From assembly GCF_000219605.1 (NCBI RefSeq), contig NC_015740.1, positions 4,030,001 to 4,094,000 of the forward strand: DNA of 64,000 bases, written 5' to 3'. Within the stretch, counting starts at the first letter, position 1. Every line of letters begins with the position of its first letter. Both the position numbers and the translations under genes were made by a program. A model generated the notes under the pieces. That model was not told the origin of the DNA and ran no database searches. It saw nothing but the letters and a program-made list of their open reading frames with translations. The stretch comes from Stutzerimonas stutzeri. Lineage in GTDB: Bacteria; Pseudomonadota; Gammaproteobacteria; Pseudomonadales; Pseudomonadaceae. Below are positions 1 through 64,000 of the stretch, in pieces.

Positions 1-79
1 GCATGGGCAGCAGCAACACGTTGAGAACGGTGCCGAGCAGCTGGAACGCGACCAGCCAGGTCAGGCCTCTGAGCAGCAT
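1..79 (-). CDS. CidA/LrgA-family membrane protein, N-terminal fragment
   Basis: Only the first 26 codons lie in the window; the gene runs off the left edge. The visible peptide starts MLLRGLTWLVAFQLLGTVLN and is one hydrophobic helix, as at the N-terminus of CidA/LrgA holin-like proteins of Pseudomonas. The ATG at 79 is preceded on the minus strand by GGGAGG at a suitable distance, which supports the start. The family is linked to murein hydrolase export and pyruvate/overflow physiology. The assignment rests on a short N-terminus and is moderate. Confidence 0.55.
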   Translation of the reverse strand, partial: MLLRGLTWLVAFQLLGTVLNVLLLPM

Positions 80-283
80 GGGAGCCTCCCGCAAAATGGC
101 GACAGTATAAGGGGCAACGCGCACAGGCGCCCGCGCTGCGCTATGACGGCCCATTCGCACTGCCGATGCTGGTTTGCCAGGGCTGCGCGCCGTGCTGATC
201 TAGCCCGGTGCCAGGACGCGCTTCGGCGCGTGCCGCTCCCTACAGCCTTCCATGCTGGATCACAAGAACAATCCGGAGGACAC

Positions 284-739
284 ATGCCACAGGTACCCGT
301 CGCGCAACTCAAGGACTACATCGGCAAGGAACTGGGCCATTCCGAATGGCTGACCATCGATCAGCAGCGCGTGGATCGGTTCGCCGACTGTACCGGCGAC
401 CACCAGTTCATCCATGTCGACCCCGAGAAGGCCGCCCAGACACCCTTCGGCGGCACCATCGCCCACGGTTTCCTCTCGCTCTCACTGCTGCCGATGCTCT
501 CCGGAGACCTGCTGGTCGTGCCCGAGGGCACGCGCATGGGGGTCAACTATGGCCTGGACAGCCTGCGTTTCATTCAGCCGGTGCGCGTTGGCTCGCGGGT
601 TCGGCTGGGGCTGACGCTGATCGATGCCCACGAGAAGAATCCCGGCCAGTGGCTGCTCAAGGCCCGCGCAGTGATGGAGATCGAAGGCTCGGAGAAACCG
701 GCCTACATCGCCGAAACGCTGGCCCTGTGCATCCTCTGA
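284..739 (+). CDS. MaoC-family (R)-specific enoyl-CoA hydratase-like protein
   Basis: A 151-residue single hot-dog-fold protein. Residues around 35–75 carry the hydratase-2 motif: TGDHQFIHVD followed by FGGTIAHGFLSLS, with the Asp and His expected to be catalytic. Related enzymes (PhaJ, NodN-like) hydrate trans-2-enoyl-CoA to (R)-3-hydroxyacyl-CoA in the cytoplasm. The ATG at 284 is chosen because CCGGAGGA lies just upstream; the open frame extends further 5' to 143, but that part is not MaoC-like. Length fits stand-alone members. The physiological substrate cannot be read from sequence. Confidence 0.85.
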   Translation: MPQVPVAQLKDYIGKELGHSEWLTIDQQRVDRFADCTGDHQFIHVDPEKAAQTPFGGTIAHGFLSLSLLPMLSGDLLVVPEGTRMGVNYGLDSLRFIQPVRVGSRVRLGLTLIDAHEKNPGQWLLKARAVMEIEGSEKPAYIAETLALCIL

Positions 740-816
740 GCAGCGCGCCTGCGCGGATGTCGCAGGCCGTTGGGTTTGCGGCATACTGCGGGCCTCCTGC
801 CTGAGCGGATGCCCGC

Positions 817-2490
817 ATGCTGCGCCTCGTTCCCCTGCTGTTGATCGGCCTGCTCACCGCCTGCGGTGAGGGCGAGCCATTCACCCCTGCCGATGCGGTG
901 CTGCCCGACGGCGGCCGCTACCGCGGGGAGATCGTCGACGGCCTGCTGCAGGGCAGCGGACGTATCGACTACCCGAACGGCAGCTACTACTTCGGCGAGT
1001 TCAAGGACGGCCAATGGCACGGCTTCGGCACCTGGAACGGCGCCACCGGCGATCGCTACGAGGGCGAGTTCAAGCACGGCCTGTTCGACGGCCTCGGCCG
1101 TTTCAGCTACGCCGAAGGCGGCGTCTATCAGGGTGAATTCCATGCCGGCCGCATGCACGGTCACGGTCGCTTCAGCCAGGACGGCACCGTCTACGAAGGC
1201 GAGTTTCGCAACAACCTCTACCACGGCATGGGCCGCCTGGACTATGCCGACGGCCTCAGCCATCGCGGCCAGTTCAGCCAGGGTCAGCCGGAGGGGCCGG
1301 GCATCCGCCGCGACGCCGACGGCGAGCTCAGCGGCCACTTCAGCGCCGGTAGCCTGAACGGCGCCGGCAGCTACGTGACCGGCCAGGGCGAGCGCTACAG
1401 CGGCGAGTTCGAGAATGACCAGTTCCATGGCCAGGGCCGCTACGAGGATCTCGACGGCAACCTCTGGAGCGGCACCTTCGTCCGTGGCGAGCTCAATGGT
1501 ACCGGCAGCCACATCGCCAGCGATGGCAGCCGCTACGTCGGCCAGTTCCGCGGCTGGCGCTATCACGGCCAGGGCCGCCTCGATCGCGCCGACGGCAGCT
1601 TCTATACCGGCGGCTTTCGCCTCGGACGCTTCGACGGTGAAGGCGTGCTGACCGCTGCCGACGGCAGCGAAATGCGCGGCACCTGGCGCAACGACCGACG
1701 CGTACGCGACGAACAGGGCCGTGCCCTGCCCGATCCGCTGGAGATCGCCTTGCTGGAGCAGGGCGACCTGCTCGGCAGGGCCATCGACGCCCTGCCGCCG
1801 TCCACGCCGGCGGCGGAACTCTATACGCTGACGCTCGCCGGCGATGGTCGCCAGAGCGTGTTCATGCGCGAAGCGGACTACGTGCAACGGCTGCTGGCCG
1901 AACGTTTCGATGCCCACGGCCAGCTCAGCCTGGTCAACCATCGCGACCACCTGGCCGACCGCCCACTGGCGACCCGGGAGAACCTGGCACGTGCCATCCG
2001 TGCCCTGGCCGAGCGCAGCGGCGAGGAAGACCTGATCTTCCTCTACTTCACCAGTCACGGCTCGGCCGAACACGAACTGGTGCTGAGCCAGCCGCGTCTG
2101 AGCCTGGACGATCTGCCTGCCCGCGACCTTGCCGGACTGCTCGCTCCGCTGGCCGGGCGCAAGGCGGTGGTGGTGATCTCTGCCTGCTATTCCGGCGGCT
2201 TCATCGAGCCGCTGAAGAACCAGCAGACCCTGATCATGACCGCCGCGCGCGCCGACCGCGTGTCGTTCGGCTGCTCGGAACAGAGCGACTTCACCTACTT
2301 CGGCCGCGCGCTGTTCGCCGAAGCCCTGCAGGAAACCGACGATATCGTGCAGGCCTTCACGCTCGCTTCGGCAAAGGTTGCCGAACGCGAGCAGGCCGAC
2401 GACTATCAGGCATCGGAACCGCAATTATGGGCACCTGAACCGGTCGTCCAACGCTGGCAGGAACTGCAGCAGCGGCGCGCCGCCCAATGA
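817..2490 (+). CDS. Lipoprotein with MORN repeats and C-terminal C13 (legumain/caspase-like) peptidase domain
   Basis: 557 residues. A short signal peptide ends in a lipobox with Cys16 (LLTAC), so the protein is probably a lipoprotein. Residues about 25–290 hold some eleven MORN-type repeats of 22–24 residues, each with a Y/F-x-G-E-F…G-x-G pattern. The C-terminal part, about 320–540, is a C13-like peptidase fold: His414 in YFTSHGS and Cys457 in VISACYSGG would be the catalytic dyad. Downstream is an NAD(P)-binding protein gene 19 nt away, possibly cotranscribed. Function is unknown; envelope proteolysis is inference. The first in-frame ATG was used; no strong Shine-Dalgarno is visible. Confidence 0.8.
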
Positions 2491-2509
2491 TCGCCACAGG
2501 AGCACAACC

Positions 2510-3151
2510 ATGTATTTGACGCCACAGCGCATTCTGCTTGCCGGCGCCACCGGACTCACTGGCGAGCACCTGCTCGATCGACTGCTCAACGAACCCACCG
2601 TCGAACGCGTGCTGGCGCCGACGCGCAAGCCGCTGGCCGCGCATCAGCGCCTGGAAAACCCGGTCGGCGAGCTGCCGGCGCTGCTGCCGACGCTGAGCGG
2701 CACGATCGACACGGCCTTCTGCTGCCTGGGCAGCACGCTCAAGCAGGCCGGCAGCCAGGAGGCCTTCCGCGCCATCGATCATGACCTGGTGCTGGCATTC
2801 GCCCGCCGCGCCAAGGAAATGGGGGCCCGGCATCTGCTGGTGATCAGCTCGCTCGGTGCCAACCCGGACAGCTCGATCTTCTACCTCAAGGTCAAGGGCG
2901 AGATGGAAGCGGCGCTGCAGCAGCAGGACTGGCCGCAGCTGACCATCGCGCGCCCGTCGCAACTGCTCGGCCCGCGTCTGGAAATGCGCCTGAGCGAACG
3001 CATCGCCGCGCCGCTGTCGCAGCTCTTGCCAGGCAAGTACCACGGGATCGAAGCCTGCACCCTGGCGCGGGCGCTCTGGCGCCTGGCGCTGGAGGAAGGC
3101 GATGGCGTGCGCATCGTCGAGTCGGACGAACTGCGCAAGTTGGGGAAATAA
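2510..3151 (+). CDS. NAD(P)-binding Rossmann-fold oxidoreductase-like protein
   Basis: 213 residues. The N-terminus has a dinucleotide-binding loop, [14 protein letters not shown], typical of atypical short-chain dehydrogenases (NmrA/HTATIP2-like). [14 protein letters not shown] and [13 protein letters not shown] resemble the conserved Ser and YxxxK segments of this group. The ATG at 2510 has CAGGAG about 8 nt upstream. It follows the MORN–C13 gene by 19 nt on the same strand. A strong hairpin with a T-run follows the stop, so it ends the transcript. The substrate is unknown. Confidence 0.75.
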
Positions 3152-3171
3152 CAGGCGGGAAGCTGCAAGCA

Positions 3172-3224
3172 GCGTAGCGTGGATGTCGTTTCTCACATCG
3201 ACGCTACGCCCATCTGGCTTTTTC
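3172..3224 (+). terminator. Hairpin terminator between convergent genes
   Basis: A 9-bp stem, GCGTAGCGT (3172–3180) with ACGCTACGC (3201–3209), continues as a 5-bp inner stem GATGT/ACATC after a one-base mismatch. A CTTTTTC run follows at about 3218–3224. It sits between the NAD(P)-binding gene and orn, which converge on it. Confidence 0.6.
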
Positions 3225-3257
3225 TGCGGCTTGTGGCTAGCCGCCGAAGCGGCTCTA

Positions 3258-4635
<1,378 letters not shown>

Positions 4636-4758
4636 GGCCGGCAATCATCTAACCAGGGTCACCCAGTCTAGCCGCCTACCGACGCGCCATACAGGCCGCA
4701 GCCCGCCGGGTTCGGCATGCTAGACTCGCCGACCAAAACTCCGAGACAGCCCCAACCC

Positions 4759-5790
4759 ATGGCCAAACGCCAACTCAACCGCCGGCAAAGCTGGCGCATC
4801 GAGAAGATCCAGGAAGAGCGCGCCGCCCGTGCCGCGCGTCGCGAGAGCCGTGCCCTCGAGGAGCTGGAGGGCGGCGACCTGGGCCCGGAACAGACCGGGC
4901 TGGTCATCGCGCATTTCGGCGTACAGGTCGAGGTCGAGGCACTGGAGGGCGAACACAGCGGGCAGGTGTTCCGCTGCCACTTGCGGGCCAACCTGCCGGC
5001 ACTGGTCACCGGCGACCGCGTGGTCTGGCGCCCGGGCAACCAGGGCATCGGCGTCATCGTCGCGCAGCTGCCGCGGCATTCGGAGCTGTGCCGGCCGGAC
5101 ATGCGCGGTCAGCTCAAGCCCGTGGCGGCCAATGTCGACCTGATCGTCATTGTCTTCGCCCCGCTCCCCGAGCCGCACGCCAACCTGATCGACCGCTATC
5201 TCATCGCCGCCGAGCACGCGGGCATCGCACCGCTGCTGCTGCTGAACAAGGCCGACCTGATCGACGAACACAACGAGGTGGCGCTGAACCGGCTCCTGGA
5301 CGTGTACCGCCAACTGGATTATCCGCTGCTGGAGGTCTCGGCCCATGGCGGCGCCGGCATGGATGAGCTGAAGGCGCGCCTGGACGGCCATGTCAGCGTG
5401 TTCGTCGGGCAATCCGGGGTGGGCAAGTCGTCGCTGGTCAACAGCCTGTTGCCGGGCGTGGACACCCGCGTCGGCGCGCTGTCGGAAATGACCGGCAAGG
5501 GTACGCACACGACCACCACCGCGCGACTGTTCCACTTCCCCGGTGGCGGCGAGCTGATCGACTCACCCGGCATTCGCGAATTCGGCCTCGGCCACGTCAG
5601 CCGCGCCGATGTGGAAGCGGGCTTCATCGAATTCCAGGAGCTGCTCGGCCACTGTCGCTTCCGCGATTGCAAGCATGATCGCGAACCGGGCTGCGCACTG
5701 CTCAAGGCGCTGGAAGACGGCCGCATCCAGCCGCAACGCATGGCCAGCTACCGGCACATCCTCAGCAGCCTGCCGGAATCGGACTACTGA
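4759..5790 (+). CDS. rsgA: Small ribosomal subunit biogenesis GTPase RsgA
   Basis: 343 residues from the ATG at 4759 ([10 protein letters not shown]), the conserved N-terminus; an upstream in-frame ATG at 4717 adds a non-conserved leader. Circularly permuted GTPase with an N-terminal OB fold, then NKAD (G4), [12 protein letters not shown] (G1), TGKGTHTTT (G2) and DSPGIREF (G3), and a C-terminal zinc-binding [14 protein letters not shown]. It acts in late 30S maturation. It is convergent with motB, with only 12 nt between stop codons. Confidence 0.96.
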
Positions 5791-5802
5791 TAAGCGGGCT
5801 GA

Positions 5803-6813
5803 TCAGCGCGCACCGGGCTCACTGAACTTCAGCACGCCATCCTCGAAGATGTTCAGCCGCTCGCGCAGCTGTTGCGGCTGCAACGGCTCATTGAGCGCCG
5901 GCGCGCCACCGCCACCGCCGCTTGCTGGCGGCTGAGCCGCCTCGCCGGCATCGGACTTCTGCGACACATCGGGCTGCTCGCCCTCGATGGAGCGCTGCGC
6001 CTTCTTGGTCAGCACAAGGATATCGATGCGACGGTTCACCGGATTGAACGGGTCCTTGCGATCGAACAGCGCAGAGGATGCGTAGCCGACCACCCGCGCG
6101 ATCTGCTCTTCCGGATAGCCACCGTACACCAGCGTTCGCCGGGCCGCGTTGGCGCGGCTGGCCGACAGCTCCCAGTTGCCGAAGTCACCACGCCCGGAAA
6201 ACGGCTTGGCGTCGGTGTGCCCGCTGATGCTGATCTTGTTCGGCACCGCGGCGATGGTGTCCACCAGCGCCAGCAGGATGTCCTCGAAGTAAGGCTGTAG
6301 CTGGGCGCTGCCGAGGGCGAACATCGGTCGGTTCTCGGCATCCATGATCTGGATGCGCAGGCCGTCCTGGGTGATCTCGAAGAGGATCTGGTCCTTGAAC
6401 TTCTGCAGCTCGGGGTTCTCGTCGACCTTGTTCTGCAGTTCCTGCAGCAGCAACTCCAGCCGCTCGCGCTCGATCTGCTCGGCGAACGTCTCGGCCTGCT
6501 GGGCGTCGATCTGCGCCTCGCTCTGCGCCGGCTCCAGCTCGGGATTGAGGGTGCGGTCCGGCGAAGGCGTCGGCGTGCCGCCCAGATCGATGACATGGGG
6601 GCTGGCGCTTTCGGTGAACCCGATGGGGTCCTGAAAGTAGCCGGAGATCAGCTTCTTCTGTTCCGGCGTGGCCGAACTCATCAGCCACATCACCAGGAAG
6701 AACGCCGTCATCGCCGTGGCGAAGTCGGCGAAGGCGATCTTCCAGGCGCCACCGTGATGACCGCCAGCGACCTTCTTGACCCGCTTGACGATGATCGGTT
6801 GGGTATTGTCCAT
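5803..6813 (-). CDS. motB: Flagellar motor stator protein MotB
   Basis: 336 residues. The N-terminus has one membrane helix with the proton-carrying Asp30 in AFADFATAMTAFFLVMWLM, followed by a plug/linker and a C-terminal OmpA-like peptidoglycan-binding domain (ISGHTDAKPF, LSASRANAARR). The tail is Ala/Gly/Pro-rich. It pairs with MotA, encoded 8 nt upstream on the same strand, to form the H+-driven stator in the inner membrane. Matches the motAB pair next to rsgA in Pseudomonas. Confidence 0.96.
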   Translation of the reverse strand: MDNTQPIIVKRVKKVAGGHHGGAWKIAFADFATAMTAFFLVMWLMSSATPEQKKLISGYFQDPIGFTESASPHVIDLGGTPTPSPDRTLNPELEPAQSEAQIDAQQAETFAEQIERERLELLLQELQNKVDENPELQKFKDQILFEITQDGLRIQIMDAENRPMFALGSAQLQPYFEDILLALVDTIAAVPNKISISGHTDAKPFSGRGDFGNWELSASRANAARRTLVYGGYPEEQIARVVGYASSALFDRKDPFNPVNRRIDILVLTKKAQRSIEGEQPDVSQKSDAGEAAQPPASGGGGGAPALNEPLQPQQLRERLNIFEDGVLKFSEPGAR

Positions 6814-6821
6814 GGCGAACC

Positions 6822-7673
6822 TTAGCTGCCACGCATGGCTTGCTCGAGCTCGGAGAAGCTCGGGCGGTGCGCCGGATAGAGAACCTTACGGCCGAACTCG
6901 ACGGCCAGGCTCGGCGGCATGCCGGACGCCGAGGCCACCAGAGTCGCCTTGATCGCCTCATATACGTTCAGCTCCTCCTTGGCATCGTGCTCCAGCGCCG
7001 CCGCCAGCGGGCCGAAGAAGCCGTAGGAGGCGAGAATACCGAGGAAGGTACCCACCAGCGCCGACCCCACCTTGTAGCCGATCATCGCGTTGTCCGCCTC
7101 AGCGAGGATGGACATGGTGATCACGATACCCAGCACCGCCGCGACGATACCCATCGCCGGCAGGCCGTCGGCCACCTTGCTGACCGCGTGGGCCGGATGA
7201 TCGAGTTCCTCCTTCAGGCTGGTCAGCTCCATGTCGAACAGGCCTTCCAGCTCATGGGGCGCCATGTTGCCGGAAGACATGATGCGCAGGTAGTCGCAGG
7301 TGAAGGCGGTCATCCGCTCGTCCTGCAGGAAGCCCGGGTACTTGCTGAACAGCGGGCTCGCGGCCGGGTCCTCGAGGTCAGCCTCGATGGCCATCATGCC
7401 TTCACGGCGGCTCTTGTTCAGAATCGCGTAGAGCAGGCTGAGCACTTCCAGGTAATAGGCGTGGGTGAAGCGCGTGCTGAACATCTTCAGCGACTTCTTG
7501 AAGACGATCATGGTGGTGCTGCCCGGGTTGGCCTGCAGGAAGCCACCCAGCGCCGCGCCGCCGATGATCATCACCTCGAAGGGATGGATGAGCGCGCCGA
7601 TCTTGCCGCCGGATAGTACGAACCCGCCCAGCACGCTGGCGAACACGACGATGATGCCGATGATTTTGACCAT
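6822..7673 (-). CDS. motA: Flagellar motor stator protein MotA
   Basis: 283 residues with four predicted membrane helices and a cytoplasmic loop, ending in the conserved FSELEQAMRG. The N-terminus MVKIIGIIVVFASVLGGF is the family start, so ATG 7673 is secure. Directly upstream on the coding strand lies ACCTCCT, an anti-Shine-Dalgarno-like string rather than a ribosome binding site. Operon with motB. A weak flagellar-type -10 (TCCGATAA) lies about 110 nt upstream. Confidence 0.96.
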   Translation of the reverse strand: MVKIIGIIVVFASVLGGFVLSGGKIGALIHPFEVMIIGGAALGGFLQANPGSTTMIVFKKSLKMFSTRFTHAYYLEVLSLLYAILNKSRREGMMAIEADLEDPAASPLFSKYPGFLQDERMTAFTCDYLRIMSSGNMAPHELEGLFDMELTSLKEELDHPAHAVSKVADGLPAMGIVAAVLGIVITMSILAEADNAMIGYKVGSALVGTFLGILASYGFFGPLAAALEHDAKEELNVYEAIKATLVASASGMPPSLAVEFGRKVLYPAHRPSFSELEQAMRGS

Positions 7674-7781
7674 AGGAGGTACGTCTGGAACCTGATTACG
7701 AGCCGTTCGGACTGCGGCAACAACTGCCGCAAAACCCCGCCGTACGGCCTTGCAGAAGGAATGTTGGAAGAATTGTTCTGG

Positions 7782-7789
7782 TTATCGGA
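7782..7789 (-). promoter_or_regulatory. Possible flagellar-type (sigma-28) -10 element upstream of motA
   Basis: The minus strand reads TCCGATAA here, a 7 of 8 match to the GCCGATAA flagellar -10. The -35 region, about 15 nt upstream, is a poor match to the consensus, so this is a weak candidate only. Confidence 0.25.
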
Positions 7790-7837
7790 ACTTTTGCGCC
7801 AGACTAAAGGCCATCCCGATGAAAAGCTAGTTCGGCC

Positions 7838-9361
7838 ATGACCACCACACCCCCGCTGCCCCGTACGCTACCTGCCTGGATCAAGGCACTCGATGACGCT
7901 CCCCTGCCCGCCTTCGCCGCCGTTCATGGCAAGGTGCGCCTGGCGCTGCGCGACGCCAGCAAGTCGATGCGGCAGATTGCCGAGCTGATTCAGGACAGCC
8001 CGGTGCTGGCGCTGCGCTTCATTCAGGAAGCCAATCGCGGCATCGGCGATGGCCAGCCAGCGGAAAGCCTCGAGGTCGCGCTCAGCCGCATCGGCCTGCA
8101 ACGCGCCGAGGCGCTGCTGGCTCGCATACCGGCGATGGAGGCCCAGGACATGCCGCGGCCGCTGCGTCAGGTGGTGCTGATCAGCCGGCATGCCAGCCAG
8201 CAGGCCAACGGGCTGTTCGCCGCCCGCCTCGCACGGCTGTGGCAGGACATCCACTGGGGCAGCCTGCTGTTTCTCGCCCCGGCCTGGGCGCTGGTCGGCG
8301 CCTATCCGCTTCTGCTGGACGCCTGGGAGCAGCGAGTGCTGGTCAAGGGCGAACCGGCCAGCCGCGTCGAGCGCGAACTGCTCGGCGTTTCCCTGCTGGA
8401 ACTGTGCCTCGCGCTCGCTGAGCACTGGCGCCTGCCGGACTGGATCATTCAGGGCTACCGCCTGCTGGGCGCCGACCGGCGCAGGCTGATCAAGGCGCTG
8501 CACATTGCCCACGACAACGAGCACCCGCTGCACCAGCAGCAGATGCTCGACGCCGATCCGGAATTGCGGCGCTGGCTGACGCTGCCGAGCAACACCATCG
8601 TACTGGCCAACGGCCTGGCGCTGTCGGCGCACCACAGCTGGAGCGGCATCCACAGCCTGCGCTGGCAACGTCTGGCCGGGCTGTATCTGCAGGTCCCGCT
8701 GGGGGAATTGCAGCAGATGGTGCACCAGCAGGCGGTCATCAGCGCCCGCGATTTCGGCGCGACCGATCTCTGGCACCCCGCCCAAGGGTTGCTGTGGCCG
8801 AGTGGCAGCCGCTTCCAGGTGTTGCGCGAAGTGTCCGCGGCCACATCTGCACCGACGGCCGATCTGACCGAATGGCGCGAGCACTGCCGCCGCCTGCTTG
8901 CCGAACCCAGCCCGTTCAGCAACGTGCTGCAGCTGACCGCCACCGCCAGCCAGGCCCTGACCAGCGCCGGCATGCAACGCTCGCTGGTATTGCTGGTGGA
9001 TCGCAAGCAGAACCGCCTCGTCGCCCAGCAATGCGTCGGCCTGCCCGGCGATGCCGCACGGTTGACGCTTGCACCGGAGCAGAGCCAGGTCGTGCGTCGC
9101 CTGCTGGAAAAACCGGCCCAGCTGCGTCTGCAGCCGGCCAACATGGCACAGTTTTCCGCGCTGCTGCCCGGCGGCCTCAAGGCACTGTTCGCCGGCGAAC
9201 ACCTGCTACTGCGCTCGCTGGGCGTCGACGGCCGGGTATTGATGCTGGTCGTGGCCGATCAGAACGGCGCGCCGCTGTCCGACGCCAGCGTGCAAACATT
9301 CGCTAAAACATCACAATGCATCGAGCGCGCTTTGAGTCTGTTCGGCAGGCGCGGGGGCTGA
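7838..9361 (+). CDS. HDOD-domain protein
   Basis: 507 residues. Residues about 15–230 fit an HDOD domain, a degenerate HD hydrolase fold: LPAFAAVHGKVRLALRD…MRQIAELIQDSPVLALRFIQEAN. The C-terminal ~170 residues look like a GAF-type sensory region, but this is uncertain. HDOD proteins are scaffolds or regulators in stress and c-di-GMP signalling; no catalytic function is evident. It is divergent from motA and upstream of rhdA, as PA4955 is in PAO1. Confidence 0.7.
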   Translation: MTTTPPLPRTLPAWIKALDDAPLPAFAAVHGKVRLALRDASKSMRQIAELIQDSPVLALRFIQEANRGIGDGQPAESLEVALSRIGLQRAEALLARIPAMEAQDMPRPLRQVVLISRHASQQANGLFAARLARLWQDIHWGSLLFLAPAWALVGAYPLLLDAWEQRVLVKGEPASRVERELLGVSLLELCLALAEHWRLPDWIIQGYRLLGADRRRLIKALHIAHDNEHPLHQQQMLDADPELRRWLTLPSNTIVLANGLALSAHHSWSGIHSLRWQRLAGLYLQVPLGELQQMVHQQAVISARDFGATDLWHPAQGLLWPSGSRFQVLREVSAATSAPTADLTEWREHCRRLLAEPSPFSNVLQLTATASQALTSAGMQRSLVLLVDRKQNRLVAQQCVGLPGDAARLTLAPEQSQVVRRLLEKPAQLRLQPANMAQFSALLPGGLKALFAGEHLLLRSLGVDGRVLMLVVADQNGAPLSDASVQTFAKTSQCIERALSLFGRRGG

Positions 9362-9408
9362 GCTTTTTCGCTAGACTTCGCCCCTTCAACGACTAGTCGA
9401 GGCCTGCC

Positions 9409-10224
9409 GTGTCCGCCTTTTCCAATCTGCCACTGGTGATCGAGCCCGCCGATCTAGCCACCCGCCTCGATGCGCCCGAGCTGATCCTGGTCGATCTGAC
9501 CAGTGCTGCCCGCTATGCCGAAGGCCACCTGCCGGGCGCCCGCTTCGTCGACCCCAAACAGACCCAACTGGGCCGACCGCCCGCACCAGGCCTGCTGCCC
9601 GAACAGGCGCAGCTGGAACGGGTGTTCGGCGCGCTGGGCCATCGCCCCGATGCGGTGTACGTGGTGTACGACGACGAAGGCGGCGGCTGGGCCGGACGCT
9701 TCATCTGGTTGCTCGACGTGATCGGCCACCGGCACTACCACTATCTCAACGGCGGGCTGCATGCCTGGCTGGACGAAGCCCGTCCGCTGAGCCGGGAGAT
9801 ACCCGAAGCGGCGACCGGTACACCGCACCTGGTCGTGGACGACGCCCCGACCGCCACCCGCCGCTACATCGAGAGCCGCCTCGGCGCCGACGACCTGGTG
9901 ATCTGGGACGCCCGCTCGCCGGCCGAATACCGCGGCGAGAAGCTCTTCGCCGCCCGCGGAGGCCATATCCCCGGGGCGGTCAATTTCGAGTGGACCGCCG
10001 CCATGGACCCCGCCCGCGCGTTGCGCATCCGCGAAGACATCGCCGAGCGCCTGCTGGCACTGGGCATCGTTCCGGACAAGGAAATCGTCACCCACTGCCA
10101 GACTCACCACCGCTCCGGCTTCACCTACCTGCTGGCCAAGGCGCTGGGCTATCCCCGCGTCAAGGGCTATGCCGGTTCCTGGGCCGAATGGGGCAACCTG
10201 CCTGACACCCCGGTGCAGCAATGA
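9409..10224 (+). CDS. rhdA: Thiosulfate:cyanide sulfurtransferase (rhodanese)
   Basis: 271 residues in two rhodanese domains. The second carries the active-site loop CQTHHRS with Cys230, the loop and position known for Azotobacter vinelandii RhdA. The enzyme transfers sulfane sulfur from thiosulfate to cyanide or thiol acceptors via a cysteine persulfide. Translation starts at GTG 9409 (GTG TCC GCC TTT). It ends 11 nt before psd, so the two are probably cotranscribed, as in other Pseudomonas. Confidence 0.93.
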
Positions 10225-10235
10225 AAAGGACACAC

Positions 10236-11129
10236 ATGAAAGACCGCCTGTTCGTCATCAGCCAGTATGTGCTGCCGCATCACCTGATTTCCCGCCTGGC
10301 CGGCTGCCTGGCCGAATGCCGCCTGCCCTGGGTGAAGAACACGTTCATCAAGTGGTTCGTCCGGCATTTTCAGGTCGACATGCGCGAGGCGCAGATCGAG
10401 GAACCGACGGCCTACGAACATTTCAACGCCTTCTTCACCCGCGCCCTGAAGGACGGCGCCCGTCCGCTGGACAGCACGCCCGGCGCGATCCTCAACCCCT
10501 GCGACGGCGCCATCAGCCAGCTCGGCAAGATCGAGCAGGGCCGCATCTTCCAGGCCAAGGGCCACAGTTTCAGCGCCATGGAGCTGCTCGGCGGCGATCA
10601 TGAGCGTGCAGCACCGTTCATGGGCGGCGCCTTCGCCACGGTGTACCTATCGCCCAAGGACTACCACCGCGTGCATATGCCGGTCAGCGGCACGCTGCGG
10701 GAGATGGTCTATGTGCCGGGGCGGATCTTCTCGGTCAACACCGTCACGGCGCAGGGCGTGCCAGAGCTGTTCGCGCGCAACGAGCGGGTCGTCTGCCTGT
10801 TCGACACCGAGCACGGCCCCATGGCGATGGTTCTGGTGGGCGCGATGATCGTTGCCAGCATCGAGACCGTCTGGGCCGGGCTGGTGACCCCGCCCAAGCG
10901 CAGCCTGAAGACCTTCCGCTACGACGAAGCGGCTCGCGCGCCTATCCACCTGGAAAAGGGCGCGGAGATGGGCCGTTTCAAACTGGGCTCCACCGTGATC
11001 CTGCTGTTCGGGCCGGACCGCGTGCGCTGGGCCGAACAGCTCGGCCCGCTGAGCCCGGTGTGCATGGGCGAGTCGCTGGGTCAGGCGGCGATCACCGCAG
11101 CCGCGAGCGAGGCCATCGAGCTTCAGTAA
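10236..11129 (+). CDS. psd: Phosphatidylserine decarboxylase proenzyme
   Basis: 297 residues from ATG 10236 ([16 protein letters not shown]); AAAAGGA lies 6–12 nt upstream, which favours it over the ATG at 10221 that overlaps the rhdA stop. It makes phosphatidylethanolamine at the inner membrane. The self-cleavage site LGST is present, with Ser252 expected to become the pyruvoyl group of the small subunit. Other conserved segments are [11 protein letters not shown] and [11 protein letters not shown]. Confidence 0.96.
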
Positions 11130-11273
11130 AAGGCGGGGCGCGACATTTCGGTAGCCCTCGGCTGCCGAATATCGGGTAATATCATCGAGCCATCATTTAG
11201 TCCTGCCCGTGCCGGCAGATATTGATAGAGTTCACATTACCCATGCCCTGAGCCGCCGCGGAGTCCGCCCGTT

Positions 11274-13112
11274 TTGGATAGACAGAGCCATCATCTGCTG
11301 TTGCGCGCACCCGCACCGACTCGGCAGACCCTGTCCTTCTGTGACGCCAGCGTTCGCGGTGTGACCGGCTGGCTCGCCGGCCTGCCGAAAGCCAACATCG
11401 GCGAGACCGCGCGCCAGCTCTATCAAGCGCTGATCGAGCTCAATCAACTGCGCATCGCCTCCGACACCCGCCTGCAGTTGCTCGAGCTGCTGCGTCCGGA
11501 TGTCGACTTCGTCTGCAACCAGCTGGAAAAACACTTCGTCAACCAGCCGATCGTGCTCAGCGAGCGCCCGCGCAAGGTCGCCGGGCTCTGCCAGGCGTTG
11601 CAGAACCACTTGGCGGTGGGCTACAAGCTGATCGTGATACGTGTGGTCTCGCAACCCGATCGCGAGCGTCACCAGCTGCTGTCCATCGCGCTGCAGCGGG
11701 CCATCCACTGCCTTGGCGCACTGCTGATCCGCTCGACCCAGCTTTACGGGCCAGCGGCACCCGGGCTATGGCTGGAGCTGCACCAGCTCTACCAACTGGC
11801 AGTGGAACAGGGCACCGAGCGCCTGCTCATCCGCGACCCGCTGGCCCGTCATGCCAAGGGGTTGAGCGCGGAACAAAGCTATCTGGCATCCCTGCTGCTC
11901 GGCTGTGCGCGCTGCAATCAGATGCGTCAGCAGAGTATCGTCAAGCTCGCCGCCGCGCTGGAGGCCTGGAGCGGCATGGCGCAGATCCAGGCGGTCGGTG
12001 CCGCCGGCAGCCTGTTCCTGTTTTCCCCGCTGGTCGATGGGCCACCGCGCTACCGCTCGCTGTTTCCCGAGCGGGAGCAGCAGAACCTGCTCGGTATCAG
12101 CACCCAGCCACTGGTGGAAGTCATCGAGGAGCATCTTCGTCTGGCGCCGGACAATCGCCAGCTGACCCGCCTGCCCGCGGCGGCTGGGCTGGACGATGAC
12201 CTGCTGCGGCACCTCTGCTCCGCCTGGGGCGCAATTTCCGAACGCACCTTTCAGCGCATCCCTGCCCAAGGCAGCCTGACCCTGTGCATCGGCATGACCG
12301 CGCTGCACTATCAACTGGCCGGCCAACGCCCGTTCAATGAAGTCCTGGAGCTGCAAGGCACCTCCAACCGTGCGGTGTTCAAGCTGCATAACGGCGCGGC
12401 GGATGTCTGGGCGAATGCCTTCGACGCGCAGAGCAGTACCGTCGAGCTGCTGCCGACCCATGACCATATCGAATTCGTCAGCCCGAACCTGACGCGCACG
12501 GCCGCCGCCAAAACCGCCGCGCCCGCCAGCGCTCAACCCAGGCGGCCGAGCGAGACGGAAAACCATCCCCTGTATCAGGTGCAGCTGGTCGACCACAGCC
12601 CCGGCGGCTACTGCCTGGCATGGGAAGGCGAAGTGCCCGGCCAGCTGCAGACCGGCGAGCTGCTGGGGCTGCGCGAGGGCAGCTCGCAGAGCTGGAGCAT
12701 CGCCGTGGTGCGCTGGATACGCCAGGTGCGCGGCGGTAGCACGCAGATGGGGGTCGAGCTGATTGCGCCCCAGGCCCAGCCGTGCGGGTTGCGCCTGCTG
12801 CGCAAGGATGACCAGGGCAGCGAATACCTGCGCGCCTTGCTGCTGCCGGAGATCGGTGCGATTTCCCAACCGGCCATGCTGATCGCACCGCGCCTGCCCT
12901 TCCAGGAAGGCCACAAGGTCCTGATCAAGCGTGAGGGCGAGGAACAGCGCGCCGTGCTCAATCGGCGGCGCACCGGCACCGGCAACTACAACCAGTTCGA
13001 ATATCGCTCGCTCGGGCAGGTGGCGCCGGAGCGAGAGACACCTGTCACAGGCTGGAAAACCCACACGGCGGGCGGGGATGAAGATTTTGACTCACTCTGG
13101 AAGTCGCTGTAG
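11274..13112 (+). CDS. Conserved protein with C-terminal PilZ-like region, fimX neighbour (PA4958 type)
   Basis: About 612 residues. It starts at TTG 11274, with GGAG 10 nt upstream; no better ATG is seen. The long N-terminal part is helical and unrecognised. Residues about 430–520 resemble a PilZ domain: DHSPGGYCLAWEG matches the D/N-x-S-x-x-G element, but the classic RxxxR arginines are not clear, so c-di-GMP binding is doubtful. The gene is immediately upstream of fimX on the same strand (61-nt gap), suggesting a shared role in pilus or surface signalling. Confidence 0.6.
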   Translation: MDRQSHHLLLRAPAPTRQTLSFCDASVRGVTGWLAGLPKANIGETARQLYQALIELNQLRIASDTRLQLLELLRPDVDFVCNQLEKHFVNQPIVLSERPRKVAGLCQALQNHLAVGYKLIVIRVVSQPDRERHQLLSIALQRAIHCLGALLIRSTQLYGPAAPGLWLELHQLYQLAVEQGTERLLIRDPLARHAKGLSAEQSYLASLLLGCARCNQMRQQSIVKLAAALEAWSGMAQIQAVGAAGSLFLFSPLVDGPPRYRSLFPEREQQNLLGISTQPLVEVIEEHLRLAPDNRQLTRLPAAAGLDDDLLRHLCSAWGAISERTFQRIPAQGSLTLCIGMTALHYQLAGQRPFNEVLELQGTSNRAVFKLHNGAADVWANAFDAQSSTVELLPTHDHIEFVSPNLTRTAAAKTAAPASAQPRRPSETENHPLYQVQLVDHSPGGYCLAWEGEVPGQLQTGELLGLREGSSQSWSIAVVRWIRQVRGGSTQMGVELIAPQAQPCGLRLLRKDDQGSEYLRALLLPEIGAISQPAMLIAPRLPFQEGHKVLIKREGEEQRAVLNRRRTGTGNYNQFEYRSLGQVAPERETPVTGWKTHTAGGDEDFDSLWKSL

Positions 13113-13173
13113 ATTGCCGACTCTCGCATTCTTGCCTGCCCGCGCCGCACCGGCGCGCACTTAAGCTGTTGCC

Positions 13174-15240
13174 ATGGCCCTGCAAAAGAAAACCATCCGC
13201 CTGCTGATTCTCGAAGACTCGCAGAACGAGGCCGAGCGTCTGGTCAGCCTTTTCCGCAATGCCGGACAGGCGACCCGGGTGCATCGACTGACGTCCAGCG
13301 ACGACCTGGCCGAAGCCCTGACGCAGACCTGGGACCTGCTGATCAATGCACCGCAAAGCGAGAACCTCGACCCCAGCGAGGCGATCGGCGCCATTCGCCG
13401 GCAGGCCAAGGACATCCCGATAATCCAGCTGACTGCCGGCAACGATGCCGAAGCGATCACCGAAGCATTGATGCTCGGCGCCCAGGATGCGCTGCCGCAG
13501 GGCGAGGATGAGTGGCTCCTGCTGGTGGCCAACCGCGAGCTGGCCAACCTGGAAGAGCGTCGCGCACGACGCTCGGCGGAAGTGGCGCTGCGCGAGGCCG
13601 AAAAGCGCTGCCAGTTGCTGCTCGACAGCTCGGTGGATGCCATCGCCTATGTGCACGATGGCATGCACATCTACGCCAACCGCGCCTACCTCGAGCTGTT
13701 CGGCTACGACGACGTGGAGGATCTGGAAGGCATGCCGATGATCGACCTGATCGCCGGCACCGACCAGAGTCGCTTCAAGACGTTCCTGAAGAACTACCAG
13801 ACCCTCGAAGGCGCCGCCGAGCTTGCCTGCGGTGGTGTGCGCGCCGACGGCGACACGCTAAAGACACGGATGATCTTCTCGCCGGCGGCCTACGACGGCG
13901 AGCCCTGCATCCAGGTCGTGATCCGTGCCGAGAACGACAGCGCCGAACTGCAGAAACTGCGCGAAATCAGCAGTCAGGACCCCGTGACCGGCCTGCTCAA
14001 CCGCAACAGCTTCCTCGAAGTGATGGATGCCGCCGTCGAGCGCGCCGTGAACGCCGGACAGAGCGCCAGCCTGGCCTATGTTCGCGTCGACCGCTTCGCC
14101 GCGCTGCAGGCGGACATCGGCCTGGCCGACTCGGATGAGCTGCTCAGTCAGCTGGCCACCCTGCTGCGCGGACACTTTTCCGGCGACAGCCAGCTGGCAC
14201 GCTTCGCCGACGAGGTGTTCACCGTGCTGCAGCCCGGCCTCACTCCGCAGCAGGCCGAACCCGAACTGCGCAAGCTGCTGAGCAAGGTCGAAGGCCATCT
14301 GCTAGACGTCGGCGGCCGCACGGTGCAGACCACCCTCAGCATCGGTGTCGCCGGCCTCGACGAAAAGACCGCCAAGGCGCAGGACGCCATCGAGCGCGCA
14401 CACCGCTGTGCCGATGACCTGAGCGATGGCAATGCGCTGAAAATCTACAACCCGGCCGACGAGCTGGCCGCCGCCGCCAACCGCGGCGACATCATCGCCA
14501 TGCTCAAGCAGGCCCTGGAGAACAACAGCTTCCGCCTGCTGTTCCAGCCGATCATCAGCCTGCGTGGCGACAGTTTCGAACACTACGAAGTGCTGCTGCG
14601 CCTGCTCGATCCGCAAGGCGTGCAGGTACCGCCCAGCGACTTCCTCAGCGTCGCCAGCGAGGCGGGCCTGGCCACCAAGATCGATCGCTGGGTCATCCTC
14701 AACTCCATCAAGCTGCTGGCCGAACACCGCGCCAAGGGCCATCGCACACGGCTGTTCCTGCACCTGTCGGCTGCCAGCATCCAGGACGCCAGCCTGCTGG
14801 CCTGGCTGGGCGTCGTGCTCAAGGCGTCGCGCCTGCCGGGCGATTCGCTGGCCTTCGAATTGGGCGAAGCCGACGCCGTGGCCTACCTGAAGCCGGCCAA
14901 GGCGCTGGCGCAGGGGTTGGCCGGGCTCGGCTGTCGCATCGCGCTGTCCCAGTTCGGCTGCGTGCTCAACCCGTTCAACACGCTCAAGCATCTGGACGCC
15001 GAGTTCATCAAGGTCGACGGCTCCTACACCCAGGACCTCACCCGCCAGGAGAACCAGGAAGCCCTGAAGGCACTGCTGGCCGAGCTGCATGAGCAGCAGA
15101 AGCAGAGCATCGTGCCCTTCGTCGAAAGCGCCACGGTACTTGCCACCCTCTGGCAGGCCGGCGTCAGCTATATCCAGGGCCACTACCTGCAGGGCCCGAG
15201 CCAGTCGATGGACTACGACTTCTCCTCCGACGAAGAATGA
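13174..15240 (+). CDS. fimX: FimX, c-di-GMP effector with REC–PAS–degenerate GGDEF–EAL domains
   Basis: 688 residues, close to the 691 of P. aeruginosa FimX. Domains: REC-like (about 1–125, without a clear phosphoacceptor Asp), PAS (about 145–260), GGDEF-like (about 270–425) and EAL (about 435–685). The GGDEF signature is replaced by ADEVF (345–349) and EAL by EVL (472–474), so it is probably a c-di-GMP binding effector and not a working cyclase. FimX promotes type IV pilus assembly at the cell pole. ATG 13174; no strong ribosome site is seen. Confidence 0.94.
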   Translation: MALQKKTIRLLILEDSQNEAERLVSLFRNAGQATRVHRLTSSDDLAEALTQTWDLLINAPQSENLDPSEAIGAIRRQAKDIPIIQLTAGNDAEAITEALMLGAQDALPQGEDEWLLLVANRELANLEERRARRSAEVALREAEKRCQLLLDSSVDAIAYVHDGMHIYANRAYLELFGYDDVEDLEGMPMIDLIAGTDQSRFKTFLKNYQTLEGAAELACGGVRADGDTLKTRMIFSPAAYDGEPCIQVVIRAENDSAELQKLREISSQDPVTGLLNRNSFLEVMDAAVERAVNAGQSASLAYVRVDRFAALQADIGLADSDELLSQLATLLRGHFSGDSQLARFADEVFTVLQPGLTPQQAEPELRKLLSKVEGHLLDVGGRTVQTTLSIGVAGLDEKTAKAQDAIERAHRCADDLSDGNALKIYNPADELAAAANRGDIIAMLKQALENNSFRLLFQPIISLRGDSFEHYEVLLRLLDPQGVQVPPSDFLSVASEAGLATKIDRWVILNSIKLLAEHRAKGHRTRLFLHLSAASIQDASLLAWLGVVLKASRLPGDSLAFELGEADAVAYLKPAKALAQGLAGLGCRIALSQFGCVLNPFNTLKHLDAEFIKVDGSYTQDLTRQENQEALKALLAELHEQQKQSIVPFVESATVLATLWQAGVSYIQGHYLQGPSQSMDYDFSSDEE

Positions 15241-15244
15241 CCTC

Positions 15245-15266
15245 CGGGCTGGCCCCCGCCAGCCCG
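15245..15266 (+). terminator. GC hairpin directly after fimX
   Basis: A perfect 9-bp stem, CGGGCTGGC/GCCAGCCCG, with loop CCCC starts five bases after the fimX stop. There is no T-run, so termination efficiency is uncertain. Confidence 0.45.
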
Positions 15267-15373
15267 AAGACTGTCTCCTGCGCCAACTCGCCCTGACTTG
15301 ATCGCGGTCATCCGCCGGCTTCCACGCTGGGCTAGAGTGTCCGGACGTCTTCACTTCCAGGAGGAGTCGCACC

Positions 15374-16447
15374 ATGGCCATGATGAAAGCCGCCGTGTTC
15401 GTCGAGCCGGGCCGCATCGAACTGCAGGACAAGCCCATCCCCGAGATTGGTCCCAACGATGCGCTGCTGCGCATCACCACGACCACCATCTGCGGCACCG
15501 ATGTCCACATTCTCAAGGGTGAATACCCGGTCGCTCCCGGCCTGACCATCGGTCACGAACCGGTGGGCATCATCGAAAAGCTGGGCAGCAACGTGAAGGG
15601 CTACCAGGAAGGCCAGCGGGTGATCGCCGGCGCCATCTGCCCCAGCTTCACCTCCTACGCCTGCCAGGACGGCCTGCCCGCTCAGGATGGCGGCTGCTCC
15701 TGCCATGGCTACAAGCCCATGGGCGGCTGGCGATTCGGCAATACCATCGACGGCACTCAGGCCGAATACGTGCTGGTGCCCGATGCCCAGGCCAACCTGG
15801 CGCCGGTGCCGGACGCGCTGACCGACGAGCAGGTGCTGATGTGTCCGGACATCATGTCCACCGGTTTCTCTGGCGCCGAGGCGGCCAATATCAAGATCGG
15901 CGATATCGTGGTGATCTTCGCCCAGGGCCCGATCGGGCTGTGCGCCACCGCCGGCGCCCGGCTGCGCGGCGCTGGCACCATCATCGCGGTGGACGGCGTG
16001 GATGCGCGGCTGGATATCGCACGCAAGATGGGTGCGGATGTGACGCTCAACTTCCGCAATGTGGATGTGGTGGAGGAAGTGCTGAAACTGACCGGCGGCC
16101 GCGGCGTCGACGCCTCGATCGAGGCGCTGGGTCTGCAATCGACCTTCGAAAGTGCGCTGCGGGTGCTCAAGCCGGGCGGAACCCTGTCCAGTCTGGGCGT
16201 CTACTCCAGCGACCTGAGCATTCCGCTGGGCGCCTTCCATGCCGGCCTGGGCGACAACAAGATCGTCACCTCGCTCTGCCCCGGCGGCAAGGAACGCATG
16301 CGCCGACTGCTCAATGTGGTGGCGTCCGGCCGCGTCGATCTCGCCCCGCTGGTCACCCATCACTACGCGCTGGACGATATCGGTGCCGCCTATGACCTAT
16401 TCGCCAATCAGCGCGACGGTGTGCTGAAGGTGGCGATCAAGCCCTGA
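15374..16447 (+). CDS. Zinc-dependent alcohol dehydrogenase (medium-chain family)
   Basis: 357 residues. Catalytic zinc ligands are visible: Cys40 in ICGTD, His61–Glu62 in GHEPVG, and an Asp in CPDIMSTGF, the pattern of the bacterial secondary-alcohol dehydrogenases. The Rossmann domain follows (VVIFAQGPIGLCA). The region CPSFTSYACQDGLPAQDGGC replaces the usual four-Cys structural zinc loop. The ATG at 15374 has AGGAGG upstream. The gene stands alone and converges on serB. The substrate is not known; a short-chain alcohol or aldehyde is likely. Confidence 0.85.
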   Translation: MAMMKAAVFVEPGRIELQDKPIPEIGPNDALLRITTTTICGTDVHILKGEYPVAPGLTIGHEPVGIIEKLGSNVKGYQEGQRVIAGAICPSFTSYACQDGLPAQDGGCSCHGYKPMGGWRFGNTIDGTQAEYVLVPDAQANLAPVPDALTDEQVLMCPDIMSTGFSGAEAANIKIGDIVVIFAQGPIGLCATAGARLRGAGTIIAVDGVDARLDIARKMGADVTLNFRNVDVVEEVLKLTGGRGVDASIEALGLQSTFESALRVLKPGGTLSSLGVYSSDLSIPLGAFHAGLGDNKIVTSLCPGGKERMRRLLNVVASGRVDLAPLVTHHYALDDIGAAYDLFANQRDGVLKVAIKP

Positions 16448-16460
16448 CGACCCTTGTGCT

Positions 16461-16488
16461 GGCCGGGCGCGCCGTTCGCCGCCCGGCC
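16461..16488. terminator. GC-rich hairpin between convergent adh and serB
   Basis: Inverted repeat GGCCGGGC (16461–16468) and GCCCGGCC (16481–16488), extended by one more pair inside, fills the 49-nt gap between the two stops. No T-run is visible, so its role as a bidirectional terminator is inferred from position. Confidence 0.45.
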
Positions 16489-16496
16489 GGTGCGCA

Positions 16497-17711
16497 TCAC
16501 TCCGAACCCTCGCGGTCGCGGAAGCCCAGCAAGTAGAGGATGCCGTCCAGGCCCAGGGTGGAGATGGCCTGCTTGGCCGACTGCTTGACCAGCGGCTTGG
16601 CACGGAAGGCGACGCCGAGCCCGGCGAGGCCGAGCATCGGCAGGTCGTTGGCTCCATCACCCACGGCGATGGTCTGCTCCAGGCACAGTCCTTCCTGCTC
16701 GGCCAGTTGGCGCAGCAGATCGGCCTTGCGCTGGGCATCGACGATAGGCTCGACCGCCACGCCGGTGACCTTGCCGTTTTCGATCTGCAGCTCGTTGGCG
16801 AATACGTAGTCGATGCCCAACTTGGCCTGCAGCTGCTTGGCGAAATAGCTGAAGCCGCCGGAGAGGATCGCCGTCTTGTAGCCCAGGCGCTTGAGCTCGG
16901 CGAACAGCACCTCGGCACCCTCGGTCAGGCGCAGGCTGGCGCCGATATCGGCCAGCACGTTTTCCGACAGCCCCTCGAGCAGCGCCAGGCGCTCCTTGAA
17001 GCTGGCGCGGAAATCCAGTTCGCCGCGCATCGCGCGCTCGGTGATCTCCGACACCTGCTCGCCAACGCCAGCGGCCTTGGCCAGCTCGTCGATGACCTCG
17101 GCCTCGATCAGCGTCGAGTCCATATCGAACACGGCCAGGCGACGGTTGCGCCGGTAGACCGAATCGCGCTGGAAGGCGATATCGACGTTCAGCTCCTGCG
17201 CCACGCTGAGGAACTCGGCACGCAGTGCGGCCGTGTCGGCCGGCTCGCCGCGCACGGAGAGCTCGATGCAGCCCTTGCCCCGCTCTTCGGGCATGTCCAG
17301 CGGCATACGCCCGGACAGCCGATCGATGTGGTCGATGTTGAGCCCGTACTTGGCGGTGATCGAGCTGACCCGCTGCAGCTGCTCGGCGGTGACCTTGCGC
17401 GTCAGCAGCGTGACGATGTGCCGGGCCTTGCCTTGCCCCGCGACCCAGTGCTGGTAGTCAGCCTCGGAAACCGGCGTGAAGCGCACCTGCTGGTCGTGCT
17501 TGTAACCCATGAAGAGCACGTCCTTGAGGACCGACGAAGCGCGCTCGTTATCCGGAATCTCGATCAGGATGCCGAACGACAGCGTGTCGTGGATCACTGC
17601 CTGGCCGATGTCGAGAATGTTCACGCCACCCTGGGCGAGCACGCCGGTAATGGCCGCGGTCAGGCCCGGGCGATCTTCACCGGTGATATTGATCAGGACG
17701 ATTTCGCGCAA
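16497..17711 (-). CDS. serB: Phosphoserine phosphatase
   Basis: 404 residues from a TTG at 17711 (reads as M-REIVLINITGEDRPG), with GGGAG seven bases upstream; the ATG at 17747 adds a non-conserved leader. Two N-terminal ACT-type domains precede a HAD phosphatase whose motif FDMDSTLIEAEVIDELA lies near residue 200. Motif III lies in GDGANDLPML. It catalyses the last step of serine synthesis. P. aeruginosa SerB is almost the same length. Confidence 0.95.
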   Translation of the reverse strand: MREIVLINITGEDRPGLTAAITGVLAQGGVNILDIGQAVIHDTLSFGILIEIPDNERASSVLKDVLFMGYKHDQQVRFTPVSEADYQHWVAGQGKARHIVTLLTRKVTAEQLQRVSSITAKYGLNIDHIDRLSGRMPLDMPEERGKGCIELSVRGEPADTAALRAEFLSVAQELNVDIAFQRDSVYRRNRRLAVFDMDSTLIEAEVIDELAKAAGVGEQVSEITERAMRGELDFRASFKERLALLEGLSENVLADIGASLRLTEGAEVLFAELKRLGYKTAILSGGFSYFAKQLQAKLGIDYVFANELQIENGKVTGVAVEPIVDAQRKADLLRQLAEQEGLCLEQTIAVGDGANDLPMLGLAGLGVAFRAKPLVKQSAKQAISTLGLDGILYLLGFRDREGSE

Positions 17712-17903
17712 GGCGCAGCTCCCATGGCAGGCAATGAAGGCCGGCATTCTACATCAGCTGGCAAGGGGGCTGGACAGCCGCCACCGCCTCCGCACGCGCA
17801 GCGCCGGCGGCGCAATTCGTCAGCTTACCGTTGCAGACCTTTAGCGCCCCCCGCGCTATCCGTATACTGCTCGGCAATTTCCCGACGAGAAGAGCCGCGC
17901 TCT

Positions 17904-19433
17904 GTGAACCGGCCCGCATCCGTAAAGCCAGACAACTTCTTCCTCATGCTCTATCGCGCCGTGCGCCAGCACCGCGTGCCGCTGGTGTTGCGCATCGCCG
18001 CCCATACGCTGCTGCTGGTGGCGTTGGCGCTGATCATCTACGCCTGGGTGATCGGCATGCAGTTCAAGCACGCCATGGCGCAGCAGGCCGATGCCCTCGG
18101 CCAGAGCCTGGTCACGCAGACTGCCGCCTCGGCCACAGATCTGCTGGTGGCCAACGACATCCTCAGCCTGAACGTGCTGCTGAGCAATCTGGTGAAGAAT
18201 CCGCTGGTCGCCCACGCGGCGATCTACAGCGTCGACAACCGCGTGCTGGCGGAGTCCGGCACGCGCCCGCAGAAGGGCCTGCTCGGCGATGACAGCGGCC
18301 TTTATTCGACCCCGATCAGCTTCCAGGAGGTAATCGCCGGCCACCTGCGCGTCAGCCTCGACATGCAGCAGTTCCAGCAGCCGATGACCATCAGCCTGCA
18401 GAGCATGGGCCTGCTCAGCCTGATCCTGCTGGCCCTGACGCTGATGCTGAGCCTGCGCCTCGGCCGCCAACTGGCGACACCGTTGATGCAGATGCGCCTC
18501 TGGCTGCGCGATCCGGATGATCCTGCGCCGGGTGCCGGGCGCCAGGACGAGATCGGTGACCTTGCGCGCCAGTTGCAGGCACGGCTGGTGCCGGAAAAGC
18601 CCGAGCCGGAACTCGACCTCAGCGATGCGCTGGATGACGACTATTTCGAGCGGGATGATGATCGCGCCATCCCGCAGCGCACGCAATCTCGCCCCGAACG
18701 CTTCGACATTGATCTGGACGATGACGAGCCGCAGCGCCCGGCACGACTGTCGGCCAACTTCGACGACGACGAACTGGAGATCGCCGACGACGAACCGCCA
18801 TTCGATAGCCCGACGCCAGCCAGCAGCGCGCCGCAGCCTAGCGTTCCGCGTTCGACCCGTAGTGCCGTGCTGGCCATCCAGCTCGGCGCCCAGGACCAGC
18901 TGCGCCGCCTGCCGCGGCCTCGCCTGACCGAGCTGCTGCAGCGCTACCGCGATTGCCTGCAACAGGCCGCCACGCTCTACCAGGCCGAGCTGCACACGCT
19001 CAACGACGGCAGCAGCCTGATGCTGTTCCACAGCCAGGACGACGAGCAGAACTACCTGACCCATGCGATCTGCTGTGGCGAGCTGATGCGTGCGCTGGCT
19101 CATGCACTGCAGATCGACGTCGCCGACAGCGGCATCACGCTGCAGCTGCAACTGGGCCTGACCCAGGGCGATGGCCTGTTCGACCTGAGCCAGGGCGACC
19201 TCTTGCTCAGCGAGCCGGCACAGGCGGCACTGGACATGTCGCTGCACAGCCGCAACCTGTTGCTGGTCGAAAGCAGCATCAGCGAAGACCGGCTTATCCA
19301 GCAACGCGCCCGCATCCGCCCGATCGCCAGCCCCGAAGGTGCCTGCTGCGTCGAGCGCCTGCTGGACCCCTACCCTTCTTTGCTGGAACGCCAACTGGCC
19401 CGGATGCACGAGCTGCGCAGCCGCACCTACTGA
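17904..19433 (+). CDS. AhpA/YtjB-like membrane protein with a cyclase-like C-terminal domain
   Basis: 509 residues from GTG 17904 (NRPASVKPDNFF); an ATG at 17947 is the alternative. One helix at about 35–55 and one at about 170–190 flank a periplasmic segment, as in AhpA/YtjB (SMP) proteins. Residues about 225–310 are low-complexity and very acidic. The C-terminal ~190 residues (RSAVLAIQLGAQDQL…LNDGSSLMLFHSQDDE) look like a degenerate class III nucleotide cyclase fold, but catalytic residues are not evident. It is divergent from serB, as PA4961 is. Function unknown. Confidence 0.65.
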   Translation: MNRPASVKPDNFFLMLYRAVRQHRVPLVLRIAAHTLLLVALALIIYAWVIGMQFKHAMAQQADALGQSLVTQTAASATDLLVANDILSLNVLLSNLVKNPLVAHAAIYSVDNRVLAESGTRPQKGLLGDDSGLYSTPISFQEVIAGHLRVSLDMQQFQQPMTISLQSMGLLSLILLALTLMLSLRLGRQLATPLMQMRLWLRDPDDPAPGAGRQDEIGDLARQLQARLVPEKPEPELDLSDALDDDYFERDDDRAIPQRTQSRPERFDIDLDDDEPQRPARLSANFDDDELEIADDEPPFDSPTPASSAPQPSVPRSTRSAVLAIQLGAQDQLRRLPRPRLTELLQRYRDCLQQAATLYQAELHTLNDGSSLMLFHSQDDEQNYLTHAICCGELMRALAHALQIDVADSGITLQLQLGLTQGDGLFDLSQGDLLLSEPAQAALDMSLHSRNLLLVESSISEDRLIQQRARIRPIASPEGACCVERLLDPYPSLLERQLARMHELRSRTY

Positions 19434-19530
19434 CGCGCTCGCGGGCGAGCGCCCGCTGCCAGCAAGGCGGGCTGACGATTGGCGAAGGCGGCAGTGCATC
19501 TCGCCGACGCCTCCTCCACCCGCAAAAAAG

Positions 19531-19566
19531 AAAAGCCCGACCAGGATCACCGGTCGGGCTTTTTCA
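19531..19566. terminator. Bidirectional rho-independent terminator
   Basis: Stem AAAAGCCCGACC (19531–19542) pairs with GGTCGGGCTTTT (19552–19563). Further A's precede and T's follow, so it can work for the convergent genes on both strands. Confidence 0.85.
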
Positions 19567-19591
19567 GTCGTACTTCCACCACTCAGCGGTG

Positions 19592-20299
19592 TCAGAAGCG
19601 GAAGACTTCCAGGTCGGTTCGGATCGGCTCGGCCGCCGGAATGCGCGGTGCCGGCGGTTCGGCCGACTTGCTCACCTGTGGCTTGGCCGGCGCCGGCTTG
19701 GGCGGCGTCTTGGCGACCAGCGCGGGCTCGACCGCCCCGGCCACCATCTCGCTCAGGCGCTGCAGCAGGGCGCTCTGCGCGCGCACCTGATCGGCGGTGG
19801 TGCCGAGGTGCTCTTCCTGCAGGCGCACCAGACGGCTGCCCAGATGCTTGCCGGCCTTGTCGCGCAGACGCCACTGCGCCTCGAGTACCGCCGGGTACGC
19901 AGGCCCGGAATCGAGGCGGGTGATGGACAGCTCGATCTGTACCTCCGGCGCGAAGCCTTCGTCGGCGGGACCGAGCACCAGGCTTTGCGTATCCAGGCGC
20001 CAGGCCAACTGGCGCAGCATGAGCTGCTCGATATCGGCCTTGAGGCTGCCCGCCCAGCGGGCCTGCTGATCATCGGCAGCCAGGCTGCCGTCGGCCAGAC
20101 GCTGCAGCAGCGCATCGCGCTGCAGATAATCGGCAAGGGTAACCGGCGCCAGCAGCACGGCCGCGCCATCGATCCGCTCCGGCACCTCGGTGGTACCGCT
20201 GTCCAGGCGATACATGGGTGCCGGCTGCAGACCGACACAGCCGGTCAGGCCGATGCTGGCCAGCAACAACACAGTCGGAACACGCAGCAAGTTCTTCAT
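19592..20299 (-). CDS. PqiC-family (YmbA) lipoprotein
   Basis: 235 residues. Signal peptide with lipobox LTGC (Cys21), then MYRLDSG and VLLAPVTLADYLQRD typical of PqiC/YmbA (formerly DUF330), the outer-membrane lipoprotein partner of MCE/Pqi lipid-transport systems. The C-terminus is Pro/Ala-rich (about 195–225), which is an extension. No pqiA/pqiB gene is adjacent, so the partner lies elsewhere. Start chosen at ATG 20299 (MKNLLRVPT); MTV at 20308 is possible. It follows parC on the same strand. Confidence 0.75.
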   Translation of the reverse strand: MKNLLRVPTVLLLASIGLTGCVGLQPAPMYRLDSGTTEVPERIDGAAVLLAPVTLADYLQRDALLQRLADGSLAADDQQARWAGSLKADIEQLMLRQLAWRLDTQSLVLGPADEGFAPEVQIELSITRLDSGPAYPAVLEAQWRLRDKAGKHLGSRLVRLQEEHLGTTADQVRAQSALLQRLSEMVAGAVEPALVAKTPPKPAPAKPQVSKSAEPPAPRIPAAEPIRTDLEVFRF

Positions 20300-20481
20300 T
20301 ACCGTCATAACACCACAGTTCAGGCCACTGGCGACCCTCTCGGCCGCCGTCGCCTCGTGCCCATGTCGCGTCGGACAGCATGTCGTCGACGCGCAACTAG
20401 GCACCGGGCAAAACGCCGCAGGCTGGAAAGGCCGCTATCTTCCGTGAATCTGGCCGTCGATTCCAGCGCCAATGCACATTG

Positions 20482-22734
20482 TCACACTTCTACCAGCAGG
20501 CCTTCGACGCGCTGGAAGCCTCGCGGCAGCTTGTTGCCGCGCCTGCCACGTTCGCCCTTGTAGTGCTCGAGATCCTCGGCCTTGAGCGACAGCGTGCGCT
20601 TGCCAGCCTGCAGGACCAGGGTGGCGCCAGCCGGCAGCACGGCGAGATCGACCAGATACTCCTCGCGACTGGCCACCCGCTCCCCGGGAATGCCGATGAT
20701 CTTGTTGCCCTTGCCCTTGCCCAGCTGCGGCAGATCACGCACCGGGAAGACCAGCAGGCGGCCTTCGGTGGTGACCGCGGCAAGCCAGTCGTCCTCGCGG
20801 CTGGCCAATGGTCGTGGTGCGACGACGCGGGCGCCGGCCGGCAGGGAGAGCAGCGCCTTGCCAGCCTTGTTCTTGGCCTGAAGGTCCTCGCCCTTGACGA
20901 CAAAACCATAGCCGGCATCCGAGGCGATCACATAGAGCGCTTCATCGTCGGGCAGCAGCACGCATTCGAAGCTGGCGCCTGGCGGCGGAGTCAGCCGGCC
21001 GGTGAGCGGCTCGCCCTGGCCACGTGCCGATGGCAGCGTGTGGGCTGCCAGCGAGTAGCTGCGGCCGGTGGAGTCGATGAACACCGCATACTGGTTCGAG
21101 CGGCCCGCCGCCGCCGCCTTGAAGTTGTCGCCGGCCTTGTAGGAAAGCCCGCCAGCATCGATGTCGTGACCCTTGGCGCAGCGCGCCCATCCCTTCTCGG
21201 AAATCACCACGGTAACCGGCTCGGACGGCAGCAGCTCGTTCTCCGTCAGGGCTCGGGCCTCGGCGCGCTCGACAATCGGCGAGCGGCGGTCATCGCCATA
21301 GGTTTCGGCGTCTTCCAGCAGTTCCTTGCGCACCAGCTTCTTCAGCTTGGCTTCGCTGCCGAGCAGTGCCAGCAGCCGCTCGCGCTCCTTGGCCAGCTCG
21401 TCCTGCTCGCCGCGGATCTTCATCTCTTCCAGACGCGCCAGCTGGCGCAGGCGGGTGTCGAGGATGTAGTCAGCCTGAAGTTCGGACAACTCGAAACGCG
21501 CCATCAGCACCGGCTTGGGCTGATCCTCGGTTCGGATGATGTGGATCACCTCGTCGAGGTTGAGGAACGCCACCAAAAGGCCTTCCAACAGGTGCAGGCG
21601 CTTTTCCACCTTGTCCAGGCGGAACTGCAGACGACGGCGCACGGTACCGATGCGGTAGGTCAGCCACTCGCTGAGCAGGGTGCGCAGGTTCTTCACCTGC
21701 GGCCGGCCGTCGAGGCCGATGACATTGGTGTTGACCCGGTAGCTGGATTCCAGGTCGGTGGTGGCGAACAGGTGCTGCATCAGCGCCTCGACATCGACCC
21801 GGTTGGAGCGCGGGATGATGACGATGCGGCAGGGGTTCTCATGGTCCGACTCGTCACGCAGGTCGGCCACCATCGGCAGCTTCTTGGCCTGCATCTGCCC
21901 GGCGATCTGCTCGAGCACCTTGGAACCGGACACCTGGTGCGGCAACGCGGTGACCACGATATCGCCGTCCTCGACCCGGTAGACGGCACGCATGCGCACC
22001 GAACCACGGCCGGTTTCGTAGATCTTCAGCAGGTCCGCACGCGGCGTGACGATCTCGGCCTCGGTCGGGAAATCCGGCCCCTGCACATGTTCGCAGAGCT
22101 GCTCGACGCTGGCACTCGGCTCGTCGAGCAGACGCACGCAGGCGGCGGCGACTTCGCGCAGGTTGTGCGGCGGCACGTCGGTGGCCATGCCCACGGCGAT
22201 GCCGGTGGTGCCGTTGAGCAGCAGGTTGGGCAGCCGCGCCGGCAGGGTCGCCGGTTCGTCCAGGGTGCCGTCGAAGTTCGGCACCCAGTCCACCGTGCCC
22301 TGCCCCAGCTCGGACAGCAGCACCTCGGAATAGCGTGACAGGCGCGCCTCGGTGTAGCGCATGGCGGCGAAGGACTTGGGATCGTCCGGAGCACCCCAGT
22401 TGCCCTGACCGTCGACCAGCGTGTAGCGGTAGCTGAACGGCTGTGCCATCAGCACCATGGCCTCGTAGCAGGCGCTGTCGCCGTGCGGGTGGAACTTGCC
22501 GAGCACGTCACCGACGGTACGCGCGGACTTCTTGTGCTTGGCGTCGGCGTTCAGGCCGAGTTCGCTCATGGCATAGACGATGCGCCGCTGTACAGGCTTG
22601 AGGCCGTCGCCGATATGCGGCAGCGCGCGATCCATGATCACGTACATGGAATAGTTGAGGTAGGCCTGCTCGGTGAAGTCGGCGAGAGAGCGCCGCTCCA
22701 CGCCGTCCAGGCTCAGGTCGAGGGATTCGCTCAT
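20482..22734 (-). CDS. parC: DNA topoisomerase IV subunit A
   Basis: 750 residues. Type IIA topoisomerase breakage–reunion subunit; with ParE it decatenates daughter chromosomes. The N-terminus contains the quinolone-resistance region [14 protein letters not shown] with Ser87 and Glu91, the susceptible residues in P. aeruginosa numbering. The catalytic Tyr lies in RYTEARLS. The C-terminal third forms beta-pinwheel repeats. The ATG overlaps the preceding retropepsin gene stop by four bases (ATGA), showing translational coupling. Confidence 0.97.
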
Positions 22735-23258
22735 GGTCGATCCGTTACATGCTGGCGCAGCACCAGGGTGCCGGCGCGCTGGGTGAATTCAAGTTGTTTC
22801 AGGGCGCTCATGCCGAGCAGAACCTGTTCGCTGCGAAAGCCGGGGGCGACGATGGCGCGGACGTCGCGCAGCACGATGTCGCCCAGGCTGAGGCTATTCA
22901 ACACGGTGCGATAGCCGGTGGTCTGGCCGTTGGCGGTGTGCAGCATCACCGGCGCACCGCGGGACAGGCCCAGCCGCTCGGCCAGCTCGGCCGGCACGGC
23001 GACGTCCGTGGCGCCGGTGTCGAGCAGAAAGGTGACCGTTTCGCCATTGATCTTGCCGCTGGCGACGAAATGCCCCTGGACGTTGCCAACCAGCTGCACC
23101 TCGATCTGCTCGCCATGCAGCTGGGATACCGGCTGGCGATTCGGGTTGAGGCGATCTTCCTCCCAGGCAGCGAAGAAGCGCGTCGCCAGGTACAGCCCGA
23201 CGCCCCAGGCGAGCACCAGCATCACCCGCCCGGCACGACGCCCGGCCGTCTGGCTCAC
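22731..23258 (-). CDS. Retropepsin-like aspartic protease family protein (TIGR02281 type)
   Basis: 175 residues from GTG 23258, which overlaps the upstream stop as GTGA. One N-terminal membrane helix ([18 protein letters not shown]), then a periplasmic aspartyl protease-like domain with [14 protein letters not shown], the single D-T-G motif of retropepsin-type proteins, which would act as dimers. Its stop overlaps the parC start. Bacterial relatives are poorly characterised; substrate unknown. It is part of the parE-to-parC run. Confidence 0.75.
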
Positions 23259-24238
23259 GGCCGCGCCATCCAGCCGCCGCTCGGTGCGGCGAAACGCCAG
23301 ACGATGGGTCGCTTCTCGCCGTCGCCGCGCGCCTTGCCGTTGTTGTCGACGCCGATCCAGGCCCCTTCGGCGTCGATCCACAGCGCCTCGGCATTACCGA
23401 ACGGCTCGCGGTAGCGGCGCTCCTCGGTCAGCGCCTCGGCGGCGAACGACCAGCAGCGTTCGACCGTCCCGTTCGCCGGGCTGCGCCGGCAGACCCGATA
23501 TGCAGAGGGCTCCAGCACGAACAGCTTGTCGTTGAAATAGGCCAGGGCCGAGAAGCTGCGCGGCAGCGGCGTATCGCCGAGCGCCGCGGGCGGCTGCTGA
23601 TGCCCGCCCTGCGCCATCAGCACACAACCGCCGGTGCACTGCCAGCTGCTCTGCTTGCGGTGCATCACCAGCAGCCCGCGGCGTTCGCGCTCGGCGGCCA
23701 GCCACATGCGTTCGGCTTTCGGGTCGACCGCAATGCCCTCGAACAGCGCGTTGAAATGCCAGAGCATGCCGCTGGCCCGGGCCTGACGAACCAGGGACTC
23801 GGGCAGGCGCAGCCATTCCGCCGTGCCGGCCGGGCTCACCCGCAGCACGGCGGCATGCGCCTCGCTGACGACGTAGCGATTGCCCAGCGCATCGCAGCTC
23901 AGCCCTTCGAAATCGAGGTGGCCGCCACGCACATGGCCACTGAGCCAGGCGCGCATGCGCATGCCCCAAGGCAAACCACTATTGGGCGGCGGGCCGGCTT
24001 CGAAGCGCTCCGGTTCGGCCTGCCAGGGCGAGACGCTGGTATCGAGCCGGTACAGCACGTCGTCTTCGCGGTCGGATACCGCCCATAACGCATCCCCGCA
24101 CCAGGCCATTCCGGACAGATTGCCGCCGCTCATGCCCTGCACGGGATGCTCGCTCAACAGCTTCAGCTCGGGCGCCGGCTCGTTGGCCCAGAGCGGTGCC
24201 GAAACCAGGCTCAGCAGCGCCAGCCCACGGCGGATCAA
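23255..24238 (-). CDS. Secreted esterase-like/phytase-fold protein
   Basis: 327 residues. A signal peptide (ALLSLVSAPLWA) suggests a periplasmic location. The repeated pattern (GMAWCGDALWAVSDRED, HLDFEGLSCDALGNRYVVSE, LFEGIAVDPKAERMWLAAE) is that of the phytase-like beta-propeller family annotated as esterase-like activity of phytase. It starts at TTG 24238, overlapping the parE stop (TTGA), and its own stop overlaps the next start. No activity can be inferred with certainty. Confidence 0.7.
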   Translation of the reverse strand: MIRRGLALLSLVSAPLWANEPAPELKLLSEHPVQGMSGGNLSGMAWCGDALWAVSDREDDVLYRLDTSVSPWQAEPERFEAGPPPNSGLPWGMRMRAWLSGHVRGGHLDFEGLSCDALGNRYVVSEAHAAVLRVSPAGTAEWLRLPESLVRQARASGMLWHFNALFEGIAVDPKAERMWLAAERERRGLLVMHRKQSSWQCTGGCVLMAQGGHQQPPAALGDTPLPRSFSALAYFNDKLFVLEPSAYRVCRRSPANGTVERCWSFAAEALTEERRYREPFGNAEALWIDAEGAWIGVDNNGKARGDGEKRPIVWRFAAPSGGWMARP

Positions 24239-26121
24239 ACCAGCACCTCAGCCAGGTTGCCCTTGGACTCGAGCCAGCTCTTGCGGTCGCCAGCGCGCTT
24301 CTTGGCCAGCAGCATATCCATGACTTCGCGGGTGCCCTCGAAATCATCCAGGGTCAGCTGCACCAGCCGGCGGGTGTTGGGGTCCATGGTGGTCTCGCGC
24401 AGCTGTGGCGGGTTCATTTCGCCGAGACCCTTGAAGCGCGTCACCTGCGGCTTGCCGCGGCGCTTCTCGGCCACCAGCCGCTCGAGGATGCCGTCACGCT
24501 CGGCCTCATCCAGCGCATAGAAGATGTCCTTGCCCAGGTCGATGCGGTACAGCGGCGGCATGGCCACGTAGACATGACCGGCCTCCACCAGCGGGCGGAA
24601 ATGCTGGACGAACAGGGCGCACAGCAGGGTGGCGATATGCAGGCCGTCGGAGTCGGCGTCGGCGAGGATGCAGATCTTGCCGTAGCGCAGCTGGGCCAGA
24701 TCGGTGGCGCCCGGATCGACGCCGATGGCCACGGCGATGTCATGTACTTCCTGGCTGGCGAGCACCTCGCCGCCGTCGACCTCCCAGGTGTTCAGGATCT
24801 TGCCGCGCAGCGGCATGATCGCCTGAAACTCCTTGTCCCGCGCCTGCTTGGCGGAGCCGCCGGCCGAGTCGCCTTCGACCAGGAACAGCTCGGCGCGCAT
24901 CGGGTCCTGCCCGGCGCAGTCGGCCAGCTTGCCCGGCAGCGCCGGCCCTTGAGTGATCTTCTTGCGCTCGACCTTCTTGCCGGCCTTCAGTCGACGCCCG
25001 GCATTGCTGATTGCCAGCTCTGCCAGTTGCATGCCCAGCTCCGGGTGGGCATTGAGCCAGAGGCTGAAGGCATCCTTGACCACGCCCGAGACGAACGCCG
25101 CCGCCTCGCGTGACGACAGGCGCTCCTTGGTCTGCCCCGAGAACTGCGGCTCCTGCATCTTCATCGAGAGGACGAAAGCGATGCGCTCCCAGATGTCTTC
25201 CGGGGCCAGCTTGAGCCCGCGCGGCAGGAGGTTGCGGAACTCGCAGAACTCGCGCATGGCGTCCAGCAGGCCCTGGCGCAAGCCATTGACATGGGTGCCG
25301 CCCTGAGCCGTGGGAATCAGGTTGACGTAGCTTTCCTGAACGCTCTCGCCGCCCTCCGGCAACCAGAGCAACGCCCAGTCCACCGCCTCGGTATTGCCCG
25401 CCAGGGCGCCGACGAAAGGCTCGTCGGGCAGGCGCTGGTACTCACTGACCGAGTCCACCAGGTAGGAGCGCAGGCCGTCCTCGTAGTGCCACTCGACCTT
25501 CTCGCCGGTGCTCTTGTCCTCGAAGCTGACGCTCAGCCCCGGGCAGAGCACGGCCTTGGCCTTGAGCACGTGCTTGAGCCGGCTGATGGAAAACTTCGGC
25601 GAGTCGAAATACTTGGGATCGGCCCAGAAGCGCACGCTGGTGCCGGTGTTGCGCTTGCCGACGCTGCCGATCACTTCCAGATCACTGGCCTTGAAGCCGT
25701 CGGCGAAGCTCATGCGGTACTCGTTGCCGTCGCGCTTGACGGTCACCTCGACACGGGTCGACAGCGCGTTGACCACGGAGATGCCGACCCCGTGCAGACC
25801 ACCGGAAAACTGGTAGTTCTTGTTGGAAAACTTGCCGCCCGCGTGCAGCTTGGTGAGGATCAGCTCGACGCCCGGCACCCCTTCCTCGGGGTGAATGTCC
25901 ACCGGCATGCCGCGGCCGTCGTCGATCACTTCCAGCGAGTTGTCTTGGTGCAGGATCACCTGGACCGAGCGGGCATGCCCGGCGAGGGCTTCGTCGACAC
26001 TGTTGTCGATGACTTCCTGGGCCAGGTGATTGGGCCGCGAGGTGTCGGTGTACATGCCCGGGCGCTTGCGCACCGGATCGAGGCCGGAAAGAACCTCGAT
26101 GGCTTCTGCGGTATAAGACAT
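24235..26121 (-). CDS. parE: DNA topoisomerase IV subunit B
   Basis: 628 residues. GHKL ATPase at the N-terminus (VIDNSVDEALAGHA, DDGRGMPVDIHPEEG, GLHGVGISVVNALS), a transducer, then the TOPRIM region with EGDSAGGSAKQARD and DADSDGLHI. It pairs with ParC to decatenate chromosomes. Starts at ATG 26121. It is the first gene of an overlapping four-gene run ending with parC. Confidence 0.97.
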   Translation of the reverse strand: MSYTAEAIEVLSGLDPVRKRPGMYTDTSRPNHLAQEVIDNSVDEALAGHARSVQVILHQDNSLEVIDDGRGMPVDIHPEEGVPGVELILTKLHAGGKFSNKNYQFSGGLHGVGISVVNALSTRVEVTVKRDGNEYRMSFADGFKASDLEVIGSVGKRNTGTSVRFWADPKYFDSPKFSISRLKHVLKAKAVLCPGLSVSFEDKSTGEKVEWHYEDGLRSYLVDSVSEYQRLPDEPFVGALAGNTEAVDWALLWLPEGGESVQESYVNLIPTAQGGTHVNGLRQGLLDAMREFCEFRNLLPRGLKLAPEDIWERIAFVLSMKMQEPQFSGQTKERLSSREAAAFVSGVVKDAFSLWLNAHPELGMQLAELAISNAGRRLKAGKKVERKKITQGPALPGKLADCAGQDPMRAELFLVEGDSAGGSAKQARDKEFQAIMPLRGKILNTWEVDGGEVLASQEVHDIAVAIGVDPGATDLAQLRYGKICILADADSDGLHIATLLCALFVQHFRPLVEAGHVYVAMPPLYRIDLGKDIFYALDEAERDGILERLVAEKRRGKPQVTRFKGLGEMNPPQLRETTMDPNTRRLVQLTLDDFEGTREVMDMLLAKKRAGDRKSWLESKGNLAEVLV

Positions 26122-26259
26122 CTGTCGGGTACGGTCCTTATGTTCTGAACAATCAGCCCGCTACGGGCTGCAAAAAACCAGCGCACCGGCCGGGCTCCAT
26201 CGCTGCAGTTCTCCTGGCGAACCCGTTCGGGTCGCCTGGGCCCGCACCTCCATCCCGGC

Positions 26260-26865
26260 TCAGAGTTTTCCCAGCCAGGCCTGCGGCTCGAAGCCGGCGA
26301 ACGCCAGCAGCGCCGGCAGGCGCTCGGCGAAGCCCTGGAAGCCGTGGTCGCCGCCGGCCTGAATGCGCAGTGCGCAGCCCCGGTAGAACTGCGCCGCGTC
26401 ACGGTAGTCGAGCGTTTCGTCGCCGGTCTGCAGCCACACCTGATAGCGTTCGGCATCTTCGGGTGGCGCCGTTTCCAGCTCCGCCAGCGCGGTCACGTGA
26501 TCCTCGGTAAGCTCCCAGACTTCGCCGCTGTACAGGTTGGTCTGTGGTCCGAGATAGCCGTCGAAACGGCGGTGTGGCATCACCGCCGGATTGATCAGCA
26601 GGGCCTTCAGTCCATGGCGCTCGGCAAGGTGCGTCGCATAGTAGCCGCCAAGCGAGCTGCCGACCAGCAACGGTCGCCCAAGCTCGGCCAGACAGGTTTC
26701 GAGCTGCCCAATGGCCTGACGCGGGTGGTGATGCAGGGCGGGAACCCGCAGACGCTCGGCCTGGCCGAGTCGCTCCAGCGCCGACGACAGATGGCTCGCC
26801 TTCTGCGAGAGCGGGGAGCTGTTGAGCCCGTGGATATAGAGGATCGAAGGCGGATAACTGGACAT
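26260..26865 (-). CDS. yqiA: YqiA-type alpha/beta-hydrolase esterase
   Basis: 201 residues from ATG 26865 (MSSYPPSILYIHGLNSSP). The nucleophile elbow is VGSSLGGYYA, with His in GGDHGFQGF near the end. E. coli YqiA is an esterase acting on short-chain acyl esters. It lies between cpdA and parE on the same strand, as in E. coli and P. aeruginosa (PA4968). The gap of 138 nt to parE suggests parE may have its own promoter. Confidence 0.85.
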   Translation of the reverse strand: MSSYPPSILYIHGLNSSPLSQKASHLSSALERLGQAERLRVPALHHHPRQAIGQLETCLAELGRPLLVGSSLGGYYATHLAERHGLKALLINPAVMPHRRFDGYLGPQTNLYSGEVWELTEDHVTALAELETAPPEDAERYQVWLQTGDETLDYRDAAQFYRGCALRIQAGGDHGFQGFAERLPALLAFAGFEPQAWLGKL

Positions 26866-26981
26866 GGATACAGTTCTTGAAAAAACCGCAAGGCTACTAG
26901 GCCCATGCTGCGCTCTGCAAGCGACCCGCCCAGGCGTCACGCCTCGCTCGCGCCACAGGTGTAGGCAGTCGCCAACCGCGA

Positions 26982-27797
26982 TCAGTAGCCTTTCACGCTG
27001 TAGTCGATCTCGAAGTCGATACCGCTGACGCGCGACACATCGGTCTCCAGCCGCCCATCGGCGTACAGGCGCAACCAGCGATACCCCGGTGCCGCGCTAT
27101 CGACCTGGAAGTCTTCGCTCCGCGGCGTGAACTGCACGCCCGTCGACGGCGTGGCCAACAGCCGAACCCCTTTGCGCGACTGATCGAACGCCTGATGGAT
27201 GTGGCCCCAGAGCAGCGCACGCACGTTGTCGTGGCGGTCCAGCACCTCGAACAGCGCCTCGGGGTTGCGCAGACCGATGCGATCCATCCAGCGGCTGCCG
27301 ATGGACACCGGATGGTGGTGCAGACAGACCAGATGGTGATGATCCGGCGCCTCGCTCAGCGCCCGCTCAAGCAAGTCGAGCTGGTCGCCGCGCAGCATGC
27401 CGAATACCGAACCGGCAACCAGGGTATCGAGCATCACCACACGCCAGCCGCCGATTTCCAGCACCGGCTCCATCAGCGCACTACCACGGGCAGCCTCACG
27501 CATGGCACCGAGTTCGTCATGATTGCCGGGGCACCAGCGCGCGGGGGCCTCGATACGCTCCGTCAGCTGACGGAAACGCTGATAGGACGCCACCGAGCCG
27601 TCCTGCGAAAGGTCACCGGTGGCCAGGATCAGGTCGATGCGCGGCTGCTCGGCAAAGGCCAGCTCGACGACGCGCGCCAGGCTATCGCCGGTGCTCAGGC
27701 CCAGCAGCTTGCCGTCCGCTTCGGCAAACAGATGGCTGTCGGTAAGCTGCACCAGCAGAACCGAATCTTCAACAGCAGTCACGGGCGCACCAGGCAA
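26982..27797 (-). CDS. cpdA: 3',5'-cAMP phosphodiesterase
   Basis: 271 residues from TTG 27797, preceded by AAGGAG at seven bases; an inner GTG at 27782 is the other option. Calcineurin-like metallophosphoesterase motifs occur in order: LTDSHLF, ATGDLSQDG, PGNHDELG, LHHHPVS, LWGHIHQAF. CpdA hydrolyses cAMP and so limits Vfr-dependent virulence and pilus expression. The neighbours DUF1249 and nudF are conserved. Confidence 0.92.
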   Translation of the reverse strand: MPGAPVTAVEDSVLLVQLTDSHLFAEADGKLLGLSTGDSLARVVELAFAEQPRIDLILATGDLSQDGSVASYQRFRQLTERIEAPARWCPGNHDELGAMREAARGSALMEPVLEIGGWRVVMLDTLVAGSVFGMLRGDQLDLLERALSEAPDHHHLVCLHHHPVSIGSRWMDRIGLRNPEALFEVLDRHDNVRALLWGHIHQAFDQSRKGVRLLATPSTGVQFTPRSEDFQVDSAAPGYRWLRLYADGRLETDVSRVSGIDFEIDYSVKGY

Positions 27798-27949
27798 GGC
27801 CCTTCTCCTTGAGCTAAATCGCAACGGAATTATGGTAGGAGCCCGACGGGGGGGTAAACCTTGGGAAGTGGGCATGGGTCACAGAACCACATCGCGCACC
27901 TTAAGCAGGTCACGCAAGCCCAGCCCGGAAAAGCGCAGAGTGAACGGCG

Positions 27950-28396
27950 TTAGAGCACCGGTTCGAGCTCGTGGCCGCAGGCCAGGCAGTGTCCCAACCA
28001 CTCACCGAGAAAGAGATTGAGCTGGTTCTTCTCATCAGGCTGGTGCATCTGCGCGTTGGGGTAGTGGTAGATGCCACGAAAGCGCCGCGCGTTTTCGGCA
28101 CGAACCACTTCGGCCATGCGCGCGTCGTGATAGACGCGCACTTCCATCTTCGGCACCGGCAACCAGCTCAGACAATGCTCCTGACTCACCCGCACGGTGG
28201 TGGTATAGGGGCAGCTCTCCAGTACCTCGAGCACCAGCACGCCGAGCAGCAGGTCACCCTTGCTGATCGCAATGCGCCGCGCCTCGCAACCGCTACGCAT
28301 GCCCGGCAACAGACGCATCAGTCGCAGGTAGTTGGCTTCGCAGGCCGCCTGCAGTTCGAGCAGATCGACTCGGTATCGCTCGCGCGTCTTCCTCAT
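27950..28396 (-). CDS. DUF1249 (YqiB) family protein
   Basis: 148 residues from ATG 28396, preceded by GGGGGGAGT. The stop of nudF overlaps the start (ATGA), so the two are translationally coupled. The sequence YRVDLLELQAACEANYLRLMRLLP is the start typical of DUF1249. Function is unknown. It always appears next to nudF/cpdA in E. coli and Pseudomonas. Confidence 0.85.
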   Translation of the reverse strand: MRKTRERYRVDLLELQAACEANYLRLMRLLPGMRSGCEARRIAISKGDLLLGVLVLEVLESCPYTTTVRVSQEHCLSWLPVPKMEVRVYHDARMAEVVRAENARRFRGIYHYPNAQMHQPDEKNQLNLFLGEWLGHCLACGHELEPVL

Positions 28397-29010
28397 ACCC
28401 ACTCCCCCCGCACCTGCTCGCGATTCAAGGCCAGCCACTGCAGTGCAATGATGCTGGCCGCATTGTCGATTCGACCGTCGGAAACAGCGCCCAGTGCCTC
28501 TTCCAGCGACCAGACATGCACCCGGATGTCCTCGCCCTCTTCGGCCAGCCCGAACACACCGTCGGCCCCTTCACTGTCGCAGCGGCCTATATAGAGGTGT
28601 ACGCGCTCGTCGCTGCCCCCCGGCGAAGGGAAATAGCGTGTGACCGGCCACAGATCGGCCAGCTCCAGGCCGGCCTCTTCCACCGCTTCGCGACGGGCGA
28701 CTTCCTCCGGTGACTCGTCCTTGTCGATCAGCCCGGCGACCAGTTCGATCAGCCAGGGGTTGTCGACCTTGCCCAGCGCCCCGACGCGAAACTGCTCGAT
28801 CAGCACCACGCGATCGCGCTGCGGATCGTAGGGCAGCACGCATACGGCATCGTGGCGCACGAACAGTTCGCGGCTCAGCTCGTCCCCCATGGCACCACTG
28901 AACTGACGGTGGCGCAGGTGGACGCGCTCCAGCCGATAGAAACCGCTGAAGCATTGCTCTCGACGAAGGATCTGGACATCATCCGGACCGGGTTTGAAGG
29001 TCTCGCTCAT
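28393..29010 (-). CDS. nudF: ADP-ribose pyrophosphatase
   Basis: 205 residues from ATG 29010 (MSETFKPGPDDVQ); an ATG at 29022 is in frame. A perfect Nudix box occurs around the middle: G, LIDKD, E, then SPEEVAR, then REAVEEAGL. It cleaves ADP-ribose to AMP and ribose 5-phosphate. It heads a minus-strand run nudF–DUF1249–cpdA–yqiA–parE, with overlaps or short gaps. Confidence 0.93.
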   Translation of the reverse strand: MSETFKPGPDDVQILRREQCFSGFYRLERVHLRHRQFSGAMGDELSRELFVRHDAVCVLPYDPQRDRVVLIEQFRVGALGKVDNPWLIELVAGLIDKDESPEEVARREAVEEAGLELADLWPVTRYFPSPGGSDERVHLYIGRCDSEGADGVFGLAEEGEDIRVHVWSLEEALGAVSDGRIDNAASIIALQWLALNREQVRGEWV

Positions 29011-29225
29011 GGGCACACTCAATATCGGTTTGATCCGCGCCTGGGCCGGCGGCGAATGACAGCAACCGTCACATCGTGAGCGGCTTCGCGATCATCCTAG
29101 CGCGCCATCGTCTCTGGCGCAGCCCTTTGCAGACCACCGTAACCGAAGCATACGCATCTGCCGCGTGCGCACGAACTTCACGAGCGAGCAACGATCGAAA
29201 GCGCACTGCCATGCCTGGACCAACC

Positions 29226-29963
29226 ATGTATCCAACCGCACACATCCGCAATCTCCTCATTATGGGCAGCCTTCTCGTGCTGCTGAACGGCTGTCAGCAC
29301 TTTGTCTCGGAACCTCCTGTGAAGGTCGACCAGACGGTCACCGAGCATCGTTCTCAGGGCTGTGAGGGCGACAGCTGCCCACTGGTGAACGTCGATACTC
29401 TGACCTTTGCCGACGAACCTGAACTCAACCGCCTGATCGACGCACGGCTGCGGCGGATGACCATCAACGGCCCGGATGACCGCCTGCCCGCGTCGCTGCA
29501 GGATTACCAGCAGCGTTTTCTGAGCACAGCCGAGCCGCGCTGGAGCAGCTACCTGCAGGCCAAGCTGCGCGAGCAGCACGGCGACATCCTGGTGGTCGAG
29601 TTTTCCAGCTACCTGTATGTCGGCGGCGCCCATGGCATGCCCGGGCGTGGCTTCATCAACTACGATCGCGAGCTGAACCGCGAGCTGCGCCTGGAGGACC
29701 TGCTGATTCCGGGACAGGAAGGTAACTTCTGGCGTGTCGCACGCCAGGCGCACCAGCGTTGGCTGGTGGAGAACGAACACGATCAGGACGCCGAGTTCGT
29801 GGAATTCTGGCCCTTCCAGCAGACCCCGCATATCGCGCTACTGAAAGGTCAGGTGCTGCTCAAGTACGACGTCTACAGCATCGCGCCCTACTCCAGCGGC
29901 CACCCGGAGCTGTTCATTCCCCACGATCAGCTCAAGGGCATTCTGAAGCCGGAATATCTCTGA
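29226..29963 (+). CDS. RsiV-family (DUF3298) lipoprotein
   Basis: 245 residues from ATG 29226; an ATG at 29211 is equally possible. A lipobox (LLVLLNGC, Cys23) indicates a lipoprotein. The C-terminal two thirds (SSYLYVGGAHGMPGRGFINYD, LRLEDLLIPG, YSIAPYSSGHPELFIP) match the DUF3298/RsiV family, extracytoplasmic domains related to lysozyme-binding RsiV. It is divergent from nudF, as PA4972 is. A strong terminator follows. Confidence 0.8.
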   Translation: MYPTAHIRNLLIMGSLLVLLNGCQHFVSEPPVKVDQTVTEHRSQGCEGDSCPLVNVDTLTFADEPELNRLIDARLRRMTINGPDDRLPASLQDYQQRFLSTAEPRWSSYLQAKLREQHGDILVVEFSSYLYVGGAHGMPGRGFINYDRELNRELRLEDLLIPGQEGNFWRVARQAHQRWLVENEHDQDAEFVEFWPFQQTPHIALLKGQVLLKYDVYSIAPYSSGHPELFIPHDQLKGILKPEYL

Positions 29964-29970
29964 GGAGACG

Positions 29971-30003
29971 AAGCGGGCCGGCATCTGCCGGCCCGCTTTG
30001 GCT
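29971..30003. terminator. Very strong 13-bp hairpin between convergent rsiV-like and thiC
   Basis: AAGCGGGCCGGCA (29971–29983) and TGCCGGCCCGCTT (29986–29998) are perfect inverted repeats, followed by a T-rich end. Position between convergent stops supports bidirectional termination. Confidence 0.8.
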
Positions 30004-30028
30004 CAGGCGGTCGATCACAGCTCGCCGG

Positions 30029-32015
<1,987 letters not shown>

Positions 32016-32020
32016 GACAT

Positions 32021-32110
32021 CTTGTTCCCTACGCAGGCCTTAACCTGATCAGGTTCAACGGGATCCGGAACTTTCCGATCTCAGCCTTCGCTTCAAGGCA
32101 CCCCGACAAG
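32021..32110 (-). promoter_or_regulatory. TPP riboswitch upstream of thiC
   Basis: The minus strand carries the THI-box order: TCGGGGTGCC, GGCTGAGA, then GAACCTGATCAGGTTAA and CCTGCGTAGGGAA. Perfect P1 arms CTTGT (32110–32106) and ACAAG (32025–32021) close the aptamer. It precedes thiC by about 108 nt, the expected place for thiamine diphosphate control. Confidence 0.95.
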
Positions 32111-32290
32111 AACGCCGTCGAGTCTAATCAAGACCTTGGGCGAACACCATGGCAATGGCGAAACTAGTCGACCGTTCGGTCATTTGCCCGGACCGCCATC
32201 GCTGCCTCGCACCACGGCGCACGCGCGCCTTGACCCCCTGACAGCTGCCGCTTAGCCTTGCCCATCAGCTCTATTCAGGATGGACCCAAC

Positions 32291-33745
32291 ATGCTGCGCA
32301 GACTCCCCCTGGCTCTCGCCGTGGCCACCCTCACTGCCGGAGGGGCCTGGGCGCAAGAGACCGTCCCCCTCGCCAGCAAGACCGATCTGGTCAGCGTCTA
32401 CCAGCAAGCCGTCAACAACAACGCCGACCTGGCTGCAGCTCGCGCACAGTTCCGCGCCCGCCAGGAAGTGGTGCCACAGGCACGCGCCGGCCTGCTGCCC
32501 AACCTCAGCGCCGGCGCCGAGCTGAGCGACACCGAAACGGACGTCGATACCAGCACGGGCTCAACCTCGCTGTCGCGCAGTGGCACCGCCTATCAGGCGA
32601 CGCTGAGCCAGCCGATCTTCCGTGCCGACCGCTGGTTCCAGCTCAAGGCCGCGGAAGCCGTGAGCGAGCAGGCCGCAATCGAATACTCCATCGCCGAGCA
32701 GGACCTGATCCTGCAGAGCGCCCAGGCCTACTTCGCCGTGTTGCGCGCGCAGGACAACCTGGCGGCGGTGAAGGCCGAAGAAGCCGCTTTCAAGCGCCAG
32801 CTCGATCAGGCCAACGAGCGCTTCGAGGTCGGTCTTTCCGACAAGACGGACGTGCTCGAGGCCCAGGCCGGGTTCGATACCGCGCGGGCCAACCGCTCCA
32901 TCGCCCAGCGGCAGGTTGACGACGCCTTCCAGGCTCTGTTCACCCTAACCAACCGCGAGTACATCGCCCTGGAAGGCATCCGCCACACGCTGCCGGTGCT
33001 AGCCCCGGTACCCAACGAAGCCAAGGCCTGGGTCGATACCGCGACGCGGCAGAACCTCAACCTGCTGGCGGTCAATTACGCCGTGACCGCCGCCGAGGAA
33101 ACCCTGCGCCAGCGCCGCTCCGGCCATGCGCCAACACTCGACGCCGTGGCCTCGTACCGCAAGGGCGACAACGACGCGCTCGGCTTCAGCAACACCCAGA
33201 GCATCCCCGGCTTCGACATGCCGCGCTATACCGGCGACGTCGAGCAGCGCAGCATCGGCCTGCAGCTGAACATCCCGCTCTACAGCGGTGGGCTGACCAC
33301 CTCGCAGAGCCGCGAGGCCTATTACCAGCTCAGCCAGAGCGAGCAGCAGCGCGAAAGCCTGCGCCGCCAGGTGGTGGAGGCCACACGCAACCTGCACCGC
33401 GCGGTGAATACCGATATCGAACAGGTCCAGGCCCGCCGGCAGTCGATCATCTCCAACCAGAGTGCGTTGGAAGCCACGGAGATCGGCTATCAGGTCGGCA
33501 CCCGCAACATCGTCGATGTGCTCGACACCCAGCGGCGCCTGTATGCCGCGGTACGCGACTACAACAACGCCCGCTACGACTACATTCTCGACAACCTGCG
33601 CCTGAAGCAGGCGGCCGGCACGCTGAACCCGGACGACCTGCAGCAGCTGGCGGCCTACCTGAAACCCGATTACAACCCGGACACCGACTTCCTGCCGCCG
33701 GATCTGCCGCAGACCATCGGTCAGCCGGTGCGGGTGGATTATTGA
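32291..33745 (+). CDS. opmH: TolC-family outer-membrane channel (OpmH type)
   Basis: 484 residues from ATG 32291, with AGGATGG upstream. Signal peptide with probable cleavage after AWA (residue 21). Two similar outer-membrane efflux halves rich in helical heptads, with the usual GLLPNLSAGAEL and RSGHAPTLDAVASYRKG strands. TolC channels serve efflux pumps and type I secretion. The position beside thiC matches opmH (PA4974) of P. aeruginosa. The gene is divergent from thiC. Confidence 0.9.
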   Translation: MLRRLPLALAVATLTAGGAWAQETVPLASKTDLVSVYQQAVNNNADLAAARAQFRARQEVVPQARAGLLPNLSAGAELSDTETDVDTSTGSTSLSRSGTAYQATLSQPIFRADRWFQLKAAEAVSEQAAIEYSIAEQDLILQSAQAYFAVLRAQDNLAAVKAEEAAFKRQLDQANERFEVGLSDKTDVLEAQAGFDTARANRSIAQRQVDDAFQALFTLTNREYIALEGIRHTLPVLAPVPNEAKAWVDTATRQNLNLLAVNYAVTAAEETLRQRRSGHAPTLDAVASYRKGDNDALGFSNTQSIPGFDMPRYTGDVEQRSIGLQLNIPLYSGGLTTSQSREAYYQLSQSEQQRESLRRQVVEATRNLHRAVNTDIEQVQARRQSIISNQSALEATEIGYQVGTRNIVDVLDTQRRLYAAVRDYNNARYDYILDNLRLKQAAGTLNPDDLQQLAAYLKPDYNPDTDFLPPDLPQTIGQPVRVDY

Positions 33746-33771
33746 GCCAGGGGCTCGCTTGAACCTTGACT

Positions 33772-33791
33772 TGGTGGGCTAAAGCCCACCA
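33772..33791. repeat. Palindromic REP-like element between opmH and waaA
   Basis: TGGTGGGC-TAAA-GCCCACCA, an 8-bp perfect stem. Similar short palindromes are scattered in Pseudomonas genomes. It lies between convergent genes, so it may also terminate transcription, although no T-run is seen. Confidence 0.5.
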
Positions 33792-33862
33792 GGCGCTCGC
33801 ACCCCAGACGGCGCAATGACGCCGACAGCTGATCCGGCTTCCTCGCGGACCAGACACACCGG

Positions 33863-35131
33863 CTAGCCGAGCAGCCTCGCCAGTCCAGTCAGCAGACGCT
33901 GCAAGGCGCCCTGATTGGCCTTGAGCACGCCCAGCCCGGCGTCACGCATCCGCTGCGCGGCAGCCGAATCGCGCCAGAGCTCACCGACAGCATCAGCCAG
34001 CTGATCGGCATCCTGCACTTCGCGCAGGGCGCCGGCATCGCGCAGCTGCGCGGAGATTTCGAGAAAGTTGAACAGATGCGGGCCACTGAGCACCGGCTTG
34101 CCCAACGCCGCAGGCTCCAGCAGGTTGTGTCCGCCATTGGGCACCAGGCTGCCACCGACGAAGGCCACGTCGGCCAGGGCATAGAGAAACAGCAGCTCGC
34201 CCATGGTGTCGCCGACCAGCACCTGCGTGCCGGCGCCAACCGTCTCGCCCGTCGAGCGGCGCACTGCGGCAAAGCCTTCCTTGCACGCCAGTTCAAACAC
34301 CGAGATGAAGCGTTCCGGATGCCGTGGCACCAGGAGCAGCAGGGCCTGCGGAAACCGCTCCAGCAAGCGTCGGTGCGCGGCCAGGATGATTTCGTCCTCG
34401 CCGGCATGGGTGCTGGCGGCGATCCACAGCGTCCGATCCTGCGCCGCCCATTGATCGCGCAAATCGGTCGCCCGCGCCAGCAGTGCCGGGTCGATGGCCA
34501 GGTCGAACTTGATCGAGCCAGTCACTTCGACGCATTCGTGGCGTGCGCCGAGCTGGCGAAAACGCTCGGCTTCAGCCTCTGTCTGCACGGCGATCAGGCT
34601 CAGCTCGGCCAGCATTGGCGCGGTCAGCCGGGCGAAGCGCGCGTAGCCGCGGGCCGAACGTTCGGACAGCCGCGCGTTGGCCAGCGCCACGGGTATGCCG
34701 CGTCGGGCGCACTGATGGATATGGTTGGGCCAGAGCTCGGTCTCCATCACCACCGCCAGCTTCGGCTGCAGGCAATCCAGAAAACGCGCCGCGGTCCAGG
34801 GCAGGTCATAGGGCAGGTAGCAATGCTGAACGCTGTCTCCGAACAGCGCCTGGATGCGCTCGGAGCCGGTCGGGGTCATGCAGGTGACGGTGATCGGCAG
34901 GTGTGGGTAGCGCGCCATCAACTCACGGACCATCGGCGCCGCGGCGATGCTTTCGCCCACCGAGACCGCATGCACCCAGATGCCACCCGGACGCAACCGC
35001 GGCAAACCGAAGGCGAAACGCTCGCCGATACGACGGGAGTAGGCCGGGGCGCGCCAGGCGCGCCACAGCAGGCGCAGGAACACCAGCGGCAGGCCGAGGT
35101 GAAACAACAGGGTATAGAGGGTGCGATTCAT
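33863..35131 (-). CDS. waaA: 3-deoxy-D-manno-octulosonic acid (Kdo) transferase
   Basis: 422 residues from ATG 35131 (MNRTLYTLLFHLGLP). Inner-membrane-associated GT30 enzyme that adds Kdo to lipid IVA from CMP-Kdo. N-terminal membrane helix, WVHAVSVGESIAAAP with the catalytic Glu region, WIAASTHAGEDE, and SLVPNGGHNLLEPAALGKPV, the nucleotide-binding signature. It supplies the acceptor for the heptosyltransferases encoded at 61–63 kb. Confidence 0.96.
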   Translation of the reverse strand: MNRTLYTLLFHLGLPLVFLRLLWRAWRAPAYSRRIGERFAFGLPRLRPGGIWVHAVSVGESIAAAPMVRELMARYPHLPITVTCMTPTGSERIQALFGDSVQHCYLPYDLPWTAARFLDCLQPKLAVVMETELWPNHIHQCARRGIPVALANARLSERSARGYARFARLTAPMLAELSLIAVQTEAEAERFRQLGARHECVEVTGSIKFDLAIDPALLARATDLRDQWAAQDRTLWIAASTHAGEDEIILAAHRRLLERFPQALLLLVPRHPERFISVFELACKEGFAAVRRSTGETVGAGTQVLVGDTMGELLFLYALADVAFVGGSLVPNGGHNLLEPAALGKPVLSGPHLFNFLEISAQLRDAGALREVQDADQLADAVGELWRDSAAAQRMRDAGLGVLKANQGALQRLLTGLARLLG

Positions 35132-35243
35132 GGGCGCGGAGCTTAGCAAGCTGCCTGCTCGCGAGCCATAACCGCCCTGCCGGCGAACTTGTTGGCGAGG
35201 TCGGAACCGAACGAAGTTGCCCGCCCATAATCAGGATCTCGCC

Positions 35244-35576
35244 ATGTCCGGCTATGTTTACCTGGCCATCGCCATCTGCGCCGAGGTGGTCGCCACCACC
35301 TCGATGAAGGCACTGGCCGGCTTCAATCGTCCGCTACCACTGCTGCTGGTGGTAACGGGCTACAGCCTGTCGTTCTGGATGCTCGCGCTGGTGGTACGGA
35401 CCATCCCGGTAGGCATCGCCTATGCCATCTGGGCCGGGCTCGGCATCGTGCTGGTCAGCGTCGCCGCGGCGGTGCTCTATCGTCAGTACCTGGACCTGCC
35501 GGCGGTACTGGGCATAGGGCTGATCATCGCCGGTGTAGTGGTCATCCAGTTGTTCTCCCGCAGTGCAGGCCACTAA
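35244..35576 (+). CDS. emrE: Small multidrug resistance (SMR) transporter
   Basis: 110 residues, four membrane helices. The essential membrane Glu14 is present in AICAEVVATTSMKAL, and W-A-G-L-G-I in helix 3 is typical. EmrE exports quaternary ammonium compounds and dyes in exchange for protons as an antiparallel dimer. The sequence is close to PA4990. It lies divergent from waaA, with no strong ribosome site in the 20 nt upstream. Confidence 0.93.
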   Translation: MSGYVYLAIAICAEVVATTSMKALAGFNRPLPLLLVVTGYSLSFWMLALVVRTIPVGIAYAIWAGLGIVLVSVAAAVLYRQYLDLPAVLGIGLIIAGVVVIQLFSRSAGH

Positions 35577-35631
35577 GCTGCCGGCGGACTGCAGTTATAC
35601 TGCGCGACCGTTTACCCAATGAGGTCTGCAC

Positions 35632-36807
35632 ATGCCCGAATCCCTCAGCACCGACGTCCTGATCGTTGGCGGCGGCGTCGCCGGTCTTTGGCTGAACGCG
35701 CGCCTGCGTCGACTGGGTTTTGCCACCCTGCTGGTCGACAAGGGAGCACTGGGCGGCGGGCAGAGCGTGAAGTCCCAGGGCATCATTCATGGCGGCACCA
35801 AGTACGCCTTGAGCGGCGCCCTCACCGGCGCATCCGAAGCCATCGCCGACATGCCGCGGCGCTGGCGCGAGGCTCTCGAAGGCAAGGGCGAGCTGGATCT
35901 CAGCGGCGTGCGCCTGCTCTCCGATGCTCATTACCTCTGGTCGCCCGGCACCCTGGCCGGCAACCTCACCAGCTTCTTCGCCAGCAAGGCGGTGCGCTCG
36001 CGGGTTGGTCAGGTCAAGGGCGACGAACTGCCACCCGCGCTGCAACATCCTAAATTCAAAGGAAAGGTCTACCGCCTCAGCGAACTGGTGCTCGATGTGC
36101 CCAGCCTGATCGCCCGTTTGGCCGAGCTGGCCGGTAACAGCCTGCTCGCCGGCCAGCAGGTCGAACCGCTACTCGATGGCAACGAGCTGGTCGGCCTGCG
36201 CGTCGACAGCCGCGAGATCCGCGCTCAGCGCATCGTCTTCAGCGCCGGCGGCGGAACGGCAGAGCTGCTCGCTTCGCTCGGCCTGCAACAGCCGGCCATG
36301 CAGCGCCGCCCGCTGCACATGGTCATCGTCAAGGCGCCAACGCTCAAGCCGCTCTATGCGCACTGCCTGGGCGGCGGGACCAAGCCGCGGATCACCGTGA
36401 CCAGCCATCCGGCCGCAGATGGCCAATGGGTCTGGTATCTCGGTGGAGATCTGGCCGAGGCCGATGGTGTGGCGCGGGACGAGGCCAGCCAGATCGCCGT
36501 GGCGAAAAAAGAACTGATGGACCTGGTGCCCTGGATCGACTTGTCATCCGCACACTGGGCCACGTTGCGCATCGATCGCGCCGAGCCAGCGCAATCAGCC
36601 CTCGCCCGCCCTGACAACGCCTTCCTCGCCGAGCAGGGCCGGCTGCTGGTCGGCTGGCCGACCAAGCTGGCGCTTTCACCAGACTTTTCCGACCGTGTCG
36701 AAGCCGCCCTCGCCCGCGACGGCATTCGTCCGGCCAACCATCCCGCACTACCTCAACTGCCACGTCCGCCGCTGACCGGGCCGTTCTGGGAAGGGCTGCT
36801 GCCATGA
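35632..36807 (+). CDS. FAD-dependent oxidoreductase (DAO family)
   Basis: 391 residues. N-terminal dinucleotide fold DVLIVGGGVAGLWLNARLRRLG, then SVKSQGIIHGGTKYAL, which recalls GlpD/DAO-type oxidases. The substrate is unknown. The stop overlaps the aldo/keto reductase start by four bases (ATGA), so the pair is coupled and may act on related substrates. Corresponds to PA4991. Confidence 0.8.
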   Translation: MPESLSTDVLIVGGGVAGLWLNARLRRLGFATLLVDKGALGGGQSVKSQGIIHGGTKYALSGALTGASEAIADMPRRWREALEGKGELDLSGVRLLSDAHYLWSPGTLAGNLTSFFASKAVRSRVGQVKGDELPPALQHPKFKGKVYRLSELVLDVPSLIARLAELAGNSLLAGQQVEPLLDGNELVGLRVDSREIRAQRIVFSAGGGTAELLASLGLQQPAMQRRPLHMVIVKAPTLKPLYAHCLGGGTKPRITVTSHPAADGQWVWYLGGDLAEADGVARDEASQIAVAKKELMDLVPWIDLSSAHWATLRIDRAEPAQSALARPDNAFLAEQGRLLVGWPTKLALSPDFSDRVEAALARDGIRPANHPALPQLPRPPLTGPFWEGLLP

Positions 36808-37613
36808 ACGCGACGCTGCATGACCTGCACCGCCCGCTGGGCAGCACCGGCCTAAGCATTTCGCCACTGGGGTTGGGCACGGTGAAGCTGGGCCGCGATC
36901 AAGGGGTGAAGTATCCCAACGGTTTTTCCATCCCAGACGACGCCCAGGCTCGCCAGCTGCTGACCCTCGCCCGCGAACTGGGTATCAACCTGATCGACAC
37001 CGCGCCGGCCTACGGCGTCAGCGAGGAACGGCTCGGCCCGTTGCTGGCTGGACAGCGCGAGGATTGGGTGATCGTCAGCAAGGTTGGCGAGGAGTTCGAG
37101 AACGGCCAGTCGCGTTTCGACTTTTCTGCCACCCACACGCGCTTCTCGGTGGAGCGCAGCCTCAAGCGTCTGCGTACCGACCGCATCGAGCTGGTGCTGG
37201 TGCATTCGGACGGCAACGACCTCGATATCCTGCAGCACACCGAGGTCTACCAGACCCTGGCCGAACTCAAGCGCGAAGGCAAGATCCTCGCCTTCGGCCT
37301 GTCCGGCAAGACGGTCGATGGTGGGCTGCTTGCGCTGCAGCAGGGCGACTGCGCGATGGTGACCTACAACCTCAACGAGCAGGCCGAACGACCGGTCCTC
37401 GACTACGCTGCTGCACACGGCAAGGGCATCCTGATCAAGAAAGCCCTCGCCAGCGGTCATGCCTGCCTCAAGCCAGGCGACGACCCGGTCCGCCGCAGTT
37501 TCGAGCTGCTGTTCGGTCACCCAGGGGTCAGCGGCGCGATCATCGGCACTATCAATCCGCAGCATTTGACGTCTAACGTAGCCACTGCTGCCGCCGTCCT
37601 GACGGGCGATTGA
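36804..37613 (+). CDS. Aldo/keto reductase
   Basis: 269 residues. (α/β)8 barrel with NLIDTAPAYGVSEERLG near residues 65–80, holding the catalytic Asp and Tyr, then the Lys in WVIVSKVGEE and LVLVHSDGND in place of the usual His motif. NADPH-dependent carbonyl reduction is the family role. Start overlaps the FAD oxidoreductase stop (ATGA). Confidence 0.85.
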   Translation: MNATLHDLHRPLGSTGLSISPLGLGTVKLGRDQGVKYPNGFSIPDDAQARQLLTLARELGINLIDTAPAYGVSEERLGPLLAGQREDWVIVSKVGEEFENGQSRFDFSATHTRFSVERSLKRLRTDRIELVLVHSDGNDLDILQHTEVYQTLAELKREGKILAFGLSGKTVDGGLLALQQGDCAMVTYNLNEQAERPVLDYAAAHGKGILIKKALASGHACLKPGDDPVRRSFELLFGHPGVSGAIIGTINPQHLTSNVATAAAVLTGD

Positions 37614-37698
37614 CCTCGGAGGCGCAGCGTTCCGTTCGCTGCGCGGCAGCAGCCACCGGCGCCGCGCAGCGGCCCCGTTCGCCGTAAGGAGAGCCCGA

Positions 37699-38586
37699 AT
37701 GCCTCGCGTTCTGGTACGCAAGAGCCCTGCCGCATTTAAGACCCTGCCGCTCTACGTCGAGGCCGGCCACGACAGCCTGAGCTACCAGAGCCTGGGCCGA
37801 CCGCTGAATTTCGCCGAGGTCATCGAGCGCCGGCGCCCGGTGGAGGTGGCCGATCCGGGCCGCTTCGCCATCGAGCTGGCCAATCTGGGCGTCTCGGTCC
37901 GCCTGACCCTCTGCTGGCAGGGCCGGGAATACTGGGTGCTGGTCCGCCAGCAGCGCCTGGACCGCGGCGACGTGGTGCTCAAGCTGATTTCCGGCTACAT
38001 CCCGGCACACGAGCTGAACCTGCCATTGCTCACCGCCATCCAGGAAATCGCCGAAGAATGCCTGCTGGAGACGCCCGAAGGCTGGCTGGCCGGGCGCTTC
38101 GGCGACACCTGGCTACCCACGCCCTATCAGGCCAGCCTGCACTACCGCGAGGCGGTGCATTTCAAGCTCGCCTCGCAATCTGGCGCCACACGGCCGGTAC
38201 AGTGCGGCAACATGGTGCTCATGGAACGGCCACGCGCCTATGTGCACCTGCCGACGGCATCGTTGCAGCTGGTCTACGACATGCGCATGGAACTGCCGAA
38301 GGAGGTTCGCCAGCTCAGCCTGTACCATGTCGACGAACGCCTGGAAGCGGACAAGCTGGTGGCGCGCCTGAACCGTAACAGGCCCGACCTCTACCTTGTT
38401 CCGCTGCACCAGGGACAACCGCAGGAGCAGCTGCTGCAGTTGCGTGATGGCCAATTCGGCCCCGTCAATACACGGGGGCTGTGGCTATCGGAGAGTTTTG
38501 CACCACAGGAGGGCTGGGTGGTGCGCGACGAGCGGGTACGCTGGAAGGACTGGTGGGCAGCCCGGCCAGCCGCCGCGGCGCGCTGA
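37699..38586 (+). CDS. Conserved Pseudomonas protein of unknown function
   Basis: 295 residues from ATG 37699 with AAGGAG upstream. The part GYIPAHELNLPLLTAIQEIA followed by EECL resembles a Nudix box (G-x5-E…EIxEE) but with two extra residues, so activity is unproved. Homologues have sometimes been labelled metal ABC transporter ATPase, but no Walker motifs are visible here. It is convergent with hldE. Confidence 0.6.
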   Translation: MPRVLVRKSPAAFKTLPLYVEAGHDSLSYQSLGRPLNFAEVIERRRPVEVADPGRFAIELANLGVSVRLTLCWQGREYWVLVRQQRLDRGDVVLKLISGYIPAHELNLPLLTAIQEIAEECLLETPEGWLAGRFGDTWLPTPYQASLHYREAVHFKLASQSGATRPVQCGNMVLMERPRAYVHLPTASLQLVYDMRMELPKEVRQLSLYHVDERLEADKLVARLNRNRPDLYLVPLHQGQPQEQLLQLRDGQFGPVNTRGLWLSESFAPQEGWVVRDERVRWKDWWAARPAAAAR

Positions 38587-38620
38587 GTAGCCCGATCGCG
38601 CGGCACCTGGCTGCCGTGGT

Positions 38621-40042
38621 TCAGCGGGCGCGGATCTTCTCGACGATGGCGGTCGTCGAGCTGTTCTCCACCAGCCCCAGCACCTTCACCACACCGCCGT
38701 AGGCCTTGACCAGATCGGCACCGACGACCTGATCGACGCCATAGTCGCCTCCCTTGACCAGCACATCGGGTCGCACCTGGGCCAGCAGGTTTTCCGGCGT
38801 ATCCTCGGAAAAGCACACCACCCAATCCACCGCTTCCAGACCGGCCAGCACCGCCATGCGTCGATCCACCGAGTTGATCGGCCGGCCCGGGCCTTTGAGG
38901 CGGCTCACCGAGCCATCATCGTTCACCGCCACCACCAGCCGGTCGCCCTGGGCCCGGGCCTGCTCGAGGTAGGTCACATGGCCGGCGTGCAGGATGTCAA
39001 AACAGCCATTGGTGAAGACGATCTTCTCGCCCTCGGCGCGGGCATCCTCGACTACGGTGAGCAGCTGCTCGACGGTCATCACGCCACGCTCGGAGCCTTC
39101 TTCGCGTTGCACCGCGCGGCGCAGCTCCGGCGCGCTGATGCAGGCGGTGCCCAGCTTGCCGACCACGATACCGGCGGCCAGGTTGGCCAGTGCCACGGCC
39201 TGTGGCAGTTCCTCGCCGGCCGCAATCGCAGCGGCCAGGGTTGAAATGACGGTATCGCCGGCACCGGTGACATCGAACACCTCGCGGGCACGGGCCGGCA
39301 GGTGCAGCGGCGCATGATCGGGACGCAGCAGGGTCATGCCGTGCTCGCCACGAGTGACCAGCAACGCATCCAGCTCGAGCCGGCTCATCAGCTCGGCACC
39401 CTTGCTGACCAACTCGGCCTCGTCGGCACAATGCCCGACGATCGCCTCGAATTCGCCCAGGTTAGGCGTGATCAGCGTAGCGCCGCGATAGATGTCGAAA
39501 TCCTTGCCCTTGGGGTCGGCCAGCACCGGAATGCCACGGTGCCGCGCCGCCTGGATCAGCGCCTGATGGTTCTTCAGCGCGCCCTTGCCGTAGTCCGACA
39601 GCACCAGCACCTTGACCCCGGCCAGCAGCCCTTCCACCTCGGCCAGCAACGCGGCCGGATCGGTGTTGAACGGCTCCTCGAAATCCATGCGCAGCAGTTG
39701 CTGATGGCGACTCATCACCCGCAGCTTGACGATGGTGGGCTGGTCATCGATGCACTGGAAATGCGCCTGCACACCGGCAGCCGCGAGGCTGTCAGCCAGG
39801 CTCTGACGCGCCTCGTCCTCGCCGGTCACGCCCACCAGCGCCGCGGCTGCCCCCAAAGCCGCGATGTTCAGCGCGACGTTGGCCGCACCACCTGGGCGAT
39901 CTTCGATCTGCTCGACCTTCACCACCGGCACCGGTGCCTCGGGCGAGATCCGCGACGTACCGCCATGCCAGTAACGATCGAGCATGACGTCACCGACCAC
40001 CAGAACGGCGGCTTGGTCGAAACGGGGCATGGACAGCTTCAT
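38621..40042 (-). CDS. hldE: Bifunctional heptose-7-phosphate kinase/heptose-1-phosphate adenylyltransferase
   Basis: 473 residues. The N-terminal ~320 residues form a PfkB/ribokinase-type sugar kinase ([27 protein letters not shown]). The C-terminal ~150 form a nucleotidyltransferase with [20 protein letters not shown] and its HxGH motif. It makes ADP-D-glycero-β-D-manno-heptose precursors for WaaC and WaaF, encoded in the same window. Confidence 0.97.
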
Positions 40043-40121
40043 TGGGGCTCCGATGACTGACAGAAAACGGCGGCGATCATAACATGCGGGCCGCGCTGGT
40101 CCGGCCAGCCTGTCAACGCTG

Positions 40122-41516
40122 CTAGAGCTTGCGCACCCAGAATAGCTCGTGCCTGCGCACGGCCTTGCGGAAAAACTCGTCGTCGCCGGTGGACGGCCAG
40201 CGGCGACCGGCGAGCAACCGCTGGATATGCCGACGCAGCCGTTTTTTCAAGGGTAGCGGCACCTGCAAATCGTGCTGCATCGCCAGCGCCATGGCCTTGT
40301 TCAGCCGAGCCTCGGAATCCAGCGTCGGGCTCCATAGGCGATCGGCCGGCAGCGGCTCGATGGCGGGTGGCAGAGCGACCCCATTCTCCGCCGGCCCCAT
40401 CGGCCACCGATCATTGTCGTGCAGGTGATTGGCATAAAGCAGCAGCGTCTCCGGTTTCCACTCGCCCTCCTCGATCGCCTGCCGTACAGCCTGAGTGGCG
40501 GCAACATGGTCGGCATGAGGGTCGAGCTCCGGGTGGGGTGTCACCACTACCTCAGGGCGGAAGTGCATCAGCAGCGCACGCAGATCGGCTTGCAGATTTA
40601 CCCATGTGGGTTGGCCATTCGCATCCCCAGGTAAAGGCACGTGGTTGCGATTGCGCACACTACGGATGTCTGACTCTCCCGACTCTCGCGAGCCGTAGGC
40701 TCGTTCCGGGTCTGCAGCCATAAGCGGTAACTGAAGGCAATAATAGCCCAACTGTATGCACGATTGCTGTGCGACACCTCCCCAGAGCGGTACCGCCAGG
40801 CTACCCCAAGAGCGCAGTCGTCCCTTCAGCCTTGCTGCGGCGGCACTATCCAGACCGAGTCGACGATAGTTGTCCGCCTCGATTTCTCCCTGAGTCAACG
40901 TAACGATGGCGACTTCACGGGCCCGGCTATACACACCGAAGGCGGCTAGCTCAGCATCGTCCGCATGGGGCGCGATAATCAGAATTCGCCGTTGCGTATA
41001 GTCAGGATTGCGCATCACGTGCAGCACAACCTCTGCATCTAGCCGGCAATAGCGGCAATCCAGGCGAAGCGTCCCGGCACGCAGTGCATCTAGCTGTCCC
41101 GACAGATTCACGTAACGGCGGCCATGCACGCCCCGCTCGAAATCCTGGCGATCATTGTCGACATATACGCGCGGGTCACGTAACCGGCCGAGGCAAGTGG
41201 CACGCAGCATCACTTCGAGAATCAAGGTATCTGCATCAGGCAGCTCACCTGGAAACTGCAGACAGCCATTCTCGATACGTCCCACCAGTCGCTGGGCATC
41301 GGCAGGGAAATCGTAACGATAGCCTTCATCCGGATAGTAAAACAGGTGATCGGCGAACCAGGCCTCGTGAGCCACCCAACCCAACACCAGCAAAATGGGT
41401 ATCCACCAGAAGCTGAACACTATGCCCGCCACGAGAAGGGCGGCGAACGCGGCGATCATTACAATACGCTTGCTACGACGATGCTGACGGAGCAGTTGCT
41501 GCTTGCGTGTACTCAT
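40122..41516 (-). CDS. dnpA: PIG-L family deacetylase (DnpA-like)
   Basis: 464 residues from ATG 41516, two bases after the mig-14 stop. Two N-terminal hydrophobic helices (about 18–50). A PIG-L/LmbE zinc deacetylase core has [15 protein letters not shown] in place of the usual AHPDDE motif, and [16 protein letters not shown] enzymes remove N-acetyl groups from sugars; P. aeruginosa dnpA (PA5002) was linked to LPS and fluoroquinolone tolerance. Next to mig-14, as in that species. Confidence 0.8.
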
Positions 41517-41518
41517 CC

Positions 41519-42415
41519 TTACACCTGATAGACCGGCACTCGGTTGCACCAGCGATCCTTGTACTCACGATCCGCCCGGCCAAAGGAGTAACGCAGCGGT
41601 TTGCCCAACGCCCGCGCCTCGGCCCAGGCCGTCTGAGTGTTGACGAAACTGAGCACGCTGCCAGGGCTGAAGTCCCGCTGCACCGGGTCGACACCACCAT
41701 TGATGTACTCGACGGACACCCACTTCGGCGACTCGACCCGATAGAGAACCTGGATGGCGATCGGCTGCTCGTCGAGAAGCACCACCGAGCCGGTCATGAA
41801 CTCGCGCAGCAGCTCGAATACCTCATGCAGATGCGCCTTGCCCGGCGCCTCGAAATTCCAGCGCCGTTGAAACAACTCGGCGTACATCGCCGCCTGCTCC
41901 GCGGCAGAAAAATCGAGCATGGGGCGCAGCGCACCGCCCGCCTCTTCCAGCAAACGCTGTTCGCGGCGCTGGTTGTAACGGAACTTCTTCGAGTACGCCT
42001 CCGGTTCGCGCGCCAGCGCCAGACCCTCCGGTTGCTCGCGCAAGGTGCTGATCGCGCCAGCATTGAGCTCGGACACGTAGCGCATGCGCTGGCGGACCGG
42101 AATCGCCGCCTGCTCAGCGACGGGCAGAATGATCTCGGCATTGCCCAGATCGAACAGCCCGCGCTTGCCGGTCTTTTTCAATACGTCCTTGGATAGCGCC
42201 AGATGGCGCCCCCAGCAGGGCACCGCGGCGATCAACTCGCCCTGCTGCTCCCAGGCCAGATAGCGCACCGGAATACCCGCAAGACCGGCCAGGCGCTCGA
42301 CGACGGCCGGGTGAGTGGCAACGCTGCCGCCGTAGCGCTGCCAGATCTGCGCATAGGTGTCGGCATCGATCTCGCACCAGCCGCGCTCACGCCAGGTTTT
42401 CAGAAACTGCAGCAT
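41519..42415 (-). CDS. mig-14: Mig-14-like protein
   Basis: 298 residues. Contains a GNAT-like fold: YSKKFRYNQRREQRLLEEAGG and EFMTGSVVLLDEQPIAIQVLYR. Mig-14 homologues in Salmonella and P. aeruginosa (PA5003) give resistance to antimicrobial peptides and associate with the inner membrane. The ATG overlaps the msbA stop by one base (TGATG), and dnpA follows two bases after its stop: a coupled msbA–mig-14–dnpA run. Confidence 0.82.
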   Translation of the reverse strand: MLQFLKTWRERGWCEIDADTYAQIWQRYGGSVATHPAVVERLAGLAGIPVRYLAWEQQGELIAAVPCWGRHLALSKDVLKKTGKRGLFDLGNAEIILPVAEQAAIPVRQRMRYVSELNAGAISTLREQPEGLALAREPEAYSKKFRYNQRREQRLLEEAGGALRPMLDFSAAEQAAMYAELFQRRWNFEAPGKAHLHEVFELLREFMTGSVVLLDEQPIAIQVLYRVESPKWVSVEYINGGVDPVQRDFSPGSVLSFVNTQTAWAEARALGKPLRYSFGRADREYKDRWCNRVPVYQV

Positions 42416-44223
42416 CAGACGCCCTGCTCATCCGATACGTCGTCCTGAAACTGCGTCGCATGAAGCCTCGCGTAGGCACCGTTCGCCGCCAGCAGCTCGG
42501 CATGGGTGCCACGCTCGACGATGCGGCCCTGCTCCATCACCAGGATCAGATCGGCCTTCTCGATTGTGCTCAGGCGGTGAGCGATGACCAGCGTGGTGCG
42601 GCCCTGCATCACATGGTCCAGAGCCCCCTGGATATGCCGCTCGGACTCGGTATCCAGCGCCGAAGTCGCTTCGTCAAGAATCAGCACGGGGGCATTCTTG
42701 AGCAGTGCACGCGCAATCGCCAGGCGCTGCCGCTGTCCACCAGACAGCAGCACGCCGTTTTCCCCGACGAGAGTCTGATAGCCCTCGGGCATTTGCTCGA
42801 TGAACTCGTCGGCGTAGGCATCGCGCGCGGCACGGCGGATGTCGTCCAGCGGAGCGCCGGCCAGATCGCCGTAGGCGATGTTGTTCGCCACGGTATCGTT
42901 GAACAGGGTCACCTGCTGCGTCACCAGGGCGATATGCCGGCGCAGGTTGCGCAACGTGTAGGACTCGACGTCCGCGCCGTCCAGCAGGATATGGCCGGTC
43001 TCATGGTGGTAGAAACGCGGGATCAGATTGGCCAGTGTCGACTTGCCGCTGCCGGACCGACCGACCAGCGCGACCATCTGCCCGGGCTCCACGGTGAAGC
43101 TGATGTCGTGCAGTACCGGCTTGTCGCTGCCCGGGTAGACGAAATTGAGGTTGCGCACTTCCAGACGTCCGCTGACCGAATCGCGCTCCAGCGTGCCAGT
43201 GTCGATCTCCGGCTGCTCGTCGAGCTGCTCGAAGATGCTATCAGCGGCGGCCAAACCTTTCTGAATATTGGCGCTGACTTCCGACAGCTGGCGGATCGGC
43301 TTGGGCAGAAGGCCGGCAGCGGTAATGTAGGCGACTAGGTCGCCGGCGGTGGCATCACCGCGCAACAGCAGTACCAGGAACATCAATACTGCCATCGCGC
43401 TATAGATCAGCAATTGCAGAGTCGGTGTATACACCGCACCTGTCTTGACCATGCGCAGTTGCTTGTCTGTGTTGCTCCGACTGGCATGCAAGAAGCGCCC
43501 CTGCTCATAGCGCTCGCCCCCGAAGCTGCGCACCACCCTATATCCCTGGATGGTTTCCGAAGAGACATGGGTAACATCCCCCATTGCCACTTGGATCTTT
43601 TTGCTCTGCTTGCGGAATTTCTTGCTGGCGCTGTTCACCACCAAAGCGATGACCGGCAAGATCGCCAGCATGACCAGTGTCAACATCCAATTCATCCACA
43701 GCAGGTAAGCGAACAGGAAGATCACTGTCAGCCCCTCGCGGATCACCACCTTGATCGCATCGGTCGCAGCACCGGTCACCATGGTCACGTTGAAGGTGAT
43801 CCGAGAAATCAGATGGCCGGAATTATGCTGATCGTAGTAGCGATTGGGCAGCGTTAGTAGGCTGTTGAACAATTGCACGCGCAGATCGTGTACCAGGCCA
43901 AGCGAGACGCGAGCCAGGTAGTAGTTGCCTAGAAACGAGCCGAATCCCTGCCAGGCAGCGATAACCACAATCAACAGAGGCACTGCGTGCAATAAAGGCA
44001 GCTCAGCGAGCCAGGGCACACCTGGGAACAACGCAGCATCAGGATTGCTCAATCCGTCAACGAAGTACTTGAGGATCCCTGCCAGCATCGGCTGAGTCGA
44101 AGCAAAGATCACGTAGCCGATGATGCTGACCAAGAAATAGCCGATGTAGGGCTTTACATAGGTCAGCAGGCGGAAATAGATCTTGAGGCTGGAGGCTGCC
44201 TCCTGCCTGGGAGCTTCTGTCAT
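42415..44223 (-). CDS. msbA: Lipid A export ATP-binding/permease protein MsbA
   Basis: 602 residues from ATG 44223 (MTEAPRQEAASS). Half-size ABC exporter: six membrane helices in the first ~320 residues, then the nucleotide-binding domain with Walker A GRSGSGKST (about residue 387), signature LSGGQRQRLAIARAL and Walker B VLILDEATS. It flips lipid A–core from the inner to the outer leaflet of the inner membrane. Confidence 0.96.
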   Translation of the reverse strand: MTEAPRQEAASSLKIYFRLLTYVKPYIGYFLVSIIGYVIFASTQPMLAGILKYFVDGLSNPDAALFPGVPWLAELPLLHAVPLLIVVIAAWQGFGSFLGNYYLARVSLGLVHDLRVQLFNSLLTLPNRYYDQHNSGHLISRITFNVTMVTGAATDAIKVVIREGLTVIFLFAYLLWMNWMLTLVMLAILPVIALVVNSASKKFRKQSKKIQVAMGDVTHVSSETIQGYRVVRSFGGERYEQGRFLHASRSNTDKQLRMVKTGAVYTPTLQLLIYSAMAVLMFLVLLLRGDATAGDLVAYITAAGLLPKPIRQLSEVSANIQKGLAAADSIFEQLDEQPEIDTGTLERDSVSGRLEVRNLNFVYPGSDKPVLHDISFTVEPGQMVALVGRSGSGKSTLANLIPRFYHHETGHILLDGADVESYTLRNLRRHIALVTQQVTLFNDTVANNIAYGDLAGAPLDDIRRAARDAYADEFIEQMPEGYQTLVGENGVLLSGGQRQRLAIARALLKNAPVLILDEATSALDTESERHIQGALDHVMQGRTTLVIAHRLSTIEKADLILVMEQGRIVERGTHAELLAANGAYARLHATQFQDDVSDEQGV

Positions 44224-44336
44224 GACGGATCTCGCCCGCAAAAAGGGGCGGCAATCTTAACACTCCTGCTGGCATGGCCGCGCCCCGCCGAGATCAGGCA
44301 TCATATGCGGCTCCGCGATCATTGAGGCGCCAATAC

Positions 44337-44954
44337 GTGCTGACGTTTACTCCGCTGCCCGCAGCCATGCTGGACGAGCTGATCATAGGCGCCCGGATAC
44401 TGGAGCAGGACAGCTTCGGCCCCAAGGTATACCAACTGCGCGACGGCAACATGCTGAAGCTGTTCCGCCGCAAACGCCTGCTATCTTCAGCACTGCTGCG
44501 CCCACACTCACGGCGTTTCTGTGCCAATGCGACAGCTCTGCAAGCACTCGGCATTCCGACCCTGCAACCGCTCTATCTCTACCGTCTGGGCGACCCGGCC
44601 TGGACTGCCGTGCTCTATCGCCCGTTGCCCGGTGAAACCCTGTCCCAGCTTTTGCGCGAGAACGACCTCTCCTGGATGACGCTACAACCTGAACTAGCAC
44701 GCTTCATCAACCATCTGCACGCTAGCGGCGTGTACTTCCGCTCTCTGCATCTGGGCAATATCGTCCGCACCCCGAACGGCCAGCTCGGTCTGATCGACAT
44801 CGCCGATCTGCAGATCCGGCGTCGCCCGTTGAGTGAGAACCTAATCAGGCGCAATCGCGCACATTTCGATAAGTACCTGCGAAAGGAAGGGTTTCCCTTC
44901 GATAGCGCATCGCTATGGGCCTGTTGCGACGACATTCGGCCTGAGCAGCGCTGA
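44337..44954 (+). CDS. LPS-kinase-like protein (PA4998 type)
   Basis: 205 residues from GTG 44337, with GAGG about nine bases upstream; the frame is open back to an ATG at 44274. Kinase-fold features: LINxLHASGVYFRSLHLGNIV in place of the catalytic HxDxxxxN loop, and LIDIADLQI for the metal-binding Asp. Divergent from msbA and convergent on waaL. Related proteins lie in the same place in P. aeruginosa. Substrate unknown; a core-sugar kinase is the best guess. Confidence 0.65.
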   Translation: MLTFTPLPAAMLDELIIGARILEQDSFGPKVYQLRDGNMLKLFRRKRLLSSALLRPHSRRFCANATALQALGIPTLQPLYLYRLGDPAWTAVLYRPLPGETLSQLLRENDLSWMTLQPELARFINHLHASGVYFRSLHLGNIVRTPNGQLGLIDIADLQIRRRPLSENLIRRNRAHFDKYLRKEGFPFDSASLWACCDDIRPEQR

Positions 44955-44977
44955 GGCAACGCGCCCCAGCGACAGCG

Positions 44978-46132
44978 TCACTCCGGAGCGCCAGCGCGTT
45001 GATTGATGATCAGAGCCATCGGCAGCAATATCAGCAGCCAGAGCTCGTCGGGATTGCCGACCAGTTTGCTGCCGTCGAAGTTCAGTACCACCAATGCCGT
45101 AAACAGGTAAAGCCCCCAGGGGTCGCGCTGTTGCCAAGCTCGCTGGAGTACCACAACCACCAGCGCAAGGAATATCAGTAAAGACACGAGGCCGCTATAA
45201 AGACCGAGCGCCATGTAAATATTGTGCGGATGCTGGATAGGCGCGCCGCCCAGGATTGTTGCCTCGGTGGTGTACTGCATGCCACAACCCAACCACAATC
45301 CGCACTCGAACCACTCCCCGGCAAGGATGCGCCACAGCTCAAAACGACCTGCATCGGCGCGCGCGAATAGGCTTGCCACCTCGGGCACCTCGCGCGTGAC
45401 AAAAAGAGTCAACATGGCAAGCAGCGCACAGACGAAACCCAGCCATAGCAGATAGCGCGCCCGATGCAATGCCAGCCAGCCACCGACCAGACCGCCAATC
45501 AGCAGCATGCCAATTAGCCCCGAGCGGCTCTGCAGCACATAGGCCATGCAAAACACAGCCAGCAGCGCGGCAGCGGACAGCTCCAGCCAGCGTCGCTGAC
45601 TCAGCCAAGTCGGTAGCGCCAAGGCAAAGCAGCACGCCAGCCACATGCTGGTGTAAATGGGGCCGGTCATCCGCCCTGGCAGCCAGAGCACCCGCTCGCC
45701 AAAGGCATAGCGACCGGTGAGCCAATAGACCACAGCCGAGCCCAGCACATAGACGCCCAGTATCCAGAATAGTCCGCGAGAGAATAGCGGCATGCGCAGC
45801 GGCTCCGGATCCACCAACTGGCTCACCACCAACACGAACAGCACCATATAAAGCACATGCTTGAAATACTGCCCGTCCGCTGACAGCGCGCCAACGACCA
45901 CAAACCAGGCGCATAGGGCGACCCAAAGCCACAATGCAACAGACTGCTGAATACCGCGCCCCCGGCGCAAGAGCAGCACCCCTAAAGCCGGCAATGCCAG
46001 CAGAACGTAATAGACGTTGTTGACCATCTTGCTGGTCGGTAGCAACAGGAAACTTACGATAAACAGCAGTAAAGCAGGAGTGAAATAGCCGAACCGCCCT
46101 TCTAGTCCCTTCAAGCGCTGTACGACGGTCAC
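44978..46132 (-). CDS. waaL: O-antigen ligase
   Basis: 384 residues from GTG 46132, which overlaps the preceding stop (GTGA) and has GGAG seven bases upstream. About ten or more membrane helices. The large periplasmic loop around 255–300 includes RFELWRILAGEWFECGLWLGCG and HPHNIYMALGLYSG, matching Wzy_C. It joins undecaprenyl-linked O antigen to lipid A–core in the periplasm. It is the last gene of the minus-strand core operon, downstream of the IS lesions. Confidence 0.88.
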   Translation of the reverse strand: MTVVQRLKGLEGRFGYFTPALLLFIVSFLLLPTSKMVNNVYYVLLALPALGVLLLRRGRGIQQSVALWLWVALCAWFVVVGALSADGQYFKHVLYMVLFVLVVSQLVDPEPLRMPLFSRGLFWILGVYVLGSAVVYWLTGRYAFGERVLWLPGRMTGPIYTSMWLACCFALALPTWLSQRRWLELSAAALLAVFCMAYVLQSRSGLIGMLLIGGLVGGWLALHRARYLLWLGFVCALLAMLTLFVTREVPEVASLFARADAGRFELWRILAGEWFECGLWLGCGMQYTTEATILGGAPIQHPHNIYMALGLYSGLVSLLIFLALVVVVLQRAWQQRDPWGLYLFTALVVLNFDGSKLVGNPDELWLLILLPMALIINQRAGAPE

Positions 46133-46887
46133 AGGATTACTCCACACAGAAAGCCAACTACGAACATTGCTACCAGTCGCAACCGCTCATGCTTCTTGCG
46201 CCGCGCCTTCTTGGCGCGCTCCTCGGGTACGCTGACATGGTCGCCGAAACCAGTATGCAGCACGGCATCATTTTCCAAGATCAGCGCATGGCGCTGTTCG
46301 TTGGCATAAAGCCTCGAAAGCTCCTTCTCGCCGGCATGCTGCGCGTAGGGAGCATGTCGCTGGTAGTCGACCAGGCGACGCAGTCCGGGATTGAAAGAGA
46401 AGCCCTGCCAGTCTTCTTTTTGCGAACCGACCCGATAGCAAGGAATGCCTTGAATCACTTGGCGCTCTCCCAGATAAACGTATGGGCTGTGAATCGCCAA
46501 ATCGTGGGCAAAGCTGCGCAACCAGACCTGCAGAGCCTGCGGATCGGCCTCCAGCAACACCTTCGACTCCTCGATAAAGCCCGGCCGGTAGAATGCCCAA
46601 TCGTCTTCGCAGTGAAATACCCACGGCGTCTCTACGTGCGAATATGCCAAATCGATGGATCGCAGCTGTCCCAGCCGCGGCACATTGACAAAGAACGTGG
46701 TGTGCTCGCGCCAGTGGTGGGGGATGCAGGCTTCCACCGCCCTATCACCCGAATCTTCGGTGATGAACACTTCGCGGATCGGCGTTGTATTGAAGGCATC
46801 GAAGCTCGCTAACGTCCGAGTAAGCAGGTCGAAGCGCCCGCAACTGGTCACCACCAAAGTGACGTTACTGTCCTTGGAAAAGATCAA
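46129..46887 (-). CDS. Glycosyltransferase family 2-like protein with C-terminal membrane anchor
   Basis: 252 residues. GT-A features: NVTLVVTSCGRFDLLTRTL at the N-terminus and a DxD-type HCEDDWAFY near residue 92. Basic stretch KKARRKKHERLR then one C-terminal helix (VAMFVVGFLCGVIL). Start TTG 46887, three bases past the upstream stop, with GAGAGG at eight bases. Overlaps waaL by four bases. Probably adds an outer-core sugar. Confidence 0.72.
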   Translation of the reverse strand: MIFSKDSNVTLVVTSCGRFDLLTRTLASFDAFNTTPIREVFITEDSGDRAVEACIPHHWREHTTFFVNVPRLGQLRSIDLAYSHVETPWVFHCEDDWAFYRPGFIEESKVLLEADPQALQVWLRSFAHDLAIHSPYVYLGERQVIQGIPCYRVGSQKEDWQGFSFNPGLRRLVDYQRHAPYAQHAGEKELSRLYANEQRHALILENDAVLHTGFGDHVSVPEERAKKARRKKHERLRLVAMFVVGFLCGVIL

Positions 46888-46890
46888 TAT

Positions 46891-47763
46891 TCAAACCTCT
46901 CGAAAACCCTGGGGAGTAATGCTCCAGGTATCCTGTACCGCCAGTGAGGCATCGCCGAGCAGCTCATTTTCGCTATAGGCTGGCCAGGCATCGCACTTCC
47001 AGCCAATGAAGTGGAAGTAGGGAAACTCCCGCTCGCCGTCTCGGTCGTTGAGCAGTCTCCCATGCTGCCAAACCCAGCGTCGTGGAAAATCGAAACTACC
47101 ATCGTGCCAGGCAATCCGACCATTGGGCGTACTGAAGGCTTCGATGAACTCGCTGCAACGCCGCCAAGGATTGCACGCATCAGCCAGCTGTCGCAGCGGC
47201 TTCGGCCAACTCTTGTGACGGATGAACAGCCGACTGAACGCCCCTTCGTCGAAAGCGTTGTGTTCGCTGGACGCCAGCTTTGCCTGCCAGCCAGGCACCT
47301 GCATGAAGGCTTCGCACATCCGAATATTGTTGCGCAGCAGGCACAGATGGCCAGAGATGCGCCGCTCATGGGTAGAGAGTAGATCGACACGCTGCAGCCG
47401 CTCGGCGCTGAAATAGCTTCGCAGGTCGCCATACACCAAGTCGATATCGCTGAACCCCCAGAAGTCGAAGCCCACCAACTCGTCGGCATGCACATATCCC
47501 AGCGCCGGCTTCAAATCGCAAAGTTTGTAAGGGCTTTGCGGCCGAAAATCGATGCGCAGCCGAGCGGAGACCGTGGTGCAATAGTCGTCAAAACTCATTG
47601 CCCGAAAGCGCACGTTGTCTGGCGCATTAGGCGGCGTGCCGCAATCAGTGAAGAACAGCCACTGCACGTCCGGATTGAAACGGCAGCTCTGCAGGAAAAA
47701 CGGCAGCCAGAATGGCCAGCGGCCGAAATAGGGGATAAGAAATAGCAGACGCGGTGTGGTCAT
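46891..47763 (-). CDS. DUF6625-type protein, probable glycosyltransferase
   Basis: 290 residues from ATG 47763. FLIPYFGRWPFWLPFFLQSC at the start and FWGFSDIDLVYGDL (DxD-like) suggest a GT-A fold. Located between the IS21-broken glycosyltransferase and a GT2 gene, so an outer-core role is likely. Its specific reaction is not known. Start ATG lies two bases after the broken gene's stop codon. Confidence 0.6.
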   Translation of the reverse strand: MTTPRLLFLIPYFGRWPFWLPFFLQSCRFNPDVQWLFFTDCGTPPNAPDNVRFRAMSFDDYCTTVSARLRIDFRPQSPYKLCDLKPALGYVHADELVGFDFWGFSDIDLVYGDLRSYFSAERLQRVDLLSTHERRISGHLCLLRNNIRMCEAFMQVPGWQAKLASSEHNAFDEGAFSRLFIRHKSWPKPLRQLADACNPWRRCSEFIEAFSTPNGRIAWHDGSFDFPRRWVWQHGRLLNDRDGEREFPYFHFIGWKCDAWPAYSENELLGDASLAVQDTWSITPQGFREV

Positions 47764-47889
47764 GCTCAGACGCCCAGACGATTACGCAGCCGGCAAAACC
47801 AGCCGGGAGTCGGAGCGGACCGCAAGGGAGCCTGCATGGCCTGCACGACTTCGGCGCCGATGCGCGCGAAGCTATAACGCGATTCGGCC

Positions 47890-47896
47890 AGCATCC
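47890..47896. repeat. IS21 target-site duplication, left copy
   Basis: AGCATCC immediately outside the left end; an identical copy lies at 50517–50523 outside the right end. A 7-bp duplication is within the known IS21-family range. Confidence 0.9.
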
Positions 47897-47900
47897 TGCG

Positions 47901-48016
47901 GATTCCACGGTCATCTGGCCACCCATTCCATGAGCATCTGACCACCGATTCCACGGTGATCCGGCCACCCATTCCACGCGTATCCGACCACTGATTCCAC
48001 GGCCATCCGGCCACCC
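47901..48016. repeat. Left subterminal repeats of the IS21 element
   Basis: Five copies of ATTCCAC-GG…ATC-GGCCACC start at 47901, 47925, 47947, 47971 and 47993, with alternating 24- and 22-bp spacing. These are likely transposase-binding sites, as known for IS21-family ends. Confidence 0.85.
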
Positions 48017-48085
48017 AACCGGGTAGGCAGCTACGCAGGATTTCTTCACTACCATCGACCTCTTTTTCGAAGCAGAGAGGTCGTC

Positions 48086-49615
48086 GTGGAGCGTTTATCC
48101 ATGCGTAAGATTCGCGAAGTACTTCGTCTCAAGTTCGAGGTCGGGCTATCGGCTCGCCAGATTGCGGTCAGCGTGCAGATCGGTCGTGTCACCGTCGGCG
48201 ATTACCTCAACCGCTTTGCCGCCAGCGGCCTCAGTTGGCCCTGTTCGTTGTCCGATTCCGAGCTGGAACAGCAGCTGTTCCCACCGGCGCCGGCAGTGCC
48301 CAGCGAGCAGCGGCCACTGCCTGATTGGTCTTGGGTGCATGCCGAGCTACGCCGGCCGGGCGTGACCTTGGCGCTGCTCTGGCAGGAGTATCGCCTGAGC
48401 CAGCCGAAAGGCTTTCAGTACAGCTGGTTCTGCGAGCACTACCGGGCCTGGCAGGGCAAGCTGGACGTGGTGATGCGCCAGGAGCACCGCGTCGGCGAGA
48501 AGTTGTTCGTCGACTACGCCGGGCAGACGGTGCCGGTGATCGACCGCCACAGCGGCGAGATCCGCCAGGCGCAGGTGTTCGTCGCGGTGCTCGGTGCGTC
48601 CAGCTACACCTTCGCCGAAGCCACCTGGTCGCAGCAGCTGCCGGACTGGCTGGGCTCGCATACCCGCTGCTTTGCCTTCCTCGGCGGCGTGCCGGAGATC
48701 GTGGTGCCGGACAACCTGCGCAGCGCGGTGAGTAAGAGCCATCGCTACGAGCCGGACATCAACCCGAGCTACCGCGATCTGGCCGAGCACTATGGCGTGG
48801 CGGTGGTGCCGGCGCGGGCGCGTAAACCGCGCGACAAGGCCAAGGCCGAGGTCGGCGTGCAGGTGGTCGAGCGCTGGATCCTCGCCGCGCTGAGGAATCG
48901 GCAGTTCTTCTCCCTGGATGAACTCAACAGCGCCATCGCCTTATTGCTGGAGCGGCTCAACCGACGACCGTTTCGCAAGCTGCCGGGCTCCCGGCAGTCG
49001 GCCTTCGAAGCTCTGGATCGTCCGGCGCTGCGCCCCCTGCCGGAGCAACCCTACGTCTACGCCGAGTGGAAGAAGGCGCGGGTGCACATCGACTACCACG
49101 TCGAGGTCGATGGGCACTACTACTCGGTGCCGTACCAACTGGTGAAGAAACAACTGGAAGTACGCCTGACAGCGCGCACGGTGGAGTGCTTCCACGCCAA
49201 TCAGCGGGTGGCCAGTCACCTTCGCTCAATGCACAAGGGCAGGCACAGCACGCAGGCCGAGCACATGCCCAAGAGCCATCGCGAGCATGCCGAGTGGACG
49301 CCGCAGCGGCTGATCCGCTGGGCCGAGCAGACCGGGCCGAACACGGCCGGCGTGATCCGGCACATCCTCGAACGGCGCATCCATCCGCAGCAGGGCTACC
49401 GGGCCTGCCTGGGCATCCTGCGCCTGGGCAAGACCCATGGCGAAGTGCGCTTGGAGTTGGCCTGCCGTCGCGCCCTCAGCCTCGGCGCGTGCAGCTACAA
49501 GAGCCTCGAATCGATCCTGCGCCAGGGGCTGGAAAACCTGCCGTTGGCTCAAGCCAACCTGCCCCTGCTGCCGGACGACCACGCCAACCTGCGCGGCCCC
49601 GCCTACTACCACTGA
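48086..49615 (+). CDS. istA: IS21-family transposase IstA
   Basis: 509 residues from GTG 48086, with GAGAGG upstream. N-terminal helix-turn-helix (SARQIAVSVQIGRVTVGDYL), then an integrase core: LFVDYAGQTV (first Asp), VVPDNLRSAVS (second Asp) and DKAKAEVGVQVVE (Glu). Followed by istB after 17 nt, as in the family. Performs strand transfer with the IstB helper ATPase. Confidence 0.95.
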   Translation: MERLSMRKIREVLRLKFEVGLSARQIAVSVQIGRVTVGDYLNRFAASGLSWPCSLSDSELEQQLFPPAPAVPSEQRPLPDWSWVHAELRRPGVTLALLWQEYRLSQPKGFQYSWFCEHYRAWQGKLDVVMRQEHRVGEKLFVDYAGQTVPVIDRHSGEIRQAQVFVAVLGASSYTFAEATWSQQLPDWLGSHTRCFAFLGGVPEIVVPDNLRSAVSKSHRYEPDINPSYRDLAEHYGVAVVPARARKPRDKAKAEVGVQVVERWILAALRNRQFFSLDELNSAIALLLERLNRRPFRKLPGSRQSAFEALDRPALRPLPEQPYVYAEWKKARVHIDYHVEVDGHYYSVPYQLVKKQLEVRLTARTVECFHANQRVASHLRSMHKGRHSTQAEHMPKSHREHAEWTPQRLIRWAEQTGPNTAGVIRHILERRIHPQQGYRACLGILRLGKTHGEVRLELACRRALSLGACSYKSLESILRQGLENLPLAQANLPLLPDDHANLRGPAYYH

Positions 49616-49632
49616 CCCCAAGGAATCCCACC

Positions 49633-50388
49633 ATGCTGCCCCATCCGACCCTGGACAAGCTCCAGACCCTGCGCCTGACCGGCATGCTCAAGGCACTCGC
49701 CGAGCAACTGAAAACCCCCGACATCAACAGCCTGAGCTTCGAGGAACGCCTCGGCCTGTTGGTCGACCGCGAACTGACCGAACGCGACGACAAGCGCCTC
49801 AGCAGCCGCCTGCGCCAGGCCCGGCTCAAGCACAACGCCTGCCTCGAAGACATCGACTACCGCAGCCCGCGCGGGCTGGATAAGGCGCTGATCCTGCAAC
49901 TGAGCGGCGGCCAGTGGCTACGCGACGGCCTCAACCTGATCATCGGCGGCCCCACCGGCGTGGGTAAAACCTGGCTGGCCTGCGCCCTGGCCCACCAGGC
50001 CTGCCGAGAGGGTTACAGCGTGCGTTACCTGCGCTTGCCACGCCTGCTGGAAGAGTTGGGCCTAGCCCACGGCGACGGGCGCTTCGCCAAGCTGATGAGC
50101 GGCTATGCCAAGACCGACCTGCTGATCCTTGATGACTGGGGTCTGGCCCCGTTCACCGTTGAACAGCGCCGTGACATGCTGGAGCTACTGGACGACCGCT
50201 ACGGCCAGCGCTCGACCCTCGTGACCAGCCAAATGCCCGTGGACAACTGGCACGAACTGATCGGCGATCCGACCCTGGCCGATGCCATCCTCGACCGCCT
50301 GGTGCACAACGCTTATCGGATCAACCTCAAGGGCGAATCGATGCGCAAACAGACGAAGAAATTGACGACACCGGGCACCTCAGACTAA
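49633..50388 (+). CDS. istB: IS21-family helper ATPase IstB
   Basis: 251 residues from ATG 49633, with AAGGAA upstream. AAA+ protein: Walker A GGPTGVGKT (about 105–113), Walker B LLILDDWGLAPF, and sensor region TLVTSQMPVDNW. IstB assists target selection and transposition by IstA. Intact. Confidence 0.95.
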   Translation: MLPHPTLDKLQTLRLTGMLKALAEQLKTPDINSLSFEERLGLLVDRELTERDDKRLSSRLRQARLKHNACLEDIDYRSPRGLDKALILQLSGGQWLRDGLNLIIGGPTGVGKTWLACALAHQACREGYSVRYLRLPRLLEELGLAHGDGRFAKLMSGYAKTDLLILDDWGLAPFTVEQRRDMLELLDDRYGQRSTLVTSQMPVDNWHELIGDPTLADAILDRLVHNAYRINLKGESMRKQTKKLTTPGTSD

Positions 50389-50424
50389 CAATGCAACCCC
50401 TGCGTCGCTGCGCTCCGACTGCCC

Positions 50425-50516
50425 GGCCGGATGGCCGTGGAACAGGTGGCCAGATGGCCGTGGAATGCCTGGCCAGATGAGCGTGGACTGGGTGGCCGGA
50501 TGGTGTGGAATCCGCA
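50425..50516. repeat. Right subterminal repeats of the IS21 element
   Basis: Four inverted copies of the left motif, GGCC-GGATGGCCGTGGAA and variants, end near 50442, 50465, 50487 and 50510 at 22–23-bp spacing. Confidence 0.8.
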
Positions 50517-50523
50517 AGCATCC
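50517..50523. repeat. IS21 target-site duplication, right copy
   Basis: AGCATCC, identical to 47890–47896. Confidence 0.9.
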
Positions 50524-51370
50524 GGCCGTTGACGGCAATCCTCGCTGCCCAAGCCGGATCGGCACGCAGTTGCGCCAGCTTGTCACACAGCTCGACGACC
50601 GTCCGGTAGAGCACCAAATTTTCCATGTCGACGAAGCCCAGCGCGCGGTTTTCCTCCTCGCCCTGATCGTAGGCCAGCAGCACGCAGCCACAGGCCATGG
50701 CCTCGAAGTTCTTGATCATATACTCGCCCATACCCACGTCAGCGCTGACGAAAAAGCGGATGCGGTTGAGGGTGTTGAGATACTCCTCTCCGGAATTGGT
50801 GCGTGTCACCACCAGATTCTCGACCTTCGCCAGCTCGTCCAGCAGCGCCTTGCGTCCGCTGTAGGCGACGCTTTTCGTACTGCCAACGAAGCCCAGTTCG
50901 ATATCCCGCTCGTATCCAAGGTCGCGCAACAGGGCTTGGTCGTAGCCTTTGGGCACGAACACGGCATCGACACCTTCCTGACGCAGACGCTTACTTACCA
51001 CATATCCAGAGCTGATAACCCGCGCCCAAGGCAGCTTGTGGTAGTGCGCGCTGAACTTGCCGGTGTACTTGCAGCGTATGTAGTTCTGGTAGGCGTCATG
51101 TTCGAGAATCACCAGATTCGGCACACTGCGGATAAAGTCCACTTGGCGAATTTCCTGCTTAAAGCGCAGGAAGAACAGGATGCGCTCGTATCTGGCCACG
51201 TCCACATGGTCACGAAAATAGCGGCGGAGGTTGGCCTGATCGTCACGCCCCAACCAACGAATGTCGCATTCGCAGCTCCTTTGGATACCCTCATAGAGAC
51301 GATCCAAAATGGCACGCTGCTCAGATTGAACAAGGAAAAGAATCTTCATAGCACCACGTACCTAGTATCC

Positions 51371-51374
51371 CTAA
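51371..51374. repeat. IS5 target-site duplication, left copy
   Basis: CTAA, with a matching copy at 52567–52570. The target fits the YTAR preference of the IS5 subgroup. Confidence 0.8.
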
Positions 51375-52566
51375 GGAAACTCTGAAGAAGACTTCCTGAT
51401 TTTGGCAAGATCCCCGGACTCCACTCACCGAGTTTTCCGATGAAGCAGATGACCTTCGCCGATGCCGAGTACGCCGGCAAGCGCAAGCAGACCCGCAAAG
51501 AGCTGTTCCTGATCGAGATGGATCGGGTGGTGCCCTGGAAGGGGCTGATAGCCCTGATCGAACCGCACTACCCCAAGGGTGAAGGCGGCCGTCCGGCCTA
51601 TCCGCTGATGGCGATGCTGCGGGTGCATCTGCTGCAGAACTGGTTTGGCTACAGCGATCCGGCGATGGAAGAGGCGCTGTACGAGACCACTATCCTGCGC
51701 CAGTTCGCTGGGCTGAACCTGGAGCGTATCCCCGACGAAACCACCATCCTGAACTTCCGTCGCCTGCTGGAGAAACACGAACTGGCTGCCGGCATCCTGG
51801 CCGTGATCAATGGCTACCTGGGCGACCGAGGTTTGTCGCTGCGCCAAGGCACCATCGTCGATGCCACGCTGATCAATGCGCCGAGTTCGACCAAGAATAA
51901 AGACGGCAAACGCGACCCGGAAATGCACCAGACCAAGAAGGGTAACCAGTACTACTTCGGCATGAAGGCGCACATCGGCGTGGATGACGAGTCGGGTTTG
52001 GTGCACAGCGTAGTAGGCACTGCCGCCAACGTGGCGGACGTTACCCAAGTCGACAAGTTGTTGCATGGCGAGGAAAACGTGGTCTGCGCTGATGCCGGTT
52101 ATACCGGTGTCGAGAAGCGTGCCGAACATGATGGTCGTGAGGTGATCTGGCAGGTGGCGGCACGGCGCAGCACTTACAAGAAACTGGGCAAGAGCAGCCC
52201 GCTTTACAAAGCCAGGCGCAAGATCGAGAAGGCCAAAGCCCAGGTGCGGGCCAAGGTCGAACACCCGTTCCGGGTGATCAAGCGCCAATTTGGCTATGTG
52301 AAGACGCGCTTCCGTGGCCTGGCAAAGAACACCGCGCAACTGGTGACACTCTTCGCGCTGTCGAATCTGTGGATGGCTCGACGACATTTACTGACGAATG
52401 CAGGAGAGGTGCGCCTGTAATGTGGAAAATGGCTGCTGCGAGGTGCTCGCGGCGGCTAAAAACACAGAAATAAGCGGGCGATCTGATCGTTTTTGATCGG
52501 TTGACCGCTTTCAAAATCGGCGGAGGCTGAAGTCAGCCAGAAATACAGGGCTACTTCAGACCATCC
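51375..52566 (+). mobile_element. IS5-family insertion sequence
   Basis: 1192 bp. Imperfect terminal inverted repeats: GGAAACTCTGAAGAAG at the left, and GGATGGTCTGAAGTAG read inward from the right. Flanked by CTAA duplications. One transposase gene on the plus strand; the last ~145 bp are noncoding. It lies between a kinase-like pseudogene and the IS21-split glycosyltransferase, antisense to both. Confidence 0.9.
51440..52420 (+). CDS. IS5-family transposase
   Basis: 326 residues from ATG 51440. DDE transposase: IVDATLINAP (first Asp), VVCADAGYTG (second Asp), and VEHPFRVIKRQFGY (Glu region; Y-R-E-K-like element). Length is typical of the IS5 group. It appears intact, so the element may still move. 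Confidence 0.94.
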   Translation: MKQMTFADAEYAGKRKQTRKELFLIEMDRVVPWKGLIALIEPHYPKGEGGRPAYPLMAMLRVHLLQNWFGYSDPAMEEALYETTILRQFAGLNLERIPDETTILNFRRLLEKHELAAGILAVINGYLGDRGLSLRQGTIVDATLINAPSSTKNKDGKRDPEMHQTKKGNQYYFGMKAHIGVDDESGLVHSVVGTAANVADVTQVDKLLHGEENVVCADAGYTGVEKRAEHDGREVIWQVAARRSTYKKLGKSSPLYKARRKIEKAKAQVRAKVEHPFRVIKRQFGYVKTRFRGLAKNTAQLVTLFALSNLWMARRHLLTNAGEVRL

Positions 52567-52570
52567 CTAA
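52567..52570. repeat. IS5 target-site duplication, right copy
   Basis: CTAA. On the minus strand it reads TTAG and contains the stop codon of the adjacent kinase-like pseudogene. Confidence 0.8.
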
Positions 52571-53436
52571 GGCTCATCTCGGGCAACTTTTATACAGTGA
52601 GCCAAAAACTCCCGCCTAGCGCTTAATGAGAGGAAGACTTTATACCGCAACGAACGAGAAACTTTGCATCGCTTAAAATGGTTATAATAAGTCCAAAAAT
52701 CTTTATTTAAAGGAACCACTGAAGCACCAGCAAACTCACGAGCTAATTGATCATACTCCTGCTCTCGCATAAACTGATAAAACCAGAAGTGATAAAAATA
52801 CCCCATGCAGAACGCCAGACAAAACGAGCGATCAGACACATCGAATGCGCAACACTCAAAGTCAATGAGCTTAAGAGCTCCATCTTTGGCAAGCAGAATA
52901 TTTTTAGGGTGTGGATCCATATGCACAAAACCCTGACCCAGCATATTTTCAAAAAGCTCGAAAATCTTGGGCAAAATTACTTCGGGGGCCACCTGATTAT
53001 TCCTCAACGCCTGATCGACGCTTACGGATCCGTCAAAGTACTCTATAACCAGATACTCGTGCTTGAGCAACCCCATTTCTCGCCGGAACCCTTACCCATA
53101 AACCTGAGGGACCAGCTTGCTTTTAGAAAGTTTCGACAAGTTACTAAACTCATCCAAAAGACAGTATTTATTTTTTGAGGGTAAAAAAGCGAGACTCTTA
53201 CGCAGACGAGACTTCCAATGGCGAATACAATTATACTTAAGTACGGCTCGCTCTGGACTCAATAGGTAAACCGCTCGCCCGTCTTCAACCACGTCCAATG
53301 CAGGATAGACTTTACCTGTAAAAATATAATCATGAGTCAGACTCAAACATTTTTCCGCTTCCTGCAAAAAATAAAAACTGCAGCCCTTATCCCGCGTTAA
53401 ATGAAAGCGACGAGACCAAGAAAAAAAGAAAGGCAT
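52567..53436 (-). pseudogene. LPS kinase-like gene with an in-frame stop codon
   Basis: Read from ATG 53436 this frame would encode 289 residues, but codon 115 (53094–53092) is TAA: …LVPQVYG-stop-GFRREMGLLKHEY. The frame before and after the stop is the same, and the sequence continues as a kinase-like domain: HMDPHPKNILL (HxDxxxxN catalytic loop) and LKLIDFECC (metal-binding Asp). A sense codon such as TAC/TAT would restore VYGYGFRR, a natural family sequence. Base composition is clearly poorer in G+C than neighbours, suggesting transfer. Internal restart at ATG 53076 would lack the N-lobe. Confidence 0.85.
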
Positions 53437-53438
53437 AG

Positions 53439-54527
53439 TTATTCCCTGTGAAACTTCATCCTAAAAAAAACTTGCCGAGCGACTTCGTCACTAAACTTCG
53501 ATAATTGCTTGGGACAGACTTTCGGCCGTTCACGGGACGCTGCTTTGAGCTGTAAGGCTAGTGCATCGACATTGCCCAACTCAAAAAGCCACCCTCCCCT
53601 GCCAACCACCTCTTGCCCACCCCCGCATTCGCTGCAAATAACAGGCACCCCCGCCGCCATTGCCTCCAGCAGCACCATCCCGAACGGCTCATGATCGGAG
53701 GTCAGAGCAAACACGTCGAACGCTTTGAAGTAACTACGCCCGTTCGATACCTGGCCAAGAAAGCGTACCCGCTCGGCTATACCCAGCTCGACCGCAAGCG
53801 ACTTCAGTGACGCTTCCAGCCTTCCGCTACCCATGATCGCCAACAGGCTACCAACTGGCAGGTCCGGCAAGGCGAGTGCGAAGCCTCGAATCAATGTCGC
53901 CTGGTCCTTGTCCGGGTGCAGCCTACCTACGTTGCCGACAACCCATGCCCCTTGCGGCAATCCCAAGTACTCCCGAGCCACTTCACGGGATACCTGCTCA
54001 GCCTGAACCGCTTCGATATCGATGCGGTTGTACAGCGTCTCGATGCGCTCGGATGGCCAGTTCGGGAGGCAGGCGCGAATATCATCGCGCACGGCATTGG
54101 ACACACCGAGTAGCGCTAAACGCTTTCGATATAAATTGGCAAACAGCTGACGTGGCCGTCGCTGATAATCGCCAAAGGCGTGGTGGACACCAATGACCGG
54201 AAGGTTGGTTCCGAGCAACGCCACATAAACCGGTTTGAAGCGATGGGCGATGCAGAACTCGAAGGAGCGCGTTGCGGCAATACGGCGAATGTCTCGGATC
54301 GCCCCCAACTTCAGCCCACGCACGGCGCGGCTACTGTAGTCGAGAAACAGCACTTCGTCCGACGCCGAACCTCGCACGACCTTCTCGCAGGGAGTTCCAG
54401 TCAGGTAGACGGTGCAGACCTTATAGGGGGTGCCCTTGAAAAGCGCGGCGTATTGCCGCGCGCAATCGAGAAAGGGCCCGTCATAGCTGTGGCAAAACTG
54501 CAGCACCCACTGTTCAGACGCCGTCAT
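53439..54527 (-). CDS. Group 1 (GT4) glycosyltransferase of the LPS outer core (WapH-like)
   Basis: 362 residues. GT-B fold with VVGNVGRLHPDKDQATLIRG and EPFGMVLLEAMAAGVPVI, the donor-nucleotide binding motif E-x7-E of GT4. Overlaps the carbamoyltransferase stop by 14 nt. By position it corresponds to PA5004 (wapH). Its sugar and acceptor are not known from the sequence. Confidence 0.8.
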   Translation of the reverse strand: MTASEQWVLQFCHSYDGPFLDCARQYAALFKGTPYKVCTVYLTGTPCEKVVRGSASDEVLFLDYSSRAVRGLKLGAIRDIRRIAATRSFEFCIAHRFKPVYVALLGTNLPVIGVHHAFGDYQRRPRQLFANLYRKRLALLGVSNAVRDDIRACLPNWPSERIETLYNRIDIEAVQAEQVSREVAREYLGLPQGAWVVGNVGRLHPDKDQATLIRGFALALPDLPVGSLLAIMGSGRLEASLKSLAVELGIAERVRFLGQVSNGRSYFKAFDVFALTSDHEPFGMVLLEAMAAGVPVICSECGGGQEVVGRGGWLFELGNVDALALQLKAASRERPKVCPKQLSKFSDEVARQVFFRMKFHRE

Positions 54528-56268
54528 ACCAATCCTTGCCGTCCTTGACCACGAGGATGTCCTCCATGATCAGGTACTGCAGGTCCGAGCCGTAGAACAT
54601 GTTCAGCGCGTCGGTCGGCGAGCAGATCATCGGTTCGCCACGGCGGTTGAGCGATGTGTTCAGCGACACACCATTGCCCGTCAGCTTTTCCAGCTCCAGC
54701 ATCAGGTCGTACCAGCGTGGGTTGTGCCGGCGCTCGAGCACCTGGGCGCGAGAGGTACCGTCTTCATGGACCACCTCGCCGACACGCTCCTTCCAGCCTT
54801 CGTTGACCTCGAAGGTGAATGTCATGAATGGGCTCGGATGGTCGACCTTGAGCATCTGCGGCGCCACGGTATCGAGCATCGACGGGCAGAAGGGCCTCCA
54901 ACGCTCGCGGAACTTGATCTGCTCGTTGATGCGGTCGGCGACGCCCGGCACGCTCGGACAGCCAATGATCGAGCGACCGCCCAGCGCACGCGGGCCGAAT
55001 TCCATGCGCCCCTGAAACCAGGCCACCGGGTTGCCGTCGACCATGATCCTGGCGATGCGCTCGGGGGTGTTGGCGATCTGCTTGAACACTGGCTTGTTCG
55101 GATGCCGGGCACAGGCAGCGATGACATCTTCGTTTGAATAAGACGGGCCGAGGTAGACGTGCTCCATCTTCTCTACCGGAACGCCGCGCTGCACCGACAC
55201 ATAGGCCGCCGCACCGACAGCGGTTCCGGCATCACCGGAGGCCGGCTGGACGAACAGCTCCTTGACCTCCTCGCGGGCGATGATCTTCTGGTTGAGTTTG
55301 ACGTTGAGCGCGCAACCTCCGGCGAAAGCAATCTTGCCGGTCTCGCGGATGATGTCACCGAGGTAGTAGTCCATCATCTCCAGCGCAAGCTTCTCGAATA
55401 GCGCCTGCATGCTGGCCGCGTAATGAATGTACGGGTCGTCGGCGATATCGCCTTCGCGCTTGGGTCCCAGCCACTCGATCAGCTTGGGCGAGAAGTAGTA
55501 GCCCTTGCCCTTCTCCTTGTAGCGACGGAAGCCGATGACGTTGGCGTATTCGGTATTGATGGTCAGCTCGCCGTTCTCGAAGGTCGCCAGGCGCGAGAAA
55601 TCGTACTTGGCCGCGTCGCCGTACGGCGCCATGCCCATGACCTTGAACTCGCCATCGAGCATCTCGAAGCCGAGGTATTCGGTGATCGCGCCATACAGCC
55701 CGCCCAAGGAATCCGGGTCGTAGAACTCCTTGATCTTGTGGATCTTGCCGTTCTCACCCCAGCCGAAAAAGGTGGTGGCGTACTCGCCCTTGCCATCGAT
55801 GCCGAGAATCGCGGTTTTCTCGGTGAAGCCGGAGCAGTGATAGGCGCTGGAGGCATGAGCCAGGTGATGCTCTACCGGTTGGATCTTGACCTTCTTCAGG
55901 TCGAAGCCCAGCTGCTGGAGACACCATTCGATGCGTTTCTTGTAGCGGTAATAGCGGCGGTTGCCCATGAGAATGGCATCCAGCGCGCGATCCGGTGCGT
56001 ACCAGTAACGCTTGGCATAGTGCCAGCGCGCCTTTTCGAAGATGCTGATGGGGGCGAACGGGATCGCCACCACATCGACGTCGGACGGCTTGATGCCGGC
56101 CTGCTCCAGGCAGAACTTGGCTGACTCGTAGGGCATGCGGTTCTTGGCATGCTTGTCGCGCACGAAGCGCTCTTCTTCGACGGCGGCGATCAGCTTGCCG
56201 TCGATATACAGGGCGGCGGAAGGATCATGACTGAGGGCGCCGGAAAGGCCGAGAATCGTCAATGCCAC
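54514..56268 (-). CDS. wapO: LPS core O-carbamoyltransferase
   Basis: 584 residues from GTG 56268, with AAGAGG upstream. NodU/CmcH carbamoyltransferase: HHLAHASSAYHCSGF (metal/substrate His cluster), VAFAGGCALNVKLN-type and MEFGPRALGGRSIIG. The same position in P. aeruginosa (PA5005) encodes the enzyme adding the 7-O-carbamoyl group on heptose II. Transfer from carbamoyl phosphate with ATP is the family reaction. Confidence 0.85.
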   Translation of the reverse strand: MALTILGLSGALSHDPSAALYIDGKLIAAVEEERFVRDKHAKNRMPYESAKFCLEQAGIKPSDVDVVAIPFAPISIFEKARWHYAKRYWYAPDRALDAILMGNRRYYRYKKRIEWCLQQLGFDLKKVKIQPVEHHLAHASSAYHCSGFTEKTAILGIDGKGEYATTFFGWGENGKIHKIKEFYDPDSLGGLYGAITEYLGFEMLDGEFKVMGMAPYGDAAKYDFSRLATFENGELTINTEYANVIGFRRYKEKGKGYYFSPKLIEWLGPKREGDIADDPYIHYAASMQALFEKLALEMMDYYLGDIIRETGKIAFAGGCALNVKLNQKIIAREEVKELFVQPASGDAGTAVGAAAYVSVQRGVPVEKMEHVYLGPSYSNEDVIAACARHPNKPVFKQIANTPERIARIMVDGNPVAWFQGRMEFGPRALGGRSIIGCPSVPGVADRINEQIKFRERWRPFCPSMLDTVAPQMLKVDHPSPFMTFTFEVNEGWKERVGEVVHEDGTSRAQVLERRHNPRWYDLMLELEKLTGNGVSLNTSLNRRGEPMICSPTDALNMFYGSDLQYLIMEDILVVKDGKDWYDGV

Positions 56269-56280
56269 GGGTATTGCCTC

Positions 56281-57726
56281 TTAATCTTCGATGCTGGTGC
56301 CGGGCACCGCGGGTAAACGTTGGTCAAGCAGCCGGTACAGGGCGCTGTCGGTCGGCCAGTTGCGCAGGAATCGCGCACGATCCTTGGCATACGCCCGAGC
56401 GAAGCTGGCATCGCTGCCATGCTGCTGCACGGCATCCAGGTCGATTAACGACCAGCGATCATGCTCCCAGAACAGGTTGTGCCCTTTGAGATCACCATGA
56501 CTGATTCGCTCGCGGATCAGTGCCGCGAACAGCCGGTCCAGGGCAACCAATTCCTGCTCTGGAGGACAGCCATCCAGATACGGCTGAAAACGCGCAATTA
56601 TATCTTCTCCGCGCAGCAATTCGGTAATCAGCCACGCCGGACCGCGCATCCACAGCCAGCGGCGCTCGATCACGGCCAGCAAACGAGGAGTGGCGATCCC
56701 GAGAAAATCGAGCCGATTACCCTCGACCCAGCTGTGCCAGGCGCGGCTCGGCCGCCAGAAGCGCTTCAACCAATGCAGCGGACTCTTGATGTTGTAGCGC
56801 TTGATAAGCAGGGCCCGGCCGTCCAGCTCGATACTGGCTACCGTCGCGCTACCACCGCCCTTTAACAACTTGCCTCGAGCGATGAATTCATTGGGGTCAT
56901 CGATCACCGCCTGCAGCGCTGCCTGCTCGTCACGCCGAACCACTTGCGCCCTGAACGCCCCGATGCTCGCACTGAACAGGCTGCAGTCCCGCACGACCTT
57001 CTTCAAATAGTCACTTAGACGCCAGTCACGGACTTTGTGAACCTGCTGGAGCAACGCCTCCAGCGGCAGGGCGTGCTCGCTGTTGGTCAGCAGATAGGGC
57101 ACCAGCAGCTCTTCGATGAACGGCTCGATCTCTGCCGGTAGCTGAGCGAAGAAGACGCCAAGATTCTCCAACACCCGCTCGCGCGACAGAGGGCGCCCGG
57201 GCGTCTCCGCCTTTACACCGCCGCCGTCGACCACGTAGAGCTGACCGTCGGCCTTGAGGAAGTTATCCAGATGCAGATCCGCCTGCCAAAGGCCTTGCGC
57301 ATGCATCCTGGCGATCAGCTCAAGCGCCTCACCGAGCACGCCACGCTGCCCGTCTGTCAGCACAGGCTCCGCCTCGACGGAGCGCCAGCTCTCCCACAGG
57401 CTTTTGGCGGAATCGAGCCAGTCGAACAGCAGCCAGCCACCCTCACCCTCGTGCCAGCCCTGCCCCACCAGCGCAGGTGTTGGCAAATGCTGGTCGATCA
57501 GCAGCTTCGCACCAGCCAGCTCGCGTTGATAATGACGCTGCGCCTTGCCACCCACCATCAGCTTGGCCAGGACCTTGCGACCGTTCCAGCGCGCGCGACC
57601 GACATAGCGCTGCCCGGGCAGGATGCGCAGCCACGAGTCGACATGCAGACTTGCCTCACCCGATAGCTCGACGAGCGCAGGGCAGGCTGGCTCGCGCCCG
57701 GCGACCGTCAGATCGGCCAATCTCAT
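56281..57726 (-). CDS. Tandem kinase-like LPS core protein (InaA family)
   Basis: 481 residues from ATG 57726, overlapping the previous stop by one base. Two kinase-like modules occur in one chain: the first with GLWQADLHLDNFL and VVDGGG (about 155–185), the second with ISHGDLKGHNLFW and LIDLDAV (about 425–450). Core heptose phosphorylation is suggested by neighbours. Corresponds to PA5006. Confidence 0.78.
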   Translation of the reverse strand: MRLADLTVAGREPACPALVELSGEASLHVDSWLRILPGQRYVGRARWNGRKVLAKLMVGGKAQRHYQRELAGAKLLIDQHLPTPALVGQGWHEGEGGWLLFDWLDSAKSLWESWRSVEAEPVLTDGQRGVLGEALELIARMHAQGLWQADLHLDNFLKADGQLYVVDGGGVKAETPGRPLSRERVLENLGVFFAQLPAEIEPFIEELLVPYLLTNSEHALPLEALLQQVHKVRDWRLSDYLKKVVRDCSLFSASIGAFRAQVVRRDEQAALQAVIDDPNEFIARGKLLKGGGSATVASIELDGRALLIKRYNIKSPLHWLKRFWRPSRAWHSWVEGNRLDFLGIATPRLLAVIERRWLWMRGPAWLITELLRGEDIIARFQPYLDGCPPEQELVALDRLFAALIRERISHGDLKGHNLFWEHDRWSLIDLDAVQQHGSDASFARAYAKDRARFLRNWPTDSALYRLLDQRLPAVPGTSIED

Positions 57727-58469
57727 CAGCGCGCCTCCTTGGCTTTGTGTCGCCGCTGCAACTGCAACAGCCATGGCTCGACCAGGCGAGGATCGTCCAG
57801 ATAGGCATTCAGCAAGTGCCGCACGCCTTGGTCACCGATGCAGCTTGCACGCCGCACGAGCGGCTCCAGATCCTTGATCCGGTCGCGCCGCCCTAACAAC
57901 AGAGGTCGGGTTTTTTCCAGGTCGATCAGGCAAGCCTGCCAATGCCCGTCCTGCTCACGGAGAAAGATGTGCTTGGGATAGAAGCAGCCATGCATCTGGC
58001 CGGCCTGATGCAGCGTGTGCGCCAGCGCACCGACCGCACCGATGATGGCCTGGCGTCGAGGTTCGTTCAGCTCGGGCCATCGTTTCAGCCAGCTGTCCAG
58101 ATCCATCCAACCATCCAATGCGCGGGTCAGGAGAATTGCACGCCTTTCGCCATCAACCTTGCGCTGCCCGAAGAAGCTGGCCTGAAGCGCCGGCACGCCT
58201 AGCTGCGCATAACGACGGATATTGCGAAACTCACGGGCAAAGGTCGGCTCACCGAACGGGCGTGCCAGGGTGCGGGTCAGATGATTGCTCTGCCGCTTGA
58301 GGTAGAACGCCGAATCATCGAGCTCCAGCCTGAAAACACTGCTCCAGCCGCCGCGTTCGACATTGGGCTCATCCACCGCCGACAACTGGACCGACCAGAG
58401 CGCATCGAAGCTCGCCAAGCCATGGCGCTCGAGCGTTGGACGATCGGCCTGCGCGATGAAATCGTTCAT
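57726..58469 (-). CDS. LPS core kinase-like protein (InaA family)
   Basis: 247 residues. Kinase-like loop GQMHGCFYPKHIFL (in which the catalytic Asp appears replaced) and ACLIDLEKTR with the metal Asp. This may be a divergent or inactive kinase. ATG 58469 overlaps the preceding stop by four bases. Corresponds to PA5007. Confidence 0.75.
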   Translation of the reverse strand: MNDFIAQADRPTLERHGLASFDALWSVQLSAVDEPNVERGGWSSVFRLELDDSAFYLKRQSNHLTRTLARPFGEPTFAREFRNIRRYAQLGVPALQASFFGQRKVDGERRAILLTRALDGWMDLDSWLKRWPELNEPRRQAIIGAVGALAHTLHQAGQMHGCFYPKHIFLREQDGHWQACLIDLEKTRPLLLGRRDRIKDLEPLVRRASCIGDQGVRHLLNAYLDDPRLVEPWLLQLQRRHKAKEAR

Positions 58470-59200
58470 TCCCGCCCCTGGAAATAATTCAGAATCTGCC
58501 GGATGCGCGGCTTGTCCTTGTCAACCAGTCGCTTTCGCTGGCAATACTGCAGATAGAACCGCAGGCGCTGGGTTCGGCTGAGCTGGTACTTGGCCACCTT
58601 GTCCAGACATGCCAGGTCCTTGACGATACGCCGCTGCAGAAACGGACCATGCCAGAAGGCGCCGGTAGGGCAATCGATCAGATACAGACGACGCTGCGGA
58701 TCGACGAGCAGGTTGCGCCACTTGAGGTCATTGTGGGCGAAGCTCCGGTCGTGCATCGCTCGTGTCGAGCGCGCCAGTTGCAGGCTGACCTCCTGCACCC
58801 AACGCGGATCGCGAAGACGGGCATCATGAGTAGTCGCCAGCAAAGCCAGATCATCGGTTTGCTCCAATTCACGCGTAATCAGGGCGCCGCGGAGAAAAGC
58901 ACCGCCGCGCCGCTCCATGCCATAAGCCACGATCGGCGCCGTGGGGATGCCCCAACGGCGAAAAAGCATCAGGTTCTGCCACTCCGCCTTGACCCGCGGT
59001 CGCCCGAGGTAACGCCGCAGGCCTTTGCCCGCACCGGAGTAGCGTTTCACGTAATAGCGCACCCCGTTGCGCTCGACACGAATGACTTCTGAAAGTGGGT
59101 CTTTGGTAAGCCGTTCACCTTCCAGCGCGAACACGCTTGCGACACTGCCGAAATCATCATGCAGGTCGGCGTACGCAGGGTCCAGCGTCCAGCCGGCCAT
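58466..59200 (-). CDS. LPS core heptose kinase-like protein (WapP-like)
   Basis: 244 residues from ATG 59200, overlapping the waaP stop by one base (TGATG). Kinase motifs RSFAHNDLKWRNLLV (catalytic Asp and Asn) and LYLIDCPTG (metal Asp). It resembles the Kdo/heptose kinase family and PA5008. Probably phosphorylates a core heptose. Confidence 0.8.
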   Translation of the reverse strand: MAGWTLDPAYADLHDDFGSVASVFALEGERLTKDPLSEVIRVERNGVRYYVKRYSGAGKGLRRYLGRPRVKAEWQNLMLFRRWGIPTAPIVAYGMERRGGAFLRGALITRELEQTDDLALLATTHDARLRDPRWVQEVSLQLARSTRAMHDRSFAHNDLKWRNLLVDPQRRLYLIDCPTGAFWHGPFLQRRIVKDLACLDKVAKYQLSRTQRLRFYLQYCQRKRLVDKDKPRIRQILNYFQGRE

Positions 59201-60006
59201 CAAAGCGCATCCCCGTAGCGCCGCTTACGATCCAGTAACTTTTCCGCCCTGCGCTGCAGCCACGCCAGCAGGGCAGCCTCGTCGCGCAGGACTTCACGCA
59301 GCGGCCGCTGGAAGTAATCGCGCAGAAAGCGCAGCTTGTCGCGGCCGGTCAGACCGATCTCGAGGGCCGAGAAGTACAGCCCGGCCAGATCCTTGTTGCG
59401 CCAGCGAACAGGTGTGTGACTGCGAGTCTGGGCGCGGTGCAAGTCGATCAAGGACAGGCGCAGATCGCTGACCGTCACCGGACGGTCGGTGTGCAGCAGG
59501 AAGTGGCAGATGTAGAAGTCGCGGTGATTGACCCCGGCGCGGTGCATGGTGCCGGCCATGCGGGCGACTTCGGCGATCAGGGCGCGCTTGAGTGCCGGCG
59601 GTGGTGGCTGGTCGCGCCAGTTCGCCGAGAAATCCTCGAGGCTGACAGTCGGCGCCAGTTCTTCCGTGATGATGAACGAGTGCTGGCTTGCCGGATTGCC
59701 CCCGCGCTCGCCATAGGCCACCGCGGTCATGGTCGGCACGCCGACTTCCTTGAGGCGCTGTATGGCTCGCCATTCCTGGCCGGCGCCAAGCACCGGTGCC
59801 TTGGCCGTGAGCAGGTTCTTGGCAATCTCGCCCCAGCCGATGCCGCGATGAATCTTGACGAAGTAACCGCGCCCGGCAACCTCGGTACGCAGCGTGCGGC
59901 GACCTTCCAGTTCCCGGTAGACCTGGCCCTGCAGACGCTCGACCTCTTCGAAGGGGTCCTTGCCCTGCCACAGGCTTTCGAATGGCTCGGTCAGCATCAG
60001 GCGCAT
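59200..60006 (-). CDS. waaP: LPS core heptose(I) kinase
   Basis: 268 residues from ATG 60006 with GGGGG-C upstream. FVKIHRGIGWGEI holds the ATP-binding Lys, and GVNHRDFYICHFLL the catalytic Asp with the WaaP-specific His/Cys; LSLIDLHRAQ gives the metal Asp. It phosphorylates heptose I of the inner core, essential for outer-membrane integrity in P. aeruginosa. Confidence 0.95.
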   Translation of the reverse strand: MRLMLTEPFESLWQGKDPFEEVERLQGQVYRELEGRRTLRTEVAGRGYFVKIHRGIGWGEIAKNLLTAKAPVLGAGQEWRAIQRLKEVGVPTMTAVAYGERGGNPASQHSFIITEELAPTVSLEDFSANWRDQPPPPALKRALIAEVARMAGTMHRAGVNHRDFYICHFLLHTDRPVTVSDLRLSLIDLHRAQTRSHTPVRWRNKDLAGLYFSALEIGLTGRDKLRFLRDYFQRPLREVLRDEAALLAWLQRRAEKLLDRKRRYGDAL

Positions 60007-60046
60007 GGAGCCCCCAATGACGACGCCCGCCGGAGACAAACGACGT

Positions 60047-61168
60047 TCATGCGCTTTCCCCGAGAATCACGTCGGCGGCCTTCTGCGGCATCGAGTAGAG
60101 ATCGGCCGTCTCGGCAAAGGCCAGCGCGTTGCGACTCCAGGCCGAGCGCTGCGCGTCATCGGCGAGCATCTGCGCCAGCATCTGGTCGAGCACCTGCTGC
60201 TCGAAGGGGCTGGGTACCACGCGACCGCAATCGGCGTCGGCAATGTAGTGGGCATAGCCGCACACATCGCTGACCAGCACCGGCAGCCCGGCGACCAGCG
60301 CCTCGAGCAACACGGTGCCGGTATTTTCGTTATAGGCCGGATGGATCAGCAGGTCGGCGCCGAGCAGGAAGCGCGGGATGTCGCTGCGCCCCCTGAGGAA
60401 CTCGACCATGCTGGAGACGCCGAGCGCCTTGGCCTGCAGCTTGAACGGCTTGGGATCATCCTGGCCGATGACCAGCAGGCGGGTCCGCCTGGCGAGCTCG
60501 CGCGGCAGTGCGGCGAGCGCCTTGAGGCTGCGATCAACGCCCTTGGTCTTGAAGCCGGAGCCGATCTGCACCAGCAGCAGCTCGTCGGCGCGCACCTCGA
60601 ACTCCTCGCGGAACTCGGCGCGGATCTGCGCGGCATTGGCCGGCGCGCGGCGATCTTGGGCGATCCCCGGCGGCAACAGGTGGAAGCGCTCGGCGGGCGT
60701 GCCGTAGTGCTTGACGAACAGCGGCTGCTGCACCTCGGAGATCATCAGGATTTCGGTCTTCGCCTCGGGCGCGAACACCGCGCGCTCGTACTCGGCGAAG
60801 TGCTTGTAGCGGCCCCAGCGCCGGTAGATCGGGTTGCGCAGGGTCTGCGCCTTGTCCTCGAAGCAGGGATCGGCGGCGTAGTAAACGTCCAGCCCCGGCA
60901 TCTTGTTGAAGCCGATCACCCGCTCCACCGGGCGCCTGGCCAGGTCGGCCTCGACCCAGGCGGTGAAGCGTTCGTTGCGGGTGTGGTTGAACAACGCCTT
61001 GACCGGTGCGATCAGCACCTCGAAGCCGTCCGGCACGTCGCCTTCCCAGATCATCGCGTAGACGCGAATGCTGTGCCCACGACGCTGGCATTCCAGGGCG
61101 ATACGCATGAAGTCGCGCTGCAGACCGCCGAACGGAAAGTACTTGTAGAGAATGAAGGCCAGTTGCAT
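60047..61168 (-). CDS. waaG: LPS core glucosyltransferase I
   Basis: 373 residues. GT4 enzyme: FILYKYFPFGGLQRDFMRIA at the N-terminus and HPAYNENTGTVLLEALVAGLPV, the E-x7-E motif. Adds the first hexose to the heptose region from a UDP-sugar on the cytoplasmic face. ATG overlaps the waaC stop by one base (TGATG). Confidence 0.94.
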   Translation of the reverse strand: MQLAFILYKYFPFGGLQRDFMRIALECQRRGHSIRVYAMIWEGDVPDGFEVLIAPVKALFNHTRNERFTAWVEADLARRPVERVIGFNKMPGLDVYYAADPCFEDKAQTLRNPIYRRWGRYKHFAEYERAVFAPEAKTEILMISEVQQPLFVKHYGTPAERFHLLPPGIAQDRRAPANAAQIRAEFREEFEVRADELLLVQIGSGFKTKGVDRSLKALAALPRELARRTRLLVIGQDDPKPFKLQAKALGVSSMVEFLRGRSDIPRFLLGADLLIHPAYNENTGTVLLEALVAGLPVLVSDVCGYAHYIADADCGRVVPSPFEQQVLDQMLAQMLADDAQRSAWSRNALAFAETADLYSMPQKAADVILGESA

Positions 61169-62169
61169 CAGACGGACTCCGGGGCCCGCAGCAGGGCTTT
61201 CAGTTCGGTGACGACGCGCTCGGGGCGCAGGTCGTCGAAACAGGGCTTGTGCCGGTCACCGCGACCAGCGTTCGGTCCGCTGGCACACAGGTGCACCTGG
61301 GAGCGGCCATAGGCACCGACCCGCCCGGGCAAGGTCGGACCATAGAGCGAAATACTCGGCACATCCAGCGCCGCGGCCAGGTGGCCGAGGCCGGTATCCA
61401 CCGCGACGCAGGCGCGCGCACCGGCGATAACCCGGGCGACCCCGGCAAGATTGAGCTTCGGCAGCACCGCGGCGTTGGCTATGCCGCTGACGATGCGCTC
61501 GGCCCGCGCTTTCTCCTCGGCATTGCCCCACGGCAGGCGGATCGCCCAGCCGAAATCGCTCATGCGCTCGGCCAGCTCGCGCCAGTAGGCTTCCGGCCAG
61601 TGCTTGCTCGGCCAGGTGGTGCCGTGCAGAAACAGCAGGTAGGGCTGGTCGCTGGGCGCCGCCATCTGCTCGCGATCGAGCCCGTAGTCGGCGACATCCT
61701 GCGGCAGCGGATACGCGAGCGCCTGGGCGAACAGCTGACGCACCCGTTCCAGCGCATGCTGGTCACGCGGCACTGCGTAGCATCGGTCATAGAAGCGTGC
61801 GGCGATGGGCTCACGGGCCGAATCGCGGTCGAGCCCGGCGACCGGGGCCTTGACGTAGCGGGTCAGCCAGGCGCTCTTCAGCAAGCCCTGGGCGTCGATC
61901 ATCAGGTCGTAACGGCCTTCCCGCAGGCGTGCCTTGAAGCGCTGCCATTCACCGTTGCGCAGGGTCTGCAGCGGGTGCTTGCGCCAGCGACGAATCGCTA
62001 CCGGGATCACCTGTGCCACCGCCGGATGCCAGGCCGGAATCTCGGCGAAGCCCTCCTCCACCACCCAGTCGAACTGGATGCCGGGCAGCGCCCGCTGCGC
62101 ATCGGTCAGGGCCGGCAGGGTATGCACGACATCGCCCAGCGACGAGGTCTTGACCAGCAGGACCTTCAA
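61168..62169 (-). CDS. waaC: LPS heptosyltransferase I
   Basis: 333 residues from TTG 62169, directly after the waaF stop, with GAGG eight bases before it. GT9 enzyme with KTSSLGDVVHTLPAL, LLFLHGTTWPSKHWP and VAVDTGLGHLAAAL. Adds the first heptose to Kdo2–lipid A. Confidence 0.95.
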   Translation of the reverse strand: MKVLLVKTSSLGDVVHTLPALTDAQRALPGIQFDWVVEEGFAEIPAWHPAVAQVIPVAIRRWRKHPLQTLRNGEWQRFKARLREGRYDLMIDAQGLLKSAWLTRYVKAPVAGLDRDSAREPIAARFYDRCYAVPRDQHALERVRQLFAQALAYPLPQDVADYGLDREQMAAPSDQPYLLFLHGTTWPSKHWPEAYWRELAERMSDFGWAIRLPWGNAEEKARAERIVSGIANAAVLPKLNLAGVARVIAGARACVAVDTGLGHLAAALDVPSISLYGPTLPGRVGAYGRSQVHLCASGPNAGRGDRHKPCFDDLRPERVVTELKALLRAPESV

Positions 62170-63204
62170 TCAGCGTACCTCGACCGACTGCGGGACCAGA
62201 CGATCCAGCGCCTCGATCACCGCGCGCGGCTTCAGCTCGCGCATGCAATTGTTGTGGCCGAAGCGGCAGGTGCGCTCGAAACAGGGACTGCAGTCGAGCC
62301 CCAGGCGCACCACTTCGACCTGCTCGGAAAGCGGCGGGGTGAAGGCTGGCGAGGTGGAACCATAGACCGCCGCCAACGGCCGGCCGAGCGCTGCGGAGAC
62401 ATGCATCAGACCGGAGTCGTTGGACACCACGGCATCGGCACAGGACAGCAGATCGATCGCCTCGGCCAGGCTGGTCTGCCCGGCGAGGTTCACGGCCTCT
62501 TCGCGCAACCCCGGAATCAACCGCTCGAGGATCTGCTCACCGACCGGGTGATCGTTCTTCGAGCCGAACAGCCAGACCTGCCAGCCGTCCCGGATCTTCA
62601 GCTCGGCCACCTTGGCGAAGTGTTCCGCCGGCCAGCGCTTGGATTCGCCGAACTCGGCACCGGGGCACAGCGCCAGCACCGGCCGGTCCAGACTCAGGCC
62701 GAAACGTGCCAGGGCGGCGTCGCGAGTCGCGGTGTCGATGCGCAGCGAGGGGTTCGGATACGGCTTGGGCAGCTCGGCGCCCGGCTCGAAGGCCAGCGCC
62801 ATGAAGCGCTCGATCATCAGCGGGTAGCGCTGCTTGTCGAGCTTGCGCATGTCGTTGAGCAGGCCGAAACGCATCTCGCCGCGCCAGCCCGTGCGCTTGG
62901 GGATACCGGCGAAGAACGGCACCAGCGCCGACTTCAGGGAGTTGGGCAGCAGGATCGCCTGCTGGTACTGACCGCGCAGGCTCTGCGCGACCTTGCGCCG
63001 GGTCGCCATGTCGAGCACGCCGTGCCCGACCGGAAAGCTCAGGGCCTGGCGTACCTCGGGCATGCGCTCGAGAATCGGCCGGCTCCACTCAGGCGCCAGC
63101 ACGTCGATCTGGCAGTCGGGATGGCGCTGTTTCAGGCAGACGAACAGCGTCTGCGCCATCACCATGTCGCCAACCCAGCTGGGTCCTACGATCAGTATGT
63201 TCAT
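62170..63204 (-). CDS. waaF: LPS heptosyltransferase II
   Basis: 344 residues from ATG 63204 (MNILIVGPSWVGDMVMAQTL). GT9 enzyme with PGAEFGESKRWPAEHFA and VVSNDSGLMHVSAALG. Transfers the second heptose from ADP-heptose made by HldE. First gene of the minus-strand core cluster after ilvE. Confidence 0.95.
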   Translation of the reverse strand: MNILIVGPSWVGDMVMAQTLFVCLKQRHPDCQIDVLAPEWSRPILERMPEVRQALSFPVGHGVLDMATRRKVAQSLRGQYQQAILLPNSLKSALVPFFAGIPKRTGWRGEMRFGLLNDMRKLDKQRYPLMIERFMALAFEPGAELPKPYPNPSLRIDTATRDAALARFGLSLDRPVLALCPGAEFGESKRWPAEHFAKVAELKIRDGWQVWLFGSKNDHPVGEQILERLIPGLREEAVNLAGQTSLAEAIDLLSCADAVVSNDSGLMHVSAALGRPLAAVYGSTSPAFTPPLSEQVEVVRLGLDCSPCFERTCRFGHNNCMRELKPRAVIEALDRLVPQSVEVR

Positions 63205-63229
63205 AAGCTCTAAGCCATAAGCTGAGGGG

Positions 63230-63272
63230 CTGGAAGCATGGCCGGCAAGCGAGTTGCGTTGCCGGCTTCCAG
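63230..63272 (-). terminator. Hairpin between ilvE and waaF
   Basis: CTGGAA…TTCCAG outer arms and GCCGGCA…TGCCGGC inner arms form a stem with a five-base bulge, eight bases after the ilvE stop. No T-run follows, so it may be a weak terminator or a REP-like element. Confidence 0.4.
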
Positions 63273-63280
63273 CGCCAGGC

Positions 63281-64000
63281 TTACTTGACCAGGGTCCGCC
63301 ATTCGGCGTGGGCATCAGTCTTGCCGGTGACCAGATCGAAGTAGGCTTTCTGCAGCTTCTCGGTGATCGGGCCGCGACGGCCGATACCGATGGCGCGGCC
63401 GTCCACTTCGCGGATCGGCGTGACTTCGGCTGCGGTACCGGTGAAGAAGGCTTCGTCGGCGATGTACACCTCGTCGCGGGTGATGCGCTTCTCGACCACC
63501 TTCAGGCCGTGCTCGGCGGCCAGGGTCAGCACGGTGCCGCGGGTGATGCCGTTCAGGCAGGCGGTGACTTCCGGGGTGTAGATCACGCCATCCTTGATGA
63601 TGAAGATGTTCTCGCCCGAGCCCTCGGCCACATAGCCTTCGGGGTCCAGCATCAGCGCTTCGTCGGCGCCGCCGGAAATGGCTTCCTGCAGGGCCAGCAT
63701 CGAGTTGATGTAGGCACCGTTGGACTTGGCGCGGGTCATGGTGATGTTGACGTGGTGACGGGTGAAGGAACTGGTGCGCACCTTGATGCCCAGCTCAAGC
63801 GCCTCGTCGCCCATGTAGGCGCCCCAGTGCCAGGCCGCGACGATCACGTGCACCTTCAGACCGCTGGCGCGCAGGCCCATACCTTCGCTTCCGTAGAACA
63901 CCATCGGGCGGATGTAGGCGCTTTCCAGGTTGTTCTCGCGCACTGCGGCGCGGGTCGCCTCGTTGATCTCTTCCTTCGAGTACGGCATCGGCATGTTCAT
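63281..64000 (-). CDS. ilvE: Branched-chain amino acid aminotransferase, C-terminal part
   Basis: 239 residues visible; the start lies beyond the right edge (about 68 residues missing against the usual ~307). Fold-type IV PLP enzyme: SNGAYINSMLALQEA with EALMLDPEGYVAEGSGENIF, and GTAAEVTPIREVDGR. It transaminates Val, Leu and Ile. Flanks waaF as in P. aeruginosa (PA5013). Confidence 0.95.
   Translation of the reverse strand: MNMPMPYSKEEINEATRAAVRENNLESAYIRPMVFYGSEGMGLRASGLKVHVIVAAWHWGAYMGDEALELGIKVRTSSFTRHHVNITMTRAKSNGAYINSMLALQEAISGGADEALMLDPEGYVAEGSGENIFIIKDGVIYTPEVTACLNGITRGTVLTLAAEHGLKVVEKRITRDEVYIADEAFFTGTAAEVTPIREVDGRAIGIGRRGPITEKLQKAYFDLVTGKTDAHAEWRTLVK

What the first reader, a model, noticed from the sequence alone, without database searches (positions are those of the whole stretch)
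47766..51349. IS21 insertion splits an LPS core glycosyltransferase; excision restores one exact frame
Seen directly: 12-bp inverted ends, identical 7-bp AGCATCC flanks, and a perfect 318-codon frame (NGRMLA–ESRYSF) when 47890–50516 is removed. The insertion is therefore fairly recent, with no decay of the two halves, and probably abolishes one outer-core sugar transfer.
Basis: seen in the sequence. Interest (0 to 1): 0.72.

Follow-up and report, generated by a model that had tools for sequence, protein, structure and literature searches.

The report
IS21 element interrupting an LPS gene
A jumping gene has recently landed near the end of a Stutzerimonas gene that helps build the cell-surface sugar coat, a routine kind of mutation that in related Pseudomonas removes long surface sugars and protects against some viruses.

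Summary
A complete IS21-family element (47897-50516, 2620 bp; 12-bp perfect inverted ends; istA and istB open) lies in a 318-codon glycosyltransferase gene (51349 to 47766, minus strand) between two AGCATCC copies. A natural uninterrupted site exists: Stutzerimonas kunmingensis 28M-8 (L001) carries the 318-aa gene and reads NGRMLAESRYSF; a second intact protein (P0001) reads the same. The two parts here differ from L001 by 7 synonymous and 2 amino-acid changes, without decay. The genome has nine identical full copies of the IS, eight with 5-8 bp duplications: a recent burst. The gene is the probable counterpart of P. aeruginosa ssg (PA5001): 75% identical to a 318-aa P. aeruginosa protein, in the hldE-msbA-waaL-wapH-wapO core cluster. 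Published ssg mutants lose O-specific antigen and resist LPS-dependent phages, so the effect may exceed loss of one sugar. The interrupted gene still encodes a 340-aa fusion that keeps all invariant residues but loses the last GT-B helices; inactivity is inferred. An IS5-type element lies 25 bp upstream of the start codon, and the adjacent kinase gene has an in-frame stop. Ordinary biology.

The parts
47897..50516 (+). IS21-family insertion sequence, 2620 bp, 12-bp perfect terminal inverted repeats, 23-bp-spaced subterminal repeats (four or five on the left, the fifth weak at 61%; three on the right)
   Evidence: nine identical copies in the genome; plasmid copies annotated ISPpu23 are 94.7-95.4% identical
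48086..49615 (+). istA transposase, 509 aa
   Evidence: NF033546 314 bits (cut-off 160), rve and Mu-transpos_C_2 domains
49633..50388 (+). istB helper ATPase, 251 aa
   Evidence: NF038214 278.8 bits (cut-off 200), PF01695 261 bits
47890..47896 (.). target-site duplication AGCATCC, left copy
   Evidence: both copies map to one stretch of L001
50517..50523 (.). target-site duplication AGCATCC, right copy
50517..51349 (-). 5' part of the ssg-like glycosyltransferase gene, residues 1-277
   Evidence: PF13524; 7 synonymous and 1 non-synonymous difference from L001
47766..47896 (-). 3' part of the ssg-like gene, residues 277-318 and stop
   Evidence: 1 amino-acid difference from L001
50327..51349 (-). 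340-aa fusion frame now encoded: native-like to residue 279, then an IS-encoded tail
   Evidence: tail has low model confidence
51375..52566 (+). IS5-type element, 1192 bp, transposase 51440-52420, with CTAA duplication 51371-51374 and 52567-52570; the element ends 25 bp, its duplication 21 bp, 5' of the ssg-like start codon
   Evidence: absent from L001
52567..53436 (-). kinase-like gene next to ssg, split by one in-frame stop codon
   Evidence: a different, frame-changing lesion in L001

Best explanation
An active IS21-family element (ISPpu23-like) transposed into codon 278 of the ssg orthologue of a Stutzerimonas strain, duplicating 7 bp. It is one of nine identical copies from a recent burst. 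The gene now yields, if expressed, a 340-residue fusion that keeps all residues invariant in the family but lacks the last helices of the GT-B fold (285-297, 308-316) and ends in an unrelated tail. Shown: the insertion, the target duplication, the natural uninterrupted site, and few amino-acid changes, which suggests the gene was under purifying selection until lately. Inferred: Ssg activity is lost; the outer core is incomplete and long O-specific antigen is reduced or absent; phages using that LPS bind less or not at all. Whether phage predation selected it or it is a chance hit is open.
For: Ends, duplication and genes. Natural uninterrupted gene in L001 and P0001. Nine of nine full copies 100% identical, eight of nine with duplications of 5-8 bp. 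No second ssg copy in the genome at E<=0.001: the only two hits are the two parts. 31 of 55 other genus genomes have a hit at E<=1e-30 with no stop inside (42-100% identity). Ssg identity: 75% to P. aeruginosa P0119, 957-bp gene as inferred from the PAO1 construct length (passage), core cluster neighbours. Predicted GT-B fold, pLDDT 92.9, with the site inside helix 265-282 and helix 285-297 beyond it. Published ssg-mutant phenotypes (passages).
Against: The residues invariant in the 38-sequence alignment all lie in the retained part; of the nearly invariant ones only F285, G289 and R301 are lost, so residual activity is not excluded. The model of the fusion still draws a helix at 285-297, at low confidence and under the pull of its alignment. 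24 of 55 other genus genomes have no ssg hit at E<=1e-30, so the genus often does without a close form of this enzyme and the phenotype may differ from P. aeruginosa. The papers disagree on whether the common antigen is also lost. No reads or LPS data were available.
Confidence: 0.9

Rival explanations
1. The fusion protein is still active: the IS-encoded tail replaces the lost C-terminal helices well enough, so the insertion is nearly neutral.
For: All columns invariant in the alignment are retained; two native residues after the insertion point (L278, A279) happen to be kept in the fusion; a helix is still drawn at 285-297 in the fusion model.
Against: Residues 281-300 have mean pLDDT 57 and 71 per block of ten in the fusion against 97 and 96 in the intact protein; 37 native residues (282-318) are lost, including three nearly invariant ones. 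That the last helix of GT-B enzymes usually packs against the first domain is recalled, not tested.
Confidence: 0.12
2. The gene was already unneeded or silent before the IS21 arrived, as part of decay of this stretch (adjacent kinase gene broken, IS5-type element just upstream that may cut off expression), so the IS21 hit changed nothing.
For: IS5-type element between the kinase gene and ssg; stop codon in the kinase gene here and another lesion in L001; 24 of 55 other genus genomes lack a strong ssg hit.
Against: The two ssg parts show 7 synonymous against 2 amino-acid differences from L001 and no stop, though this cannot exclude a very recent silencing. The order of the two insertions is unknown.
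Confidence: 0.25
3. The two flanks come from different lineages joined by recombination at the IS, rather than from a simple insertion.
For: Whole-segment blastn identity to L001 is 87.0% on the left flank against 97.6-98.7% on the right.
Against: The windowed profile shows 96-100% in the bins next to the IS on both sides (46500-47899 and 50500-51499); the low identity is confined to about 42.9-46.5 kb. A 7-bp duplication is present.
Confidence: 0.02

Closest known systems
ISPpu23 (IS21 family), as annotated in PLSDB plasmids
   Same: Full-length 2620-bp match, istA-istB order, 94.7-95.4% nucleotide identity for listed copies so annotated (20 of 88 records listed)
   Different: About 5% sequence difference; here nine identical chromosomal copies. 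Other listed plasmid copies (94.2%) carry the name ISPpu7 on istB, so the name is not settled
Pseudomonas aeruginosa ssg (PA5001)
   Same: Same length (318 aa), 75% identity to P0119, same core-LPS gene set
   Different: Here interrupted in codon 278; gene order differs (PIG-L and Mig-14 genes lie between hldE and msbA; a DUF6625 gene and a weakly GT-like gene lie between ssg and the waaL-type gene)
ssg::Gm (Tn5G) mutant SK98 of P. aeruginosa PAK
   Same: Transposon insertion in ssg; that mutant resists phage K8 (passages)
   Different: Laboratory selection with a known phenotype; here a natural IS and no phenotype data
IS21 in mexR of P. aeruginosa (Boutoille 2004, seen only as a reference title)
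   Same: IS21 insertion in a chromosomal Pseudomonas gene
   Different: Different gene and trait

Membership tests
IS21 family insertion sequence | IstA transposase with integrase-type core | tested here: met
   NF033546 314 bits, cut-off 160; PF00665 and PF22483
IS21 family insertion sequence | IstB AAA+ helper downstream of istA | tested here: met
   NF038214 278.8 bits, cut-off 200
[quoted passage not shown]
   12-bp perfect ends beginning TG and ending CA; 23-bp-spaced repeats, four or five left (fifth 61%) and three right; definition from passages
IS21 family insertion sequence | Short direct target duplication (about 4-8 bp, range recalled) | tested here: met
   5-8 bp in 8 of 9 copies, none in L088
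Ssg (PA5001) glycosyltransferase | Full-length sequence relationship to the P. aeruginosa protein | tested here: met
   P0119, P. aeruginosa, 318 aa, 75% identity to the intact L001 protein; P0119 carries no PA5001 label in the output, so the link rests on species, length and cluster
Ssg (PA5001) glycosyltransferase | Position in the core-oligosaccharide cluster with wapH, wapO, msbA | tested here: met
   Pfam/NCBIfam of neighbours against the table in PMC8005017 (passage); WapH and WapO are assigned by family and position only
Ssg (PA5001) glycosyltransferase | GT-B fold with Glyco_trans_1_2 domain | tested here: met
Ssg (PA5001) glycosyltransferase | Needed for outer core and O-specific antigen | not testable with these tools
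   Needs LPS analysis
IS5 family (neighbouring element) | DDE_Tnp_1 transposase and short YTAR-type target duplication (consensus recalled) | tested here: met
   PF01609 and PF05598. Of 8 copies, ends were found in 7: 4-bp direct repeats in 5 (CTAA, TTAG, CTAG, CTGG, TTAG; CTGG does not fit YTAR), a 5-bp repeat CTTAG in 1, none exact in 1, L103

The most novel reading that the evidence does not exclude
This strain lost its O-antigen attachment site under phage attack through successive hits in one surface-sugar stretch (kinase stop codon, IS5-type element at the kinase stop codon, IS21 in ssg) together with an exchanged msbA-waaL block, making the core-LPS locus a hot spot of adaptive loss and exchange in Stutzerimonas.
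Probability: 0.15. Interest if true: 0.4.

Novelty: new member of a known kind. Interest (0 to 1): 0.17.

Why it matters
It documents a recent IS burst that hit a gene known in P. aeruginosa as an LPS-phage receptor determinant, with a natural uninterrupted relative at hand for comparison. It warns that this strain's LPS and phage range may not represent its species. It changes no general picture.

Tried and rejected
Recombination at the IS as the cause of the identity difference between flanks: rejected after the windowed profile. A second ssg copy that could compensate: none found in the genome at E<=0.001. A promoter reading out of the IS: the only promoter-like match in 47.7-52.7 kb (1 found; shuffles 0.9 on average) lies on the minus strand in the ssg 5' part, not in the IS. 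Modelling the fusion to judge its tail: not informative, low confidence. PDB sequence search with the family profile: one weak hit, 5i45_A at E 0.0022. Literature search for a natural IS in ssg: the listings (1 paper; 0; 2; 10 held, 9 listed) show none by title or abstract start; of these papers I saw passages of four, so this is not proof of absence.

Other IS21 copies: 10 of the 13 open flanking pieces located were scanned; 8 of the 10 had a Pfam match: GYF_2, WYL, another transposase (two pieces), a phage-type integrase, a PilZ (YcgR-like) protein and dynamin-like GTPase (two pieces). No LPS gene was recognised among these 10. An open piece beside the IS need not be an interrupted gene. Not pursued.

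Full report
What is there. The window lies in a 4.55-Mb one-contig genome. Among the 80 loci kept from the genome collection, its nearest relative for this stretch is Stutzerimonas kunmingensis 28M-8 (L001). On the minus strand a glycosyltransferase gene starts at 51349 and ends at 47766. Inside its codon 278 lies a 2620-bp element, 47897-50516, with a 12-bp perfect inverted repeat at its ends, istA and istB on the plus strand, and 23-bp-spaced repeats inside each end (four or five left, the fifth weak at 61%; three right). AGCATCC flanks it on both sides.

Empty site. blastn against L001 gives flanks that overlap at one spot. L001 has a 318-aa uninterrupted gene reading NGRMLAESRYSF there, and P0001 (named by its source as from Stutzerimonas stutzeri) does too. 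All 80 loci kept from 383 confirmed matches have an open gene of 317-321 aa. In the genus, 32 of 56 genomes searched have a hit at E<=1e-30: this genome, plus 31 others at 42-100% identity with no stop inside; the least similar of these may not be true ssg. 24 have none at that threshold, and weaker hits were not sought.

Age. Against L001 the 5' part has 7 synonymous and 1 non-synonymous difference in 277 codons, the 3' part 1 non-synonymous in 43 codons, stop included. Nine of nine full IS copies in the genome are 100% identical; eight have duplications of 5, 7 or 8 bp, while L088 has none. The draft genome behind L001 holds only partial matches, the best two at 94-95% over about half the element each; drafts can break at such repeats, so this is weak evidence. 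The burst is therefore probably recent. In PLSDB, 88 plasmid records match and 69 of them hold at least 80% of the element in one place; of the 20 listed the best is 95.4% identical, and copies annotated ISPpu23 are 94.7-95.4%.

Identity of the gene. The 5' part has PF13524; the intact L001 protein reaches no NCBIfam cut-off. The L001 protein is 75% identical to a P. aeruginosa protein of 318 aa (P0119). Neighbours are an HldE-type protein (38621-40042), PIG-L, Mig-14, MsbA (TIGR02203 above cut-off), an O-antigen-ligase-type protein, a GT4 enzyme in the place of WapH, a carbamoyltransferase in the place of WapO, and four proteins with Kdo/WaaP kinase matches. The table in PMC8005017 (passage) lists PA5001 among such genes. 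The PAO1 construct of PMC8406328 was 1,057 bp with 100 bp of upstream sequence, which implies a 957-bp ssg (passage); the 318 codons and stop of L001 are also 957 bp. I therefore call it the ssg orthologue.

Surroundings. An IS5-type element of 1192 bp (51375-52566) with a CTAA duplication sits at the stop codon of the upstream kinase gene; the element ends 25 bp, and its duplication 21 bp, before the ssg start codon. The genome has 8 such matches, 87-100% identical; of the 7 whose ends were found, 5 show a 4-bp and 1 a 5-bp direct repeat, 1 none exact. The kinase gene has one in-frame stop here and a different lesion in L001. From 42.9 to 46.5 kb identity to L001 falls to 69.5-86%, while both sides are mostly 95-100%, with dips to 92-95% near 57.5-58.3 kb and 86% in the last bin; none of the 80 loci exceeds 85% in that block, so one of the two strains has probably exchanged an msbA-waaL block. 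This also explains the low overall identity of the left flank.

Verdict. It is a recent, ordinary IS21 insertion in a known LPS gene. If P. aeruginosa is a guide, the consequence is loss of O-specific antigen and of binding by LPS-dependent phages rather than only one missing sugar; this needs an LPS analysis.

Noticed in passing
window 42900-46500: Only 69.5-86% identical to L001 while both sides are mostly 95-100%: a probably exchanged block covering part of msbA, a kinase-like gene and the O-antigen-ligase-type gene.
   Followed up: partly
window 52567-53436: Kinase-like gene beside ssg is split by an in-frame stop codon; L001 has a different, frame-changing lesion in the same gene.
   Followed up: partly
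window 51371-52570: IS5-type element whose target duplication overlaps the stop codon of the kinase gene, so the stop is kept; it lies 25 bp upstream of the ssg start codon.
   Followed up: yes
L088 1501-4120: One of nine identical IS21 copies has no target duplication, suggesting a deletion or rearrangement beside it; on its right flank a PilZ (YcgR-like) reading frame runs into the IS.
   Followed up: no
L089 (genome 154201-159820): An IS21 copy lies in or between two long open stretches that both match dynamin-like GTPases.
   Followed up: no
P0020: A protein from another source combines a more divergent N-terminal part with a C-terminal part nearly identical to this strain's, which hints at recombination within ssg or a joined assembly.
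   Followed up: no
L001, L021, L022: Three records named Stutzerimonas kunmingensis differ strongly at this locus: 100%, 81% and 80% identity to the query, so the name or the locus is not uniform.
   Followed up: no
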